Shown piece by piece: positions 1 through 64,000 of a stretch of 64,000 nt of DNA; positions within the stretch are counted from its first letter, which is position 1, and every line of letters starts with the position of its first letter. The stretch is from Hyphomonas sp. TMED17. GTDB taxonomy: Bacteria; Pseudomonadota; Alphaproteobacteria; Caulobacterales; Hyphomonadaceae. The notes beneath the pieces were generated by a model. That model was not told the DNA's origin, made no database searches, and saw only the letters and a list, made by a program, of their open reading frames with translations. The stretch is taken from NCBI GenBank assembly GCA_002172915.1, contig NHBW01000005.1, positions 2,722 to 66,721 on the forward strand, in the 5' to 3' direction. Position numbers and translations under genes: made by a program.

Positions 1-248
1 GTGCCCTGTTGTTGTTTGTCGAGCCAGTTTATTATCGGCGTCGTATCGGTCATCCAGCGGCCATCGTCGAGCTCTACGACCGGCATTTGCACAACGCCGG
101 CACCAGCTTTTAGTTTCTTCTCATTGCCCACAGTCGGTGAATAGTCATAGGCGATCGAACGATATCTCAAATAGGTTTCGAGTTTGCCGGTATAATATGA
201 AATTCTGCATCCATAAACGTGCATTTGTTTCGCTTTCACCTTCGTCAT
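1..248 (-). CDS. Glutathione S-transferase-like protein, N-terminal part (runs off the window)
   Basis: Only the first 80 or so residues lie in the window; the gene continues past base 1. The reading frame encodes a thioredoxin-fold start (HVYGCRISYYTGKLETYLR) and then VVQMPVVELDDGRW and TDTTPIINWLD. That is the usual GST pattern: a beta strand, a helix, the cis-proline strand (MPVVELDDG) and the glutathione-binding acidic/Thr-Ser turn (normally ESxAI, here TDTTPI). The start is uncertain. ATG at 248 gives seven extra residues, while ATG at 224 follows an AAGGTG at suitable spacing and begins directly at the first strand. Substrate and C-terminal domain cannot be judged. It could belong to a GST subgroup without transferase activity, since the usual Ser in the active-site turn is replaced. 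Confidence 0.7.
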   Translation of the reverse strand, partial: MTKVKAKQMHVYGCRISYYTGKLETYLRYRSIAYDYSPTVGNEKKLKAGAGVVQMPVVELDDGRWMTDTTPIINWLDKQQQG

Positions 249-281
249 GAGAGCGTTTTGATAACCAGCTCGTTGAGCACC

Positions 282-2180
282 TTAGCTAAACGCCGACCTA
301 ACAAGCCAGATAAGCAGCCGCAGCATTCCGATCAGGATAGCAAAGGCAATAATCGCGAAAGCAATCAGATACCACCGATAGTATGCACTGAGCTTGTCGA
401 TCATATTAATACCGATCTGTTGGGCCGAGTCATAATCAGCAGGCATCGGCAAGACGCCATGGTCGCGCTCGTAAACCGCGTATGCGGCAAGAAGTTCGCG
501 CATTATTTCCGGTTCTTGTGCACTGATGTCAGTGGTTTCGCCGGGGTCACGAACCATGTCGAATAAGCGCCATTTGCCATCACCAACCGGCGCAATGCTG
601 CGAGTGATCTTATAATCGCCTTTATACAGGGCAGAGTTACCGGACACTTCGATCGCGCGCACATCATCATGGGCATAAACGCTGTCTGTGTCGCCTGTGA
701 TAACTGGCAAAAGGCTGCGGCCGGTCATCCGCCGGGACGCATCATCTTCCGGTATCTCGAAATTAAGCATGTCGAGCAGTGTCGGCGTTATATCCGTAAC
801 CATTGCGGGTGAATATATGCGTGTTGGCGTGATGCCCGGACCATAAATTATCAGCGGGGCTCTGATGCCGCCCTCTGTGGCATAGAATTTGAATAGTGCG
901 CCGGGTGAAGCTGCGGCGTTCGCCCATTCCGGGCCGATAAAGCCCCAGCTCCCAACGCCACCAAGGTCTTCAAGCTCGATATGATATCCGTTCAGGGACA
1001 TCCAGGTTGCAAGTCTGAGGTCGTTGTCGCCGCTGCTTGGTTCCGGGCCATTGTCAGAGGTGATTACGAAAATAGTATTGTCATATTCTCCGATCGCGAT
1101 CAGGTGATCGATAAAACGGCCGATGTGAAAATCCATGGCCTCGAGCATCGCGGCATTCACTTCCATTCTGGCCGCATACAACTCTCTGTCTTCGACGCTC
1201 AGACTGTCCCAGTCGCGCGCATGTGCGGGCATTGGTGCGAGTGGTGCGCCTTCGGATATCAATCCGAGCTGTTGTGCTCTGAGGTGGCGGTCAGCTCGCA
1301 TAACATGCCAGCCTTGATCATATACGCCGTCATATCTGGCGATAAATTCCGAGGGCGCCTGAACCGGGATATGTATGGCCTGAAACGGCAGATAGGCAAA
1401 GAATGGCTGATCGCTATTGGTTGCCGCCAGATATTCGATCATTCTGTCGACAATCAGTTCGGATGAATAAAATTGCTCGGGTAGATCTGCAGGTTCGCCG
1501 TCTTCAAACCAGGGGGCATAGGGGTAATAGGGAATATATGTCTGGTCCCGCCAATTATCGGCCCCCGACGCGGCGAGTGCTAAAGAGCGATCAAAGCCGT
1601 GATCATTTGGTAGCTCGCCCGCCTTTTCGCCCATATGCCACTTGCCGCTCATGAGTGTGCGGTATCCAGCGGTTTTAAGATGGTCTGCAATAGTTTTGAC
1701 GCCGGGTTCCAGCGCCATCGTATAACCGGGCTGTCCGCGTTGTTCTTTTGGAAGCACTTCGGGTATCGTTGCAACACCGGTCAGATGATTGTCGAGGCCG
1801 GTCAGTAGCATGGCGCGGGTTGGTGAACATAGGGGTGAAGTGCGATACTGGGTGAAGCTGGCGCCTTGCTCTGCCATTCTGTCTATATTGGGCGTTGCGG
1901 CTTCACCGCCATAAGCTCCAAAGTCCATCAGAGCGGCGTCATCAGCAATAATAACAATGATGTTTGGTGGCGCGACGGGGGCTGGATCAGCGTCACCGGG
2001 CGGGGATGCTTCCGCTGTGCTGGTTTGATCCTCCGACATATCAACGGATGTTTCTGCTATTGACTGCGGGAGGCATACCAAACCGAGCGCTGTAAATATG
2101 ACGGCCAGAAAAATGGCAGGAAAGTCGAATGCCCGTCCGCCCGTCGTATCTGTTCCTTGTTCGGGTGCAATAGACCTCAT
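282..2180 (-). CDS. Membrane-anchored sulfatase (arylsulfatase family)
   Basis: Hydrolyses sulfate esters, probably in the periplasm. The catalytic signature CSPTR (Cys near residue 118) is the type-I sulfatase motif, in which Cys is converted to formylglycine. The metal-binding Asp pair (IIADDAAL, near 80) and a second metal site (TSDNGPEPS) are also present. A hydrophobic segment near residues 20-38 is an uncleaved anchor or signal peptide, and a second one lies at the extreme C-terminus (about 606-628), which is unusual. I chose ATG at 2180 because GGAGG lies nine bases upstream; an upstream ATG at 2252 would add 24 residues but has no clear ribosome site. The substrate is unknown. No formylglycine-generating enzyme or second sulfatase is in the window. 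Confidence 0.88.
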   Translation of the reverse strand: MRSIAPEQGTDTTGGRAFDFPAIFLAVIFTALGLVCLPQSIAETSVDMSEDQTSTAEASPPGDADPAPVAPPNIIVIIADDAALMDFGAYGGEAATPNIDRMAEQGASFTQYRTSPLCSPTRAMLLTGLDNHLTGVATIPEVLPKEQRGQPGYTMALEPGVKTIADHLKTAGYRTLMSGKWHMGEKAGELPNDHGFDRSLALAASGADNWRDQTYIPYYPYAPWFEDGEPADLPEQFYSSELIVDRMIEYLAATNSDQPFFAYLPFQAIHIPVQAPSEFIARYDGVYDQGWHVMRADRHLRAQQLGLISEGAPLAPMPAHARDWDSLSVEDRELYAARMEVNAAMLEAMDFHIGRFIDHLIAIGEYDNTIFVITSDNGPEPSSGDNDLRLATWMSLNGYHIELEDLGGVGSWGFIGPEWANAAASPGALFKFYATEGGIRAPLIIYGPGITPTRIYSPAMVTDITPTLLDMLNFEIPEDDASRRMTGRSLLPVITGDTDSVYAHDDVRAIEVSGNSALYKGDYKITRSIAPVGDGKWRLFDMVRDPGETTDISAQEPEIMRELLAAYAVYERDHGVLPMPADYDSAQQIGINMIDKLSAYYRWYLIAFAIIAFAILIGMLRLLIWLVRSAFS

Positions 2181-2378
2181 GCTTTGTCGCCTCCAACTAT
2201 ATCTTTTTTTTATCCCGGCCTGTTCAGGCATCGGCTTAATTCTGCCACGCAAGGCTCAAAATTATAGCCTGGACTTAAGTGACACTTAGACCGCCAATAT
2301 ATGGGTGTTTAGAAACGAAAGCAAACTCAGGCGTCCGGGCAGGTGATTACGCCAGCTGTCTTTTGCACCAGACACGGG

Positions 2379-2419
2379 CCAGTCAATCGAACCAGTCAAT
2401 CAAACCAGTTAATCAAACC
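2379..2419. repeat. Three tandem copies of a 13-bp unit
   Basis: The unit CCAGTCAATCGAA is followed directly by CCAGTCAATCAAA and CCAGTTAATCAAA, and then the first two bases of a fourth copy. It lies in the roughly 300-base space between the divergent/adjacent ends of the sulfatase (start at 2180) and the helicase (end at 2481). Nothing else recognisable is in that space: no convincing terminator or RNA gene. The repeat may be a slippage product or a binding array. Confidence 0.7.
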
Positions 2420-2480
2420 TTGGATGTTCGCTGCAACCACGAGGCGGGGATGCAGCGCGCTGGTGTTAACGGCGCTGAAT

Positions 2481-4457
2481 TTACTTATTTGTTTTGCGGA
2501 CGATACGGGCAGAAGAGGATTGCGTTGGGGCTGCACTGCGCGGTTTTCGCTTTTTGGCTGCAGCCGTGTCAGGGTTCCATTTTCCTTTGCCTTTATCCTT
2601 TGGGGAGACTTTGTTTTTCGCTTTGCGTGGGTCATCGTCGCGCCAGCGTTGTTTCTTCTTGGGCTTACCTTCGCCTTTTTTAGCAAAGGCTGGCTTGTCG
2701 TCAGGCGGTGCGAATCTCGGCTTTTTGCCTTTGAATGCGGGTTTGCCGCGGCGGTCGCCATTGGTTCGGCCGCCTGACTTGCTTGTTTTGAAATCTTCAG
2801 TATCAGGTCCGGGGCCTTCGGCGCGGTTGATTGTCAGGGTCTTGTCAATCTGGCCGTCGGGCCTAGCCTTACTGATAATGCGATCGGCTGCATCCGGCTT
2901 CAGTTCGACATAGGTGAGCTGCGGCCCAATCCGGATATTGCCGATCTGATCCCGTTTAATGTCACCTGACTTGCATAACATGGGCAAGATCCATTTCGGG
3001 TCGGCGCCTTTGGCGCGGCCGACACTCAGGGTTACCCAGCTGCCGTCCTTGAAGTCCGGTTCCTGCTTGCGCGGCCTTCTTTTGTCTTCATGGGGAAATT
3101 GTTCGCGACTGCGGTCAGCCCGGTCGCGGCGGTCAAAATCATCGGGTAAGGCCTGAATATCTTCTGGTGCCGACCTGCCTTCGCGTTGAACGCGAATGAA
3201 TGCGGCGGCGATTTGTTCCGGTCCGAATTTTTCGAGCAACGTGGCAGCCAGTGGGCGCTCACCATCTCGAATAGAGTCATTAAGCGCGTCATGGGCAAGC
3301 AGCCTTAAATCATCCTGGGCTTCGACATCTGCGACACTTGGCGCATTGCCCCAAGTCGCAGCGACATTGGCATCACGCAGCAGGGATTCCACTCGTCGTC
3401 TTGCACGCATGGGTACGATCAGGGCGCAAACGCCTTTGCGTCCAGCCCGGCCCGTCCGTCCGGAGCGGTGCAGCAGGCCTTCCTTATTCCGCGGGAGCTC
3501 GGCATGGATCACAAGATCAAGTCCGGGTAGATCGATGCCGCGGGCGGCGACGTCGGTTGCCACACAGACATTAGCGCGACCGTCTCGCATCGCCTGCAGA
3601 GCATTGGTCCGCTCTTTCTGGGAAAATTCTCCCGACAAGGCGACAACAGAAAAACCTCTATTATTCAACCGGCTGGTCAGCTTATTGACGGCGTCCCGAC
3701 GTGACACAAACACAATTGCATTCTGGGCTTCATGAAACCGTAGCAAATTGATAATGGCATTTTCGGCATCGTTCGGGACAACAGTCAGGGCCTGATAGTT
3801 GATATCGGCGTGCTGGTCCTCTTTTGAGACGGTGTTTACGCGGACAGCCTGATTTTGATAATTTTCAGCGAGGCGAGCGATCGGTTTTGAAACGGTTGCC
3901 GAGAACATCAAAGTCCGGCGTAGCTCTGGCGCTTCGCCTAGAATATGCTCGAGTTCCTCGCGAAAGCCCATATCCAGCATTTCGTCGGCTTCATCGAGCA
4001 CCACGGCCTCAATTTGTTCAAGGTCCAGATTTCGGCGCCGTAAATGATCAGACAATCGTCCCGGGGTCCCGACGACGATATGCGCGCCGCGTTCGAGGGC
4101 CCGGCGTTCTTCACGCGGGTCCATACCACCAACACAGTTGAGTATCTTGCCACCAGCGTCACGGTAAAGCCATTGCAGCTCTTTTGTCACTTGCTGGGCG
4201 AGCTCGCGGGTCGGCGCGATGATCAGAGCAAGCGGTGCGGCGGCCGCTGGGAGGCGATCTTCGCCTTTAAGAAGGTTAGCTGCGAGCGCGAGGCCAAACG
4301 CAACGGTCTTTCCAGACCCGGTCTGGGCTGAAACCAGCAGGTCCTTGCCGACGAGATCCTTGTCTAAAACAGCTTCCTGAACGGCGGTCAGGTTTTCGTA
4401 TCCACGCGCTGCAATCGCCTGCGCCAGCGGCGTAGGAATCGTATTCTGGTCGGTCAT
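2481..4457 (-). CDS. DEAD-box ATP-dependent RNA helicase, DbpA/DeaD-like
   Basis: Unwinds RNA duplexes, probably in ribosome assembly or mRNA turnover. The full helicase core is visible: Q-motif region, motif I AQTGSGKT (about 44-51), PTRELA (about 82), VLDEADEMLD (DEAD at about 154-157), SAT (about 186), and motif VI HRSGRTGRAGRKG. A domain near residues 470-560 (SWVTLSVGRAKGADPKWILPM) matches the DbpA-type RNA-binding fold that directs such helicases to rRNA. The last hundred residues are very rich in Lys, Arg and Pro, a typical disordered RNA-binding tail. The start has AAAAGG ten bases upstream. The RNA target is not shown by the sequence, so DeaD/CsdA-like or DbpA-like cannot be separated. 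Confidence 0.93.
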   Translation of the reverse strand: MTDQNTIPTPLAQAIAARGYENLTAVQEAVLDKDLVGKDLLVSAQTGSGKTVAFGLALAANLLKGEDRLPAAAAPLALIIAPTRELAQQVTKELQWLYRDAGGKILNCVGGMDPREERRALERGAHIVVGTPGRLSDHLRRRNLDLEQIEAVVLDEADEMLDMGFREELEHILGEAPELRRTLMFSATVSKPIARLAENYQNQAVRVNTVSKEDQHADINYQALTVVPNDAENAIINLLRFHEAQNAIVFVSRRDAVNKLTSRLNNRGFSVVALSGEFSQKERTNALQAMRDGRANVCVATDVAARGIDLPGLDLVIHAELPRNKEGLLHRSGRTGRAGRKGVCALIVPMRARRRVESLLRDANVAATWGNAPSVADVEAQDDLRLLAHDALNDSIRDGERPLAATLLEKFGPEQIAAAFIRVQREGRSAPEDIQALPDDFDRRDRADRSREQFPHEDKRRPRKQEPDFKDGSWVTLSVGRAKGADPKWILPMLCKSGDIKRDQIGNIRIGPQLTYVELKPDAADRIISKARPDGQIDKTLTINRAEGPGPDTEDFKTSKSGGRTNGDRRGKPAFKGKKPRFAPPDDKPAFAKKGEGKPKKKQRWRDDDPRKAKNKVSPKDKGKGKWNPDTAAAKKRKPRSAAPTQSSSARIVRKTNK

Positions 4458-4835
4458 GTGTTGCCTTTTTGTGGCCCGCTATGCTTTGTCCAAAGCCCTG
4501 CGATGCGCTTATCCTGAAGCTGCCTCTTACGCCCTTTATTTACGGTTGGCTATGGCCTGCTTTGAACGTGACTGTTGTTTGATTTTTTCCGGCGGTCACA
4601 GCGCGGGCGACCCCGTCAATGCTGGCATGATTTTGGCGCCGCTATCGATTGTGAGAGGATCGATAAGCCGGGGGGCAGGACGGTTCGTGGCAAGTCCGTC
4701 AGGGACTGGAGGATACTGATTGTCGTTGAAGACTGGCCTCGCCTTGCTGCCGGCGCTGCGTGGGGGGCGACAATTACGGTTAAAGCCCGCAGGCGTGAGG
4801 ATATCGGCTATGGCCAGACCCAGATAATCGCGCGT
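4458..4835. other. Intergenic space without a recognised gene
   Basis: About 378 bases separate the helicase start from the hemW stop. Several open frames cross it on the plus strand, but they are rich in Arg, Cys and Ser, lack ribosome sites and resemble no family I know. No tRNA, 4.5S RNA signature or clear rho-independent terminator was seen. The helicase promoter should lie in the part near 4460-4560. Confidence 0.4.
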
Positions 4836-6005
4836 CTAGGGCGATAGTTCCGCGGCGATATGATCTGCCAGTAATCGGCCTGACTGGGTTAAGGAGAGAT
4901 GATAGCCCTGTTGTTGCAGAAGACCGTTTTGTTTGACTGCTTCGATCTGTGCGTCCGATGGTGTCGGATAGGTTAAAGCCGGTAGTCGCGTCACGTCCAG
5001 ACCCTGTTCGGAACGCAAAGCCATGGCGACGAGTTCGCGAGCGATGTCGAGATTGCTTAGAGCAGTTTGTGCCCCGCCAGTGCCGGTTGCAATACGCTTA
5101 ATATAATCGCCGGGGCGGCGTTCGGCGAGCGTCGCCAGCCTCTGGTGATCGTAGGTTAAACGTCCATGTGCGCCCGGTCCGACACCGATCCAGTCGCCTG
5201 ACGACCAATAGACTTGATTGTGCCGGGACTGAAATGCGGTTGACGCGGCGTGGTTGGAAACCTCGTAAGCAGGCCGCCCGGCAGCATCGCAGATAGCCTG
5301 TGTTAGTTCATAGAGATCGGCCTGATCATCTTCTTTTAAAGGGGTGAGCTCGCCTCGCGCGACACGTTTTCCGAAGGCGGTCGGGGCTTCGATTGTAAGT
5401 TCGTACAGAGACAGGTGGGGCGTGGCCAATTCAAGTGCGGATGCCAGTTCCTGTTCCCATTCGGCAAGTGACTGGCCTGGCCGGGCATAAATCATGTCGA
5501 GGGAAATGTTTTGAAACTGCTCGCTGGCGATATTGACGGCTGATCGTGCGGTTGCCGCGTTATGATCGCGACCAAGGAAACCCAAAGCCGTATCATTGAA
5601 TGATTGCGCCCCAATCGACAGACGATTAATGCCGATATCCGCCCACGCTGCGCAGCTGTCATGACTTATATTATTGGGATTTGCTTCCAGCGTTATCTCG
5701 GCATCTCGCTTTATGCCGAATGTTTCAGCGGCTGTTTGCAGAATTTTGTATATATTCTGAGGCTTCAGCAAAGACGGGGTTCCGCCACCAAAATACACCG
5801 TATCCAATGTCCGATGTGCCGACAGTGCTTGTCGGTGCTGGCGGATGTCGGCACAAATTGCGGTGACAAGGGCGTCGGCACCGCTCTCTTTATTTGTGTA
5901 GACGTTAAAATCGCAATACGGGCAGATGCGCGCACAATAAGGCCAGTGAACATAAAGTCCGAACCCGAAGTTGGGTCCGACAGCCTGCTCAAGTGTAGCG
6001 GTCAT
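4836..6005 (-). CDS. hemW: HemW, radical SAM heme chaperone
   Basis: A radical SAM protein of the HemW/YggW family, which binds heme and passes it to haem enzymes; it is related to HemN but is not a coproporphyrinogen dehydrogenase. The iron-sulfur motif is CxxxCxxC followed by D (C24, C28, C31 in [11 protein letters not shown]), with the SAM-binding GGGTPS further on. It lacks the extra N-terminal Cys typical of true HemN. The length of 389 residues is normal. The ATG overlaps the stop of rdgB by four bases (ATGA), so the two genes are translationally coupled, and the rdgB-hemW pairing is common in alphaproteobacteria. Confidence 0.93.
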
Positions 6006-6601
6006 AATAAATAGGCTTTGAGCTTCTCAAACGCGTCGGCGCGATGGCTCATAGCATGTTTTTTCGCGGGTTCCATTTCACCAAAAGTAATGTCTTCACC
6101 GGTGGCGATAAACATCGGGTCATAGCCGAAGCCTTGTTCGCCTCTCGGGGGCCAGACAAGATTGCCCTCGACTGTGCCTTCGAAGACAAGTTCCTCGTCA
6201 TCCGGCCAAACAATAGCAAGTGCACAAATAAATCGCGCGCTGCGATCATCACTGCCGGTTTCCTGAAGAGCGGTTTCAACCTTCTGCATCGCGCGGTAGA
6301 AGTCGCGCGGCTGTCCCGCCCAACGTGCTGAATAGATACCTGGCATGCCGCCCAGCGCATTAACCGCGAGACCGCTATCATCTGATAGTGCCGGAGCGCC
6401 GGTGGCGATCGCTGCGGCCCGTGCCTTGAGAATTGCATTCCCGGTGAATGTCATTTCTGTTTCTTCGGGTTCGTCGAGATCAAGCTCGATTGCGGATTTG
6501 ATTTGATACCCTAGCGGTTCAAACAGGTCGCACAGTTCAACAACTTTACCCGCATTATGGGTAGCCGCGACAAGCCGGCCGGGTTCTAGTTTTCTTCGCA
6601 T
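6002..6601 (-). CDS. rdgB: XTP/dITP pyrophosphatase (RdgB/HAM1)
   Basis: House-cleaning nucleotide pyrophosphatase that hydrolyses XTP, dITP and related damaged purine triphosphates to monophosphates. The N-terminal [11 protein letters not shown] is the family's triphosphate-binding strand and helix. [15 protein letters not shown] carries the catalytic acidic residues, and GFGYDPMF together with [10 protein letters not shown] are the conserved C-terminal motifs. At 199 residues the length is standard. It is the first gene of a two-gene unit with hemW, and rph lies just upstream on the same strand, a common housekeeping neighbourhood. Confidence 0.95.
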
Positions 6602-6785
6602 TGCTTTGCCTTGGATAATGATCAGCTATCGTGTCCTATAGGAGTTTATATATGCGTTAACTCGCTCCGCGGTCCAATCCGATTATGGGATTGACGGACC
6701 GGGCGCGCCCGGCTGCGCTAACCAGAACGACCGGACGGACCCGTATTTCCCCGTGTCGCCGGCGGATCTGGCGGCGCCGCCGGTG

Positions 6786-7511
6786 TCAGGCGAGCGCGTC
6801 AGCCTGCGCTTGAAACAATTCCGCGCACCCTTTTTCGGCGAGCCGCATCATTTGCTCGAACTCTTCGCGTTTTATCGGGCGTTCTTCGCCGGTGCCCTGT
6901 ACTTCAATAAAGCCGCCATCGGAGCTCATAACCACATTCATGTCGGCCTCGGCTTCAGAGTCCTCAGGATAGTCAACATCAAGAACCGGAAAATCCTTGT
7001 ACAAACCGACAGAAATTGCCGCTGCCTGTTTCATTATGGGATTAGTTTCGATCTGTCCTTCTGACTTGAGATACCGGCATGCTAACGCCAATGCCACAAA
7101 TCCGCCGGTAATTGAAGCCGTGCGGGTTCCGCCATCCGCCTGCAGGACGTCGCAATCAATCGTAATCTGGTTTTCGCCGAGCGCATTGAGGTCAACGACG
7201 GATCTTAGCGAGCGTCCGATCAGACGCTGTATTTCCTGTGTTCGGCCCGATTGTTTGCCAGCCGCGGCTTCCCGGCGTCCGCGGGTATGGGTCGCGCGTG
7301 GTAACATGCCGTATTCCGCCGTAATCCAGCCTTTTCCGGTGCCGCGCATCCAGCCGGGGACCTTATCGGTCAGGCTTGCGGTGCACAGAACGTGCGTATG
7401 TCCGAATTTTACCAGACATGACCCTTCGGCATAACGGGTGACCTGAGTCTCCAGGCTAATCGGCCGCAGGGCATCGGCTTGCCGGCCGGATGGGCGTGAA
7501 ACATTGGTCAT
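6786..7511 (-). CDS. rph: Ribonuclease PH
   Basis: Phosphorolytic 3'-5' exoribonuclease that trims tRNA 3' ends. The N-terminus [13 protein letters not shown], the KFGHTHVLC strand, the [12 protein letters not shown] segment, the phosphate-binding [15 protein letters not shown] and the [18 protein letters not shown] block are all characteristic. At 241 residues it has the usual size. It diverges from hrcA across 135 bases. The 184-base gap to rdgB holds no gene that I can see, so rdgB may have its own promoter. AGAGAG precedes the ATG. Confidence 0.96.
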
Positions 7512-7646
7512 ATGGCACTCTCTTTAGCTATCAAATGTTTTGCAATTACGCCTTTGCGTTATTTTTTGCTTGTGTCCAGTTGGAGTTTTTACCAGCTCGG
7601 TTAAGCAGGCGATTGAAACAGCACGTCAACAGCCTTAGTTTGAATT

Positions 7647-8717
7647 ATGGCCGATCAACACTCCCTTTTGCAGTTTCTTGATTCAAGAACCCGGGAAATC
7701 TTCAAGAATATTGTCGAGACTTATCTTGCGACAGGCGAGCCGGTCGGATCGCGAACTGTAGCCAGAACCGGCATCGACCTTTCGGCCGCTTCGATCCGGA
7801 ATGTGATGTCGGATTTGACTGATCTCGGCTTGCTGGATGCGCCGCATATTTCGGCAGGACGGATGCCAACGCATGCCGGTTTGCGACTTTTTGTAGACGG
7901 CTTTCTCGAGATTAAAGAGCCAAGTCTGGAGGCGCGTGAGGATATCGATCAAAGGCTCAGCGATGTCTCTTCGGGGACATCCGGTATCCTGCATGAAGCC
8001 TCGGCTCTTCTATCGGGGCTCTCGGGCGCTGCTGGTCTGGTTTCGTCACCGAAAAATGATACGCCGATCAGACATGTCGAATTCGTGCCTTTGTCACCGA
8101 ATGAGGCATTATGCGTTCTGGTAACCGAGCAGGGCGACATTGAAAATCGTATTCTCACGGTGCCAACGGGTTTACCGCAGACGGTTCTTATCGAGGCCGG
8201 TAATTACCTCGCGGCGAAAATGAAGGGGCGTACTTTGCCGGAGGCGGCTGGTGATATTGAGCGCGAAATTGCCGATCATCGGGCACAGCTTGATAAAGCC
8301 GCCGCAGACCTTGTTCGCCGTGGTCTGGTGCAATGGTCAGGGTCGGTGCCCGGACAGGACAGAAGTCTGATTATTGCCGGGCAGGCAAATTTGTTAAACG
8401 ACCGTCAGACAATTGATGATCTGGAACGGGTTCGGCAATTATTTGAAGTACTGGAGCGACAGCAGGGTGTTCTAGATGTGCTTGATTCGACTCGTGAAGC
8501 CGATGGTGTTCGACTTTTTATCGGTTCGGAAAACAGTCTTTTTCCATTATCGGGTTCAAGCATGATTGTTGCTCCCTATATGAACAGTTCGAAACAAGTT
8601 ATCGGGGCGCTCGGTGTAATTGGTCCAACCCGGCTGAATTATGCTCGAGTTATTCCAATGGTAGATTATACAGCGCGTATTGTCGGGCAAATGCTTGGCC
8701 GGCATGGCAACAAATAG
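7647..8717 (+). CDS. hrcA: Heat-inducible transcription repressor HrcA
   Basis: Repressor of class I heat-shock genes; it classically binds the CIRCE inverted repeat upstream of groESL. The winged-helix N-terminus reads FKNIVETYLATGEPVGSRT and ASIRNVMSDLTDLGLL, followed by PHISAGRMPTHAGLRLFVD, which is highly diagnostic. The C-terminal part has the RLNYARVIPMVDYTA ending of the family. The 356-residue length is normal. It is followed after eight bases by grpE, so the two are co-transcribed. I found no CIRCE element near hrcA, grpE or dnaK by eye, so its target is probably groESL outside this window. Confidence 0.95.
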   Translation: MADQHSLLQFLDSRTREIFKNIVETYLATGEPVGSRTVARTGIDLSAASIRNVMSDLTDLGLLDAPHISAGRMPTHAGLRLFVDGFLEIKEPSLEAREDIDQRLSDVSSGTSGILHEASALLSGLSGAAGLVSSPKNDTPIRHVEFVPLSPNEALCVLVTEQGDIENRILTVPTGLPQTVLIEAGNYLAAKMKGRTLPEAAGDIEREIADHRAQLDKAAADLVRRGLVQWSGSVPGQDRSLIIAGQANLLNDRQTIDDLERVRQLFEVLERQQGVLDVLDSTREADGVRLFIGSENSLFPLSGSSMIVAPYMNSSKQVIGALGVIGPTRLNYARVIPMVDYTARIVGQMLGRHGNK

Positions 8718-8725
8718 AGGCAGTA

Positions 8726-9376
8726 ATGAGCGACGAGACAGTGCAGGACGATCACAATGATATCCCGTCTTCAGCATCCAAAGCGGATCTGAAAGCGGCG
8801 GCGGATGATATTTTGAAGAAGGCGAAAGCCAATGCAGCAAACGATCCGGCATCTGAGACGGATGAACCGATGCAGGATGAACGCCCAATGACGCCGGATC
8901 AGACCATTATGATTCTTGAGGCGGAAAAAGACGAGCTTAGAGAGCAATTATTGCGTAGTCTTGCCGAGGCCGAAAATCTTCGTAAACGTTCAGAGCGGGA
9001 GAAGCTCGAGGCGCGCACCTATAGTATCGAGAAATTTGCGGCAGATTTGCTGAGCGTGTCGGACAATCTGGCGCGCGCACTGGACGCCCTGCCGGCGGAG
9101 GAACGGGAGAATTTCAGCGAGGCTGGAAAGAACCTGCTGGGTGGCATCGAAATGACAGCGAAGGAACTGGAAACTGTTCTTAGCCGGAACGGCGTCAAGC
9201 TAATCGAAGCCGAACCGGGCGGCGCATTTGATCCGAACAAGCATCAGGCTGTTGCGAATGTTCCATCCGAACATCCGGCCGGAAGTATCGCTTCTTTGTT
9301 TCAGGCCGGTTGGCAGATTGGTGATAGGACTTTAAGAGCGGCAATGGTTGCGGTAAGTGCCGGACCCTCGAACTGA
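8726..9376 (+). CDS. grpE: Nucleotide exchange factor GrpE
   Basis: Co-chaperone that releases ADP from DnaK. A charged, probably disordered and then coiled-coil N-terminal half (to about residue 100) leads to the conserved core: LAEAENLRKRSEREKLEA, ADLLSVSDNLARAL, and the C-terminal beta domain GVKLIEAEPGGAFDPNKHQAV with LFQAGWQIGDRTLRAAMV. At 216 residues it is standard. It sits immediately after hrcA and 184 bases before dnaK, placing the chaperone with its partner. The gap before dnaK carries a candidate heat-shock promoter. Confidence 0.95.
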   Translation: MSDETVQDDHNDIPSSASKADLKAAADDILKKAKANAANDPASETDEPMQDERPMTPDQTIMILEAEKDELREQLLRSLAEAENLRKRSEREKLEARTYSIEKFAADLLSVSDNLARALDALPAEERENFSEAGKNLLGGIEMTAKELETVLSRNGVKLIEAEPGGAFDPNKHQAVANVPSEHPAGSIASLFQAGWQIGDRTLRAAMVAVSAGPSN

Positions 9377-9395
9377 AAATCACTAAAGAATACCC

Positions 9396-9423
9396 CTTGA
9401 ATGATAGCCGAGGCTCACCACAT
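9396..9423 (+). promoter_or_regulatory. Candidate sigma-32 (RpoH) promoter for dnaK
   Basis: CTTGAA at 9396-9401 is a perfect sigma-32 -35 element. After 14 bases comes CACCACAT, matching six of eight positions of CCCCATNT. It lies about 140 bases before the dnaK start, in a 184-base gap after grpE that has no other assigned content. This would let dnaK be heat-induced separately from hrcA-grpE. The assignment rests on consensus matching only. Confidence 0.45.
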
Positions 9424-9560
9424 CGAGATCAAGCGAAGTGAACGCGTCCAACCCCCGCAACCACTTCTATGTGTACCGACCCAAGAGCGGCTGGAAACGG
9501 TGCTGCATAGCAGGCCATAAAGAGTAAAAAGCCGCGGCTTAGAAAGAGAGATAAATTATT

Positions 9561-11471
9561 ATGGGTAAGATTATAGGCATCGACCTTGGAACGACAAATA
9601 GCTGTGTTGCTGTTATGGACGGCGGCGATGCGAAAGTTATTGAAAACTCAGAAGGCGCGCGCACGACCCCGTCGGTTGTTGCGTTTACCGATGGTGGCGA
9701 GCGACTGATCGGAATGCCCGCGCGGCGCCAGGCTGTAACCAACCCTGATTTTACATTTTATGCCATCAAGCGACTGATTGGTCGGACATTTGATGACCCG
9801 ACAGCTCAGAAAGATAAGGAGCTGTCGCCGTTCGAAATTGTTAAAGGTCCGAACAATGATGCCTGGGTCAAAGGTCGCGATAAGGACTATGCGCCGCAGG
9901 AGATTTCAGCGTTCATTCTGACCAAAATGAAAGAAACCGCAGAAGCATTCCTCGGTGAAAAAGTCGAACAGGCTGTGATCACAGTCCCGGCCTATTTTAA
10001 CGATGCCCAGCGGCAGGCAACAAAGGATGCGGGTAAGATTGCCGGCCTCGAAGTGCTGCGGATTATCAACGAGCCGACGGCTGCTGCGCTCGCTTATGGC
10101 CTTGAAAAGGGCGAAAACAAAATCATCGCTGTCTACGACCTTGGTGGTGGTACATTTGATGTGTCGTTGCTTGAGATCGGCGACGGTGTGTTTGAAGTTT
10201 TGTCGACCAATGGTGACACTTTCCTTGGTGGTGAAGATTTCGACTTGCGGATTGTCGACTTCCTCGCAGACGAATTCAAAAAAGATCAGGGTATCGATCT
10301 GAAAACTGACAAATTGGCGCTGCAGCGGCTCAAGGAAGAAGCTGAAAAAGCCAAGAAAGAGTTGTCGTCGGCTTCCTCATACGAGGTCAACCTGCCATTT
10401 ATTACCGCAGATGCAAGCGGTCCCAAGCATATGAACGTCAAATTGAGCCGGGCCAAGTTTGAAAGTCTCGTTGAGGACCTCGTCAAGCGCACAATCGCAC
10501 CTTGCTCGAAAGCACTCAAGGACGCCGGTAAATCGGCTAGCGAAATTGATGAGATCGTGCTGGTCGGCGGCATGACCAGAATGCCCGCTGTTCAGGAAGC
10601 AGTTAAAAAATTCTTCGGAAAGGCGCCGCACAAGGGTGTAAACCCGGATGAAGTCGTCGCGCTTGGTGCCGCCATCCAGGGTGGTGTCCTGCAAGGTGAT
10701 GTTAAGGACGTCGTACTGCTGGATGTGACGCCATTGTCGCTTGGTATTGAAACCAAAGGCGATATTTTCGACCGTCTGATCGACCGGAATACGACGATTC
10801 CAACCCGTAAGTCGAAAACCTATTCGACAGCGGAGAACAATCAACCGGCAGTGACGATCCGCGTCTTCCAGGGCGAACGTGAGATCGCGAGTGCTAACAA
10901 GCTGCTTGGCCAGTTTAATCTTGAAGGTATTCCACCGGCCCCGATGGGCGTTCCCCAGATCGAAGTGACGTTTGATATTGATGCCAACGGCATTGTTTCG
11001 GTGTCGGCGCAGGACCGCGCAACCAACAAGCAAATGCAGATTACTATCCAAGCCGATGGTGGCCTCAAAGACGAGGACATTGAGGCAATGGTCAAGGATG
11101 CAGAAGCCAATGCCGATGCTGATAAGCAGCGCCGCGAACTGGTTGAAGCACGCAACAATGCCGAGGCGCTGGTCCATAATACCGAAAAGCAGCTTGAAGA
11201 GCATGGCGACAAGGTTGAGGAAGATGTTAAAACCGAGATCGAAACAGCCGTAGCTGATTTGAAAGAGGTCACGGAAAGTGATGATGCTGCCGAAATTCAG
11301 GCCAAACATCAGGCGCTGATGACAGCTGCTATGAAGCTGGGTGAGGCGATTTACAATTCGCAACAGTCTGAACAAGCCGAAGGTGACGCGGCCGCGACGG
11401 CTGCTGCCGATGGTGATGATGTTGTCGACGCTGACTTTGAAGAAGTTGATGAAGACCGGCCGAATAGCTAG
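9561..11471 (+). CDS. dnaK: Molecular chaperone DnaK (Hsp70)
   Basis: ATP-dependent Hsp70 chaperone. The N-terminal [17 protein letters not shown] phosphate loop, the [13 protein letters not shown] and [15 protein letters not shown] motifs, and [12 protein letters not shown] are all intact. The substrate-binding domain starts near [13 protein letters not shown], and the C-terminal lid ends with the [12 protein letters not shown]-type acidic tail. Length 636 residues is normal. A candidate heat-shock promoter lies upstream and a strong terminator downstream. dnaJ is not the next gene: a TauD-type dioxygenase on the other strand follows, so dnaJ must be elsewhere. Confidence 0.98.
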
Positions 11472-11490
11472 TCTTCACCCTTGATAATTG

Positions 11491-11521
11491 AAAAGCCCAC
11501 GGCAATGCCGAGGGTTTTTTT
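11491..11521 (+). terminator. Rho-independent terminator after dnaK
   Basis: The stem CCC-A-CGGC, loop AAT, GCCG-A-GGG (11496-11514) is followed by seven T. It lies 20 bases after the dnaK stop. Confidence 0.85.
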
Positions 11522-11587
11522 GTATTTGTAGGCGCGGCGTCAGAATGTTTGTGCCGCGGATCAGTCGGACCGGATGGTTCGGGGGAG

Positions 11588-12436
11588 CTAGGTCGAAGGC
11601 GTATAGGCGCCAATCGTTGTGCGATGAAGCAGCCGGTCTTGTCCGGCATATCCGCCGGTTGCCATATGCAGAAGCGAGCGGTTATCCCACATCAGTAAAG
11701 TGTTCGCTTGCCATTTGTGCCGATATTGAAATTCCGGTCGGGTCTGGCAGCGGTATAGCTCGAATAAGAGTTCGGACGCTGCTGCCTCCTCCATATCGTC
11801 TATGCCGACAATATAGCCGACGCAGCCAAACAGGCCCAGCTCACCGGTTTCGGGATGCGGTCTTATTATCGGATGCAGGCGTTCTTCATTGGCCTCGTCT
11901 GACGGCCGAATGTCCATGCTCCGGCCAACATCATTGTCGCCATAAAAACCGCTGGGTGCATAGGCGTTTTTGGCTGAATGCACGGCCATTCTACCATCGA
12001 GTCTGGCGCGTAGCTCAGCTGGCATGTGTTGCAGGGATTTGTGTTGATTGACAAATAAGGTGTCACAACCCTGATCAGGTATGGTGATACCGAACAAGCA
12101 GGTCCCGGCCGGCGGGTTTTCCTGAAAGCTCCAGTCGGTGTGCCATGTCTCGGCGAATATCGGTGCGGTTTCGTCGGCTGCACGTCTGACCGCGATAATG
12201 TGATCCCGACCGGGTATTGGCGAGATGAAAGGATCGTCACCAAACGGACCGAAATATAGGGTAAACCGCTCGAGATCGTCATCATTCATCATCTGGTTTG
12301 GGAATGCCAGCACATGATACTTGAGCCATGCGGCCCGGATTTCTGCAATTATTTCAGATGATAAGGGGGCGGTCAGGTCGACACCGAGGACTTCGGCGCC
12401 GCAGGCCTGGTCAGATGGGATTATCGTTAATGTCAT
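11588..12436 (-). CDS. TauD/TfdA-family Fe(II)/2-oxoglutarate dioxygenase
   Basis: Oxygenase of the family that includes taurine and 2,4-D dioxygenases. The iron-binding HxD is seen in ETWHTDWSF, the distal His in RSLLHMATGG, and the 2-oxoglutarate-binding Arg in LLHRTTIGAY. N-terminal GAEVLGVDLTAPL is the usual family opening. The 282-residue length fits. The substrate is not evident; no sulfonate transporter or tau operon is adjacent. A second family member lies at 17070-17921, similar in layout but clearly divergent in sequence. It is separated from ctrA by a terminator, so it has its own transcript. Confidence 0.88.
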   Translation of the reverse strand: MTLTIIPSDQACGAEVLGVDLTAPLSSEIIAEIRAAWLKYHVLAFPNQMMNDDDLERFTLYFGPFGDDPFISPIPGRDHIIAVRRAADETAPIFAETWHTDWSFQENPPAGTCLFGITIPDQGCDTLFVNQHKSLQHMPAELRARLDGRMAVHSAKNAYAPSGFYGDNDVGRSMDIRPSDEANEERLHPIIRPHPETGELGLFGCVGYIVGIDDMEEAAASELLFELYRCQTRPEFQYRHKWQANTLLMWDNRSLLHMATGGYAGQDRLLHRTTIGAYTPST

Positions 12437-12500
12437 CTTCTCCTCCGTTCATGACATTATCTCGGCAATGAAATCTGTCACTTTGGATTAGATTAGACAT

Positions 12501-12536
12501 AAAAAAGGCCCCGCGTCACATCTGATGCGGGGCCCC
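12501..12536 (-). terminator. Rho-independent terminator after ctrA
   Basis: On the minus strand, an eight-base perfect GC stem (GGCCCCGC / GCGGGGCC) with a 12-base loop is followed by six T. It ends 18 bases past the ctrA stop and isolates ctrA from the dioxygenase gene. Confidence 0.88.
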
Positions 12537-12554
12537 ATAAAGATGTCGATATTT

Positions 12555-13256
12555 TTAAGCGGCAAAAGCCTCGGCTTTCATTTTGGGATCGCGCAGGACG
12601 TAGCCGCGTCCCCAGACGGTTTCGATATGATGTTGTCCGCCGGTTGCTTCGGCGAGTTTCTTACGCAGCTTGCAAATGAAAACATCAATGATTTTAAGCT
12701 CTGGTTCGTCCATGCCGCCATAAAGATGGTTTAGGAACATTTCCTTGGTCAGCGTTGTTCCCTTGCGAAGCGACAGCAATTCGAACATTTGGTATTCCTT
12801 GCCGGTCAGATGCACCCGGTCATCATCGACTTCGACAGTCTTGGCGTCGAGATTGACGATAATCTCGCCGGTTCGAATGATGCTTTCGGCGTGTCCTTTT
12901 GATCGACGCACAATCGCAGTGATCCGGGCGATAAGCTCGTCCTTGTTGAAGGGCTTGGTCAGATAGTCATCGGCGCCATAGCCGAGTGTTTTGACTTTCG
13001 CTTCGATATCAGGATTGCCGGACAGGACCAGAACCGGCGTATTTACACGCGCAATTCTTAATTGCTTGAGTACTTCGTAACCCGATATGTCCGGCAGGGC
13101 GAGATCGAGTATGATAATGTCGTATTCATAGACTTTGCCGAGGTCGACGCCTTCCTCACCGAGGTCGGTCATATAAATATTAAATCCGGCGGCCTTCAAC
13201 ATTAGTTCAATGCTGCGAGCCACTGCAATATCGTCCTCAATCAGCAAGACTCTCAT
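12555..13256 (-). CDS. ctrA: Cell cycle response regulator CtrA
   Basis: Master regulator of the alphaproteobacterial cell cycle, flagellum and DNA methylation genes. The receiver domain (1-115) has LLIEDD, phospho-acceptor Asp51 ([10 protein letters not shown]) and KPFNKDEL with the conserved Lys. The C-terminal winged helix includes [29 protein letters not shown] and [14 protein letters not shown], which is essentially diagnostic of CtrA. Length 233 matches. The protein ends in AEAFAA; a C-terminal Ala-Ala is the known ClpXP degradation signal of CtrA, so regulated proteolysis is likely conserved. The promoter region has CtrA and GANTC sites, indicating autoregulation. It follows flhG on the same strand but with its own promoter region. 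Confidence 0.97.
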
Positions 13257-13382
13257 AATTTACTCCCCGAATCAGCACTCTTAAGAAATTAGCCCTTTAT
13301 GTTAACCATTTAAGAGATACGACGCGAATCTTACCAAGGCTTTAACCAATTGGCGAAGAACCAGCTTTTTGTTGTGGTTTTA
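13257..13382 (-). promoter_or_regulatory. ctrA promoter region with CtrA boxes and GANTC sites
   Basis: Between flhG and ctrA. TTAC-N7-TTAAC at 13331-13346 (seen on the plus strand) differs from the CtrA consensus TTAA-N7-TTAAC by one base. TTAACCAT at 13302-13309 is the classic CtrA half-site. GAATC occurs at 13269-13273 and again at 13326-13330, the latter touching the full CtrA box; GANTC is the CcrM methylation site. This is the layout expected for a methylation-sensitive, self-regulated ctrA promoter. The -10/-35 elements were not defined. Confidence 0.6.
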
Positions 13383-14219
13383 TTAACGTCGCAATTCCTG
13401 CCCGCGCGGGGTCAAAAGCGATTGTGCAATGCCGATAATGTCCATTATCGGCTGTGACGACGGGTCTGAAGAAACCAGCGTACATTGCGACCGGATTGCT
13501 TCGCGAACTGAATCATCGTGCAGAACAGTTCCGGCAAGGTGTGGCTTGAATCCTAAAAAGGTTTCGCAGGCTTGTGAAATTGCCTCATACGTCTGCTGTC
13601 CGGCAGCGCGGCTCATCGCCTGATTGATGGCCACGACTTGTTGAACACTCGGGGCATAGCCTTTCAGGACTTTGATGAAAGCATAGGCATCCGTCATTGA
13701 GGTCGGCTCATCAGTAATGACCATGACGACTCGATCGGCGGCCCGTGCCAGGCGCATGCAATTGGCTTCAATACCGGCGCCAAGATCAACGATCACTTGA
13801 TCATATTGCAGAGCTAGCGCTGACAGACCGGCGGCCAGGCGCGCCACTTCTTCAGATGAAAGTTCAGCCAGTGCACCGGAGCCGGAACGCCCTGGCAATA
13901 CATCGAAGCCACCACGCGACGGGCCACCATCAACCGGGGTCACCGCATCTTCGAGTTCGACCCAGCCTGAAACGACCGCTGCGAGATCGGTTTCAGGCTC
14001 GATGCCAAGCTGGACATCGATATTTGCCAGCCCGAGATCACCATCGACTAAAAGTGTGCGCCGGCCGGCCTGTGCGAAAGCGCTGGCGAGCGTGATCGAC
14101 ATAAACGTTTTGCCGACGCCGCCTTTGCCCGATGCGACGGCGATAATTGTTGCTGGCTCAACGCGGCGACCGCGCATTTGTGCGGGACGATTTTCTGATT
14201 TCGGCAATAGGAAGCTCAT
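13383..14219 (-). CDS. flhG: MinD/ParA-type ATPase, FlhG-like flagellar regulator
   Basis: Deviant Walker ATPase that works with FlhF to set flagellar number or placement (also called YlxH or MotR). The P-loop SGKGGVGKT (about 30-38) has the signature Lys, with VDGDLGLANIDVQLG (Walker A') and VIVDLGAGIEAN (Walker B) following. The DEPTSMTDAYAFIKVL segment and the C-terminal HDDSVREAIRSQ stretch are typical of FlhG rather than cell-division MinD; no clear amphipathic MinD tail is seen. Its start overlaps the flhF stop by four bases, so the pair is translationally coupled. Confidence 0.85.
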   Translation of the reverse strand: MSFLLPKSENRPAQMRGRRVEPATIIAVASGKGGVGKTFMSITLASAFAQAGRRTLLVDGDLGLANIDVQLGIEPETDLAAVVSGWVELEDAVTPVDGGPSRGGFDVLPGRSGSGALAELSSEEVARLAAGLSALALQYDQVIVDLGAGIEANCMRLARAADRVVMVITDEPTSMTDAYAFIKVLKGYAPSVQQVVAINQAMSRAAGQQTYEAISQACETFLGFKPHLAGTVLHDDSVREAIRSQCTLVSSDPSSQPIMDIIGIAQSLLTPRGQELRR

Positions 14220-15223
14220 TTTTTTGCTCCTTTTAAGGCGAATTCAGCCGCCGAATCCTCGATTAATACCTTTGCCAGACGGTTAGACGACGCCTCAACG
14301 AGGCCGCCGCCTATAAATGGCGTGACGACCAGATAGGATAGACTGATTCGTGCAGCAGACAGCGCCGATACGATGCCACCACGACGACGAACGACGTCGA
14401 GTTTTGTAATAATCGCCCGTTTGACGCCTGCGGCCGCAAAAGCGCGGGCAGCTTCCGCCTGGTCTTCAGGATGCCCCTCGGCGCTGATGACCAGAACTGG
14501 TTCGGCGCGAATAACTGTCGCCAAATCGGTTAAACTCGCCATGTCATTCTTATCCGACGGAATAATGGCCGGCATATCGATGACGCAGCGTGCTTTTGCC
14601 GCGCTTATTCTTTCCAGCTGGGTAAGAAGAGTGTCCGGTGAAGACGCGCTGCGGATCTGCCGATTTTCCAGTTTCAGATATGCAGCGAGCTGGGCGCGCC
14701 CGGCAGTTGCATCGAGATCTGCCGCAACCGGAATAAGTTTAGCACCTTTCGCTGCCGCACGTCGGGTGAGTTTGGCTGCGGTCGCAGTCCGTCCGTGCCC
14801 GGGGGCGCCAACCAGTAGAATATCTCGCTTTGGCAGTCGGCCCAATGATTTGTAGGACATTAAATGATCCAGCCCTGCGGCCATGGCGGTCGCTGGATCT
14901 TTGGTGTCGGGGTTGTTTTCAATGCTGAGGTCTGCGAGGCGGTCGGCGAAGCGTTGCGGTGCGCCATGCCAAAGCAGGGCGTCGCGAACGCGATTGCGCA
15001 GCGGGTTTTCAACTTTTCGAATGTCTGGCGTGGCCCCTAGGCGGGTAAGTAAATGCGACTCAGTTGGAACCATCCCGCCGCCGAGCTTATCGGTTGCGGC
15101 GCGGACCTCTACGCCACCTGGTATTTTACGTTCGGATAGTATGATGGCGTCGTCACCCATTTCTGCGAAAATCATCGCTTTGGCCGCCGCTAGCGATTCA
15201 GCCGCAAACATTTTCATACGCAT
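14216..15223 (-). CDS. flhF: FlhF-like SRP-family GTPase with degenerate P-loop
   Basis: FlhF is the third SRP GTPase and marks the flagellar pole. The N-terminus (KMFAAESLAAAKAMIFAEMGDDAIILSERK) is the family opening, and the NG domain is recognisable. However, the G1 motif reads GAPGHGRT with Arg where Lys normally holds the GTP phosphates; the codon is CGG. The usual DTAGR of G3 is replaced by DMPAI. G4 TKLD is kept (AIITKLDVVRRRGG). GTP binding or hydrolysis may therefore be altered or lost. ATG at 15223 was chosen because GGGAG lies eight bases upstream. It is coupled to flhG. The upstream gap to fliN holds a CtrA half-site. Confidence 0.8.
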   Translation of the reverse strand: MRMKMFAAESLAAAKAMIFAEMGDDAIILSERKIPGGVEVRAATDKLGGGMVPTESHLLTRLGATPDIRKVENPLRNRVRDALLWHGAPQRFADRLADLSIENNPDTKDPATAMAAGLDHLMSYKSLGRLPKRDILLVGAPGHGRTATAAKLTRRAAAKGAKLIPVAADLDATAGRAQLAAYLKLENRQIRSASSPDTLLTQLERISAAKARCVIDMPAIIPSDKNDMASLTDLATVIRAEPVLVISAEGHPEDQAEAARAFAAAGVKRAIITKLDVVRRRGGIVSALSAARISLSYLVVTPFIGGGLVEASSNRLAKVLIEDSAAEFALKGAKK

Positions 15224-15262
15224 CAAGGCATCTCCCGTCGACGCTGATATGTTGACGATAAA

Positions 15263-15277
15263 ATGGTTAACAGAGTC
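15263..15277. promoter_or_regulatory. Candidate CtrA half-site and GANTC site upstream of flhF
   Basis: ATGGTTAAC (15263-15271) is the reverse complement of the GTTAACCAT CtrA half-site, and GAGTC (15273-15277) is a GANTC site right beside it. They lie 40-55 bases before the flhF start. A second TTAA half at correct spacing is not present, so only a half-site is claimed. Confidence 0.4.
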
Positions 15278-15311
15278 TCTTTTCCACTTCTATGAACACC
15301 AATATGGCGTT

Positions 15312-15593
15312 TCAAAATAACCTCGCGGGCGCGATGATTTCAGTCAGTGATACCCCGAATTGTCCGTCCGATATTACAAGTTGTCCGCGCGCCATTAACT
15401 TTCCGGCCACGTAAACATCGACCGGGTCATCAATATTTTTCTCAAGTGTAATAACATCGCCCGTTTCGAGGTTAAGCAAACTCGTTATCGGCAGGCGCGC
15501 CTCGCCAATGATGATTTCAACATCAGCAGACAGATCCATGATCGACTGTTCGAGCGATCGGGGTATCGTTTCCTGGGGTCTGTTTCCCGGCAT
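15312..15593 (-). CDS. fliN: Flagellar motor switch protein FliN
   Basis: C-ring component of the flagellar switch. The 93-residue protein consists of the SpoA/FliN domain: DLSADVEIIIGEARLPI, LLNLETGDVITLEKN, DPVDVYVAGKLMARGQLV and a C-terminal VSLTEII segment. This is the typical short alphaproteobacterial form. It is transcribed toward flhF and flhG with an 88-base space. fliM, fliG and fliF are not adjacent, so the flagellar genes of this organism are dispersed. Confidence 0.9.
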   Translation of the reverse strand: MPGNRPQETIPRSLEQSIMDLSADVEIIIGEARLPITSLLNLETGDVITLEKNIDDPVDVYVAGKLMARGQLVISDGQFGVSLTEIIAPARLF

Positions 15594-15775
15594 AATGCTA
15601 ACCTGCTATCGAGTCATCAAAACGACAACGCTCAATTACTATCAGCTGCTTTGGCCGATTTATCAATGCCGATAGTGGCGGCGCCATCTTGGGTGAAATT
15701 CTTCGGCGTAAACTGCTCTCAAGCGCGAGCCTGCCGGACCGGGCATTGACCGGCAAACGTTTCTCGATTGCGGTT

Positions 15776-16978
15776 TCAGGCGATCTGCTCGGCCTCAAAA
15801 GTCGCTTCGGTTTGAGCAATGAAGCCGCCACCCAGCACCCGTGTTTCGTCGCTGGCATCGTACAATACGCAGGCTTGGCCACGTGCGACACCTTCTTCGG
15901 CATCCTTGAATCTGACACTTGGCTGCCCGTCCTGCAATGTCAAATAGGCCGGTAGTGGTGCCCGCGTTGACCGTACCCGCGCCAGTACTTCAAGCCTGTC
16001 GGCACAGGCGGCACGGATAGTGTCTTCACCAAGCCAGTTGATTTCTTCCAATTGCAGTGCAGCGATTCTCAGGGCTTCTCTTGGTCCGACAATGACTTGG
16101 CGTTTCGCGGCGTCGATTTTTACGACGAAAAGCGGTTCGCCAGTGGCAACACCTAGTCCGCGTCGTTGCCCGACAGTATAATGGATCACGCCATTATGCT
16201 GACCGAGAATACGGCCATCAATATGAACGATATCGCCTTTGCGACCGGCACCGGGACGAAGGGCTTCGACGACTTGCGCATATGAGCCTGTCGGGACAAA
16301 GCAAATGTCCTGACTGTCGGGCTTATCCGCAACCGGCAGATTGAAATGGTCGGCAAGATCACGGACGGTGGTCTTCGGGAGGCCGCCTAGCGGAAACCTG
16401 ACATAGTCGAGTTGCTCGCCAGTTGTCGCGAACAGGAAGTAGGATTGATCCCGGCTGGCGTCGACCGCACGGTGAAGCTCGACTCCTTCTTTGCCCTGGC
16501 ACCGCCGGATGTAATGCCCTGTAGCAAGGCAATCAGCGCCGAGATCCTTCGAGGTTTTGAGAAGGTCGGAGAATTTTACCGTCTGGTTGCAACGAATGCA
16601 GGGAATCGGGGTCGAGCCGGTCAGATAGGTGTCGGCAAAATCATCCATAACTTGTTGCCGGAATTTGCTTTCATAATCCAGCACATAGTGGGGAATACCG
16701 ATCTGGTCGGCGACATCTCTGGCGTCATGAATATCCTGTCCTGCGCAACAGGCGCCTTTTTTCTGAATGGCGGCGCCATGATCATAGAGTTGCAATGTGA
16801 TGCCGACGACATCATATCCGCGCGCTTTCAGCAAAGCTGCGACCACAGAGCTATCTACGCCCCCTGACATTGCCGCCACGACACGCGTTTCGGACGGTGG
16901 TTTCGGGAATCCCAAACTATTTAGCATGCCGCTGGGCGGTGCACTTTCAGGCGCAATCAGCGCCGCAATATCGGTCAT
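15776..16978 (-). CDS. mnmA: tRNA-specific 2-thiouridylase MnmA
   Basis: Adds sulfur at uridine-34 of tRNA Lys, Glu and Gln. The PP-loop [15 protein letters not shown] (about 36-50) adenylates the base. The catalytic Cys pair is in [18 protein letters not shown] and in [35 protein letters not shown] marks the central beta domain. A stretch of about 30 residues precedes the PP-loop, common in alphaproteobacteria. At 400 residues the length is normal. It ends 183 bases before fliN with no recognised gene in between. Confidence 0.96.
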
Positions 16979-17069
16979 TTTGAACTCCAGACGGGGTCAA
17001 GGCCCGTCGCAGCTAACATTTAAACACCGCTCTAAGCCGCCATCTGAGCTTTGTCAGCTGAAATATTGT

Positions 17070-17921
17070 TTAGGGCTTATAGTAAGGTCGGTCGCCGGCA
17101 ATCGTAACGCGTTCCATAATCCGTATTTCAGGAAAATAGTCGCTGGCTGCATAATGCTGACATGCGCGATTGTCCCAGAAAGCGAGCGATCCTGGCGCCC
17201 AGCGAAACCGGCACTGATATTCTGGCTGCCAAGCGCGTTTATACAAGGATGCTAACAGCGCGTCACTTTCAGCCCTGTCCATACCTTTGATATGGTCAGT
17301 GAAAGCGATGTTGACATAGAGGCTGTTTTCGCCCGTTTCCGGATGCGTTCTTATGACCGGGTGCTCCTGAGGCGGGTAATTATCGTGCAGTGACTCCGGC
17401 GCCTGGCCAAGGCGTTTTGCAAACACGCGAGCGATGTCATGGACAGCAACGAGGTCGGACAATTTCGCCTTAAGGCCATCGTCGAGTTCATTATAGGCGA
17501 GGACCATATTCGAAAACAGTGTGTCGCCGCCTACATCTGGTAATTCGATGGCTCTGAGAATTGATCCGAGTGACGGTCTTTCGCGCCATGTTACATCGGA
17601 ATGCCATGAATTCTCCTTGCCTTTAGAGTTCGGTCCGTGGGCGATCCGCAGAACTTCCGGGTCTTCCTGTCCTTTGGGCGTTGCAGGATGAATTTCGAGT
17701 ACGCCGAAAGCGCGCGCAAATGCGATGTGTTGCGGACGGGTAAGTTCGTGCTGGTCTCGAAAGAACACGACCTGATACTTTAGAAGCGCAGCTCTAACTT
17801 CGGAAATCAGCGTCTCATCAGGGCGCGACAGGTCGGCCCCAATGAGCTCGGCGCCAATCGCCGGTGACAGCCGTCGCGGCTCGAATTTGGTGAATTCAGA
17901 TTCATATTCGCTATAGGCCAA
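17070..17921 (-). CDS. TauD/TfdA-family Fe(II)/2-oxoglutarate dioxygenase
   Basis: Second dioxygenase of this family in the window. N-terminal RRLSPAIGAELIGADLSRP, iron-binding HxD in SWHSDVTWRERPSLG, distal His in NRACQHYAASDY and the cosubstrate Arg in MERVTIAGDRP are all seen, so it should be active. I chose TTG at 17921 because GGGAGGA lies just upstream and the family homology begins there; the frame is open up to an ATG at 18002, which would add 27 residues that look unrelated. It is closest in form to taurine dioxygenase, but with no tauABC nearby the substrate is unknown. Confidence 0.87.
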   Translation of the reverse strand: MAYSEYESEFTKFEPRRLSPAIGAELIGADLSRPDETLISEVRAALLKYQVVFFRDQHELTRPQHIAFARAFGVLEIHPATPKGQEDPEVLRIAHGPNSKGKENSWHSDVTWRERPSLGSILRAIELPDVGGDTLFSNMVLAYNELDDGLKAKLSDLVAVHDIARVFAKRLGQAPESLHDNYPPQEHPVIRTHPETGENSLYVNIAFTDHIKGMDRAESDALLASLYKRAWQPEYQCRFRWAPGSLAFWDNRACQHYAASDYFPEIRIMERVTIAGDRPYYKP

Positions 17922-18032
17922 AGCAGTATCCTCCCAATTTTTTGAAAGGCTAGCATAGGCAATTTGACCTGAGAAGTTGCACTCGCCGGGATGGTAATCC
18001 ATCCCATCCCGGTCCGAAGAACGTGTTTGGTG

Positions 18033-18944
18033 CTAAGCTTTGGCCGGGACTGGGGCAAGAAATTGCGGCGCAATTTTAAGATTACTCACAAGACCGAGGC
18101 GCTGATACACCAACAATATCGTTCCATTATAGTCGACGATGCGGTTCCAGATCCCGTTCTTGTGCCGGTGCAGGGCGCTTTTCGGCTGGTCGTGGTGATG
18201 GTCATGAAAGGCCTCGCCGCCCGTCAGTAAGCCGATGACATGATCGAGCCAGACCGGTGTCTTGAGATGGCCCAGAACATTGATGCCATAAGTTGTCGCG
18301 TGAAAATGAATGGCGCGACCAATAATGAAGGAGGCGTGGCAGATCGCGGCGAGCAATAATGACCCGTCCGCCACCCAGACGATATAATAGATTATAGCTG
18401 GCATAACCGCATGCATGATGACGGCAATCGTATTATAAAAATAGTCCATCCAGACGATAATCGGCTGGCGTTTGAGCCAGAGCGGCATCGGCCGTTGCAT
18501 GTCGCGATCATCACGGAATAATATCCAGCCGACCCATGCCCAGCGTTTTGACTCGAACGGATTATGCGGGTCACCCGGCTGGTCGGAGAAGCGATGATGC
18601 TGGCTATGATAGTTTACCCAGTCTTTCACATTGCCCTGCATCGCAATGAACAGGTTTATCATCGTTATGATTTGAGCCGGCGCCTGCAGCTCGCCGGCCT
18701 GATGCTGCAATATCCGGTGTAAAGGGCCAATCCCGGCATTACAGACGAAGATCGAAATGACGAGCGTGAGAAGACCGAACCACAAATAAGACCAGTTCAT
18801 TGCCAGATTGTCGAAGGCGATCACCAGTCCGATCGTCGTGCCAAGCAGGCCGAGGCCGAGTGTTGGGTAGAGAAAGGCCGAGAAAAAGCTCGAAGGACTG
18901 AATGTCTGCAGATTTTTTGGGATCGCGATCGATCGTGGTGTCAT
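18033..18944 (-). CDS. Acyl-CoA/acyl-lipid delta-9-type fatty acid desaturase
   Basis: Integral membrane di-iron desaturase that introduces a double bond into fatty acyl chains. Three His boxes are visible: HRILQH (HX4H), HSQHHRFSD followed by QPGDPHNPF (HX2HH), and FHDHHHDQPKSALH (HX2HH). Four or so hydrophobic segments surround them, the first pair near residues 20-60. Length 303 is normal. It likely adjusts membrane fluidity or makes an unsaturated lipid. It stands alone on the minus strand; the 200-base space to the cupin gene contains no other gene. Confidence 0.87.
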   Translation of the reverse strand: MTPRSIAIPKNLQTFSPSSFFSAFLYPTLGLGLLGTTIGLVIAFDNLAMNWSYLWFGLLTLVISIFVCNAGIGPLHRILQHQAGELQAPAQIITMINLFIAMQGNVKDWVNYHSQHHRFSDQPGDPHNPFESKRWAWVGWILFRDDRDMQRPMPLWLKRQPIIVWMDYFYNTIAVIMHAVMPAIIYYIVWVADGSLLLAAICHASFIIGRAIHFHATTYGINVLGHLKTPVWLDHVIGLLTGGEAFHDHHHDQPKSALHRHKNGIWNRIVDYNGTILLVYQRLGLVSNLKIAPQFLAPVPAKA

Positions 18945-19146
18945 ATTTCCTGTCCCCGTATTTTTTTAAAGTCAGCGCAAAGCAAGACCAAATATATGTG
19001 ACCAAATTGAGGCCTGCGTATAGCTCAATTTCGATCGATTTTACCAGTCAGCTTTGACCGGTTACAAAATTAACATTGCGCTGCCCTTGATAGACCTGCC
19101 AGCGATGAAATAGCTTTTTGGTTATAATAAACAAGGAGGATGTAAA

Positions 19147-19701
19147 ATGAACGAAGTGACTGAGGCCTTTGGCCGATTACGTCGTATTATTACGGCAACC
19201 GACCCTGACGGTAAATCCGAGATCATGATTGACGACGGTCCGGCGGCAACGTTTTTATCTGGTGAAGTGGCTGGCTTGTTTGAAATCTGGTCCGACCAGT
19301 CTCACGGGCCATTGGAGACATCGAAAACAACCGACCAGGCGGCTGGCAAACCAATCCTGTCGCCGGCGTCGGGCAAGGTTAAAATTCGCTGGTTTTCAAT
19401 CGCGCCCAATGACGGATCGATACCAGAGGAAACTATTCGCGAGATGACCAGGGCAGCATTTGTCGAGATGGGCGCGGGTGACCATCAGCCTGATACGCGT
19501 AAACACCCCGCCATGCATGTAACCGATACGCTGGACGCGATCATTTTAATCAAAGGGCAGGTCAAATTGATTCTGGATAAGGAAGAAACGATTATCGGGC
19601 CGGGTGATGTCGTTGTTCAGCGGGCTACAAATCATGCCTGGGAAGTGGTGTCCGGTGAGCCGGCATTGTTTGTCGCGGTGCTTATGGATCGATCTGGCTA
19701 A
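19147..19701 (+). CDS. Cupin-domain protein of unknown substrate
   Basis: A 184-residue protein with a C-terminal cupin barrel: HPAMHVTDTLDAIILIKG is cupin motif 1 with two His, and GPGDVVVQRATNHAW is motif 2. The first 85 residues have no recognised domain. It begins after an excellent AAGGAGGA ribosome site. Such small cupins can be dioxygenases, isomerases or ligand sensors; the sequence does not decide. The next gene starts 69 bases later on the same strand but looks unrelated. Confidence 0.75.
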   Translation: MNEVTEAFGRLRRIITATDPDGKSEIMIDDGPAATFLSGEVAGLFEIWSDQSHGPLETSKTTDQAAGKPILSPASGKVKIRWFSIAPNDGSIPEETIREMTRAAFVEMGAGDHQPDTRKHPAMHVTDTLDAIILIKGQVKLILDKEETIIGPGDVVVQRATNHAWEVVSGEPALFVAVLMDRSG

Positions 19702-19773
19702 GCGCTAATACCCTCCTATTGACGATTACGCCGAATTCGAGCAAATGGAACAAAAGGTGATCAGGAGGGCGTG

Positions 19774-20943
19774 GTGTCTGATTTATCTCGAGAATATAAT
19801 ACCATCTGGCCGCTCGTCATGGAGGCCGGGCTAGAGCAAGCATTCGACGATCGCGGTTTGGCGTTGGTTGAATGTCCGGCTTGCGGCGGCGCTAAAACAC
19901 TCAGGCTGTCATTGCAAAATGGTCGGGCAGGGTGTCAGTCATGCGGTGTCGAGGCACCATTGGAATCATATTTTCAAGAGTTGATCGAACGCAATGGTCC
20001 CGTAACGATCACGGATAGCGGCGATATTGAGTATTCAGTGCCGGCTGCACTACCTTCTCGACCGGAAGTCCCGGTGCCCGACAATATGCCGGCCTATCTG
20101 CCGGACCCTGTTTCACAAAACCTCAAACCTCCGTTGCAACCTTCGGTAATGGAACCGGTTCAGATCCAGCATGCGGGTGCTTCGCGCCGTACTGGCGAAA
20201 CCATTATTATTTCGGCTTTATCATTGGTCTTTCTGATTGCTGGCCTGGCGGCCGCTATTTTGTCCGGATTTGCGAATTATCAGGCCTTTGCTGGTATGGT
20301 GAATGATCCGGTGCAGGGACGGGTCTGGGGCTGGGCCGGCGTTGTCGCTTCGATTTGTTCGTTTGGTGGTTTCACTTTTTTCTGGTGGCACGCGTCGGCG
20401 GGACGCTGGAGTGAGAGTATCCGCACGATCATTTTCGCATTGGCCGGAGCTTTAACGAGTATTGTTGGAACCGCGCTATTTATGCACGGGCAGGATAATG
20501 CCCGCGCGGCGCAGGTGGAGCTTGTCTTGTCCGAAAGGGCTATTCTCGAACAGCAGATCGCCGATTGGTCGGAGCAAATACGTGGTATTCCTGCGGAAAC
20601 GAGATCCGTGGAAGGCCTCGAAACCTATCTGGCCGAGGTCGAGCGGGTTGGACGAACTGCTGACAAGCCATATCGTGATGCGCAGAATGAGCTTGGCATG
20701 GCGCGTCGGCGGGCCAGTCTTGAAGCACAGATCGCCGAAACGCGGGCACATTTACTGGATATGACTCGATCAGGTCAGGTTGTTTCACCCAGTCGCTCTT
20801 ATGCCCCGCCGGGATGGTTGTTTGCGCTTATGCTCGAGATATTCTCATCACAGGCCACGAGTATTGCTTGTGTATCGCTATTATTATTGTACGGCGTCGG
20901 CGCGAATTTCAGTCGCGAGGTACGACCCGTCCCGGGTTCATAA
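19774..20943 (+). CDS. Zinc-ribbon, multi-pass membrane, coiled-coil protein (unknown)
   Basis: No family was recognised. The N-terminal 60 residues form a zinc ribbon with CPAC and CQSC pairs (Cys about 34, 37, 54, 57). A Pro-rich linker follows to about 145. Three hydrophobic segments lie near 152-176, 195-217 and 228-250, a charged alpha-helical stretch rich in Glu, Arg and Gln at 258-330 is likely a coiled coil, and a last membrane segment lies near 362-383. AGGAGG upstream favours GTG at 19774 over GTG at 19771. Its end overlaps the convergent FAD oxidase by 35 bases. The soluble zinc ribbon is probably cytoplasmic. Confidence 0.7.
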   Translation: MSDLSREYNTIWPLVMEAGLEQAFDDRGLALVECPACGGAKTLRLSLQNGRAGCQSCGVEAPLESYFQELIERNGPVTITDSGDIEYSVPAALPSRPEVPVPDNMPAYLPDPVSQNLKPPLQPSVMEPVQIQHAGASRRTGETIIISALSLVFLIAGLAAAILSGFANYQAFAGMVNDPVQGRVWGWAGVVASICSFGGFTFFWWHASAGRWSESIRTIIFALAGALTSIVGTALFMHGQDNARAAQVELVLSERAILEQQIADWSEQIRGIPAETRSVEGLETYLAEVERVGRTADKPYRDAQNELGMARRRASLEAQIAETRAHLLDMTRSGQVVSPSRSYAPPGWLFALMLEIFSSQATSIACVSLLLLYGVGANFSREVRPVPGS

Positions 20944-22318
20944 TATTCTTCGGATCCAGTGCGCTCTTAATGCCTCGCATTGCCGCTGTTGCCGCCGGAG
21001 AACGAATGTCGATCAGTTCGTCCCGTTTGAGGCGGCCAACGCCGTGCTCGGCACTGATTGAACCGCCAAATTCAGTCGTTAATTGATGAACCAGATGCGT
21101 AATCTCGGCGGCGTTTTCCGCCAGTTTCGGTGTTATACGATTGGCCGGTTCACAGGCTGAAAAATGCAAGTTGCCGTCACCGACATGTCCGAAGGCGATA
21201 ATTTCGACACCGGGATAATTACGCTTTAGCTGTTTGTCGGCTGCATCGAGAAAATCCGGAATACGGGAGACAGGGACCGAGATATCGTGATTGATGGCGG
21301 TGCCATAGGCGCGTTTTGACAGAGGAATTGTTTCTCTGATGGTCCAAAATCGCTGGGTTTGTTCCAGCGTTTCGGCAATGACCGCGTCTTCGGCCAGTCC
21401 ACATTCAATAGCAGCGGCCAAGGCTGTTTCCAGAACGGACCGCGCCTGATTTTCTTTTGGCATGGAAATTTCACAAAGAACACGCCAGCTATGCTGCGAT
21501 GGATTGGGGTCTCTGATCTGAGGATGTTCTTTGCGTACCATTTCGAGGGCATTGGCCGGTATCATTTCAAAACTAGTAACGGTGTCGCCGGCATGTTCCC
21601 GCACCAAAGCGAGGAGTTTGACGATATCGCCAGCCGCCTTGCAGGTTATCCAGGCCGTTGATTTTGCTGTTTTCGGAAATAGTTTCAGGGTTGCGGCGGT
21701 TACAATGCCGAGTGTGCCTTCAGCGCCGGCGAACAGATGCTTGAGGTCGTAACCGGTATTATTCTTACGCAGTCCTGACAGACCATGCCAGACCTCGCCA
21801 TCTGGCAGCACGACTTCAAGACCGAGGAGCAGGTCCCGCATCATCCCATAACGCAAAACCGACACGCCACCGGCATTGGTTGAAATAAGCCCGCCAATTG
21901 TCGCGGTCCCTTCGGAGCCGAGCGAAAGCGGGAAGAAACGATCTGCGTCAGTTGCGAGGTCCTGGACTGTGCGTAAGGTTGCGCCGGCCTCGATTGTTAT
22001 TGAATTATTGAACGAGTCGAGATCGCGAAGCCCGTGCATGCGGCGCAATGAGAGTGTGACTTCGCCATGCGGTGTGCCAGCATCTACTAGACCTGTATTG
22101 CCCCCTTGCGGCGTGATCGCGACATTATGTTCGCTGCATAGGTGAACCAGTTTTGACGTTTCGGAGGTTGTTTTTGGCATTACAATTAAGGGGGTTTGGC
22201 CCTTATAAGTGCCCCGCCAAGGTGTCGCGGCCTGTTCCAGCCTATCTGGGTCGGTTGTCCATCCTTTTGGCCCTAATAGGGTTTGTACCTGCTCTAGAAA
22301 TGCAATCGGTAAAGCCAT
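20909..22318 (-). CDS. FAD-binding oxidase/dehydrogenase, GlcD/D-2-hydroxyacid type
   Basis: Flavoprotein of the FAD-linked oxidase family with the PCMH fold, most like D-lactate or D-2-hydroxyglutarate dehydrogenase (FAD subunit of glycolate oxidase, GlcD). FAD-binding motif VAITPQGGNTGLVDAG, then GTATIGGLISTNAGG, and C-terminal AFGHVGDGNLHFS and SISAEHGVGRLKRDEL support this. It ends with the usual IMNPGRVV segment. At 469 residues it is standard. It is followed, in transcription order, by nothing on its strand and is nine bases downstream of the Sua5 gene, so the two probably share a transcript. The exact substrate is not determined. Confidence 0.87.
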   Translation of the reverse strand: MALPIAFLEQVQTLLGPKGWTTDPDRLEQAATPWRGTYKGQTPLIVMPKTTSETSKLVHLCSEHNVAITPQGGNTGLVDAGTPHGEVTLSLRRMHGLRDLDSFNNSITIEAGATLRTVQDLATDADRFFPLSLGSEGTATIGGLISTNAGGVSVLRYGMMRDLLLGLEVVLPDGEVWHGLSGLRKNNTGYDLKHLFAGAEGTLGIVTAATLKLFPKTAKSTAWITCKAAGDIVKLLALVREHAGDTVTSFEMIPANALEMVRKEHPQIRDPNPSQHSWRVLCEISMPKENQARSVLETALAAAIECGLAEDAVIAETLEQTQRFWTIRETIPLSKRAYGTAINHDISVPVSRIPDFLDAADKQLKRNYPGVEIIAFGHVGDGNLHFSACEPANRITPKLAENAAEITHLVHQLTTEFGGSISAEHGVGRLKRDELIDIRSPAATAAMRGIKSALDPKNIMNPGRVVPRD

Positions 22319-22327
22319 TATAATATT

Positions 22328-23290
22328 CTACGCCCGCTCGGCGGCCCGCGCCAGTCTTTCATTAATAGTATCGCCAACACCGCCCGATGGTATCGGAGCA
22401 ACCGCTATCTGCGTGTACTGGGCGTCTAACTGTCTCAGCATATCGAACAAATTCGCGGCGGCTTCGATTAGATCTGACGCGGGTGACAGGTTCAGATCAC
22501 TTTCGACAGGGCCGAATCCGAGATATCCTTCATCCGGTAGTGCAGTAATTGCATTTATCCGAAGCCTTGCATTCGGTGCGTAATGCCGGAGTAGCTGGCC
22601 CGGCGAAACCGGTTTTTCGGCCGAGAGGTCGGCCTGCTTCAGCCCGGGCCATAAGGCGTCGATTTCAGGAGCTGCAATCGGGCCGAGGCGCAACAGTGCC
22701 GGGTGGGCATCGCGTGCATCTATAATTGTTGATTCCAGCCCGCTTTGGCACGCGCCACCATCTATGATTAGATCAATCCGGTCGCCAAGGTCGTCAAATA
22801 CATGCTGGGCCCGGGTTGGACTGATGCGGCCCGACAAATTGGCCGAAGGGGCAACCAGCGGTACCCCGAATGTCGATATAAGGGATCGTGCTACAGGGTG
22901 TGAGGGTTCTCTGAGCGCGACACTGTCGAGCCCGGCACGGGCAATGCTGGCAATGCTGGTGGTATCGCGTATATTGACGACCATGCTGAGTGGTCCTGGC
23001 CAAATCGCTCCGGCGAGTGCCTTGGCGTCGGCACTGAAGTGTCCTTGTCGTTCCGCCATTTCAAGACCGGCGATATGCGCGATCAGGGGATTAAAGTCCG
23101 GCCGGCCTTTTACATCATAGATCCTTGCGATGGCTATCGGGTTGGCCGCGTCGGCACAAAGCCCGTAAACGGTTTCCGTTGGCATCGCGACGAGACCGCC
23201 CGCCGCGAGGATGCTGCAAGCTGTCTGCAGGTTTTCAGATGTTGGCGGAACAATTTTGGCGCTCATTTCGGCGCGATACCATAAATTCAC
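22328..23290 (-). CDS. L-threonylcarbamoyladenylate synthase (Sua5/TsaC type)
   Basis: Makes threonylcarbamoyl-AMP, the first step of the t6A37 tRNA modification. GLVAMPTETVYGLCADA is the diagnostic strand, and KGRPDFNPLIAHI, DSVALREPSHP and PLVAPSANLSG complete the YrdC domain. The extra C-terminal region with SPGQLLRHYAPNARL is the Sua5 domain, so it is the long Sua5 form rather than short TsaC. GTG at 23290 overlaps the preceding stop by four bases; an internal ATG nine codons in is an alternative. Coupled to the b561-YceI fusion upstream and followed by the FAD oxidase. Confidence 0.92.
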   Translation of the reverse strand: MNLWYRAEMSAKIVPPTSENLQTACSILAAGGLVAMPTETVYGLCADAANPIAIARIYDVKGRPDFNPLIAHIAGLEMAERQGHFSADAKALAGAIWPGPLSMVVNIRDTTSIASIARAGLDSVALREPSHPVARSLISTFGVPLVAPSANLSGRISPTRAQHVFDDLGDRIDLIIDGGACQSGLESTIIDARDAHPALLRLGPIAAPEIDALWPGLKQADLSAEKPVSPGQLLRHYAPNARLRINAITALPDEGYLGFGPVESDLNLSPASDLIEAAANLFDMLRQLDAQYTQIAVAPIPSGGVGDTINERLARAAERA

Positions 23291-24483
23291 CGGGTTCGCG
23301 AGGCCCGAACAAGGACATCGACATCGACATTCTCATCAACCCAGTCGCCATCGGGATCCGATGTCTGGCCGAGGTCGAATGGCTGCCGGCGGAGAACGGT
23401 TTGACCGGTCATCGTTGCTGTATCGCCATCCATAGTAATTGAAAATTCGAACGGCACTTCGACTTCGCGACCTTTTATGTCGACTTTTGCAGTGGCGCGG
23501 TAGGCATTGCCGGACAGGGTTATATCCACAATTGTTATGCTGGCGTCGGGGTTCGCTGCGGAATCAAACCATTCAGGTGATGCCAGCGTGGTTGTATACA
23601 TTGTCTTATTCGTTTCGACGCTTGCTGTGTTGACGGTCACACGGGCAAGGCCGGATTGGGGCTGGTCGAGGTCAAAAACAATGTCGGCCTGCCAGTCATT
23701 GAATTGCCCGGTATAAGGCTGTCCGTCATGCTGCCCGGAAAACTTTATAAACGACGCCGCGTGGTCGATTGTCCAGTCGCTGTCGATGCTGACCGGTATG
23801 TCACCTGACCTGTCTGTTCCGGCGCCGATGCCCCTGGACAGAACCGGTGTCAGTAAAATCGACGCGAATAGGAGGCCGGTTATGGCCGGCACAATAATTA
23901 TGCCGCGAGCTGGTCGCCCCGGTTTTTCGCCGGCATTTGAAAAATCCGGCATCATGCGATGAATGACGCCGGTCTCGGCAGCAAACTGGTGTTTCAATGC
24001 TCCAGCGACATGCAAGACCAGCAAGAGCAGCATAAGTCTGGCCATGATTTCATGAGCGGTTTCGACCGCTGCGTGTCCGGATTTATTGGTCAAGCCGCCA
24101 ACAAAAGGGAGGTCGGGCCAGACTAGTGTTCCGTACAGAACGGTTGTCACGTCAAAATCATAAGTTGTCGAAACGAGTAGCCAGCCGCTTAGTGGCATGA
24201 TTACGAGTAGCGCGTAGAACCCGATATGGACTGCCCGGCTAATTATTCGTTCCAGCCCGGATAAATCGGCGGGAAGATCCGGCGGTGGATTTAGCAGCCG
24301 CCAGCCAATCCGTGCAGTTGTTAAGACCAGTATCGTGATGCCCAGAGATTTGTGAAGCTGGTAGCGGGCTTCACTTCCCTGCATGTTCCAGCCGAGCCAC
24401 AGCATGAAGATAATTGCCAGGGCAATTAGCCAGTGCAGCGTGATTGCAACTGAAGTGTAACGTTTCGGCTTGTCGTCCAGCAC
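23287..24483 (-). CDS. Cytochrome b561-YceI fusion protein
   Basis: Two domains in one protein. Residues about 1-180 form a cytochrome b561 (CybB-like) membrane module of four helices with haem-ligand His candidates (TLHWLIALA, QLHKSLGITI, HIGFYALLVIMPLSGW, LLLVLHVAGALKHQF). Residues about 225-398 form a YceI-like lipocalin domain (DWTIDHAASFIKFSGQHDGQ ... VKGREVEVPFEF). YceI proteins bind polyprenyl-type lipids, and both b561 and YceI are often adjacent genes; here they are fused. It starts at GTG directly after the TAA of a separate yceI-like gene. Probably an electron-transfer or quinone-related protein of the inner membrane. Confidence 0.9.
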   Translation of the reverse strand: MLDDKPKRYTSVAITLHWLIALAIIFMLWLGWNMQGSEARYQLHKSLGITILVLTTARIGWRLLNPPPDLPADLSGLERIISRAVHIGFYALLVIMPLSGWLLVSTTYDFDVTTVLYGTLVWPDLPFVGGLTNKSGHAAVETAHEIMARLMLLLLVLHVAGALKHQFAAETGVIHRMMPDFSNAGEKPGRPARGIIIVPAITGLLFASILLTPVLSRGIGAGTDRSGDIPVSIDSDWTIDHAASFIKFSGQHDGQPYTGQFNDWQADIVFDLDQPQSGLARVTVNTASVETNKTMYTTTLASPEWFDSAANPDASITIVDITLSGNAYRATAKVDIKGREVEVPFEFSITMDGDTATMTGQTVLRRQPFDLGQTSDPDGDWVDENVDVDVLVRASRTR

Positions 24484-25104
24484 TTATTCGTCCTGTATAA
24501 ACTCACCGGAGAATTCTATTATAACTTGATCCGAGACAATGCCCCTTAGATTTGTCATGCCGAAGTCAGATCGGTCGAGCGAAGTCGATGCATTGAATCC
24601 GATAACATCACGTTGCCCGAACCATGGTGGGTTCGCAACGCCGCCATAGGAAACATCCATTGTCACGCTTTGTTGCATACCGCGAAAGCTTAAGTCGCCA
24701 GTGACACGGCCAACCGTATCGCCATCGACTTGAATATCGGTCGAAACGAAGCTGATTTCGGGATACTGCGTTGCATCAAAGAAGCTATCATCGGTTGCGA
24801 GCTTGTTTTCCCAATCAGCCTTTTTGCTGGCGTCGGGATATTTGGTTTCAAGTCCCATCGGATTGATTGTGAGCTCAATCTTTGAATTGGCAGGATTGTC
24901 TGCGTCAAACTCTAGAATCGCATCGAAATCGGTAAAATTTACACTATAGTCGGAAATGTTATTATGCTTGACCGTCCAGGTTAAAAAGGCGTGGGTTTTG
25001 TCGAGTGAATAAAGACCGGACGCTACATCTTCACGTGAGGTTTCAGCATGTAATGCTGGCGTGAGCGAGAATATCGCAGCGGCGAGAAAAGATTTCAGTT
25101 TCAT
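24484..25104 (-). CDS. YceI-family periplasmic lipid-binding protein
   Basis: A stand-alone YceI-like protein of 206 residues. The N-terminus MKLKSFLAAAIFSLTPALHA is a signal peptide. The mature part reads LYSLDKTHAFLTWTVKHNNIS, then TINPMGLETKYPD and DLSFRGMQQSVTMDVSY, the usual YceI beta-barrel signature. It is transcribed first in the run YceI, b561-YceI fusion, Sua5, FAD oxidase, so the two YceI domains are made together. The ligand is likely an isoprenoid lipid or ubiquinone-like molecule. Confidence 0.9.
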   Translation of the reverse strand: MKLKSFLAAAIFSLTPALHAETSREDVASGLYSLDKTHAFLTWTVKHNNISDYSVNFTDFDAILEFDADNPANSKIELTINPMGLETKYPDASKKADWENKLATDDSFFDATQYPEISFVSTDIQVDGDTVGRVTGDLSFRGMQQSVTMDVSYGGVANPPWFGQRDVIGFNASTSLDRSDFGMTNLRGIVSDQVIIEFSGEFIQDE

Positions 25105-25259
25105 TTACAATACCCAATGCGTCTATGTTCGTAATTATTATGGCTACAATTTTATAATATAGCACTTGCTGGCTGAAATTGGAATGTTGCGGCAGGTTCG
25201 ACTTATCCGGATAGCCACGGGTATTCTTAGTATTATGTGCGTAAGCAGGCGGGCGGTGA

Positions 25260-25883
25260 TTACCGAAATGTCGTGATCGCTTTAACGTCCGGACGCATGC
25301 GTTCTTGAGGGGGCGAGCTTGCTGTGCCGAGATATATCATGCCTGCCACCCGCTCTGATTCCGACAGACCCAGCCAGGCTGAAATGCCGGCGCTGTAACT
25401 GACCCATTCAGTCAACCAACAGCCGGCCCAGCCGGCTGCATTCGCTGATAGAAGCAAATTATGACAAACGGCACCGGCCGAGAGTTCCTGCTCCCAGACT
25501 GGCGTTTTATGAGTAGTGTCAGGCGAAGAAATAACGATGACGATTGTTGGTGCGCGGTTAAACAGGCCGGCGGCGTCGCTGAGCTCTTGCGCTGATGCGT
25601 CGGGCTTTTCCGCTTTCAGGATTTCTTGCGCGGCGAGATTGAAGTGTTCGCGTGCTGCGCCCTGAAATACTTCGAACCGCCAGGGCGATAAGCGCCGGTG
25701 ATCCGAGACGCGCGCGGCAACGTACAGCAATTGCGATACTTGGTCCTGGTCCGGTCCTGGTTCAGCCAGTAGCCGTTTACTCGAAGATCGTCGTAGCGCC
25801 AGGAATGAACGAGCCTCGGCCGACGCATTTGTCGCGGCCATCGGGGTCCCAGTAGCGGGAGCGGAAGGAAAGAGTTTCTGCAT
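25260..25883 (-). CDS. Nitroreductase-family flavoprotein
   Basis: FMN-dependent nitroreductase-type oxidoreductase (207 residues). The N-terminal RRSSSKRLLAEPGPDQDQVSQLL is the FMN phosphate-binding start of this family, HRRLSPWRFEVFQG follows, and NLLLSANAAGWAGCWLTEW is the typical central segment. It may detoxify nitro compounds or quinones. It diverges from a tetR-RND efflux operon over palindromes that could be TetR operators, so it is probably induced with the pump and helps modify the same compounds. Confidence 0.82.
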   Translation of the reverse strand: MQKLFPSAPATGTPMAATNASAEARSFLALRRSSSKRLLAEPGPDQDQVSQLLYVAARVSDHRRLSPWRFEVFQGAAREHFNLAAQEILKAEKPDASAQELSDAAGLFNRAPTIVIVISSPDTTHKTPVWEQELSAGAVCHNLLLSANAAGWAGCWLTEWVSYSAGISAWLGLSESERVAGMIYLGTASSPPQERMRPDVKAITTFR

Positions 25884-25910
25884 GCGCCCTCGTAACGCAA
25901 ATCGAACTTA

Positions 25911-25946
25911 GTTGATAACATGTTATTTTGTGAACACTGTTTACTT
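25911..25946. promoter_or_regulatory. Candidate TetR operator between nitroreductase and tetR
   Basis: Two palindromes lie in the 114-base divergent spacer. ATAACATGTTAT at 25915-25926 is a perfect 12-base palindrome, and GTGAACACTGTTTAC at 25930-25944 is an odd-length palindrome with one mismatched pair. They are four bases apart, typical of a repressor site covering both divergent promoters. Binding by the adjacent TetR protein is inferred. Confidence 0.5.
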
Positions 25947-25997
25947 TTTTCAAGTGCGACCTAAATAATCAAGAGACAGCATGTGAAGGGAATAGTG

Positions 25998-26642
25998 ATG
26001 TCGACGGCAACCCCGGCGGAACGTCGTAAGGAAAATATACGGCGCCGTATTCTACAAGCTGCCGATGAAATGCTTGCGCAGGAAGGCGCTTTGGGCCTTT
26101 CAATTCGGCGACTGGCGGAGATAACCGACTACTCACCGGCGGCGATTTATCGTTATTTCCCGTCCAAGGAGTCTTTGGTCGAGGAGTTAAAAGAGGCTTT
26201 TTTTGCGCGTCTGGTTGATAATTTGAGCGCGTCGGTAGACCAGTCGATACCTTTTGAAACGATGTGCCGGGGAGGCTTGCGGACTTATATCGAAACCGCA
26301 CTCGAGAAGCCTAATCACTATCTCGCCGTTTTCTCGGCGCCCGTGCCGCCGATCGATACGCAAAGCGACCATGCGAGCATGCCTGAAACAAGCAAGCAGC
26401 GTGCGTTCGAATTCCTTCAGGATCTCGTCAAGGAAGGAAAGGCGACGGGCGGTTTTGACCGTGATCTGAATGTCGATTTGTCCACACGATCTCTTTGGGT
26501 GGGATTACATGGGCTGGCTATGATGATCGCACATATGCCGGGTTTTCCGAATTTTAGAGACGGCGACGCGTTCATCAAAACATCCGACTTTATTGATTTT
26601 TACATCGACCGGCTTGTCACCGGTCTGGAGGCTAAATCGTGA
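25998..26642 (+). CDS. TetR/AcrR-family transcriptional regulator
   Basis: Local repressor of 214 residues. The N-terminal HTH domain reads RRRILQAADEMLAQEGALGLS, IRRLAEITDYSPAAIYRYFPSKESLVEEL, as in the family. The ligand-binding C-terminal part contains a typical VDLSTRSLWVGLHGLAMM helix. ATG at 25998 is preceded by AAGGGA at good spacing; an upstream GTG at 25983 is weaker. Its stop overlaps the GTG of the next gene (GTGA), coupling it to the pump. It likely autoregulates through the palindromes upstream. Confidence 0.9.
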   Translation: MSTATPAERRKENIRRRILQAADEMLAQEGALGLSIRRLAEITDYSPAAIYRYFPSKESLVEELKEAFFARLVDNLSASVDQSIPFETMCRGGLRTYIETALEKPNHYLAVFSAPVPPIDTQSDHASMPETSKQRAFEFLQDLVKEGKATGGFDRDLNVDLSTRSLWVGLHGLAMMIAHMPGFPNFRDGDAFIKTSDFIDFYIDRLVTGLEAKS

Positions 26643-27841
26643 CTGAGCTGGCAAATAATAGGTTGAGGCAAGACCCGAAGCCGACCGCGTGGAAAGCGCT
26701 GGTCTTTTTCCTCATTGTTTTGTGTCTCGGGGCTGTACTCGCCGTATTTATATGGACGCAGAGGTCACAAGATGGGCCTAAAATCGTTTCTGAAGCGCCG
26801 TTGCCGCTAATGGTGAATGTCGTTGACCTGACCCTCCAGCCATCAGTTGAGTTCAATGAGAAATTCACGGGTCTGGTGAATGCACGACGCAGTAGTGGTC
26901 TAGGTTTTACGACTGGTGGCATGGTTCAGCAGCTCAATGCTGACATTGGTGATACTGTGCGCCAGGGACAGGTTCTCGGACAGCTTGATAAAAGTGGATT
27001 GATGGCCCGGCGCAACACAGCACGTGCTAGTCTGGCCGAAGTTCTTGCGGCCTATGAATTGTCGGCGCTGACAGTCGAGCGCCAGATTGCATTGGCCGAA
27101 CGTGGGCATGTCTCGCCGCAAGCGATCGACACAGCAAGGTCAGCCGAGCAGGTTGCCGCCGCCAGGATCGAAGCCGCCGCGGCACGTCTTGATGCGTTAA
27201 ATGTCGAGCTTCGCTTCGCGGAGCTCAAAGCACCTTTTAATGGTGTAATAACAGCGCGCTATCTTGACGAGGGAGCGATTGCCACACCCGGGCAGATGGT
27301 TTTTCAAATTGTGGAAAGCGACCAGCTTGAGGCACGAATTGGCTTAACGCTTGAGCTGGCAAGAACGCTTGAGATTGGACGATCCTATCAATTGCAGGTC
27401 GGCACCAGCACTGTAATGGCGCGATTGCGGGCGATAAACGGTGTTGTCGAGGCCCGTGAGCGGACTGTGATATGCGTTTTCGATGTCGTTGATGGCGCCA
27501 TGGTATCGGCCGGGCAGATAGCATCCATTCAATTACCGCAACTGATTATGGAAAGCGGGGCCTGGTTGCCTGTTTCAGCGCTGGCCGAAATCGAGAGAGG
27601 GCTATGGTCGGTCTATATTGTACGGCCGCAGGGTGATGCATGGATTGTCGATCCGGGAGTTGTCGAAATTGTTCATGCCGAAGGCGATCGGGTTTATGTC
27701 CGCGGCGGCTTCCGGGATGGCGATATGGCTGTGATTGACGGTTTGCAACGGATTTCTCCCGGACAGTCAGTAACGCCAAGCACTGGTTCGTCATTCTCTG
27801 CGAATGCTTCCGACAGCACCATTATCGGTGAGCAGGGATGA
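26639..27841 (+). CDS. RND efflux periplasmic adaptor (membrane fusion protein)
   Basis: Links the inner-membrane pump to an outer-membrane channel. A membrane anchor lies near residues 20-38 (KALVFFLIVLCLGAVLAVFIW). VNARRSSGLGFTTGGMVQQLNADIGDTVRQGQVLGQLD is the lipoyl half-domain, a helical hairpin covers about 135-185, and LRFAELKAPFNGVITARYLDEGA completes the lipoyl domain. Length 400 is normal. GTG start overlaps the tetR stop. No outer-membrane factor gene is adjacent, so the pump probably uses a shared TolC-like channel. Confidence 0.92.
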   Translation: MTELANNRLRQDPKPTAWKALVFFLIVLCLGAVLAVFIWTQRSQDGPKIVSEAPLPLMVNVVDLTLQPSVEFNEKFTGLVNARRSSGLGFTTGGMVQQLNADIGDTVRQGQVLGQLDKSGLMARRNTARASLAEVLAAYELSALTVERQIALAERGHVSPQAIDTARSAEQVAAARIEAAAARLDALNVELRFAELKAPFNGVITARYLDEGAIATPGQMVFQIVESDQLEARIGLTLELARTLEIGRSYQLQVGTSTVMARLRAINGVVEARERTVICVFDVVDGAMVSAGQIASIQLPQLIMESGAWLPVSALAEIERGLWSVYIVRPQGDAWIVDPGVVEIVHAEGDRVYVRGGFRDGDMAVIDGLQRISPGQSVTPSTGSSFSANASDSTIIGEQG

Positions 27842-27845
27842 TTTT

Positions 27846-30800
27846 ATGAAGACGTTATTTTACAAGCTGCCACGGCTCACCATTCTGGCAATTCTGGTTA
27901 TTGTTATTAGTGGTTTTTTCTCGGTGCTGACCCTCGGTCGCCAGGAGGATCCGACGCTGACCGAGCGTTATGGCTACATATTGACCACTTTGCCCGGAGC
28001 TGATGCGGAGCGGATGGAAGCACGCGTCACTGAGCCGTTAGAGCGATTATTACTGGAGTTGCCTGAAATTCAGGAGATAAAGTCATCGTCTCGCGCCGGT
28101 GTCTCGCAAGTATCAATTACGGTAAGGGAAGATTTGTCGCCCGAGCGCGTCGACAATGCTTGGACATTAATCCGACAGCAGATTGGTGTGGCCGAAGCGG
28201 AGTTGCCCGACGGGGCTTCCAAGCCTTTTATCAAACGGGTCTTTCCCGGTGCGCATACAATGGTTGTTGCGCTGAGCTGGATGTCTGATGAGGCGCCGCC
28301 ATTGGCCGTTATGTCTCGATTGTCTCGTAGCCTTGAAGACCGTTTCCGCAATCTGGGGGCGACCGAAGAGACTGAAATTTTTGGACTGCCGTCAGAAGAA
28401 GTCCGGATTATCGTCGATACCGATGCCCTCGCAGCCAGCGGCCTGTCTCCGCGTGATGCGGCCCGGCGGGTGGCAGCGGCCGATGTTAAAGTGCCGGCCG
28501 GTGATGTCCGTGCTCGCGGCGGCGATGTCGGGATTGAAATTGGCGGCGAATTCGACAGTATTTCGAGGATTCGTGCGGTTCCGCTTGTTCAGTTGGAGGA
28601 TGGCCGGGCATTGCGGGTCGGTGATGTCGCCGAGGTCCGCAAAGGCATTGAAGACCCGGTGCAGCAACTTGCCCTTACTAATGGGCGCCGGTCGATTTTT
28701 GTTGCCGCTTATATTCAGCCTAATCAGCGCGTTGACCGTTGGTCCGCCTCGGCGCGGGCGATGGTCGAAGCGTTCGCGCTTGGCGTTTCCGAGGATATTT
28801 CTGTCGATATTATATTTGACCAGAACAAGTATACGGAGAGCCGGTTGAACGGGCTGGCGGGAAATTTGCTGTTTTCGGCCTTGATTGTGTTCGTAGCGTT
28901 GTTCTTTGTCATGGGCTGGCGGTCGGCGCTAATTGTTGGCTCTGCCTTGCCTTTGACGATCGCTTTGGTCCTGACACTGTTCCAATTCTTCTCGATCCCT
29001 TTGCACCAGATGTCTGTTACCGGTCTGGTGATTTCACTCGGCCTATTGATAGATAATGCGATTGTGATCGTCGATGAATACGATCAGGAACGAAATTCGG
29101 GACTTACGATCGTCGAGGCAATCGAACGTGCGGTAACCAAATTGTTTGGTCCTCTGGTCGCCTCAACTCTGACAACGGCTTTGGCGTTTGCCCCGATCGC
29201 ATTGTTGCCGGGCGGTGCAGGCGAGTTTGTTGGCGTCATTGGCACGTCGGTAATTTTTTCGATTGTTTCGTCTTTGTTTATCGCTTTGACAATCATTCCG
29301 GCAATTGCCGGTCTGCTAGATCTACCAAGTCGGGATGGCCTGCCCGGTCGCTTCTGGCGGGACGGTGTAAAATTTGCTTGGATCACCGATGGCTATCGTT
29401 GGAGCGTCGAACGGGTTCTGCGGTTTCCCGTCTATGGTCTGATTATCGGAATCGTGCCGGCAATGATCGGCTTTACGCTAGCGCAGTCGCTGCCAAGCCA
29501 GTTCTTTCCTCCGACCGAGCGTGATCAGTTTCAACTTGATATGTCGCTCTCGCCACAAGCAACAATCGATCAGGCAATTGATGTATCGCAGCGGGCAACG
29601 GAGCTTTTGCTGGCATACCCGGCCGTCGCTTCGGTTAATTTCGTAATTGGAGAACCGGGTCCGAAAGTTTACTATAATGCTTTTAACAATAATCGCGGCA
29701 TTAGCGGGGCGGCTTCGGGTTTTGTTCAACTTGAGCAGGGCGTCGTGTCTCGGGATGTCGTGACCGAAATTCAAGCGATGCTAAGACGTGAGTTTCCGGC
29801 CGCAACATTTCTGGCGTCACCATTCGAGCAAGGCCCGCCATCAGACGCGCCGATTGCCTTCTATTTGCGCGGGGACAGTCTTCCGGAGTTAAGCCGGCTG
29901 GGCAATGAGGCGCGGCGTATCCTTTCGTCAACGCCGGGGATTACGTTCACGACTGCGCAACTCTCATTGGGGGCGCCGACATTAACAATTGAGGCGAATG
30001 AAACTGCGGCTGCGCTGGCGGGGGTTCGGCTGACTGATGTTGCGCTCGACGTTCGCTCCGAGCTTGAGGGTGTACCAGCCGGGTCGGTACTGGAGGGAAT
30101 CGAGGAAGTACCAGTCCGGTTGATTGCAGATGCTACCCGGCGAAGTGACATGACTGATTTTCGCTCAATGCGTATAGGCCAGGCGAGAACTGAATTTGGT
30201 GCACCTATATCTGCGATTGGGGATATTATTCTAACACCGCAAAGCGCGCAGATCACACGTCTCGATGGCCGGCGGGTGAACGAGATATATGGATTTATCG
30301 AACCCTATGCCTTGCCGGACCCGATACTGGCCGGGTTTCTTTCGGCGCTCGAGGACGAGAATTTCGAGCTGCCTGCGAATTATGACTTTCTGATAAGCGG
30401 TCAGGCCAGCGAGTCCGATGCTGCGATGAATGACCTGCTCGCCCTGGCGGTGCCGCTCATCCTGATTATGACCGGTGCTGTTGCATTAGTGTTTAACTCG
30501 TTTCGGATGGCGTTTTTGATCCTCGGGGTTGGCGGGCTCGCTATGGGACTAGCCTTTGGCGGCGTCTGGCTGTTCAATTTACCTTTAGGCTTTAATGCGA
30601 TCATTGGTGCGCTCGGGCTGCTTGGTATTGCGATTAATGGCTCGATCGTTGTTCTGTCGCTGTTGCAGGCCAATCCAGCGTGTCTGGCTGACGATATAAT
30701 CGCGCAACGAGAGACCGTCGTGTCGGCGACACGTCATATTGTTGCGACCACATTGACGACCATGGGCGGTTTCGTTCCGATTATATTAACCGGCGATGTT

Positions 30801-30953
30801 TTCTGGATGCCATTAGCGTCGGCGATTGCCGGCGGCGTGGCTGGCTCGGCTCTGCTGGCGCTCTATTTCACACCGGCTGTTTTCAGAATTATGACAATGA
30901 AGCCGGTTACATCGCTGTTACGACGCCTGAACGGCGAGGCTTCGATGGCATAG
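27846..30953 (+). CDS. RND-family efflux pump, inner-membrane permease
   Basis: Proton-driven export pump of 1035 residues, the standard RND size. The N-terminus (about 10-30) is the first membrane segment, then RQEDPTLTERYGYILTTLPGADAERME begins the porter domain. Twelve membrane helices and two large periplasmic loops fit the sequence. The relay helix reads GLLIDNAIVIVDEYDQER, with DN where AcrB has DD. ATG at 27846, with AGGGA upstream, follows the adaptor stop closely. An upstream start at 27804 would overlap the adaptor gene. Substrate unknown; regulation by the TetR gene is likely. Confidence 0.93.
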   Translation: MKTLFYKLPRLTILAILVIVISGFFSVLTLGRQEDPTLTERYGYILTTLPGADAERMEARVTEPLERLLLELPEIQEIKSSSRAGVSQVSITVREDLSPERVDNAWTLIRQQIGVAEAELPDGASKPFIKRVFPGAHTMVVALSWMSDEAPPLAVMSRLSRSLEDRFRNLGATEETEIFGLPSEEVRIIVDTDALAASGLSPRDAARRVAAADVKVPAGDVRARGGDVGIEIGGEFDSISRIRAVPLVQLEDGRALRVGDVAEVRKGIEDPVQQLALTNGRRSIFVAAYIQPNQRVDRWSASARAMVEAFALGVSEDISVDIIFDQNKYTESRLNGLAGNLLFSALIVFVALFFVMGWRSALIVGSALPLTIALVLTLFQFFSIPLHQMSVTGLVISLGLLIDNAIVIVDEYDQERNSGLTIVEAIERAVTKLFGPLVASTLTTALAFAPIALLPGGAGEFVGVIGTSVIFSIVSSLFIALTIIPAIAGLLDLPSRDGLPGRFWRDGVKFAWITDGYRWSVERVLRFPVYGLIIGIVPAMIGFTLAQSLPSQFFPPTERDQFQLDMSLSPQATIDQAIDVSQRATELLLAYPAVASVNFVIGEPGPKVYYNAFNNNRGISGAASGFVQLEQGVVSRDVVTEIQAMLRREFPAATFLASPFEQGPPSDAPIAFYLRGDSLPELSRLGNEARRILSSTPGITFTTAQLSLGAPTLTIEANETAAALAGVRLTDVALDVRSELEGVPAGSVLEGIEEVPVRLIADATRRSDMTDFRSMRIGQARTEFGAPISAIGDIILTPQSAQITRLDGRRVNEIYGFIEPYALPDPILAGFLSALEDENFELPANYDFLISGQASESDAAMNDLLALAVPLILIMTGAVALVFNSFRMAFLILGVGGLAMGLAFGGVWLFNLPLGFNAIIGALGLLGIAINGSIVVLSLLQANPACLADDIIAQRETVVSATRHIVATTLTTMGGFVPIILTGDVFWMPLASAIAGGVAGSALLALYFTPAVFRIMTMKPVTSLLRRLNGEASMA

Positions 30954-30970
30954 TTTGCGCCAGCAGGTAT

Positions 30971-31000
30971 AAAAAAGCCCCGGACCAACCGGGGCTTTCA
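30971..31000. terminator. Bidirectional terminator between RND pump and TonB receptor
   Basis: A perfect ten-base stem (AAAGCCCCGG / CCGGGGCTTT, 30974-30998) with a five-base loop. Read on the minus strand it is followed by six T, so it stops the TonB-receptor transcript; on the plus strand it follows the RND gene by about 20 bases. Confidence 0.85.
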
Positions 31001-31023
31001 GAAAACATGGTCAAATAGTTCGA

Positions 31024-33291
31024 TTAGAAATCAGACCGAAGCTCGAGACCCCAGACTTCTGGTTCATTTATGAAGCCGGTAAAGCTGGTGAAATCGATCC
31101 CGCCCGTTAGTGCATTTTTACCGGTAATATTGCGACCGAACACGGCAAAATCGAAACCATCATCAGACTGGTAACCGATGCGCAGGCCGCCTTCCCAGTA
31201 ACCATCCTGTGCAAATTCGGCGCTTTCATAGAGGAAGAAATTTGTATCGCCTTTATAAGCCCAGTCGGTGAAGGCGTAGAATTCGCCGCCCTTGGCTGGA
31301 ATTGAATAGCGGGCCGTAATGTTACCGATCCATTCCGGCGCGTTCGGGAAGCTGTTGCCGCTGATATTGTATCCCGTCACATCACCAGCATCATTCAGGA
31401 CGGCCGGGTCCTGCAGTGTACAAGGTACGCCGCAGCCCGGCGATAACAGAACATCATCTTTGATTTCGGTATGGTTGTAAGACAGACCGGCAGTGATGAG
31501 GAAATTATCGGTTGGCGCTGCTTCGAGATCGATCTCGAAGCCATAGGCTTCACCCTTGTCGCCATTTAGGAGCTGAACAGTATTATCGACGCCGCCGACA
31601 ACTGTTAGCTGTTGATCCGACAGCTCATAGAAAAAGACATTGGCATTGAGCCGCGCGCGGTCATCGAATAGTTCCGATTTTACACCGGCCTCATAAGACA
31701 ACACCGTCTCGCTGTCCGCAATTGATACCGTGTTCCCGAAAACCAGTCGGCCCTGGACTGAGGGGCCGCGATAACCTTGTGCTAACTTGCCGTACAGATT
31801 GACGTCATCATTCATTCGGTAAGTCGCAGACAGATCAAAGCTGACCTGTTCGTCACTAACCTCATCCGAAATCGGACCGAGCGGGCCCGCCCCAAACGGG
31901 CTTAGTGTGCGGGCAACGGAGAAATCCTTCTCATCCTCAGTGTAGCGGGCGCCGCCAGCGATTGTGAGTTGAGTGGTCACATCATAGGCAAACGATGCAA
32001 ACAGACCGACGGAATTTGATTGTTGTTGTCTCGTCGCAATCCCGTTCACTGGCTGGCCAAGGGCCAGCGTATTGTAGCTCAGTGAAGAAATCGCCACATA
32101 CTCGTCGAAAAGGAATAATCCGGTTTGCGCCGTTAATGGGCCGCCATCGTCATATGCCAGGCGAAGTTCATGTGTTTCCTGTTTCAGGTCGTCGACAGCA
32201 CCTGAACTTTCTGACGGGAAGAACAGCGTATCGCCGGGGCCGAAATTACCTGCGCCAAGAAATGCCGCACCGAAGCCGCCATCAATGTCACCGCGAGAGA
32301 ATGTCTCGGTGTTTTCGTCGCCGTATATGTAAGTTACATCCCAGCCATTCCCGAAATCCTTCTTCAGGGTGAGGTTAACACCCCATGATTCCTGTGTCAG
32401 CGGGTGGCCATTACCGCCGTCATAGAAGACTGAGTTGCGGTCAAAATTATCAATTAGGCCACCGCCTTGCGCAATTATATTGGCACGGAAGAGCCGTGCG
32501 CTGCCATCATTTTTCAAGCCATGAATGTTAAGGAGCGCACTGAAATCATCATACGGGGTGTAGAGAAATTGCAGCCGGCCGGCGGTCGTCTCATAACCTT
32601 CGTAGACATTGTTTTCATTGGTAAATCCATTGCTGACATAATTGTCCCGCGTTTGGTGGATAATTGCGGCGCGTGCTGACAGATTTTCAACCAGCCGGCC
32701 ACCTATCGCCGCTTCGATTTCGGCTGCGTCGTATGTCGCATAAGATCCTTTAATGAACCCGTTAAACTCGTCGGATGGCTTCACAGAGTCGATTTTGATA
32801 ATACCGCCGGGTGTATTACGTCCAAACAAGGTGCCTTGTGGCCCGCGAAGAACTTCGACCGCGGCAACATCAAAAACCGGATAGCCCTTCAGGATTGGAT
32901 TCTCATATGGAACATCATCATAGACCAGTGATACTGGCTGAGTGGAGTTAAGGTCGAAATCTGTATTGCCGAAGCCGCGAATATAAAACCGGGGAAATGC
33001 GCGTCCAAACGAACTCTCGGCGATTACACTCGGGACACGTGCCGACAGAAACCGCAGGTCCGCACCCGCAGCTTTTAGAACATCGAGCTTTTCATCCGCC
33101 ACCATTGTCATCGAAACTGGGACATCCTGTGCGTTCTGTTCGATGCGCTGGGCAGTTGTTACGACAGTTGCGAGGCGCGCTTCGTCGACGGGATCCTGCG
33201 CGAAAGCAAGCATTGTATTGGGCGCTAATCCGGCGGCAAAAGCGATAATCGTGCTGGCGGTTGTTCTCGTAAAAAATGCTTTTCTAAACAT
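31024..33291 (-). CDS. TonB-dependent outer membrane receptor
   Basis: Energy-coupled outer-membrane uptake channel of 755 residues. A signal peptide covers about the first 31 residues (ends near LAFAQ). The plug domain follows, with VVTTAQRIEQNAQDVPVSMT, RGFGNTDF and GTLFGRNTPGGIIKID. The remainder is a 22-strand-type barrel, with the final residue Phe (LELRSDF), as expected for outer-membrane insertion. The type resembles catabolic receptors of Sphingomonas- and Hyphomonas-like bacteria rather than a siderophore receptor, but this is inference. No FecI/FecR or TonB gene is adjacent. Confidence 0.93.
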   Translation of the reverse strand: MFRKAFFTRTTASTIIAFAAGLAPNTMLAFAQDPVDEARLATVVTTAQRIEQNAQDVPVSMTMVADEKLDVLKAAGADLRFLSARVPSVIAESSFGRAFPRFYIRGFGNTDFDLNSTQPVSLVYDDVPYENPILKGYPVFDVAAVEVLRGPQGTLFGRNTPGGIIKIDSVKPSDEFNGFIKGSYATYDAAEIEAAIGGRLVENLSARAAIIHQTRDNYVSNGFTNENNVYEGYETTAGRLQFLYTPYDDFSALLNIHGLKNDGSARLFRANIIAQGGGLIDNFDRNSVFYDGGNGHPLTQESWGVNLTLKKDFGNGWDVTYIYGDENTETFSRGDIDGGFGAAFLGAGNFGPGDTLFFPSESSGAVDDLKQETHELRLAYDDGGPLTAQTGLFLFDEYVAISSLSYNTLALGQPVNGIATRQQQSNSVGLFASFAYDVTTQLTIAGGARYTEDEKDFSVARTLSPFGAGPLGPISDEVSDEQVSFDLSATYRMNDDVNLYGKLAQGYRGPSVQGRLVFGNTVSIADSETVLSYEAGVKSELFDDRARLNANVFFYELSDQQLTVVGGVDNTVQLLNGDKGEAYGFEIDLEAAPTDNFLITAGLSYNHTEIKDDVLLSPGCGVPCTLQDPAVLNDAGDVTGYNISGNSFPNAPEWIGNITARYSIPAKGGEFYAFTDWAYKGDTNFFLYESAEFAQDGYWEGGLRIGYQSDDGFDFAVFGRNITGKNALTGGIDFTSFTGFINEPEVWGLELRSDF

Positions 33292-33565
33292 TACATCATG
33301 GTCTTTCTTGCAGGCCGGTTCGGGCTTTTGATCGGATGACGGTCGGAAAAAACATGGACGATTTTTCTGTATTTAATTTATCGTAAAGCCGAGAGCAGCC
33401 AAGGATTTTTTTGCATAGTTCACTGCGATTAAAGCGCGCATGAATGTGAAAAGAGCAAGAAGTTCATGACAGCTACCGAGACTTGTGCACCAGACGCCAT
33501 ATTGGCGGCCAATGGCGTCCCGGACTCTGCCTGTTTCAAAGGGCGACGAATGTCAGACCGATAAT

Positions 33566-34600
33566 TTAGTCCGTGGTCTCGATGCTTGGCGGGTGTTCTG
33601 CCCCAATTGTGAGGCCGAACGGAATGTATGTGAAAGGTCTACGGGCCACAATCGTATCTGGATCAAGCTGATCTGTAGCAACAAATTCAGTTGGCTCGTC
33701 ATCATCCTCGATACCTGGAGGAGCTGGCTCAGTTTTACGATTGACGTGGTCGGCCATTGTCGCGATCGCTCGGGTCAGCTCAGCCTCAGTCGCATCTAAT
33801 TCAAGACCGGCGTGTTCGAACGCACGCTCGCTTGTTTTATCTGACGCAAGATCTTCCAGTGCCGCGCTGCTTGACGTGATTTCATCACCCATCAGCCCTA
33901 TCGCATCTGAGACCGCGTCATTTTCAGCCGACCCAGTGTCAGCATGACTGTCATTTCCGCCGGATTCATTCAGAGCAAAGTCGTCGCCGGCCCCGAACGC
34001 AGATGTGTTCGCGCCATTATCGTTGATACTGGCTGCGTCTGTTTCATTGTTTGTCGCGGCATGCTTGTCGGCGTCCCGCTCCTGAGGCGCGTGGCTCGGG
34101 GTTAAGCTGACCGCATCACGATCACCGCTGATGTGTTGACCGGCATCGGCGGATTGTTCGGAAATCGGTTCAAAGCCAGCTATTGGCGCTGTCTCTTCGT
34201 GTGCAGCCTTAGCAATCGGCGGCGCATTATCCTGGCGATTTTCGCGAGCCGTATCTTGCGAAAACGGAGCATCTTCGAGACTGGCCAGCAATTTTACGAT
34301 CGCCGTCTCGGTCCCGCGTGCCGACCTCAGCGCGTCGTCATACATGATCATTACCAGATCGGCATAGCTGCCGCCGCTGGTGATGATAATTTGTTCCAAT
34401 TGTTCCTGTGATATCAGTTCGAGTTCACGGTCACTGCCGTCGCGAATACTGATCGAATAAGGCCTCGCCATTAGGACGACGCTGAAGCCGTCGGCGGTAT
34501 ATACAATGCCACCTGAATTATTCTCACGCCAGAGTAGCTGTCCCTGACTGGTAACTTCGGCCAGACGTTCGATTAACTTTCGCGTAGACGGGTGCAACAT
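33566..34600 (-). CDS. Acidic protein with conserved-looking N-terminal domain (unknown)
   Basis: Not recognised. The first 110 residues look folded (KLIERLAEVTSQGQLLWREN, a beta-rich YSISIRDGSDRELELI, and a helix SYADLVMIMYDDALRSARG). The next 200 are low-complexity and very acidic, rich in Asp, Asn, Ala, Ser and His, and the last 40 return to an ordered look. Such a tail may be a flexible linker. An AAGGGA site lies upstream of the ATG. The upstream neighbour is a divergent membrane hydroxylase. The 270 bases downstream to the TonB receptor hold no convincing gene. Confidence 0.65.
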   Translation of the reverse strand: MLHPSTRKLIERLAEVTSQGQLLWRENNSGGIVYTADGFSVVLMARPYSISIRDGSDRELELISQEQLEQIIITSGGSYADLVMIMYDDALRSARGTETAIVKLLASLEDAPFSQDTARENRQDNAPPIAKAAHEETAPIAGFEPISEQSADAGQHISGDRDAVSLTPSHAPQERDADKHAATNNETDAASINDNGANTSAFGAGDDFALNESGGNDSHADTGSAENDAVSDAIGLMGDEITSSSAALEDLASDKTSERAFEHAGLELDATEAELTRAIATMADHVNRKTEPAPPGIEDDDEPTEFVATDQLDPDTIVARRPFTYIPFGLTIGAEHPPSIETTD

Positions 34601-34736
34601 GCTGTATTTATCCCTTTTTCGATCCTCGATTTATAGACCCGGGCCATCAGTTTACAAATGCCCTGCAGATATTTGCCACAGGAAATTTTCTTGAAATCCA
34701 AATCAATGGACGGCATTTGGGAGCTTAGCGAGAGGA

Positions 34737-35555
34737 GTGCTTAATCTGGAACGCCTTCTTACCTTCCTGTTTGTATTTGTTTTATTCGTTGTGGCTGGAG
34801 AAGTTTGGCCCCGGCGCCGCAGACTATTGCCGTGGTATCAGCGCTGGCCTCAAGCTTTTTCCATGGTGATGATCGGTACGGTTCTGTCGCGATTGCTTCT
34901 TCCCATGGGACTGGTCGGGGTCGCTTTAATGGCAGAACGAATCGGTACCGGGCTTTTGAATTTCGTCGATATGCCGCTGATCGTCGAAATCTGCGTGGTC
35001 GTTTTAGTGCTCGATCTGGCAGTCTGGGGACAGCATTGGTGCTTGCACAAAATACCGTTCTTCTGGGTGTTTCACCGTGTTCATCACACAGACATCGACT
35101 TCGACGCCTTTACAGCGCTGCGTTTCCATCCCGGGGAGCTTCTGCTGTCATTAATCTGGAAAGGCTTGGTGATTGTTGCGCTCGGTGCGCCGGCACTGGC
35201 GGTGTTTGTGTTTGAAATTGCCTTAAGCAGCGTTGCGATTTTCAACCATAGCAATCTTGCTTTGCCGGATTGGCTCGATCGTATTTTGCGTCGGTTTGTC
35301 GTGACCCCTGATATGCATCGGGTGCATCACTCGTCAGATCCGTCGGAGGGGCTTCATAATTTCGGATTTCTCATTCCATGGTGGGATCGACTGGCTGGAT
35401 GTTACCTCGCTGATCCGAAAAAACCGCATGCGGAAATGGAAATTGGCCAAACGGCATGGCGTACCGCGGCAGACAACCGGATAATAAGCTTATTATGGCA
35501 GCCACTGAGCCAAAAAAGTCATGACATGCCGCGACGTCGTTCCAGTTTACGTTAA
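34737..35555 (+). CDS. Sterol desaturase/fatty acid hydroxylase-family membrane protein
   Basis: Di-iron membrane oxygenase of 272 residues. His motifs: HWCLH (about 102), HRVHHTD (about 114-119), HSNLALPDW (His about 179), HRVHHSSDP (about 200). Two or three membrane segments precede them. Enzymes of this family hydroxylate or desaturate sterols, fatty acids or carotenoids. Start GTG at 34737 is the only usable start in frame because a stop lies just upstream, though the ribosome site is crowded. A second member lies at 41856-42752. The thiolase gene follows 65 bases later. Confidence 0.85.
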   Translation: MLNLERLLTFLFVFVLFVVAGEVWPRRRRLLPWYQRWPQAFSMVMIGTVLSRLLLPMGLVGVALMAERIGTGLLNFVDMPLIVEICVVVLVLDLAVWGQHWCLHKIPFFWVFHRVHHTDIDFDAFTALRFHPGELLLSLIWKGLVIVALGAPALAVFVFEIALSSVAIFNHSNLALPDWLDRILRRFVVTPDMHRVHHSSDPSEGLHNFGFLIPWWDRLAGCYLADPKKPHAEMEIGQTAWRTAADNRIISLLWQPLSQKSHDMPRRRSSLR

Positions 35556-35620
35556 CGTTACCCCTAGCGTTTGTCTCATGGGCTAGCTAGAAGGGTGGAA
35601 TTATAAATGAGGAGAACGCC

Positions 35621-36829
35621 ATGCGTGAAGCAGTTATTGTATCCACCGCTCGGACTGGACTGGCAAAAGCCAGCCGTGGTTCGCTAAACGACACACACGG
35701 GATAACGATGGCAGGCCATGTCATCAAAGGCGCTCTCGAGCGCGCCGGTGTCGAGCCGGAAGCCGTCGAAGATGTGTATCTTGGATCGGCTCAGCCAGAG
35801 GGCGCGACCGGTCACAACGTTGCGCGGAATGCCGCAATGTGGGCTGGCTGTCCGTCGACCACGTCGGGCGCTACAATTAACCGTTTCTGTTCGTCCGGAT
35901 TGCAGGCGATCGCTTGCGCGGCGCAAAATGTTATTACCGAAGGCGCACCAGTAGCGATCGGTGGTGGTGTTGAAAGTCTGTCATTGGTTTCGCGCTCCGG
36001 CCACATGAACACGCACCGCTACGTTGAAGATCAGCTGATGGGGCAATGGCCAGCACTCTGGATGCCGATGATCGAGACAGCGGAAATCGTTGCAGATCGT
36101 TATAATGTCAGCCGTGAGGCGCAGGATGAGTATTCTGCAGAAAGCCAGCGCCGGACAGCGGAATTCCAGAAATCCGGTGGCATGGCCGAAGAGATCGTGC
36201 CGCTAAAGACACGTATGAAGCTCGTCAACAAAGAGACGGGCGAAGAGACCTATCAGGATGTGGTATGTGATCGTGACGAGTGTAACCGTCCGGGAACAAC
36301 ATATGAGACGCTGGCGGGTCTGCAGCCGGTTTATTCCGGTGGCATGCAGGTCAAGCAGGGCAAATATATCACGGCTGGTAACGCCTCTCAGCTATCTGAC
36401 GGTGCTGCGGCGGTGGTTGTCATGGAAGCCGAAGAAGCCGCACGTCGGAATATTGAGCCGCTCGGCCGGTTCATGGGCTTCAACGTTGCGGGTTGTGATC
36501 CGGATGAGATGGGTATCGGTCCGGTATTTGCCGTTCCGCGTCTGCTTGAGCGCCATGGTCTGAAAGTCGATGATATTGATCTCTGGGAACTGAATGAAGC
36601 GTTCGCGTCGCAGTGCCTTTATTCGCGTGACCGGCTCGGCATCGATCCTGAGAAGTACAATGTTAATGGCGGCTCGATTTCCATCGGTCACCCATTTGGC
36701 ATGACCGGCGCGCGTTGCACCGGCTCTCTGCTTCTTGAAGGTCGTCGCCGGAAAGCGAAATATGGTGTTGTCACAATGTGTATTGGTGGCGGCATGGGCG
36801 CAGCAGGTCTGTTCGAGATCTACAGCTAA
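35621..36829 (+). CDS. Acetyl-CoA acyltransferase (thiolase)
   Basis: Cleaves 3-ketoacyl-CoA or condenses acyl-CoAs. The catalytic nucleophile is Cys90 (TINRFCSSGLQAI), GHPFGMTGAR holds the active-site His, and CIGGGMGAAGLFE holds the second active-site Cys. The length of 402 is standard. The ribosome site GAGGAG precedes ATG. A strong terminator follows. It may belong to fatty-acid beta-oxidation (FadA-like) or to a biosynthetic pathway; no 3-hydroxyacyl-CoA dehydrogenase gene is adjacent. Confidence 0.93.
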   Translation: MREAVIVSTARTGLAKASRGSLNDTHGITMAGHVIKGALERAGVEPEAVEDVYLGSAQPEGATGHNVARNAAMWAGCPSTTSGATINRFCSSGLQAIACAAQNVITEGAPVAIGGGVESLSLVSRSGHMNTHRYVEDQLMGQWPALWMPMIETAEIVADRYNVSREAQDEYSAESQRRTAEFQKSGGMAEEIVPLKTRMKLVNKETGEETYQDVVCDRDECNRPGTTYETLAGLQPVYSGGMQVKQGKYITAGNASQLSDGAAAVVVMEAEEAARRNIEPLGRFMGFNVAGCDPDEMGIGPVFAVPRLLERHGLKVDDIDLWELNEAFASQCLYSRDRLGIDPEKYNVNGGSISIGHPFGMTGARCTGSLLLEGRRRKAKYGVVTMCIGGGMGAAGLFEIYS

Positions 36830-36850
36830 CGTCTGATATTCTGACAATAG

Positions 36851-36882
36851 AAAGCCCCGGCGTGATTGCCGGGGCTTTTTTG
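36851..36882 (+). terminator. Rho-independent terminator after thiolase
   Basis: AAAGCCCCGG and CCGGGGCTTTTTT form a stem with a loop of GTGATTG-type bases, followed by T-run. It starts about 20 bases past the stop. Confidence 0.9.
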
Positions 36883-36903
36883 TATCGTCAGTTAATTCGA
36901 TAT

Positions 36904-39123
36904 TTAATCATCGAAGTTAAAGCCGGGCTGCTTGCCAACGGCTGCCAGCGCAAAGGCATATTCAAGCGCTGTCTCTCTTAGCCCTTCGAACCGGCCGGAC
37001 GCCCCGCCATGGCCGGCGCCCATATTGATTTTCAGGAAGTATGGTCCTGCCATCGGGGCTTCATGCCGCAATTGCGCGGTCCATTTTGCCGGTTCCCAAT
37101 AAGTGACGCGTGGATCCGTCAGGCCACCTGTTATCAGCATCGGCGGGTATGACTGCTCGCGAACCTGATCATAGGGGCTGTAACTAAGAATATAATCATA
37201 GTCTTCCGGGCTGGTAATCGGATTACCCCATTCCGGCCACTCCGGCGGGGTGAGCGGCAGGGTCGTGTCCGACATTGTATTCAACACATCTACAAATGGT
37301 ACGGCAGCGACAATGCCTGCAAATAGATCCGGGGCCTGGTTGACCACCGCTCCCATCAGCATGCCGCCGGCCGATCCTCCCATGCCGACGATCTGTCCTG
37401 TGGAAGTGTAATTACTGTCGATCAGGAAGCGGGCAGCATCAACATAATCGTTGAATGTGTTGGTCTTGTTTTCAAGCTTGCCATCAAGATACCACTGATA
37501 GCCCTTTGCCATGGATCCGCGAGGATGGACGGTCGCATAAATCATGCCCCGGTTGACGAGTGCGATTGGTGTAGTTCTGAAATCCGGGGTGATTGTAATG
37601 CCATATGAGCCATAGCCGTATAGCAGCATCGGGGCCGAGCCGTCGCGCGCCGTCGTCTTATGGTAGAAAATTGTGACAGGAACGGTTTCGCCATCGCGAG
37701 CCGGAATCATGACGCGTTCTACGCGGTAATCGTCAATTGTATGCCCGGATGGAACTTCGAGCGTTTTACGCAACTGCCGTGCACCAGTCTCCAGATCATA
37801 ATCGAAAGTCTGATCCGGCGTGGTTGGCGAGGCATAGGTGAAGCGGATCTGGCTGGTCTTATACTCATAGCCAATTGATATATCGAGATCATATGCAGCT
37901 TCCTGAAATTCGATTGCCTGCTCGGTGCCTTCAACAGTTCGGATTATGATTTTTGGCAGCCCGTCTGTACGTTGAACTCTGATGATGAAGTCTTCGACCA
38001 CGGCCATGGACAGGATCAGTGTGCCCCGCTGATGCGGTACAAGATCTTCCCAGTTTGCGACCTCCGGCGCCGCGACCGGAGCAGTTACGAGCTTGTAGTC
38101 AAGCGCGCCGTCACGATTTGTCATAATCACGAACTGATCGCCGAAATGTTCCAGTGTATATTCAACACCAGCTTCACGCGCCGCAATCAAAACGGGTTCA
38201 GGGTTTTCGCTATCCGATCTGAAAAATCTGTACTCGCTCGTAGTATGATCGCTGGCGCGCAGAAATATGTAATCGCCTGACTGGCTGATATCTACGCCGA
38301 GGAAAAAACCGGGGTCACTTTCGCGATAGATTTCTTCTGACCTGCCGGAGCCAAGAACATACATATGAATGGCGGCTGGACGGCCCTCTTCGTTGCGTTC
38401 GATCCAGTAGATTCGATCTGAATTCTTGCCCCAGACAAATTCGCCATAACCATCCGTCAGACGGTCGGGCAGAAGCTCGCCTGTCGCGATATCTTTGATA
38501 TATATGTCGTAATATTCGCTGCCCTGAGTATCGACGCTGTAGGCGATGAGTTTGTGATCGGGTGAGTGCAGGACTTCTCCAAAGCTGAAATAGGGTTTGT
38601 CTTTACCAAGAGCATCACCGTCAAGAATGATCTCGGTTTCTGCATTCTCATTATAGATATCTTCTGCCGCTCGCCGCGCAAAAATGAGGTATTCGCCGCC
38701 TGTTCTATATTTGCTGAGATAGGCATAAGGCCCGTCAATATTTGGCAGTGAGGAATCATCTTCGTTGATCCGGCCGCGCATCTCGGTGAACAATCCTTCG
38801 GTGAGCGCGTCTAACGGCTGTTCCAGACTTGCTTTGGTATATGCATTTTCGGCCTCCAGATACGCTCTTATATCGGCCTGCAAACCGCTCGGATCTTTTA
38901 GCAATTGCTGCCAGTTATCATCCTTCAGCCATTGGTAGGGATCGTTTCTGACACGCCCTGCCTGCTCGATTTCATGTGAGACCCGCAACGCTGTCGGCGG
39001 GGATAGTGACGTCAGATTATTATCTTGGTCGCTTTGCATTTGGGTCTCCTGATAGAGCGAAAAAAAGGCCGTTGTCACCACAACGCAAAATATGGTGACG
39101 GCAACCGGAATGAATTGTTTCAT
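36904..39123 (-). CDS. Oligopeptidase B / prolyl oligopeptidase-family serine peptidase
   Basis: S9A-type peptidase that cleaves short peptides, often after Arg or Lys. The N-terminus has a membrane segment (about 5-25), so it is probably periplasmic and tethered. RVSHEIEQAGRVRNDPYQWLKDDNWQ is the family opening. The beta-propeller fills the middle and the alpha/beta hydrolase domain has Ser in GMGGSAGGMLMG (about 580), Asp in GGLTDPRVTYWEP and His in NMGAGHGGASGRF (about 704). Length 739 is normal. The preceding gene msrB is on the same strand. Confidence 0.92.
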   Translation of the reverse strand: MKQFIPVAVTIFCVVVTTAFFSLYQETQMQSDQDNNLTSLSPPTALRVSHEIEQAGRVRNDPYQWLKDDNWQQLLKDPSGLQADIRAYLEAENAYTKASLEQPLDALTEGLFTEMRGRINEDDSSLPNIDGPYAYLSKYRTGGEYLIFARRAAEDIYNENAETEIILDGDALGKDKPYFSFGEVLHSPDHKLIAYSVDTQGSEYYDIYIKDIATGELLPDRLTDGYGEFVWGKNSDRIYWIERNEEGRPAAIHMYVLGSGRSEEIYRESDPGFFLGVDISQSGDYIFLRASDHTTSEYRFFRSDSENPEPVLIAAREAGVEYTLEHFGDQFVIMTNRDGALDYKLVTAPVAAPEVANWEDLVPHQRGTLILSMAVVEDFIIRVQRTDGLPKIIIRTVEGTEQAIEFQEAAYDLDISIGYEYKTSQIRFTYASPTTPDQTFDYDLETGARQLRKTLEVPSGHTIDDYRVERVMIPARDGETVPVTIFYHKTTARDGSAPMLLYGYGSYGITITPDFRTTPIALVNRGMIYATVHPRGSMAKGYQWYLDGKLENKTNTFNDYVDAARFLIDSNYTSTGQIVGMGGSAGGMLMGAVVNQAPDLFAGIVAAVPFVDVLNTMSDTTLPLTPPEWPEWGNPITSPEDYDYILSYSPYDQVREQSYPPMLITGGLTDPRVTYWEPAKWTAQLRHEAPMAGPYFLKINMGAGHGGASGRFEGLRETALEYAFALAAVGKQPGFNFDD

Positions 39124-39201
39124 AATCTTAATATCCTGCCTTAGCCCTGCAGTTTCGACAGGTCATGACATTTGGTGGGGCAATGGGCGACCGGGTTGCG
39201 A

Positions 39202-39630
39202 TCAAGCGTCGCTTGGCTCAAATTGCAACACGACACCATTGATACACCAGCGTTCGCCGGTGGGTTCAGGGCCGTCATTGAAAACATGCCCCATATGCAG
39301 ACCGCATGAGGCACAATGACATTCCCGGCGCGGGTAGATCATTTTAAAATCGGTTTTGGTCGCAATCGCTGTTTCGCGAACCGGTTGCCAGAAACTTGGC
39401 CATCCGGTGCCGCTGTCGAATTTATGCTGAGAGGACCAAAGCGGGGCGCCGCAGCCAACACAATGATAAAAGCCATCGCGTTTTTCATCATTATGATTCC
39501 CGTCGGAGAAGGGCCGCTCGGTGCCTTCCTTTATACCTACCCGAAACTGTTCAGGCGTCAGAATATTCCGCCATTCATCATTACTGCGCTTGATGATTTT
39601 CGGGTTCGGGGTCGGTCGAAGGGGTATCAT
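39202..39630 (-). CDS. msrB: Peptide-methionine (R)-S-oxide reductase MsrB
   Basis: Repairs methionine-R-sulfoxide in proteins. Zinc is held by the CVGCGAPL and CHCASCGLHMGH pairs, and the catalytic Cys is in RWCINGVVL. FRVGIKEGTERPF and GTGWPSFWQPV are family motifs. ATG at 39630 is taken because AGGAG lies eight bases upstream; an ATG at 39672 would add 14 residues not typical of the family. Placed between a peptidase and a MaoC protein with no obvious functional link. Confidence 0.93.
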   Translation of the reverse strand: MIPLRPTPNPKIIKRSNDEWRNILTPEQFRVGIKEGTERPFSDGNHNDEKRDGFYHCVGCGAPLWSSQHKFDSGTGWPSFWQPVRETAIATKTDFKMIYPRRECHCASCGLHMGHVFNDGPEPTGERWCINGVVLQFEPSDA

Positions 39631-39674
39631 AGGCAAGCTCCTGAAACATTCACTTGCCTTTATATAGTGCAAAG

Positions 39675-40130
39675 CTAGGCGTATAGAACGGAAATTGTTT
39701 CAGCGACGCATGCTGGGCGTTCCTGACCTTCGATTTCGATCACGCATTCGGAAATGAGCTGCTTGCCGCCGGCCTTTTCGTTCACTTCTTTCAGGGTCTG
39801 GCGCATCCGTAGTTTGGATCCGACCGGAACCATGTTTGTAAACCGGACAGAATTGCAGCCATAATTGATGCCGCGGCTGGTGCCGGTGACTCTCATGACT
39901 TCCGGACCAAGCATTGGTAGAAGCGACAAGGTCAGATAGCCATGCACGATGGGGCTTCCCAGCTCCTTGGTCGCACGCTCGACATCAATATGAATCCATT
40001 GGTGATCGCCGGTCGCATCGGCGAAAAGATTGACGCGGTCCTGATCGATCAAGTGCCAGTCTGAGACGCCAATCTCCTTTCCAGCCATTTTTTCCAGATC
40101 TTCGAAAGCGATTTCGGTTGGGTTGGCCAT
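39675..40130 (-). CDS. MaoC-family (R)-specific enoyl-CoA hydratase-like protein
   Basis: Small hot-dog-fold protein of 151 residues. DWHLIDQDRVNLFADATGDHQWIHID is the MaoC/hydratase-2 signature with the catalytic Asp-His pair (D36-like and H41-like in ATGDHQWIH), and GSPIVHGYLTLSLLP follows. It likely hydrates 2-enoyl-CoA to the (R)-3-hydroxyacyl form. AAAAAGG precedes the ATG. The acyl-CoA ligase lies 85 bases upstream, suggesting a shared acyl-CoA pathway. Confidence 0.88.
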   Translation of the reverse strand: MANPTEIAFEDLEKMAGKEIGVSDWHLIDQDRVNLFADATGDHQWIHIDVERATKELGSPIVHGYLTLSLLPMLGPEVMRVTGTSRGINYGCNSVRFTNMVPVGSKLRMRQTLKEVNEKAGGKQLISECVIEIEGQERPACVAETISVLYA

Positions 40131-40214
40131 AGTATTTTCCTTTTTGTTTTGTGAAAGCGGAGTATCGACGAGCAGCGATGCTGCTTTTTCTGTCGATGGG
40201 TAACAAGGGATAAG

Positions 40215-41762
40215 TTAGACAATTCGGCTGCTGGCGTTCCCCCAGTACCGGTCGCGGACCAGGCGTTTGTAAAGCTTTCCGGTCGGATGCCGAGGTAGCT
40301 CAGGGTCGAAGTCGACGCTGCGAGGACATTTGATTTTAGCCAGCTGGCTCTGGCAGTATTCGAGTAGCTCTTCGGCAAGCTCCTCACTTGGTTCCAGCCC
40401 GTTAATGGGCTGGACAACCGCTTTGACCGCCTCGCCAAATTCTTCATCCGGTACACCGATCACTGCGACATCGGCAACTGAGGGGTGCGTTATCAGAACG
40501 TTTTCGGCCTCTTGCGGGTAAATATTCACGCCGCCGGATATAATCATAAAGGCTTTTCTGTCGGTAAGATAAAGGAAACCATCGCCATCAACCCGGCCAA
40601 TGTCGCCGAGCGACGACCAGTCCTGATGCTTAGGATTGAGTGCGCCGGCAGTCTTTTCTTTATCATTATGATATTTTGGAACTGGCGTGCCACCGAAGTA
40701 GACCTGCCCCTCCTCGCCGGTTTCAACTTCGTCGCCGTCTTCGTTGCAAATGTGTAATTCGCCCCAGACAGGATAACCGACAGTGCCCTTGTGCTGCAAC
40801 CACTGCTCCGAGCTTGCCCATGTCATGCCGTTACCTTCGGAGCCGGCATAGTATTCTTCGACAACCGGTCCCCACCAGTCAATGATCTGTTCTTTGATAG
40901 GGATCGGGCAGGGTGCAGCGGCGTGAACGGCAGCGCGTAGGCTTGAGACATCATATTTTTTGCGGACGTCTTCCGGCAGTTTGAGCATCTTTACAAACAT
41001 TGTCGGAACGAGCTGCGTATGGGTGATTTTGTAAGTCTCGACCAAGGACAGGAATGTTTCCGCGTCAAATTTCTCCATAATGATTATGGTGTTTTGATAG
41101 CGCGTCATTGTCATGCACCAGGCGAGCGGCGCGGCGTGGTACAGTGGTGCAGGTGACAAATAGACGCCATCCGTTGAGGCTCTGAAAAAAGCATTCGCAA
41201 TCATCATCAACGCATTGCTGGCATCAATTGCCGGGTCGGCAGGAAGCGCCGGCCGGATTCCTTTCGGACGTCCGGTTGTTCCGGATGAATATAGCATGGC
41301 AGCACCTGCATGTTCATCGGCAATTGGTGTTGTTGGATAGTCTGTCAGGATCTGCTTGAATGCCGTGAAACCTTCAATGTCGCCGTCGATTGACCAATAG
41401 GCTTCGCAATCGGTGGTTTCGGCGACCGCGGTCGCAACCGATCCTAAACCATGCGAGGCAATCAGCAGCCGGGACCCGGAATCATTGATGATATATTCAA
41501 CTTCAGGGGCTGTCAGGCGGGATGAAATTGCAACAAAATACAGTCCAGCCCGTTGTGCGGCCCAGCAAATTTCAAAGAAACGCGGTGTATTTTCAGCAAA
41601 AATTGCAAACGTGTCACCAATTTGAAGTCCAAGCGCCCGCAGGGCATGGGCGGTCTGGTTCGCGCGATCTTCAAGTTCCCCAAATGTAACGGTTTCGCCA
41701 CTTCCCGACATAATGAATGCGGGCTTGTCCGGATTCGTCCTAGCATGATCTCTTGGATACAT
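40215..41762 (-). CDS. Acyl-CoA synthetase (AMP-dependent ligase)
   Basis: Activates a carboxylic acid to its CoA thioester via acyl-AMP. The AMP-binding loop is YSSGTTGRPKGI; YAGSEGNGMTW, WSSLGDIGRVDGDGFLYLTDR and the C-terminal LPRHPTGKLYKR (conserved Lys) complete the family motifs. Length 515 is normal. It resembles fatty-acid or aromatic/sterol-side-chain CoA ligases, but the acid is not known. GGACGG-type ribosome site precedes ATG. It neighbours MaoC downstream and a membrane hydroxylase and enoyl-CoA hydratase upstream. Confidence 0.92.
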   Translation of the reverse strand: MYPRDHARTNPDKPAFIMSGSGETVTFGELEDRANQTAHALRALGLQIGDTFAIFAENTPRFFEICWAAQRAGLYFVAISSRLTAPEVEYIINDSGSRLLIASHGLGSVATAVAETTDCEAYWSIDGDIEGFTAFKQILTDYPTTPIADEHAGAAMLYSSGTTGRPKGIRPALPADPAIDASNALMMIANAFFRASTDGVYLSPAPLYHAAPLAWCMTMTRYQNTIIIMEKFDAETFLSLVETYKITHTQLVPTMFVKMLKLPEDVRKKYDVSSLRAAVHAAAPCPIPIKEQIIDWWGPVVEEYYAGSEGNGMTWASSEQWLQHKGTVGYPVWGELHICNEDGDEVETGEEGQVYFGGTPVPKYHNDKEKTAGALNPKHQDWSSLGDIGRVDGDGFLYLTDRKAFMIISGGVNIYPQEAENVLITHPSVADVAVIGVPDEEFGEAVKAVVQPINGLEPSEELAEELLEYCQSQLAKIKCPRSVDFDPELPRHPTGKLYKRLVRDRYWGNASSRIV

Positions 41763-41855
41763 AATGTCTTCCGTCCCTGAATTTCATTTTATTATGTTTT
41801 GCTATATAATTAGCGATGACAAAGGGCTTGTGTCTATTGCTGCCCTTAGAAAAGT

Positions 41856-42752
41856 TTAGGTCTTTCTCCTCTCGGCCCAGTCACGCTTTATATCTTCGGT
41901 TCGCTGATGTTTGCCTGCGGGGTCCCAGCCGGGTGGATTTATCATCCGCCTCAGCCAGTTTACCGGTTTTACGCCGTCATTGATGCAATCATTAATGAGA
42001 CTGACGGCTTCGTGGAATGCGATGACTAGAAGGTTGAAGCTTTCAAGCGGCTTGACGATGCCATAAACTGGCGGTTCGTTCTGCCTCTCTGCAACAAAGG
42101 TCCCGAACATTTTGTCCCAGACAATGAAAACACCAGCATAATTGGCATCAAGATATCGCGGATTTATTGCATGGTGCACGCGGTGATGACTGGGAGTGTT
42201 AAAAATAGCTTCAAACCAGGCCGGCATTCGGTCGATGCTTTCGGTATGGATCCAGAATTGATAAATCAGGTTGATGCCGGCGACCAGAATAATCAGTCCG
42301 GGATTAAAACCTAGAATGACAAGCGGCAGACCGAGGGCAACCAGACCGGTGAAGGGGCCGAACCAGGGCTGTCTCAACGCTGTTGAAAGATTATAATGCT
42401 GGCTCGAATGATGGGTGACATGTTCCATCCAAAACCAGCGCACACGATGCGCCAGGCGGTGCTTCCAATAATAGACAAAATCATACGCGATAAATACGAG
42501 GATGAAGCTGTAGGCATTACTGCTGATTGTCATAATCCGATATGGCCAGAGTGACATCATCAGCCAGGTCAGCGCGAACGCGGTCAACGCGCCGACGATC
42601 AGGTTTCCGACGCCCATGCTCATGCTGGCGAAGGTGTCACGTAATTCGTACTTGCCTCTAGCGTAATTCAGGCGGATGGCGGTATATTCAACAATTACCG
42701 CTAGCGCGAAAACCGGTCCGAACAGGGCTGTGATATCAGGATAATTTTCCAT
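41856..42752 (-). CDS. Sterol desaturase/fatty acid hydroxylase-family membrane protein
   Basis: Second di-iron membrane oxygenase of this family (298 residues). His motifs: KHRLAHRVRWFWMEHVTHHSSQHY contains HRLAH, EHVTHH and QHY, and HHRVHHAINPRY comes later. Four membrane segments are visible near 10-30, 45-70, 80-98 and 140-165. The 'YWKHRLAHRVRW' form is typical of bacterial sterol-desaturase-like proteins. It lies between an acyl-CoA ligase and a divergent enoyl-CoA hydratase. Substrate unknown. Confidence 0.88.
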   Translation of the reverse strand: MENYPDITALFGPVFALAVIVEYTAIRLNYARGKYELRDTFASMSMGVGNLIVGALTAFALTWLMMSLWPYRIMTISSNAYSFILVFIAYDFVYYWKHRLAHRVRWFWMEHVTHHSSQHYNLSTALRQPWFGPFTGLVALGLPLVILGFNPGLIILVAGINLIYQFWIHTESIDRMPAWFEAIFNTPSHHRVHHAINPRYLDANYAGVFIVWDKMFGTFVAERQNEPPVYGIVKPLESFNLLVIAFHEAVSLINDCINDGVKPVNWLRRMINPPGWDPAGKHQRTEDIKRDWAERRKT

Positions 42753-42874
42753 AATTCTGAATGCGCAAAAATTTACAGAAAGAAAAGTGTGGACGTAGCG
42801 TCAGCCTGTTGCAGCGGTTGACGTTTTAAAGATGTAACGGTCATTTAAAGATGTTTACTAATTGAGAGGTCAAA

Positions 42875-43771
42875 ATGGCAAGCTTAGGACAATTCGAACA
42901 AATTCAACTCGAGGTCGAAGACGGCATCGCAATTCTGACACTAAATCGCCCGGAAAGCATGAATGCATTCACCGGGCGGATGATGTATGAGTTGATCGAG
43001 GCGTTTGACATCACCGACGCCAATGATGATGTCCGGGCGGTTATTATGACCGGCAGTGGCGATCGGGCATTCTGTGCCGGCGCCGATTTGTCCGAAGGGG
43101 CGAAGACGTTCGATTATGAAGCCCGCTCGGAAGAGCCTGATCGTGGCGACTTGGAAGATCTGCAACGTGATGGCGGCGGCCGGGTAACTCTGAGAATGTT
43201 TAACAGCCTGAAACCGGTGATCGGCGCGATTAACGGGGCGGCCGTTGGCATCGGCGTAACCATGCAATTGCCTATGGATATCCGTATCGCTTCGGAAACT
43301 GCACGGTTCGGGTTTGTTTTCAATCGCCGCGGGATTAATCCGGAAGCCGCATCGAGCTGGTTTCTGCCTCGTATCGTCGGCATTTCGAAAGCGCTGGAAT
43401 GGTGCTATTCGGGCAAGGTATTTCCGGCACAGGAGGCGCTCGAGGGCGGCCTGATACGCTCGATTCACAAACCGGATGAATTGCTGGATGCAGCGAAAGC
43501 CATTGCGCGGGAAATGGCCGATAATACCGCTGCCGTTTCAACCAGTTTGACCCGTCAGATGATGTGGAAAATGTTAGGTGCAAGCCATCCTATGGAAGCG
43601 CATATCGTCGATAGCGCGGCAATTTACCGACGCGGGCAGAGTGAAGACGCCAAAGAAGGTGTTATGAGCTTTCTTGAGAAACGAAAGCCGACTTATCCGG
43701 TCAAAGTGTCTGATGGTATGCCGGACTTCTTTCCTTGGTGGGACGAGCCCGAGTTCAAGTGGATTGGCTGA
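42875..43771 (+). CDS. Enoyl-CoA hydratase/isomerase (crotonase family)
   Basis: Crotonase-fold protein of 298 residues. ILTLNRPESMNAFTGRMMYELIEAFD is the substrate strand; GDRAFCAGADLSEG is the oxyanion-hole motif; GAINGAAVGIGVTMQLPMDIRIASE follows. PEAASSWFLPRIVG gives an enoyl-CoA hydratase/isomerase layout. The ribosome site GAGAGG precedes the ATG. A second member of the family lies at 55489-56298. Divergent from the hydroxylase, close to the CoA ligase, so it probably acts on the same class of acyl-CoA. Confidence 0.92.
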   Translation: MASLGQFEQIQLEVEDGIAILTLNRPESMNAFTGRMMYELIEAFDITDANDDVRAVIMTGSGDRAFCAGADLSEGAKTFDYEARSEEPDRGDLEDLQRDGGGRVTLRMFNSLKPVIGAINGAAVGIGVTMQLPMDIRIASETARFGFVFNRRGINPEAASSWFLPRIVGISKALEWCYSGKVFPAQEALEGGLIRSIHKPDELLDAAKAIAREMADNTAAVSTSLTRQMMWKMLGASHPMEAHIVDSAAIYRRGQSEDAKEGVMSFLEKRKPTYPVKVSDGMPDFFPWWDEPEFKWIG

Positions 43772-43820
43772 CACGCAAGTGTCCTGATTGTCGTCAGCTG
43801 GCCGCCAGTGGCGAGTGCCA

Positions 43821-45521
43821 TCAGACAATGGCAGCATCAATCAAGAGAAAGGTTGCCAGTCGCGCGCTGGCGCTTTTCTTTGAGCTGGCTGTCTTCTCGA
43901 GTGCCTCAAGCGCGTCGGCTTGCTCATAACTTATGAAATCACTTGCGAGCTGCATAAGAGACGCATCTGACCGCAACCGCTTGCGGATCCGGTCGACGGA
44001 CCGGTTTGCGTCTTCGGAGACAATCCGCCGCCGCTCGATGTCTCCTTTAAGGGATGCAGCGGCCGCGCGTTTTTTCTGCTTGGTCCGGAATGCGTCGACC
44101 AGCTCTATGCCTGATTCTTCGAGACGAAGTATGATTTCGCTGGCCGTTTCCTCTCGCGATAAAGGCACATGATCGCTCTTTTCCATATCGGCGATAATTT
44201 CGCTCAGTGACTGCTTGGAATGGGCGTCTTCGATCGCTCCCTCAAGATTATCATCGATCTCGATATCGACGAAGTCTTCCGGCTCGAAATCTAGCCAGCC
44301 TTGATCGCGTTCAAGGTTTTGTGCGGCCCGGCTCTCGTCGACAGTGGCAGCGATCTGGTCGGCAGCCGCTTCGAACAGGCCAGGACCATCCGCAGGTGCC
44401 TCCTCACTGTCAGAATCGTGCGAGGCAATGGGCGGATTTGCCGGCTTGCCGGCGGCTGTCGGGGTATTTGAGCGGCCGCGCCGCCGCGCTTGTCGGCGGG
44501 GTGGCGCCGCTGCCGGACCGAGATCCTCGTCATCATCGAGAATTTCATCATCACGCGTCGCTGATGCGACCGGGATCTTGATATCGGGTTCAGAACCGAT
44601 GTCATCGGCTGAGTTGCCAGTCGCAATTACCGCAGCGGCCAGACGCTGGCTCGCATTTTCGAGCGCATCAATTATCTGCTCGGATGAACGACACGCCGCT
44701 TCCACCGAATCCTGAGAGGCAATCAAATTATCATCCATGCGCTGTAGGGTTTCGATCAAACCGCCACCATTTTCAGTTGCTGCGCCAGCCAGAGCATCAA
44801 TTTCACTGATTTTTTCGCCAAGCGAAACGCCGGTTGCTTCGAGACGGTCAAGGCGTGCCTCGAGTGCTTTTTCGGCCTTCTCAATATCTGCGGCGAAGGA
44901 TTCGGCTGATTTGGTCAGGAGGCGTGTCTGTTTTGGCAGCGCGTCAGGAAGGCTCTCTGACAATGCATGTAGCGATTTGGCGAGCGTTTCGAGCGACTGG
45001 CGTTCCTGCGAGAGTTGGCTAACCAATTCTTTCGTATTGTCGGCATTCGCGTACGTTACCGATTCGATCCGGCGTCTTTCATCGTCCAATGTTTCGAATA
45101 CGTCCTTGATGCTGGTCACGGCCTCCGTCATTGCCTGACTCATTGCGGACGTAGCCTGGTTTAGCTGGTCAACAACCCGGTTTGGGCGGGTCTCTGAGTC
45201 GTCTGCCGGCGCCAATAATCGGGCCGCTGCCTGCAAGATTTGTTCATTCGCTTCGGCAGTGCGCTGGCGTTCTGAGATTAGCGCGCCGGCAAGGGCGATT
45301 AGCGCCCCGGGCAATAATAATGATGCCGCACCGAGAATGATTATAAACGGATTAAATACTGACAGGGCATTGAGGCCGATCACCTGGACTGTCGCTATAA
45401 GGATTGTAAGCGTCCAAAGCCCGGCGGCACCAAGACATAATTTAAAACCCCAATCGCTAAAGCGGCCGGCTGGTGGGTGAATGTCCGGGGCGATATCGAT
45501 GTGGTTTGTATCGTCGGTCAT
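43821..45521 (-). CDS. Membrane-anchored coiled-coil protein, TipN-like
   Basis: Two hydrophobic segments near residues 25-47 and 57-78 are followed by a long alpha-helical, Glu/Ala/Gln-rich coiled-coil (about 130-310), an acidic and Pro/Arg-rich linker (about 320-420), and a well-ordered C-terminal helical region (about 440-566). This two-helix anchor plus coiled-coil layout resembles the polarity protein TipN of Caulobacter. The similarity is in organisation, not a sequence match I can prove. ATG at 45521 was chosen over one at 45590 because the longer form has no convincing ribosome site and ends in the normal-looking MTDDTNH start. The role is unknown. Confidence 0.65.
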   Translation of the reverse strand: MTDDTNHIDIAPDIHPPAGRFSDWGFKLCLGAAGLWTLTILIATVQVIGLNALSVFNPFIIILGAASLLLPGALIALAGALISERQRTAEANEQILQAAARLLAPADDSETRPNRVVDQLNQATSAMSQAMTEAVTSIKDVFETLDDERRRIESVTYANADNTKELVSQLSQERQSLETLAKSLHALSESLPDALPKQTRLLTKSAESFAADIEKAEKALEARLDRLEATGVSLGEKISEIDALAGAATENGGGLIETLQRMDDNLIASQDSVEAACRSSEQIIDALENASQRLAAAVIATGNSADDIGSEPDIKIPVASATRDDEILDDDEDLGPAAAPPRRQARRRGRSNTPTAAGKPANPPIASHDSDSEEAPADGPGLFEAAADQIAATVDESRAAQNLERDQGWLDFEPEDFVDIEIDDNLEGAIEDAHSKQSLSEIIADMEKSDHVPLSREETASEIILRLEESGIELVDAFRTKQKKRAAAASLKGDIERRRIVSEDANRSVDRIRKRLRSDASLMQLASDFISYEQADALEALEKTASSKKSASARLATFLLIDAAIV

Positions 45522-45817
45522 GTGTGGTCCGTTCCGAATCTCTGCGACTTGTTTCGTTGCAACTATAAACCCTGCTGAAATCGGCGCCAACCTTGTCCCG
45601 CGCGCGACGCAGTCCGGGCTGATCTGTTGCTCCAGACAATGCTTTACTTCGTTCTAAATAGACTAGATTTTTTCAATATGCGCAAATCAGTGTTAAATCC
45701 GCATTTCAGTTATTAGCAGTTTCGCGATGATAAGAATCGATAGATGTCTAAAACGTTTGGCCGCATTAGTAGAGGTGCCGGTCTAACATATAAATATATG
45801 AAGCAAGGACATCCTAA

Positions 45818-47266
45818 ATGGCGATAGCAGAATTACACTCAAAGATCGATCTAATCGGCTTTAACCTTAAAATGCTGTCAAAAGGGAAGAAACGATCCCT
45901 TCTGATCAGCGCCGGGTCTTCGGATGACAAAGCGTTTCTTTTGGATGTCTGCCGCAAAATGTCCGAAATCGGTGTGCGATTGTTTTCAACACCCGGCACC
46001 CAGCGCTTTTTGTCCGAAAATGGCGTTGCTTCAACACTGGCGGAAAAAATATCGAGCCAGAGCGAGCCGAATATCCGCTCGCTCATTGAAAATGGCAAAG
46101 TTGATTTTGTTATCAATATTATGACGGGTGATACGGGTTATGATGAAGCATCCGATGCCTCGCATATCCGATCCTTGTCCATCCGCCACGGTATTCCATT
46201 GATTACCGACCGGCTAGTTGCGCGTGAGACAATCGAAGTAGTTATCGATGATCTGAAGTCTGGTACTTTTGACTATCATATCCGTTCGGATGACCGGCCA
46301 TGGGATCTGAAAGCGCGGTTTCTGGAGCTGGTCCGGCAGCGCGGTGGTTTCGCGAACCACCACGGTCATTTTGATAAGGCATATCTGATTTCGCCGGAAA
46401 ACCTCGCGCTTGGCTTTGCCGATATGGAGAAAAAGTGGACTTTATACCGGCATTTAAAAGAAAATTATACTCACGAAGACTTGGTCGAACGTATTTCGAG
46501 AGCGGTTGAAACGGTTTACCAGCAAGGATCGAAATATTGCCGGACAATGGTTGATGCCGACCGGGTGATCGGGCTCAAGGCCATTCATGCGGCGGTCGAG
46601 GTCAAGGACCGCTATAAAGATAAAATCAGGTTTGAAATTGGAGTGCAGCCGCTCGAGGGCGTAATCGATGAAACCTCACGGGCGCAATATATTGATGCTT
46701 GTCAGATGGCTGATTTTTGCGGCGGGCTGCCGTCCCGGGACCGCCCGCAAGAGGAGCGTCACCTCGATATTGTGATGCAGACTGCCAAGGAATTTAATAA
46801 ATTTGTTGAAGTGCATGTCGATCAGGAGAACAATCCATTCCAGAATGAGACTGAATTATTGTGCCTGAAGACGATTGAGCACGGAATGCAAGGGCGGGTT
46901 TATGGCATTCATTCCATTTCTGTTTCGGCCAAGGATAATAGCGAGCAGGATCGCATTGTCGCGTTGTGCAAACAGGCTGATATCGGCATTGTCATTTGTC
47001 CTTCGGCGGCATTGTCGATGAAGCAATTGCCGATGAGCGGCCCGTTGCATAATTCAATCGGACCATTTGTGAAATTACGTGAGGCTGGCGTTCGGGCCTA
47101 TCTTGGGATCGACAATATAAACGATCTGTTTATGCCGATTGTCGATGGTGACATGTGGACCGAAGCCAGAGTGTTAATGGAAGCTTGCAGATTTTATGAT
47201 CTCGAGCAGGTTGCCGACTGGGCGTCTCTGGCCCCATTGCACCTAGCCGATGAGCTGGCTTCCTAG
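45818..47266 (+). CDS. MGS-like domain fused to cytosine-deaminase-like amidohydrolase
   Basis: Two folds in one 482-residue protein. Residues about 25-145 match the methylglyoxal-synthase-like domain found at the C-terminus of carbamoyl phosphate synthase (LFSTPGTQRFLSENG, PNIRSLIENGKVDFVINIM, HGIPLITDRLVARETIE). Residues about 170-482 are an amidohydrolase of the cytosine-deaminase clan, with metal ligands in HHGHFDK (H182, H184), H333 in VEVHVDQE, H365 in GIHSISVSA and D432 in LGIDNINDLF. The MGS part would be a regulatory ligand-binding domain and the rest a deaminase or cyclic amidohydrolase. No such pairing is known to me. It stands alone with infA 135 bases downstream. Confidence 0.82.
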   Translation: MAIAELHSKIDLIGFNLKMLSKGKKRSLLISAGSSDDKAFLLDVCRKMSEIGVRLFSTPGTQRFLSENGVASTLAEKISSQSEPNIRSLIENGKVDFVINIMTGDTGYDEASDASHIRSLSIRHGIPLITDRLVARETIEVVIDDLKSGTFDYHIRSDDRPWDLKARFLELVRQRGGFANHHGHFDKAYLISPENLALGFADMEKKWTLYRHLKENYTHEDLVERISRAVETVYQQGSKYCRTMVDADRVIGLKAIHAAVEVKDRYKDKIRFEIGVQPLEGVIDETSRAQYIDACQMADFCGGLPSRDRPQEERHLDIVMQTAKEFNKFVEVHVDQENNPFQNETELLCLKTIEHGMQGRVYGIHSISVSAKDNSEQDRIVALCKQADIGIVICPSAALSMKQLPMSGPLHNSIGPFVKLREAGVRAYLGIDNINDLFMPIVDGDMWTEARVLMEACRFYDLEQVADWASLAPLHLADELAS

Positions 47267-47401
47267 CTAATTGGCAGGTTATTTTGTGATGTCTTGGTCA
47301 AGTTGATGAAAGACCTTGCTTGCATGACCCGCTTACCGCCGCTACGAAGCTGATCACAAGCCGCCGCGGATCGATCGGCGTTAGGTTTTCATGGAGACGG
47401 A

Positions 47402-47620
47402 ATGTCAAAAGAAGAGATCATTGAGTTTAACGGTACAATCGTCGAGCTTCTGCCGAACGCGACATTTAGAGTTAAGCTGGAAAACGATCACGAGATTATC
47501 GGATATACGGCCGGGAAAATGCGGAAAAACAGAATTCGTATTCTGACTGGCGATAAAGTGCTTGTCGAAATGACGCCGTATGATTTGACCAAAGGCCGGA
47601 TTACATATCGCTTTAAATAG
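47402..47620 (+). CDS. infA: Translation initiation factor IF-1
   Basis: Essential S1/OB-fold initiation factor. The 72-residue protein has the standard sequence: [65 protein letters not shown]. Followed after 124 bases by maf, a usual alphaproteobacterial order (infA-maf). Confidence 0.98.
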
Positions 47621-47744
47621 TCCGCCCACAATTATTGTCCGGTAAAATTGATCGAGCCAAACAGGCAAAAGCCCTTAATAGTGGGAAGGCCTCGTAATCG
47701 TTGCGATGGTGCCTGTGGATCAGAAGTGTTGGTGAGGATTGCCA

Positions 47745-48320
47745 ATGTCACGAGCAAATTTGGTGTTGGCGAGTGCATCGCTCAGACGGTTACAATTGCT
47801 CGCACAGATTGGTATCGCGCCGGATCATGTCGCGCCAACGGAGATTGATGAAACACCCAGCGCGAAAGAGCTGCCCCGGCCCTATGTTGTCAGGATGGCC
47901 TCGGAAAAAGCTGCCGCTGGCCATGCCCCGGGCCAATATACTCTGGCTGGCGATACAGTTGTCGCACTGGGGCGACGTATTTTGCCAAAGGCCGAAACGC
48001 CGGCCGAAGTTGAGAACTGTTTAAAAAGTCTGAGTGGACGCGCCCATGCGGTGATGACTGCCATTTGTGTCATAGACCCGAGCGGTATCACGGGACATCG
48101 CTTAAGCGTCAGCCGCGTGCTCGTAAAGCGTTTGGACGATTGTGATATCTCCGGCTATGTGCAGTCGGATGAAGGACTGGGGAAAGCTGGCGGGTACGGC
48201 ATTCAAGGACGTGCCGGAGCATTTATTAAACGAATTAATGGAAGCTATACCGGAATTGTCGGCCTGCCGCTTTGGGAGACTGAAAGCTTGCTGACCGGAA
48301 TGGGCTATCAAGGTAAATGA
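47745..48320 (+). CDS. Maf-family nucleotide pyrophosphatase
   Basis: Maf/Ham1-like pyrophosphatase acting on non-canonical or dTTP/UTP-type nucleotides. N-terminal LVLASASLRRLQLLAQIGI, LAGDTVVALGRRILPK, and QSDEGLGKAGGYGIQGRAGAF with GSYTGIVGLPLWET are the family motifs. ATG at 47745 follows GAGGA closely; a TTG at 47739 would add two residues. It is followed after about 55 bases by a phosphatase gene, likely co-transcribed. Confidence 0.92.
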   Translation: MSRANLVLASASLRRLQLLAQIGIAPDHVAPTEIDETPSAKELPRPYVVRMASEKAAAGHAPGQYTLAGDTVVALGRRILPKAETPAEVENCLKSLSGRAHAVMTAICVIDPSGITGHRLSVSRVLVKRLDDCDISGYVQSDEGLGKAGGYGIQGRAGAFIKRINGSYTGIVGLPLWETESLLTGMGYQGK

Positions 48321-48376
48321 TGTTCTGACATGTTGAATGTCGGGTTGGGTGTTCGAAACGGACGGGACGAAAGACG

Positions 48377-49072
48377 ATGAAGATATTTGGCAAAGGCCGG
48401 CATCGCCATGTTGCCGCCGATATATCGACCAGAGAGGGCCGTCGCCGGGCTGAGCAGGAAGAGGTTTTTGGCGATCACGGCTTTTTACGCGCGTCATTTC
48501 AAAATTTACACGCGATTGGTCCCGATATGTGGCGATCAAACCAGCCAAATGCGGCCCAGATCGCGGATCATGTCCGTTTGCGCGGTATTAGGACGATAAT
48601 TAACTGTCGCGGTCCAAGCACGCGCGGATACTATTTGCTGGAACGTGAAGCTTGCGAACTTAACAATGTCGAATTGATCGATTTCCAAGTTTATTCCCGT
48701 GATACGCCGAAGGTGGAAACGGTTCTTGCGGCCAGGGATCTATTCGAGAATATCAAATATCCAGCGCTTCTGCATTGTAAGTCCGGTGCTGACCGGGCGG
48801 GTTTGATGTCTGTTTTTTATCAAATTTTTCAACGCTACTATCCTGTTAGCCTGGCCAAGCGACAATTGTCGAAAAAATACCTGCATTTGCGGGAGGGCAA
48901 GACCGGTCTTCTAGATGCGTTTTTCGAGGCCTATCTAGAGCACGCTGAAACAAGCGGCCTATCGTTTCTGGATTGGCTGACACAAGTCTATGACCGCGCC
49001 GCGATTAAGGAGAAATTCCTGAAGACGGGCGTTGCACAATTATCGCTAGATCAATTGATCCGCCGCGAGTGA
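48377..49072 (+). CDS. Tyrosine/dual-specificity phosphatase-family protein
   Basis: Protein phosphatase with the Cx5R loop HCKSGADRAG (Cys near residue 134). N-terminal RTIINCRGPSTRGYYLLEREACE and IDFQVYSRDTP fit the fold. Residues after the loop are a helical extension rich in Tyr, Leu and Lys. At 231 residues it is larger than a plain low-molecular-weight phosphatase. It could act on phosphoproteins or on lipid/phosphoinositide-type substrates. It follows maf and precedes a disrupted lipoprotein gene. Confidence 0.82.
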   Translation: MKIFGKGRHRHVAADISTREGRRRAEQEEVFGDHGFLRASFQNLHAIGPDMWRSNQPNAAQIADHVRLRGIRTIINCRGPSTRGYYLLEREACELNNVELIDFQVYSRDTPKVETVLAARDLFENIKYPALLHCKSGADRAGLMSVFYQIFQRYYPVSLAKRQLSKKYLHLREGKTGLLDAFFEAYLEHAETSGLSFLDWLTQVYDRAAIKEKFLKTGVAQLSLDQLIRRE

Positions 49073-49139
49073 CGACATTTGATGGATTTGAGCAGTTAAT
49101 CGTGGAATATTCTTTTATCGAAACTTGGGGGAAGTAATA

Positions 49140-49443
49140 ATGAAAAAAGTTTGTAGGTCTCTGCCTGTTAGTGGCGACTTTGTCAGCCTGTGGCGTGAGC
49201 TAGCGGGATCAGGTGTTCAACACCTGTATGGAAGCCGGGGAAGCGACGGCAGCCGGGTGTGACTGTTTTGCGGATGCAGCTGTTGAAAGCCTCGATTCGG
49301 AAGTGATTAGTCTGATTATTAGCCTGGCCGAAAACCCTGACGCATTTAACGCGGAATTTTTTGACAGCCTCTCGCCTGATCAGGGTGTCGCGCTTATGAG
49401 TTTCTTTATGAGCGTCAGCTCAACCTGCGAATTAGATTTATAG
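49140..49443 (+). pseudogene. Disrupted small lipoprotein gene
   Basis: GGGGGAAG eight bases before ATG at 49140 suggests a real start. From ATG, AAAAAA (six A, 49143-49148) puts the frame wrong; with one A fewer the frame encodes a short signal peptide and lipobox LVATLSAC-G (Cys codon 49189-49191) in the correct frame. That frame then meets TAG at 49201-49203, then continues open (RDQVFNTCMEAGEATAAGCDC... to the stop at 49441-49443). So two lesions appear: an extra A and a stop codon. The visible GTG at 49213 could translate the last 76 residues. It might also be regulated slippage. No homologue was recognised. Confidence 0.55.
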
Positions 49444-49540
49444 TATCTGAATTTACTGGGCCGTGCCTCGCATTTGAAATAGTAATGAATTCGGCGATCA
49501 GCTAACTGGTCGCCGGTCCGTGATGTTAAGGTCTGGATAG

Positions 49541-50383
49541 ATGAAGTTTTCGGTATTGTCGGCTTTGCCATTATTGCATGCGGGTTTTGCCGAAACTGTC
49601 ACCATGGCAAAGGCAAGCTGGCGGTATGCGCTGGCATTTGCGTTTGCTTTGGCGGCGGGCTTGAGCCTGCAAAGCGCCGTCGATTTGGGCGGGTGGCTTG
49701 GGCCGATCGTCTTGCTGTCACCCGGCATGATCGTGTTCTGTTTGTGGTCATATCAGTGCTTTCAGGCCGGCGGTCTTGCAAAGGCCGGAGCAATGCCGCG
49801 CACCGGAAGTTTAAAACTGGCCTGCGCCTATGGGCTATTCTGCATGGCGCTGTTTCTAATTGTTTTCATGCTCGCCTTGTTCCTCATCATCTTCGCAGTC
49901 GTCCTCGTTATCGGTTCCGGTTACGATCCTAGTCAGGGTGATGCCAATGATGTTACCGGCTCGGTTGAGGCGCTCCGGGAAAGCGGTGCCATTTACCTGC
50001 TTTATACGATGCTATTCCTCGCCATTGCAGGTTTTGCCCGTGTCCTCGTGAGGCTTACGGCGTTTGCACCGGCGACGGTCGATAATCATCAGATTATGAT
50101 TTTTCAGACTTGGCGCTGGACCAAGCACAAGATCCTCGACTTTTTACCAGCTATGCTGGCGCTGCAGCTGCTGCCGATTGTCGTTATATTTTACCTTGCC
50201 GGCGAAATTGGTCGGTGTGGAGAGCGCGCAATACCGGCATCGATGTCCGGCGTTTCACAAGTCGAGGTGGTCCTGACCCATTTCGCTGTTTCTGCAGTGC
50301 AAGTTAGTCTATGGCTGCCAGCCGTTTTGCTTGGTCACGGGCTGGCTACCGCAATCTATAAACGCGTCGCGCCGGTTAAGTGA
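49541..50383 (+). CDS. Multi-pass membrane protein, unknown
   Basis: About 280 residues, mostly hydrophobic. Segments near 27-45, 50-75, 90-130 (a long double segment FLIVFMLALFLIIFAVVLVIG), 150-175, 205-225 and 245-270 suggest five to six membrane helices. No family motif recognised. AAGG about ten bases upstream supports the ATG; an internal Met at 49604 is another option. It overlaps the convergent CoA-transferase by eight bases. Role unknown. Confidence 0.65.
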   Translation: MKFSVLSALPLLHAGFAETVTMAKASWRYALAFAFALAAGLSLQSAVDLGGWLGPIVLLSPGMIVFCLWSYQCFQAGGLAKAGAMPRTGSLKLACAYGLFCMALFLIVFMLALFLIIFAVVLVIGSGYDPSQGDANDVTGSVEALRESGAIYLLYTMLFLAIAGFARVLVRLTAFAPATVDNHQIMIFQTWRWTKHKILDFLPAMLALQLLPIVVIFYLAGEIGRCGERAIPASMSGVSQVEVVLTHFAVSAVQVSLWLPAVLLGHGLATAIYKRVAPVK

Positions 50384-51575
50384 TGACCTTTTTAGCAAGC
50401 AAATCGTCAATCTCCGTGCCGGAGTAGCCGATCTGTTCGAGTACAGACCGGGAATGTTGCCCGGGCTTTGGCGACGGTCCTTTTGGCCCGTCATCGGACC
50501 CCGGAAAGCGTATCGGCGAGGCAGGAGATTTGAAACTGGTACCATCGCCGCTGGCGCTGGGAACCTCGGTGATCCCGCCGGCCGCCATGACTTGCGGGTC
50601 AGCTGCGACTTCGGCCAAGGTCTGGACCGGCGCCCAGGCTAGAGATTCAGCGTCGAGCCGTTCGGTAATTTCGGCCTTCGTAAATGCGCCGAACGCTTCG
50701 TCGAGATAATCAACGAGTATCGCGGAATTTTTCCGTCGGCCTTTTGCCGATGTAAAGCGGTCATCATCGATCAGATCGGGTCGGTCGGCGGCCCGGCATA
50801 TTGGCGCCCAGTCGACGTTGCCTTGTCGGGATACAATACAGAACCAGCTATCATCCTTGGTTTTAAAGAAGTTCATGAGAGGCTGTATCTGTTCATGGCG
50901 GGATTTGGTCGAACCAATCCGGCCGAAGAATAATTGGATAGCGAAATCCGATCCCATTGCGAACAAGGCAGCTCTAAGCAAGGAGGCTTCGACTAATTGT
51001 CCCTTGCCAGTGCGCTGGGCTTGAACGAGTGCAGCACAAATGCCCGCTGCCGCCGCCATGCTTGTGGTATGATCGCCAAATGCGGTCCGGATCGGGAACG
51101 GGTCTTGCCCTTTTGGTACAGTAATCGAGGCGACCCCGGCCCGCGACCAGAAGGAGGCAACATCGAAACCCGGCTTGTCAGCATCGTCACCTTCAAGGCC
51201 GAAGCCGGTCAGCGAGCAATAGACGAGCTTCGGGTTTGTTTGTTTCAGGCTCTCATAATCCAGTCCGGATCTCGATAGTCCGCCTGGGCGGACATTGGTG
51301 AGGAACACATCCGCTTCACTGGCCAATTCACGGAGAATTTTCTGTCCCTCGGCTGTACGGGTGTCGAGCATGATCGATCGCTTACCGCGATTATCAAAAT
51401 CGAAGACTGGATTGTCTTGCAGATCAGTTCCGATTGTTGCGAAAAAATTTCGGATCGGGTCGCCGCCGGGCGGTTCGATTTTGATGACATCAGCGCCCCA
51501 GTCGCTGAGAATTCCACCGGCGCCGGGGGCCGCCATATAGGTTGCATGTTCAATTACGCGAATGCCTTCAAGCAT
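50376..51575 (-). CDS. CoA-transferase family III (CaiB/BaiF)
   Basis: Moves CoA between acids, as in formyl-CoA, carnitine or alpha-methylacyl-CoA chemistry. GIRVIEHATYMAAPGAGGILSDWGADVIKIEPPGGDP is the family start with the nucleotide-binding region; RSIMLDTRTAEGQKIL, NVRPGGLSRSGLDYESL and CSLTGFG follow, with the catalytic Asp region around PGFDVASFWSRAG. ATG at 51575 has GGAGAG six bases upstream; the frame is open to 51662 but that start has no ribosome site. 399 residues is standard. Substrate unknown; may be part of the window's acyl-CoA theme. Confidence 0.9.
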   Translation of the reverse strand: MLEGIRVIEHATYMAAPGAGGILSDWGADVIKIEPPGGDPIRNFFATIGTDLQDNPVFDFDNRGKRSIMLDTRTAEGQKILRELASEADVFLTNVRPGGLSRSGLDYESLKQTNPKLVYCSLTGFGLEGDDADKPGFDVASFWSRAGVASITVPKGQDPFPIRTAFGDHTTSMAAAAGICAALVQAQRTGKGQLVEASLLRAALFAMGSDFAIQLFFGRIGSTKSRHEQIQPLMNFFKTKDDSWFCIVSRQGNVDWAPICRAADRPDLIDDDRFTSAKGRRKNSAILVDYLDEAFGAFTKAEITERLDAESLAWAPVQTLAEVAADPQVMAAGGITEVPSASGDGTSFKSPASPIRFPGSDDGPKGPSPKPGQHSRSVLEQIGYSGTEIDDLLAKKVIT

Positions 51576-51885
51576 GCCGTTCTCTCCAATGATTGATGAC
51601 GCTGAGGCATCAGGTTTTTTATTATTCAAATTATGGGCTGAATCGCAGGTTTTGAAAGGCAATTGTACGAATATCGTATGCGTTACCTTTGTATAATGGC
51701 TGGTTGCCGGCTGGTCGCCGGCGCATTTCTACGTGCCTGTAAGTGCGATGCGTAATGAAAATTCGAGCCAGTATAGACTAGGCCTGTCGCAACTGAAGGT
51801 GCCTGCATGCAACGCGACATGCAGCCGTCTCAGCATACTTTTCATCAAACCCGGACTGTCTGAGGCCGGCGCCATTAACCGTGTG
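51576..51885. other. Intergenic space without a recognised gene
   Basis: About 310 bases between the CoA-transferase start and the end of the disrupted acetyltransferase. No convincing ORF, tRNA or terminator. A plus-strand open frame near 51733-51918 has no ribosome site and looks non-coding. Confidence 0.35.
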
Positions 51886-52464
51886 TTATTTCTCTCTACC
51901 GGGTCGAGAAATAGCTAGCCGACAAAAGGACGGCGCGTTGGTATTTTGCGCTGGCCGGAAAGCCGCCCGATAATTAAAAAACGGGCGTGGTGTGACCGGA
52001 TTATCATCCCGTAATTGCAGTGGCCGGCGCCACCAGCCGACATCATGCCAGGATCCGTTTTTGAAACCGACACGCGGATAAACCCCGATGGCTTTGAAAC
52101 CATTGCGTTCATGAAAGTGTACGCTTGCATTGTTTGGTAAGGCGATACCGGCAAAGGCATTTGCATGACCTAGTCAGACAAGCGTTGACAGGAGCTGGCG
52201 GTAAAGCATCGAGCCGATGCCTCGTCGGCGAGCTCCCTCGGCGAGATAGGCACTAACATCGCTGGACCATCTATAGGCCGAGCGCGACCTGTGCGGTGAT
52301 GCATATGCGAACCCGGCTATGCTGTCATCATCTTCTGCAACCAGCCAAGGATGCTCCAGCGGCGGGGGAATTTCCTCGAATGAAATAGCGGTATCTGTTA
52401 CAATCGGGGCATATATTCTGGCGATGCTCTCGCCATCATCGACGTTTGCAATTCGTATAATCAT
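51886..52464 (-). pseudogene. Acetyltransferase (phosphinothricin N-acetyltransferase-like), interrupted by TGA
   Basis: The first 96 codons encode a GNAT protein of the Pat/Bar type: IRIANVDDGESIARIYAPIV, FEEIPPP, AYRWSSDVSAYLAEGARRRGIGSMLYRQLLSTLV. Then TGA at 52174-52176, after which the same frame continues LGHANAFAGIALPNNASVHFHE, NGFKAIGVYPRVGFKNGSWHDVGWW, the well-known second half, to the TAA at 51886-51888. So one codon (likely CGA or TGG) became TGA. Without it the protein would have normal size. It is probably inactive unless read through. Confidence 0.75.
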
Positions 52465-52629
52465 GTTCTGTTTTTCAGTAATCAGAGAAAGATTACACGA
52501 CCGGGCCGGTTTAACAATCTTTACCGAAACCGTTGCGCTATTTCACATTGCTTATTCTATCGAACACGGAATCAAGCAAAGTAATGTGACGTGCTTTTAT
52601 TTTGGCTGGTTTTGGGAAAGATACACATC

Positions 52630-53739
52630 ATGTCCGTGATGCTAGATCGAAAGGCGAATGAGGGCTTGAGTCCGGCGGATCTTGAATCTCTGCCGAGTAA
52701 AAAACGGCCCGAAGATCGCATGAAACTAGCGGGCTATTTAGCCGGGCGGATTGTTGCGCAAAATTTAAAGAAAGCCGAACGCGACATCTCGCAGCAATTA
52801 TTGCGCGAGCTAAGTGTTGATGTCAGCGTCATGGTTCGAGGCGCGTTGGCAACAGGTTTGCGGGGATCAGCCGGTCTTCCGTACGAGATCGCCATTCAGT
52901 TTGCTTTTGATGAATTAGAGATTGCCGCTCCGATACTGGGCAATTCACCCTTACTGAAAAAACAGGATCTGGTTGAATTGGCGTTGGCTCTACCCGAAGA
53001 TAAAAAACGTGCCATTGCAAAGCGCGACGGGCTGCCAAAAGCCGTATCCGAAATTATCGGTGCGACAGGCGGGCGGGCATCAATTCTTGACCTGTTAGCC
53101 AACCCTGGAGCCAAGGTTTCGCGGTCTGCCTATGCTGATATTCTAGCGCGGTTTCCTGCTGATGCCGGCATCCATCAGGCATTAATATCGCGGCATCGCG
53201 TGCCCAAGCATGTCATACGGAATCTGGCAGCCTTGATGCCGGCCGAGCAGCGCAAAAGATTATTACCTGACTATGCCCAGCAGTCTTCCATTGAGGCGGA
53301 GCAGGGTGGCGATGCGGCCGTTGATGAACTGGACCCTATTGTGCAGTCGGATATGGTCGATGATCCTGGTGCCTTTATCTACCAGCTTGCGCAATCCGGT
53401 GAGCTTAGCCCGTCACTGGTTGTCAGAGCCGCGTGTACCGGCCATTTGACATTTGCCGAATACGCACTGGCAGAATTGTCTGGTATCCCTCACCAACGTG
53501 CGGTCTTAATGCTGCACGACGCCGGAACGCTGGGTTTGCACACGCTACTCGAGCGTGCGGGCATTCCTAAAAAGCTTTTGGGGCTGTTTGAAAACCTGAT
53601 CCAGACTTATCAGGGCCTCGAGCGCGAGGGCGGGATACGCACCCGCCATGAGCTACGCCGTCAGGTGCTGGAGCGCACGTTGAGCGAGTTTCAGCTCATT
53701 CCGAAGAAGGACCTCGATTATGTGCTTAGCAAAGTGTGA
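52630..53739 (+). CDS. DUF2336-family protein
   Basis: A 369-residue alpha-helical, HEAT-like protein of the DUF2336 family, found mainly in alphaproteobacteria. RPEDRMKLAGYLAGRIVAQNLKKAERDISQQLLRELSVDVS and LPYEIAIQFAFDELEIAAPILGNSPLLKKQDL form the conserved N-terminal part. ATG at 52630 follows GGGAAAG; the frame is open to 52591 but the extra residues are not typical. Function unknown; some members are linked to motility and cell-cycle signalling. It is convergent with the EAL-like gene next to it. Confidence 0.8.
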   Translation: MSVMLDRKANEGLSPADLESLPSKKRPEDRMKLAGYLAGRIVAQNLKKAERDISQQLLRELSVDVSVMVRGALATGLRGSAGLPYEIAIQFAFDELEIAAPILGNSPLLKKQDLVELALALPEDKKRAIAKRDGLPKAVSEIIGATGGRASILDLLANPGAKVSRSAYADILARFPADAGIHQALISRHRVPKHVIRNLAALMPAEQRKRLLPDYAQQSSIEAEQGGDAAVDELDPIVQSDMVDDPGAFIYQLAQSGELSPSLVVRAACTGHLTFAEYALAELSGIPHQRAVLMLHDAGTLGLHTLLERAGIPKKLLGLFENLIQTYQGLEREGGIRTRHELRRQVLERTLSEFQLIPKKDLDYVLSKV

Positions 53740-53763
53740 TCGAGAGAATATTCAGGCTCAGGG

Positions 53764-54453
53764 TTACGCATCAGTTCGCGGCTGGATCGCATAGTGCACG
53801 CCAAGGCTGGCGAGGTATTCGCCATCGCGCCAGGCTGCATTTTCGGCAATAACCGCCCAGTCTTCGCGCCGAGCTTGCTCAAGCAGGTGCGTGTTCTCCT
53901 TGGAATCGACCCAGCCCGCATCAATTTTGATGGCGCCAATTAGCCCTGGGGTAATATTGAGGGCCGATCCGTCGTCAAACTGGGTGGCATCCAAGGTGAT
54001 ATGAAAGCCAGCATCGGCAAATGGTTTTAGGAGTTGTGACGGGGTTGAGCGCGTTGAAGCAAGTGCGCCAAGGCTGACTTCGAAGCTGAATTCTCCGGCG
54101 GACGCCGTTGTATGATCAAGTGATGCTGCGCATCTGCTTCCCATCCCATTATGAAATAGACTTGCGCGCGGCATTTTTAGCGAGACCGGGAGTTTCGTGT
54201 TCAAGGATACGCCCGTATCTGCCAATGCGATCAGGTGCTGGCAGAGCCAGTCGGCGGGCGTATTGGGTGCCACTGCCGATAGACGCAGTTGACTGCGGGG
54301 GCCAAACCGAGGGCGATCATCAAATTCACTCTGGGTTTCGGCGGCAAACGAAACGATTTCTCCGCTAACCAAATTAACGATCGGCACAAAGCGCATTGCC
54401 GATTGGATTGAGTTCTGGAAAACTCTCGAATGTATGTGATGAATTTGTTGCAT
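53764..54453 (-). CDS. Degenerate EAL-domain protein
   Basis: A short (229-residue) protein that aligns with the EAL phosphodiesterase fold: FVPIVNLVSGEIVSFAAE (usually QPIVDLATGRVVGYEALLR), GEFSFEVSLGAL (usually LELTE), FADAGFHITLDATQFDD (usually DDFGTG), LIGAIKIDAGWV (usually LKIDRSFV). The glutamate of EAL and the DDFGTG acids are absent, so it should not cleave cyclic-di-GMP and may only bind it or a partner. The N-terminus has no membrane segment. Adjacent to the DUF2336 gene (convergent). Confidence 0.65.
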   Translation of the reverse strand: MQQIHHIHSRVFQNSIQSAMRFVPIVNLVSGEIVSFAAETQSEFDDRPRFGPRSQLRLSAVAPNTPADWLCQHLIALADTGVSLNTKLPVSLKMPRASLFHNGMGSRCAASLDHTTASAGEFSFEVSLGALASTRSTPSQLLKPFADAGFHITLDATQFDDGSALNITPGLIGAIKIDAGWVDSKENTHLLEQARREDWAVIAENAAWRDGEYLASLGVHYAIQPRTDA

Positions 54454-54567
54454 AATATGCCCGTCAAGCTGGTGTGTGAGACTGTGCTACAGGCAGAAAG
54501 TTGAGATCTAACGGACAAAGATCCGTGGATTTATGAGAAATTTGATTGAATTTTGTGAGGAGGAAGC

Positions 54568-55410
54568 ATGAATAGTCAGTCTACAGAGCCAAGGCTTTCA
54601 TCAACGATCCTGCTATTGCGGGATGCCGAGCAATTTCAGGTTTTGATGGTGAAACGACATTATCAGATAGATTTTGCGGCTGGCGCTTTAGTGTTTCCGG
54701 GCGGCAAGGCCAATGATGAAGACAGCTCGCCTGATTGGGGAAGTCTGTGTGACGGGGATTTTGATGACATGGAACGCGCTGCACGTATATCGGCGCTGCG
54801 CGAAGCCTATGAGGAAGCCGGTATTATTCTTGCGCGTCCTAAATCAGGTCGCGGTGCTGGACAGCCGCTTGTCGGGCAGGATATCGCAAATGCGCTCGAT
54901 CCGATGCGCGCTGCTGTCGATCGCCGTGAGGCCAGTTTTCTTGATCTGATGCGACAGCATGATTTAGTTTTGGCGCTCGATACGCTGGTTCATTTTGGTC
55001 ACTGGATCACGCCGACAATGATGCCGAAACGGTTTGATACGCACTTTTATCTGGCGCCAACGCCGCCAGACCAAATTGCAGAAAATGACGGGCGCGAAAC
55101 GACTGAAGCTGTGTGGCTTGGTCCGCAGCAGGCGCTAGATATGGAACAGGATAAGCGCGCCACGATTATTTTCCCGACCCGAATGAACCTTGGAAAACTT
55201 GCTGAAACAACTTCGGTGAAAGAAGCAATAGAACAGTTCGCGACCGAGCCGGTCGTCACTGTATTGCCAGTGGTCGGCAAAGACGAAAATGGCGATCCTT
55301 GCCTGTTCATTCCCGAAGAGGCCAATTATCCCGAAAGCCGCGAGCCGCTAACTAAGGTTGCTGCCGGCGTCGGCGGTGAAGGCGGGAAAGCTGCGGCGGC
55401 TCAGAAATAG
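54568..55410 (+). CDS. NUDIX hydrolase-family protein
   Basis: A 280-residue protein with the NUDIX signature region (GGKANDEDSSPDW ... ALREAYEEAGIIL), in which REAYEEAGI gives the metal-binding glutamates. The spacing in the box is stretched, as in larger CoA- or NTP-type NUDIX proteins. AGGAGGA upstream supports the ATG. The last 20 residues are Gly/Ala-rich. Substrate unknown. Followed after about 75 bases by an enoyl-CoA hydratase, so CoA-related roles are possible. Confidence 0.85.
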   Translation: MNSQSTEPRLSSTILLLRDAEQFQVLMVKRHYQIDFAAGALVFPGGKANDEDSSPDWGSLCDGDFDDMERAARISALREAYEEAGIILARPKSGRGAGQPLVGQDIANALDPMRAAVDRREASFLDLMRQHDLVLALDTLVHFGHWITPTMMPKRFDTHFYLAPTPPDQIAENDGRETTEAVWLGPQQALDMEQDKRATIIFPTRMNLGKLAETTSVKEAIEQFATEPVVTVLPVVGKDENGDPCLFIPEEANYPESREPLTKVAAGVGGEGGKAAAAQK

Positions 55411-55488
55411 GCCAAATGTGCCGGCATAGCGTGCCTGCTGCCGTGACCGTCGGCGATTATCTGGCGTGGCATGATAAGGAGAAACCGA

Positions 55489-56298
55489 ATGTCTGCTACC
55501 GAGACCCGTTTTGGTCAGTTCGTTTGTGTTAAAATTGAGCAAAATATTGCGGTTCTGGCGCTCGATTGTGGTGACGGATATAATGCGATGTCACGAGCGG
55601 TCCTGTCAGAGCTTACCGATGCGGCAAACTGGTTGTCGACGGACACGACGAGTTCGGTCGTGATTTTGACCGGTGTCGGCGGGTTCTCGGCCGGGGCTGA
55701 CCTCAAGGACCCCGACCGCGCAAATGACGCTGATCGCAGCCTGGTTGAAAAGCGCCAGCTGATGCGACTGGGGCCGGACATGTGCGATGCCTTTGAGCGG
55801 CTGGAACAAATAACGATTTGTGCGATTGAACGGTTTTGTATCGGTGGCGGGGTTGCACTAGCGATTGCGTGTGATCATCGGATTATCGGACAAAGCGCTC
55901 ATTTACGATTACCCGAGATCCCGCTTGGCATGAATATGAGCTGGCATAGTAATCCGCGGACAGTGTCATTGATTGGCCCATCGCGTGCCAAACAATTTAC
56001 AATTCTCGGAGAGAAGCTGCCGGCCGAGATCGCCTTGCAATGGGGACTTGTTGATCAATGCGTAAAAGATGGCGAGACCTTTGCCGCCGCGCAGGCATTG
56101 GCGGAGCGTTATGCCGGAGTTCCTCCGCTTGCTTTGCGCATGACGAAACAGGCGATTAATGCGGCTGCACTTCCGCTTGGTCAGGCAACAAGTTTTATGG
56201 ATCGCGACCAGTTCGCATTTGCCGCGACCAGCGCTGACCAATCCGAAGCGGTGCGGGCTTTTCTTGAAAAGAGGCCGGCAAAATTTACCGGTAACTAG
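55489..56298 (+). CDS. Enoyl-CoA hydratase/isomerase (crotonase family)
   Basis: Crotonase-fold protein of 269 residues. Motifs: IAVLALDCGDGYNAMSRAVL, GVGGFSAGADLKDP (oxyanion hole), CIGGGVALAIACDHRIIG, LRLPEIPLGMNM and ALRMTKQAINAA. ATG at 55489 has AAGGAG seven bases upstream, better than ATG at 55471. Sequence differs considerably from the member at 42875. Follows the NUDIX gene. Confidence 0.92.
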   Translation: MSATETRFGQFVCVKIEQNIAVLALDCGDGYNAMSRAVLSELTDAANWLSTDTTSSVVILTGVGGFSAGADLKDPDRANDADRSLVEKRQLMRLGPDMCDAFERLEQITICAIERFCIGGGVALAIACDHRIIGQSAHLRLPEIPLGMNMSWHSNPRTVSLIGPSRAKQFTILGEKLPAEIALQWGLVDQCVKDGETFAAAQALAERYAGVPPLALRMTKQAINAAALPLGQATSFMDRDQFAFAATSADQSEAVRAFLEKRPAKFTGN

Positions 56299-56351
56299 AC
56301 AAGCACAGAGACCGACCGGGCCGGGCTGGCTTCGTGCAATAGGTTTCCGCC

Positions 56352-58349
56352 CTAAATGTCGAGATCTTCGGCAAATTTGGCATTTTCATGAATGAACTGG
56401 AAGCGATGCTCGGGCCGTTTTCCCATAAGGGTTTCGATTAGCTCGGCTGGCCGGACTTCGGTTAGCTCGTCGATGCTGTCGGGAAGTGTGATCCGTGCAA
56501 GTGTCCGAGTTAACGGGTCCATTGTTGTTTCTTTGAGCTGGCCGGGGTTCATTTCGCCTAGTCCCTTAAAGCGACCCATGTCGACCGACTGGTTGGCTTT
56601 GAACTCGCTCGCCAGTAATGCGTCCTTGTCGGCATCGTCCATTGCATAGACCGTTTTTCCTTTATGACTAAGACGGTACAGCGGTGGCATCGCCATGTAT
56701 AACCGGCCGCTTTCAATCAGGCCCGGTGTCATTTGATAGAAAAATGTTATCAGCAGAGCCGCGATATGGGCGCCATCGACATCGGCATCGGTCATTATGA
56801 TGACTTTTTCATATCGGACATTGTCGAGATTGAACGCCGACTTAACGCCAGTGCCAAGCGCCAGCATAAGGTCAGATAATTCCTGGTTTTTATCGAGCTT
56901 TTCGGCTGTCGCGCTCGCCACATTAAGTATTTTGCCGCGCAATGGTAGGATCGCCTGCGTTTTTCGATTACGCGCCTGTTTCGCCGATCCGCCGGCCGAA
57001 TCGCCTTCGACAATAAATAACTCAGTATCTCCTTTGCTATCAGAGCAATCCGATAGCTTGCCGGGCAGGCGGAGCCTTTTTGTTGCCGATTTTCGGGCGA
57101 TGTCTTTGGCTTTTCGCCGCTTGGCGCGTTCATCGGCGCGGTCAATTGCCCAGACGAGTAATTTGTCGGCTTCTTTCGGACTGGCTGTCAGCCAGTGATC
57201 GAACTGATCTCTGACGGCATTTTCGACAAGTCGCGTCGCGGCTGTCGTTGATAGCTTGTCCTTTGTTTGACCAACGAATTCTGGACTTCGAATAAAGACT
57301 GAGAGCAAAAGACCAGAATATCCCATAATATCGTCTGCGGTGATCGTGCTGCCTTTTTTCTGGCCGATCAGGTCAGCATAGTTTCTCAGCCCTTTTGTAA
57401 TTGCCGCGCGAAACCCTGCTTCATGCGTGCCGCCATCAGGGGTGGGTATCGTGTTACAATATGACCGCGAAAAACCGTCGGTGTCGCCGAAACCGGCATT
57501 TGTCCAGCCAATCGCCCATTCGACTTTACCGTCATCACTTTCGATCAGACCGCAAAAATTATGCTCCGTGATACCGGCCTTACCGCGAAATACTTCCTGC
57601 AGCTGATCCGCCAGACCGTTCGGATAGGACAGAGTCGTTTCGGCCGGAATCTTGCTATCATCCGGTAGCAGGGCAGGGTCGCACCGCCAGCGTACTTCTA
57701 CGCCTCTGAAAAGATACGCCTTGGACCGCGTCATTTTAAACAGGCGGGCTGGCTTGAAACTGATTTTACTACCGAAAATATCGATATCAGGCTTGAAACG
57801 AACTGTTGTCCCGCGGCGGTTTGCTGTTGGACCTCGCAGTTCCAGAGGTGTTTCAACGGTTCCGCGCGAGAAGCGTTGATAATAAAGTTTTCGGTCTCTT
57901 GCGACTTCAACTTCTACCTGCTCGGACAGGGCGTTGACGACAGAGATACCAACCCCGTGCAGACCCCCCGCTGTTTCATAGGCTTTGTTTGAAAACTTCC
58001 CCCCGGAGTGAAGCGTTGTCATAATCACTTCAAGCGCTGACTTCCCCGGATATTTCGGATGTTCGCCAACCGGTATACCGCGCCCATTATCAGTCACGGC
58101 TACCGAGCCATCGGCGCGGACGTCAACTTCGATCCGGGAGGCATGGCCGGCGACGGCTTCGTCCATGGCATTATCGAGGACTTCGGCAAAAAGGTGATGA
58201 TAGGCGCGCTCCTCAGTTCCGCCGATATACATGCCCGGTCTTTTCCGAACCGGCTCCAGCCCTTCGAGAACTTCAATATCCTGCGCAGTGTAACCGGCTG
58301 TCTCTTCCGTAACCGTCTCAAAGAGTTGCGTTTGATTGCCTGACGCCAT
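56352..58349 (-). CDS. parE: DNA topoisomerase IV subunit B (ParE)
   Basis: ATPase subunit of topoisomerase IV, needed to unlink chromosomes. N-terminal GHKL ATPase: VLDNAMDEAVAGHA, VTDNGRGIPVGEHPKY, GGLHGVGISVVNALSE. TOPRIM: EGDSAGGSAKQARNRKTQAIL and MTDADVDGAHIAALLITFFY. C-terminal RFKGLGEMNPGQLKETTMDP. Length of 665 is the ParE size (GyrB would be about 800), supporting ParE. No parC nearby. On the minus strand, with the oxidoreductase diverging upstream. Confidence 0.96.
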   Translation of the reverse strand: MASGNQTQLFETVTEETAGYTAQDIEVLEGLEPVRKRPGMYIGGTEERAYHHLFAEVLDNAMDEAVAGHASRIEVDVRADGSVAVTDNGRGIPVGEHPKYPGKSALEVIMTTLHSGGKFSNKAYETAGGLHGVGISVVNALSEQVEVEVARDRKLYYQRFSRGTVETPLELRGPTANRRGTTVRFKPDIDIFGSKISFKPARLFKMTRSKAYLFRGVEVRWRCDPALLPDDSKIPAETTLSYPNGLADQLQEVFRGKAGITEHNFCGLIESDDGKVEWAIGWTNAGFGDTDGFSRSYCNTIPTPDGGTHEAGFRAAITKGLRNYADLIGQKKGSTITADDIMGYSGLLLSVFIRSPEFVGQTKDKLSTTAATRLVENAVRDQFDHWLTASPKEADKLLVWAIDRADERAKRRKAKDIARKSATKRLRLPGKLSDCSDSKGDTELFIVEGDSAGGSAKQARNRKTQAILPLRGKILNVASATAEKLDKNQELSDLMLALGTGVKSAFNLDNVRYEKVIIMTDADVDGAHIAALLITFFYQMTPGLIESGRLYMAMPPLYRLSHKGKTVYAMDDADKDALLASEFKANQSVDMGRFKGLGEMNPGQLKETTMDPLTRTLARITLPDSIDELTEVRPAELIETLMGKRPEHRFQFIHENAKFAEDLDI

Positions 58350-58422
58350 GCTCAGGATCTTCCTGTTATTGATAAAAGGATTTTACTTTATTTAGTATGA
58401 ACTGATTCTAAAGGGTATCATC

Positions 58423-59724
58423 ATGGTGGCGACTATAAAATCGGCGTTTAAACTGCCTTCCGGTGTGGAATTGCCAAATCGACTGGTAAAGGCTGCGATG
58501 ACTGAGCGGCTCGCCGATGTCCGAAACGGTGTCACTGACAGGCTGATAAACTTGTACAAGGCCTGGGCCGATGGCGAAATAGGTCTGCAAATCACCGGGA
58601 ATGTGCAAGTTGACCGACGCAATCTAGAGGCTGCCGGTAATGTCGTGATTGATGCTGTGCCGTCAAACCTGCAGCTTGATTTGCTGTCACGCTGGGCTGA
58701 TGCGTGCCATGGTCGCGGTGGCAAAGTGTTCATGCAATTATCGCATGCCGGGCGACAGACGCCGAAAATGGTCAATCACACACCGGATGCGCCAAGCGCC
58801 GTTGCCGTCAATCTGCCGGGAGGACAGTTTGGTCAGCCGAAAGCCTTAACCGAGGATGGTATCCGTCGCCTTATCGACCAGTTCGGTGTCGCCACGCGGG
58901 TTGCGCGCCAGGCCAGATTTGACGGCGTTCAGATCCACGGTGCCCACGGCTATCTAATCAGTCAGTTCTTGACGCCGTTGGTGAACCAGCGGACCGATCG
59001 ATGGGGCGGGTCTATTGAGGGGCGGGCACGCTTTCTGATCGATGTGATCAAATCTGCAAAAGCCGAGGCCGGCCCGGGATTCGGTGTGGCATTAAAGCTC
59101 AACTCAGCGGACTTCCAGAAGGGTGGCTTCGGGCCACAAGATAGTGTTGCCGTAATCGGTATGCTGAACGGGCTGGACCTCGACTTCCTCGAAATTTCAG
59201 GCGGTAGCTATGAACAGCCGAAAATGGTCGGTCTCAATGGTCTTGAACCGTCCCACGTCGAAACGCTGCGTCCATCGACGCGGGTCCGCGAAGCTTATTT
59301 TCTCGATTATGCTGCGGAAGTGCGTTCTGTTGCCAAAATGCCGTTAATGGTAACAGGCGGGATGCGTTCTGTTGCGGCGATGAATGAAGCCCTGACGGCA
59401 GACGAAACCGATTTGATTGGCCTCGGCCGGCCGCTCTGCATTGATGCTGATGCGCCGGCAAAGCTGTTATCGGGTCAGGCTGACAGGCTCGATAAATGGG
59501 AAGACTCATTACGTATCGGGCCCGGCTGGCTCGGGCCAAATTCGCCGATTGGCGTGATTAAAGCACTGAATGGATTTGCCATGCAGTCATGGTATTACAG
59601 CCAGATTCATGCGATCGCTGATAATCAGCCAGTAAATCGCAGGCTGGGGTTGCTTAGCGCTTTTACAAAAATGAACGGTCTCGATCTAAGAATGGCGAAA
59701 GCCTATTTAAAAGCGCTTGAATGA
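58423..59724 (+). CDS. NADH:flavin oxidoreductase (old yellow enzyme family)
   Basis: FMN-dependent ene-reductase-type protein of 433 residues. N-terminal LPNRLVKAAMTERLAD, GKVFMQLSHAGRQTPK, GVQIHGAHGYLISQFLTPLVNQRTDRWGG with the catalytic His/His and the Arg region, and LGRPLCIDADAPAKLL near the end are typical. May reduce an unsaturated carbonyl substrate. It lies alone between parE and a luciferase-like gene, the latter on the other strand. Confidence 0.92.
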   Translation: MVATIKSAFKLPSGVELPNRLVKAAMTERLADVRNGVTDRLINLYKAWADGEIGLQITGNVQVDRRNLEAAGNVVIDAVPSNLQLDLLSRWADACHGRGGKVFMQLSHAGRQTPKMVNHTPDAPSAVAVNLPGGQFGQPKALTEDGIRRLIDQFGVATRVARQARFDGVQIHGAHGYLISQFLTPLVNQRTDRWGGSIEGRARFLIDVIKSAKAEAGPGFGVALKLNSADFQKGGFGPQDSVAVIGMLNGLDLDFLEISGGSYEQPKMVGLNGLEPSHVETLRPSTRVREAYFLDYAAEVRSVAKMPLMVTGGMRSVAAMNEALTADETDLIGLGRPLCIDADAPAKLLSGQADRLDKWEDSLRIGPGWLGPNSPIGVIKALNGFAMQSWYYSQIHAIADNQPVNRRLGLLSAFTKMNGLDLRMAKAYLKALE

Positions 59725-59823
59725 CGGGTGTTTAGTCGGCCGAAGCGCGGTCGACTGCAGATCGCTCTGTCAGTTGTCTAACTGCATTAAAGGTGCACTT
59801 TATCCAGCCGTGCCGCGGCACAT

Positions 59824-60816
59824 CTAGCCCTGACACCAGGCTTCGTTCAGGAGGCGGTAGCTTGTTATCCGGTCTTGTAACGTTTCGGTAACGCTGAGGA
59901 TAAACAATTCGTCGGCACCGCTATCTTCTGCCAGTTGCCGTAACTTGTCTGCGACGTCATTTGCCTCACCGATGATTCCTGCTCGTATTGTTGTCGCAGG
60001 CGTTTGATCAAGCTGATGGCGGGCTTGCGCGACCGGTAAGAACGGACCGCCTGCCCCGCGCGCTCTGGCCGCTGACCAGGCGAGCATTGTACTGGCGAGT
60101 GTTTCGGCCTGTGTTTTTGATTTTGCCGTCAGCGCCGTCAGTCCGATTGCTGCATAAGGCCTCTGCGCAAAAAGTGACGGGGTGAAGGCCTCGCGATATG
60201 CGCTCAGTGCGGCGGATGCCAGACCGGGATTAAGGAAATCCGCGAAAGCAAGTTTCAATCCCATAGCGCCAATAAAAGCCGCACTTGATGGCGATGAACA
60301 TAATACCCAGATGTCCGGTTTTGCAGCTTTGGGTCGGGAGCTGATGCCGCGTGCGCGGTGATCGGGCGGTAGCGGGACCTCATCACTGGCGTCGAGTACC
60401 CAGTCCAGCAACATTCTCAGCATTTGCGGAAAATTGTCTGCCCCCGGCCCGAGCAGCGCCGCCGAGGCGCGTGGATCGGCGCCGGTTGCACGTCCGAGAC
60501 CAATCTCGATACGTCCGGGATAGAGCGCGCTAAGCGTTGTACTAATTTCAGCAACTTTGAGGGGCGAATAATTTGGCAGCATGATTCCGCCAGACCCAAG
60601 CTGTAGCCGTTTGGTTCGTGAGGCGAGGTCGGCCATCATGATTTCCGGTGCCGTCCCGGCAAAGCTTTCAGTATTGTGGTGTTCCTGTACCCAGAAGGAA
60701 CGATAGTCCATTTCGTCGGCTGCGAGGGCCAGTTCCCGCGTTCTGCTCAGGGCCTCCGCAGCGGAATGCTCGGAAACAATCGGCGAGGGATCTAGAATGG
60801 AAAGCTTGATAGACAC
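59824..60816 (-). CDS. LLM-class flavin-dependent oxidoreductase (luciferase-like monooxygenase)
   Basis: TIM-barrel flavin oxidoreductase of 330 residues. YRSFWVQEHHNTESFAGTAPEIMMADLASRT and LGSGGIMLPNYSPLKVAEISTTLSALYPGRIEIGLGRATG are the classical start of the family (LLM, MsnO8-like). It probably uses reduced FMN or F420; F420 genes are not present, so FMN is likelier. Substrate unknown. Divergently placed relative to nothing obvious; its start lies 45 bases past the AsmA gene end. Confidence 0.9.
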   Translation of the reverse strand: MSIKLSILDPSPIVSEHSAAEALSRTRELALAADEMDYRSFWVQEHHNTESFAGTAPEIMMADLASRTKRLQLGSGGIMLPNYSPLKVAEISTTLSALYPGRIEIGLGRATGADPRASAALLGPGADNFPQMLRMLLDWVLDASDEVPLPPDHRARGISSRPKAAKPDIWVLCSSPSSAAFIGAMGLKLAFADFLNPGLASAALSAYREAFTPSLFAQRPYAAIGLTALTAKSKTQAETLASTMLAWSAARARGAGGPFLPVAQARHQLDQTPATTIRAGIIGEANDVADKLRQLAEDSGADELFILSVTETLQDRITSYRLLNEAWCQG

Positions 60817-60861
60817 GTGATCTTGTAAGCGGCTGCTTCGGGCTTTGGCAACTGTTTATGG

Positions 60862-62910
60862 TCATCGCCCGAATAGGGCGCCAATCGCAGTGTTCAGGAT
60901 CGCCTCTTCCGGACTTTCTGAGTCCGAGCCGGTCTCGCCATCCCTGGAGTCTGAACTGCGCCGGCTGAGAAGCGACTGAAGCTCGCTTGTTAGACGGTCG
61001 GCAGCTCTGTCCCTGAATTGGGTCTCGATAATGTCGAGGTCGGGTGAAATTTGCGGCGATGCCCAGTCTCCCCTAATCCGAACAGGTATTGGTGTGCCGC
61101 CGAGACCGAGGGATATGTTCTGGTCGGCTTGCTGTCGTCTCAGGGTGGGTTGTAAACGGATGTCCAGACGTTCTGATTTCAGGTCGATCGACCCCGTGCC
61201 CGAGACGGACAGAGCTGGATTGACGAGGTACAGATTCGATATATGAGCTGTTCCGTTATCCAGTCGAAGCCGTGTCAGCAAGCTGGTGAAATCGTTCTCG
61301 CTGCCGCGTCCAATCGCAGATGCGATCAAACTGCTATCAAGTGAGCCCGAACGAAGCGCAGTAATCAGATCATCACCGGTGTGCACTAGTTGGGTGATAT
61401 TGATGCCGGAAAGTTTGCCATTTGCGAGTTTTGCTTTGGCGCTACCGTTCAAGCGACTTATAAGCCGGTCAAGTGAAGTACCGGATGCGTTAAGGTCCAT
61501 CGAGAACTCGCCGGTTCCGCTAATTCCTCGATAATCCAGAAAGGCGCCGGCCAGCTGGTTGGCATTGATATTGCGTCCGCTGGCACGCAAATTGACTGTC
61601 GGGTTCGAGCGGGCCGCGTCAATGTAGAGCCGGCTTGTCCATTCGCCGCCAAATGCCCGAAAGCCGGTTGTATCAGCTTCGGTGCCGCTCATTAGGGTTA
61701 GTCGGCCATTATCTAAAGTGCTTGCTAGCCGACCATTTGTCAGCCGGATCTGATCCAGCACAAGCAAATCAAAGCTAATCGCAAGCGCAGCATTGGCGAG
61801 AGCAAGGCTGTCAAAAGGAAGCGCAACGTCGCTCCAGGCTGAACTGCCAGAGCCTGCTGCTGCGGGCCCCGTCGAGTTGCCGAGGTAAGGCGTGAGGTCT
61901 AACTGGTTTAAATGCAGATCTCCCCTTATCGTAGGCCGGTCGGTACGGAGATCAATATTCAGCGTGCCGGTGCCGCGGGTAGTGTCGAGGTCGAATAGCA
62001 TGGAAGAGAATTCGAAATTTTCCGCTGATCCGCTTACGGTTGATAATAAGTTAAACGCTTGCGGTAGCGCGCTTGGCGGTTGTTCCATTGTGAGCGCGGC
62101 GGCGAGGACGTTCGGTTTCAAGCCGATTGATAGCTCACCATCTAGATATCCGAGTTCAGGTTCGTTTAATTTGCCGTCAAAAGTAATATTTGCGGGCACG
62201 CTTTGCAATCTCAGACTCAGCGCAGCGGGACGTCCGGTAATCAGTGCTGGAATTGGATCCAGCGACAGATCAATAGCGAAATCTATGCCTTGTAAGGTTC
62301 CACTTCCAATCAGGGAGAATGCTTCAAGCCCTGCTCTGAGCCTGGCATCCGCATTAAAGTTGGTGAGGCTGTAATCCAGACCATCAACGTGATCGATGTA
62401 GCGAATTTGGCAATTAGACAAAGTCGCCCGGTTAATCGCTGCCGAACCGGTCTGAGCCGGCGAGCGCGAGCTGCCGGTATTGTCTGGGGTTTCGGTGTTA
62501 TCGGGGGGCGTTGCGACGGTGGACGTCGGTGATGTCCAGTTCGTCTGTCCATTAGCAAGCCGTTCAAGATGAATACTGGCATCGCTGAGGCTGACTTCCG
62601 CCACTTCAACCCGTCGATCGATAAGCGGCCATAATTTTATTCTTGCTTTCGCGGTGCCGGTTTCGAGCAAGTATGGCGCGTTAAAGCCGTCCGGGTTGGC
62701 AACTTTAAGTCCGTCTACCGACACGGCAATTTCAGGGAATAGTGACAAACTCGTTTTGCCAGTTAACGTCACCGGGCGGTCGAGGGCTTGCGAGGCCGCT
62801 TTTTCGACCTGTTCTCTGTAAGTTCGCTCCGGGATCGAGATCACAACAAACATAAACGCCAATATGATCACGAATAAAAGCGAGACGAGTATAAGTAACA
62901 GCCTCACCAT
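60862..62910 (-). CDS. AsmA-family membrane-assembly protein
   Basis: Periplasmic-facing protein of 682 residues with an N-terminal membrane anchor (about 3-25). EKAASQALDRPVTLTGKTSLSLFPEIAVSVDGLKVANPDGF is the AsmA N-terminal domain, and LKSERLDIRLQPTLRR with SLGLGGTPIPVRIRGDWASPQISPDL forms the C-terminal AsmA region. Such proteins move or organise phospholipids and outer-membrane parts. The extra Ser/Thr-rich stretch near 125-145 is a linker. Follows tRNA-Asp on the opposite strand, separated by about 135 bases. Confidence 0.9.
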   Translation of the reverse strand: MVRLLLILVSLLFVIILAFMFVVISIPERTYREQVEKAASQALDRPVTLTGKTSLSLFPEIAVSVDGLKVANPDGFNAPYLLETGTAKARIKLWPLIDRRVEVAEVSLSDASIHLERLANGQTNWTSPTSTVATPPDNTETPDNTGSSRSPAQTGSAAINRATLSNCQIRYIDHVDGLDYSLTNFNADARLRAGLEAFSLIGSGTLQGIDFAIDLSLDPIPALITGRPAALSLRLQSVPANITFDGKLNEPELGYLDGELSIGLKPNVLAAALTMEQPPSALPQAFNLLSTVSGSAENFEFSSMLFDLDTTRGTGTLNIDLRTDRPTIRGDLHLNQLDLTPYLGNSTGPAAAGSGSSAWSDVALPFDSLALANAALAISFDLLVLDQIRLTNGRLASTLDNGRLTLMSGTEADTTGFRAFGGEWTSRLYIDAARSNPTVNLRASGRNINANQLAGAFLDYRGISGTGEFSMDLNASGTSLDRLISRLNGSAKAKLANGKLSGINITQLVHTGDDLITALRSGSLDSSLIASAIGRGSENDFTSLLTRLRLDNGTAHISNLYLVNPALSVSGTGSIDLKSERLDIRLQPTLRRQQADQNISLGLGGTPIPVRIRGDWASPQISPDLDIIETQFRDRAADRLTSELQSLLSRRSSDSRDGETGSDSESPEEAILNTAIGALFGR

Positions 62911-63045
62911 GCTGAAAAATTCCTTTAAACAGCTATTTATGAAGCTTAACTGCAGATGGTAGCAAAGTCATGAAAATTGTTGCTTGACCATGCGGGCGGC
63001 GCTGTCTAAGGGACGATTTCTCTCTTGTGAGAGTCGAAGAAATGC

Positions 63046-63122
63046 GCGGGTGTAGCTCAGTTGGTTAGAGTGCCGGCCTGTCACGCCGGAGGTCGCGGGT
63101 TCGAGTCCCGTCACTCGCGCCA
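63046..63122 (+). tRNA. tRNA-Asp (GTC)
   Basis: A 77-base tRNA. Acceptor GCGGGTG (63046-63052) pairs with CACTCGC (63112-63118), followed by discriminator G and encoded CCA (63120-63122). D-arm AGCTCAGTTGGTTAGAGT, anticodon loop CCTGTCACG with anticodon GTC at 63080-63082, and the TPsiC loop GGTTCGAGTCCC are all intact. The start is set by the CACTCGC-GCGGGTG pairing. Confidence 0.97.
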
Positions 63123-63568
63123 TTTCTTTAAAAATTAATATTCACGTAAATTAATGAGATTAAACGGAATGGTCGGTTCCGTCCGGCTTTCTCTGTCTAG
63201 ATTGTCCGGAAATTGTCGGTCATTTCGGGACCCAATTATGGACCAATGCTTAGCCGCATGAAACGCATTCAGTGCTGAAGGATAGGCTGCTAGCCCATAT
63301 CAACGCCTTTGATCAGCATCAGGCGGATATTGAGAAGGACTTTGCCTAGACATCCGCCACGCCGTCACATTTTGTGTGCGACTGGCTTACGTGGACCGAG
63401 CCTATTTCGTATTGCGGGCTCTGTTTCAATAATGAAAGTGCAGGCGCGCCGGACACGGCAGTACGCGGGATTTTGGTGCCTATCATCCCGCCGCTGGCAA
63501 CAAATGTTACAGTCGTTAACGGCTTTCAGTTTGATAGGCAGAATTGCGGTCTGGTATTCGCCTGGCGC
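63123..63568. other. 446-base space after tRNA-Asp without a recognised gene
   Basis: Open frames here lack ribosome sites and no family was recognised. A short frame near 63270-63350 would encode LKDRLLAHINAFDQHQADIEKDFA, which looks protein-like and could be a remnant, but it is too short to call. No integrase and no second copy of the tRNA 3' end (an attachment-site mark) was seen in the window. Confidence 0.35.
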
Positions 63569-64000
63569 TTATCCATAGGCACCGTAAAGATGGCTGACGG
63601 TCAGCGTGATGTTACGGAGAACCTCTTGTGTCGCTCGCAGCGGTTGAACGATTTCGCGATGGATCTGGCCATATCCATAGTCTTCTATTGGTTCTGACAG
63701 ATCGCTCATTACCTGATTATTCTCGCCAATGCCCTTAATCGGGAAGACCGTTTCCAGCGCCTCGATGGCGCCTGAAAGGTCACCAGAAAGCCCCATTTCG
63801 CGAATCTGGCTTACCGTCAGCATATGTCGTTCAGAGATTGGCGGAATTTTCCCAAGTAACCGGAATGCTGTCATCAGCGCTGCAATACGTATGGCATGCA
63901 GCGCATGCATATCGAGCCGGTTTTCGTGTCGGCTCTCGACAGATGGTGCATTGTCGAGCCGCGATAGGAGATGATCGAATTTGCGCAAATCTATCGATAG
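63569..64000 (-). CDS. Unknown protein, C-terminal part (runs off the window)
   Basis: The frame is open to the right edge; the first visible codons give LSIDLRKFDHLLSR, so the true start lies beyond base 64000. The visible 143 residues are mostly helical: ENRLDMHALHAIRIAALMTAFRLLGK, MLTVSQIREMGLSGDLSGAIEALETVF, YGYGQIHREIVQPLRATQEVLRN, ending LTVSHLYGAYG. No known family was recognised, so function is not assigned. Strand opposite to the tRNA. Confidence 0.55.
   Translation of the reverse strand, partial: LSIDLRKFDHLLSRLDNAPSVESRHENRLDMHALHAIRIAALMTAFRLLGKIPPISERHMLTVSQIREMGLSGDLSGAIEALETVFPIKGIGENNQVMSDLSEPIEDYGYGQIHREIVQPLRATQEVLRNITLTVSHLYGAYG

Follow-up and report, generated by a model that had tools for sequence, protein, structure and literature searches.

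The de novo synthesis of UMP is textbook biochemistry, and a genome with a hole at PyrB and PyrC (aspartate carbamoyltransferase and dihydroorotase) is usually read as that of an auxotroph. In eukaryotic CAD, a carbamoyl phosphate synthase (CPSase) with its methylglyoxal synthase-like (MGS) domain is followed by dihydroorotase and then by ATCase. In a yeast protein, a dihydroorotase-like domain lies between CPSase and ATCase. For the MGS domain of CarB, an excerpted account relates T977 and K993 to UMP inhibition and binding and T1042 to ornithine activation, of which it is part, and reports that the S948F substitution renders CPSase insensitive to UMP and IMP (PMC6245113). Among amidohydrolases, PMC12828455 counts the proton-shuttling Glu and the substrate Gln of the cytosine deaminase CodA among the core elements of its mechanism, and in AtzC (N-isopropylammelide isopropylaminohydrolase; 2qt3, 4cqb) K65 and N304 contact bound malonate, according to an extract of PMC4577212. 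A mononuclear dihydroorotase is known as well, from excerpted text of PMC3880350. The family NCBIfam NF005365 (PRK06886), annotated as "hypothetical protein" and defined by a profile of 327 positions, otherwise consists of stand-alone proteins of ~327 aa.

The window analysed here, a 64,000-nt stretch of a Hyphomonas sp. TMED17 contig, encodes a longer, 482-aa protein in which an MGS domain precedes an NF005365 barrel in a single chain, and its open reading frame was confirmed at exactly the coordinates given in Table 1. The Pfam MGS profile (PF02142) matches residues 41-130 of the fusion with E 2.9e-18 (66.2 bits against a cut-off of 24.1); up to E 1 no other Pfam family matches, and the ATP-grasp halves of carbamoyl phosphate synthase are not matched. 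The NF005365 profile scores 508.4 bits on this protein and 431.2 bits on a verrucomicrobial fusion (L051), with a cut-off of 340. Sequence search of solved structures placed carbamoyl phosphate synthase chains within residues 14-143 and AtzC/CodA (cytosine deaminase) chains within residues 176-477. An AlphaFold model of the fusion, built from an alignment of 25 rows, reached a mean pLDDT of 77.7 and a pTM of 0.68, with pLDDT below 50 at residues 1-24, 104-108, 152-162 and 402-410, and Foldseek matched this model to 5-methylcytosine deaminase, AtzC and CodA and, separately, to the human CPS MGS domain (2yvq). These searches bear out a sequence-only reading of the locus, which had recognised an amidohydrolase preceded by a CarB-type MGS domain and had proposed a domain search and a structure prediction as checks: the MGS profile and both folds were found. 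The PF02142 and 2yvq matches rule out that the N-terminus is an ordinary part of the amidohydrolase fold. On the minus strand before the fusion gene lies a gene for a 589-aa protein (window 43821-45590) with long coiled-coil-like stretches and a weak CorA-like match below the cut-off (E 1.9e-4); a counterpart with just 34-35% identity adjoins the fusion in the Henriciella-type loci L048 and L040.

Table 1. Features of the fusion gene in window coordinates.
Feature	Position	Strand	Basis
AAGGA, likely ribosome-binding site, 8 bases before ATG	45805..45809	+	sequence, by eye
MGS-amidohydrolase fusion CDS, 482 aa plus stop	45818..47266	+	full-length homologues in 16/105 family genomes, own genome included
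MGS-like domain, residues 25-147	45890..46258	+	PF02142 at 41-130; model elements E27-31 to H132-147; 2yvq match
K38, aligned with CarB K954; invariant in 20 fused rows	45929..45931	+	alignment
T58-P-G-T61, aligned with CarB T974-H-G-T977	45989..46000	+	alignment
K77, aligned with CarB K993 (UMP binding)	46046..46048	+	alignment
N100, aligned with CarB N1015	46115..46117	+	alignment
Loop Y108-D113	46139..46156	+	alignment; model confidence low at 104-108
Amidohydrolase barrel, residues 157-477 (NF005365)	46286..47248	+	E 7.6e-153, 508 bits vs cut-off 340
H182-G-H184, metal ligands (CodA H61, H63)	46361..46369	+	alignment
K187, at AtzC K65 place; Arg in 2 stand-alone members compared	46376..46378	+	alignment
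R307-D308, invariant in 25 rows, absent from CodA	46736..46741	+	alignment
H333, metal ligand; Q336 at CodA E217 place	46814..46825	+	alignment
H365 (CodA H246, AtzC H249)	46910..46912	+	alignment
D432, metal/catalytic Asp (CodA D313); N433 (AtzC N304)	47111..47116	+	alignment

Among 105 genomes of the host's own family, the Hyphomonadaceae, the full-length fusion is present in 16, of which 14 belong to the window's genus and two to another. Of 385 genomes sampled across the class, two scored over the cut-off, namely the window's genome and G195, and both carry the fusion. Named genome contigs, scanned with two short conserved patterns that may miss more distant members, returned 18 loci, every one of them fused, from Henriciella, Hyphomonas, Hirschia and Euryhalocaulis relatives, one other alphaproteobacterium and three Verrucomicrobia whose proteins are 51-52% identical to the query. 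Since 14 of these 18 loci encode proteins identical to those of genome-sample loci, the two sets together comprise 21 distinct proteins from the Verrucomicrobia, a further alphaproteobacterial family and the Hyphomonadaceae with their relatives, the fused homologues that the sequence-only reading had recommended looking for; with the same architecture in 21 distinct proteins, the fusion is not a chance join. Both of its halves look to be under purifying selection, with dN/dS values of 0.03-0.23 for the MGS half and 0.008-0.041 for the barrel in the five of seven pairs for each half that were not saturated. In one of the 21, from a Euryhalocaulis MAG (L055), the fused ORF runs out of frame in the barrel and the tblastn match goes on, indicating a frameshift or an assembly error.

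A Verrucomicrobia sample of 288 genomes yielded the seed genome alone, and a phylum-wide sample of 398 genomes yielded the window's genome together with five genomes of one family that carry the stand-alone form. The DNA of these five carries uptake-signal words that we take as a marker of the Pasteurellaceae. Three of the five have no CarB-size MGS match, so that the gene is kept there without the usual source of carbamoyl phosphate. A Rosetta-stone relationship was also considered and rejected, as no MGS gene of its own accompanies the stand-alone form within ~9 kb. No relatives were found on viral contigs, and among 572 matching plasmid records not one covered 80% of the query. In a barrel tree, 11 fused rows form one side of a branch (95/92), and a 100/100 split sets the fused and stand-alone forms, together with a short Gemmobacter plasmid protein, against CodA and the full-length relatives. 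Distant plasmid relatives encoded near purine or allantoin genes are full-length proteins outside the family and were not used to infer function. The Gemmobacter aquarius plasmid protein (L117, 4953-6095) is a short, 380-aa barrel member with Gln and Arg-Asp like the fusion; its gene lies after a sulfotransferase-looking gene and three bases before a large AMP-binding gene, perhaps reflecting a different use of the barrel. The contig of L051 (G844) is titled Akkermansia muciniphila; its genome measures 6.5 Mb, far too large for that species, and is probably a mislabelled MAG.

In its MGS half, the query and seven other fused rows keep the equivalents of CarB S948, K954, T974, G976, T977, K993, N1015, G1019 and T1042, whereas CarB H975, H995, T1016 and T1017 are replaced. 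K954, T974, G976, N1015 and G1019 also belong to the UMP/IMP site. Besides lacking the ATP-grasp domains, the fusion differs from CarB in its longer acidic loop Y108-D113, where Y108, D109, E110 and S112 are invariant in 20 fused rows and have no counterpart in the shorter CarB loop; D113 corresponds to CarB D1025 and is common to both. It had been suggested from the sequence that a nucleotide or phosphate ligand controls the amidohydrolase: the retained UMP/IMP-site residues support such control without proving it.

The barrel shares with E. coli CodA the fold, the metal set and the base His, and the metal-site residues picked out in the sequence-only reading align with those of CodA as H182, H184, H333, H365 and D432. 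CodA's N- and C-terminal beta-sandwich strands, by contrast, are absent from the fusion, the match stopping at residue 358 of CodA's 426, and in all 25 aligned members CodA Glu217, Gln156 and Phe154 are replaced by Gln336, Leu279 and Gln277, respectively. Among eight full-length relatives outside the family, six keep CodA's proton-shuttling Glu (L034-L037, L119 and L120) and seven, L120 being the exception, its substrate Gln; in L118 and L018 the Glu is replaced by Phe. AtzC has the same metal set, with its H249, N304 and K65 corresponding to H365, N433 and K187, but uses H219 where the fusion has D335/Q336, and its ~400-aa chain includes N- and C-terminal parts outside the barrel, in place of which the fusion has the MGS domain. 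The stand-alone NF005365 proteins belong to the same barrel family and carry the equivalents of Q336, Q277, L279, R307 and D308 but are of barrel-only length, without an MGS domain, are 34-37% identical to the fusion in the Pasteurellaceae homologues, and have Arg for K187. Judged from these residues, the barrel looks like an active mononuclear amidohydrolase but is not expected to deaminate cytosine, and the R307-D308 pair is a possible carboxylate binder. An ordinary cytosine deaminase is ruled out by Q336 and L279 in 25/25 rows, and "cytosine-deaminase-type", as the barrel had been called, is not supported as a description of activity. The dihydroorotase profiles TIGR00857 and TIGR00856 were not among the 13 families matching the barrel up to E 1, and in this the fusion differs from CAD, with which it shares the order of an MGS domain followed by a candidate pyrimidine-pathway amidohydrolase. 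The sequence-only reading had missed both that the amidohydrolase half belongs to a named family of stand-alone proteins and that the gene occurs where dihydroorotase is absent.

That second feature emerged from a comparison of genomes with and without the fusion, in which class I PyrC was defined by TIGR00857 at E<=1e-30 and class II by TIGR00856 at 1e-10, "absent" meaning no match at those thresholds. Within the Hyphomonadaceae, class I PyrC was found in 0/16 genomes with the fusion and in 46/47 without it (47 searched for PyrC among the 89 genomes lacking a full-length fusion; Fisher p 4.6e-14). The pattern recurs in the window's genus alone (0/14 vs 14/15; p 2e-7) and in a second genus (0/2 vs 1/1), although the genomes are related and the p-values overstate their independence; states with and without the gene both occur in two genera (g1 and g3). 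Class I PyrC is likewise missing from G195 and the three fused Verrucomicrobia (0/4). Altogether, neither TIGR00857 nor TIGR00856 matched in any of 25 gene-bearing genomes (0/25 each), and in 14 well-known genomes used as controls TIGR00857 matched in all 14 (11 over the cut-off) and TIGR00856 in three, E. coli included. The 25 include the five Pasteurellaceae with the stand-alone form, which also lack PyrC and add little to the exclusion because pyrimidine auxotrophs occur in that family, Haemophilus influenzae being one according to an extract of PMC13328217. Twenty relatives of the gene-bearing Verrucomicrobia all match TIGR00857 and were left out of the with/without count, which takes in genomes searched throughout for the fusion. 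In the genomes searched, the fusion and PyrC thus exclude each other, and the link to pyrimidine metabolism drawn in the sequence-only reading was right. One 2.3-Mb genome of the window's genus (G031) has neither PyrC class nor the fusion, possibly as a pyrimidine auxotroph or through another replacement, so that loss of PyrC also occurs without the fusion gene.

The window's own genome (G000) retains CarB, PyrD (NF003645), PyrE (TIGR01367) and PyrF (TIGR02127), and neither class of PyrC matches in it. No PyrB was found in 2,177,246 of its 2,450,500 bases (88.8%; assembly 90.8% complete): the sole full-length match is an ornithine carbamoyltransferase, and there is otherwise a 56-residue piece with E 0.008. 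This PyrB search covered one gene-bearing genome, the window's own. In four of four relatives without the fusion, pyrB-pyrC' lies next to plsY-dprA, in three with ruvX on the other side (ruvX, plsY, dprA, gatA/B, guaA and infA were named by the look of the sequence, not by profile). In the own genome (L189), 57 bases separate the ruvX stop from the plsY start, and the ancestral pyrB-pyrC' site is cleanly empty rather than interrupted by a gap in the assembly.

Gene order in the Verrucomicrobia gave a second view of the relationship, the gene neighbours of fused homologues being another point that the sequence-only reading had marked for checking. Each of the three Verrucomicrobia with the gene has a fusion-pyrF-guaB operon in which the fusion comes first, its stop overlapping the in-frame pyrF ATG as ATGA (by eye), and the pyrF and guaB concerned are the sole pyrF_sub2 (1e-20) and IMP dehydrogenase (1e-80) matches of each genome. 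As the three fusion proteins are 92-94% identical, these loci count as one event. Four of the 20 relatives have pyrB-pyrC-pyrF-guaB in the slot, read as pyrR-pyrB-pyrC-pyrF-guaB (L127-L130; in L128 ~850 bases lie between pyrF and guaB), and pyrR-pyrB-pyrC-pyrF is found at L132. The regions compared were picked for having pyrC and guaB on one contig (4/20; the two lie on different contigs in the other 16), with G1146 added. Because these relatives hold pyrB-pyrC before pyrF-guaB, the fusion takes the pyrB-pyrC place. Neither a homologue of the UMP-sensing pyrR at the gene-bearing loci nor a pyrB in their fetched flanks was seen. At two loci of Verrucomicrobia relatives, L099 and L101, ~700 and 850 bases of unidentified sequence lie between pyrF and guaB.

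We propose, with a probability of about 0.6, that the fusion is a non-orthologous enzyme supplying dihydroorotate, in place of PyrC and perhaps also of PyrB, and so covering an early step or steps of pyrimidine synthesis. The proposal that it makes dihydroorotate follows from its presence, in two phyla, in genomes that lack PyrC and from its operon slot in one of these phyla; in the own genome, where the hole comprises PyrB and PyrC and the steps before and after are kept, dihydroorotate production is the most economical explanation. Several observations count against it: the sequence likeness of the barrel is to deaminases rather than to dihydroorotases, the fused genomes may stem from few events altogether, G031 has lost PyrC without having the gene, stand-alone Pasteurellaceae homologues occur in genomes with no CarB-size MGS match, and a uridine kinase in the own genome leaves room for uridine salvage. 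The protein would supply dihydroorotate for UMP synthesis where the usual dihydroorotase, and probably aspartate carbamoyltransferase too, has been lost. Its barrel would hold one divalent metal through H182, H184, H333 and D432, with H365 as the base, and would form or cleave the amide bond in a substrate resembling carbamoyl-aspartate or dihydroorotate, whose carboxylates K187 and R307 could hold. The MGS domain may bind a phosphate ligand via K38, T58, T61, K77 and N100, most likely UMP or IMP, with control presumably running as feedback, like that exerted through the CPSase MGS domain.

If PyrB is truly lost, a dihydroorotase alone would be without substrate, and something must also replace PyrB. 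Should an unrecognised PyrB exist, the fusion would be a third kind of dihydroorotase with its MGS domain as feedback sensor; if none exists, both steps must sit in the fusion chain. The MGS half would then carbamoylate aspartate and the barrel would close the ring to dihydroorotate, with carbamoyl phosphate occupying the MGS phosphate site and passing its carbamoyl group to aspartate via the acidic loop Y108-D113. This two-step division of labour fits the own genome, where CarB, PyrD, PyrE and PyrF are found and exactly these two steps are not, and we regard it as tentative and rather unlikely.

About as doubtful is a role in salvage, in which de novo synthesis has been lost at PyrB/PyrC and the bacteria depend on pyrimidine import, an imported base or orotate-like compound is deaminated or opened, and the MGS domain senses UMP to stop the process once UMP is abundant. 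The barrel is indeed nearest to cytosine deaminase and AtzC, the stand-alone Pasteurellaceae forms include genomes without a CarB-size MGS match, and the own genome has a uridine kinase (NF004018, 183.2 bits vs 180; under the cut-off for TIGR00235, 174.6 vs 220.3). Set against this are the replacement of CodA's catalytic Glu and Gln throughout the aligned members, the retention of PyrD, PyrE and PyrF in the own genome, and the coupling of the verrucomicrobial gene to pyrF in the pyrB-pyrC slot. Nor did E. coli Upp, UraA, Udp, Cdd or CodB have a match at 1e-4 in 88.8% of the own genome, in a search that found the controls purM, ubiE and carB and missed one of the four, dcd; the missing Upp, UraA and CodB weigh against salvage.

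Less probable still is an allosteric amidohydrolase of some other pathway, its tie to PyrC reflecting lineage history and not function. The gene-bearing genomes are related, and the neighbourhood of the window gene is a housekeeping cluster rather than one of pyr genes: an infA-like 72-aa ORF (window 47402-47620, plus strand) and a Maf protein (47739-48320, plus strand) come after it, and queries with PyrB, PyrC, PyrF and GuaB gave no other match in the 64-kb window. Yet the exclusion holds within one genus, in a second genus and in a second phylum, and history alone would have to account also for the operon slot in the Verrucomicrobia.

That the MGS domain is a methylglyoxal synthase, making the fusion a two-activity enzyme, is very improbable and as an identity is ruled out: the fold and a Y108-D113 loop of MgsA-like length, exceeding that of CarB, fit, but the catalytic residues H19, D71 and H98 of MgsA correspond to G33, E83 (replaced by Gln in L016, L017 and L033) and E110, and MgsA rows stand apart from the fused rows with 100/100 support in an MGS tree. 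For a possible origin of the MGS half from CarB, that tree shows no more than the separation of MgsA, its root and long branches not being settled. MgsA-like frames occur in Verrucomicrobia, opposite or beside a sugar-kinase-like gene (L080, 759-1340 on the minus strand, and L079), the L080 frame being very divergent from E. coli MgsA (branch 1.46).

The sequence-only reading knew of no described enzyme of this architecture, and the protein is likewise not described among the literature matches listed for the architecture, the family and missing or alternative dihydroorotases (subscription papers being outside the scope of that search). If the fusion does supply dihydroorotate and so closes the gap in the pathway, marine relatives of Henriciella, Hyphomonas and Hirschia, along with some Verrucomicrobia, would make their pyrimidines by an unrecognised enzyme, and the "hypothetical protein" family NF005365 would gain a function. 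An MGS regulatory domain and a pyrimidine-pathway amidohydrolase would then have become joined twice in evolution, once in CAD and once here; and if the two-step division of labour proved true, the fusion would combine in one chain an aspartate carbamoyltransferase and a dihydroorotase, neither of them related to any known one.
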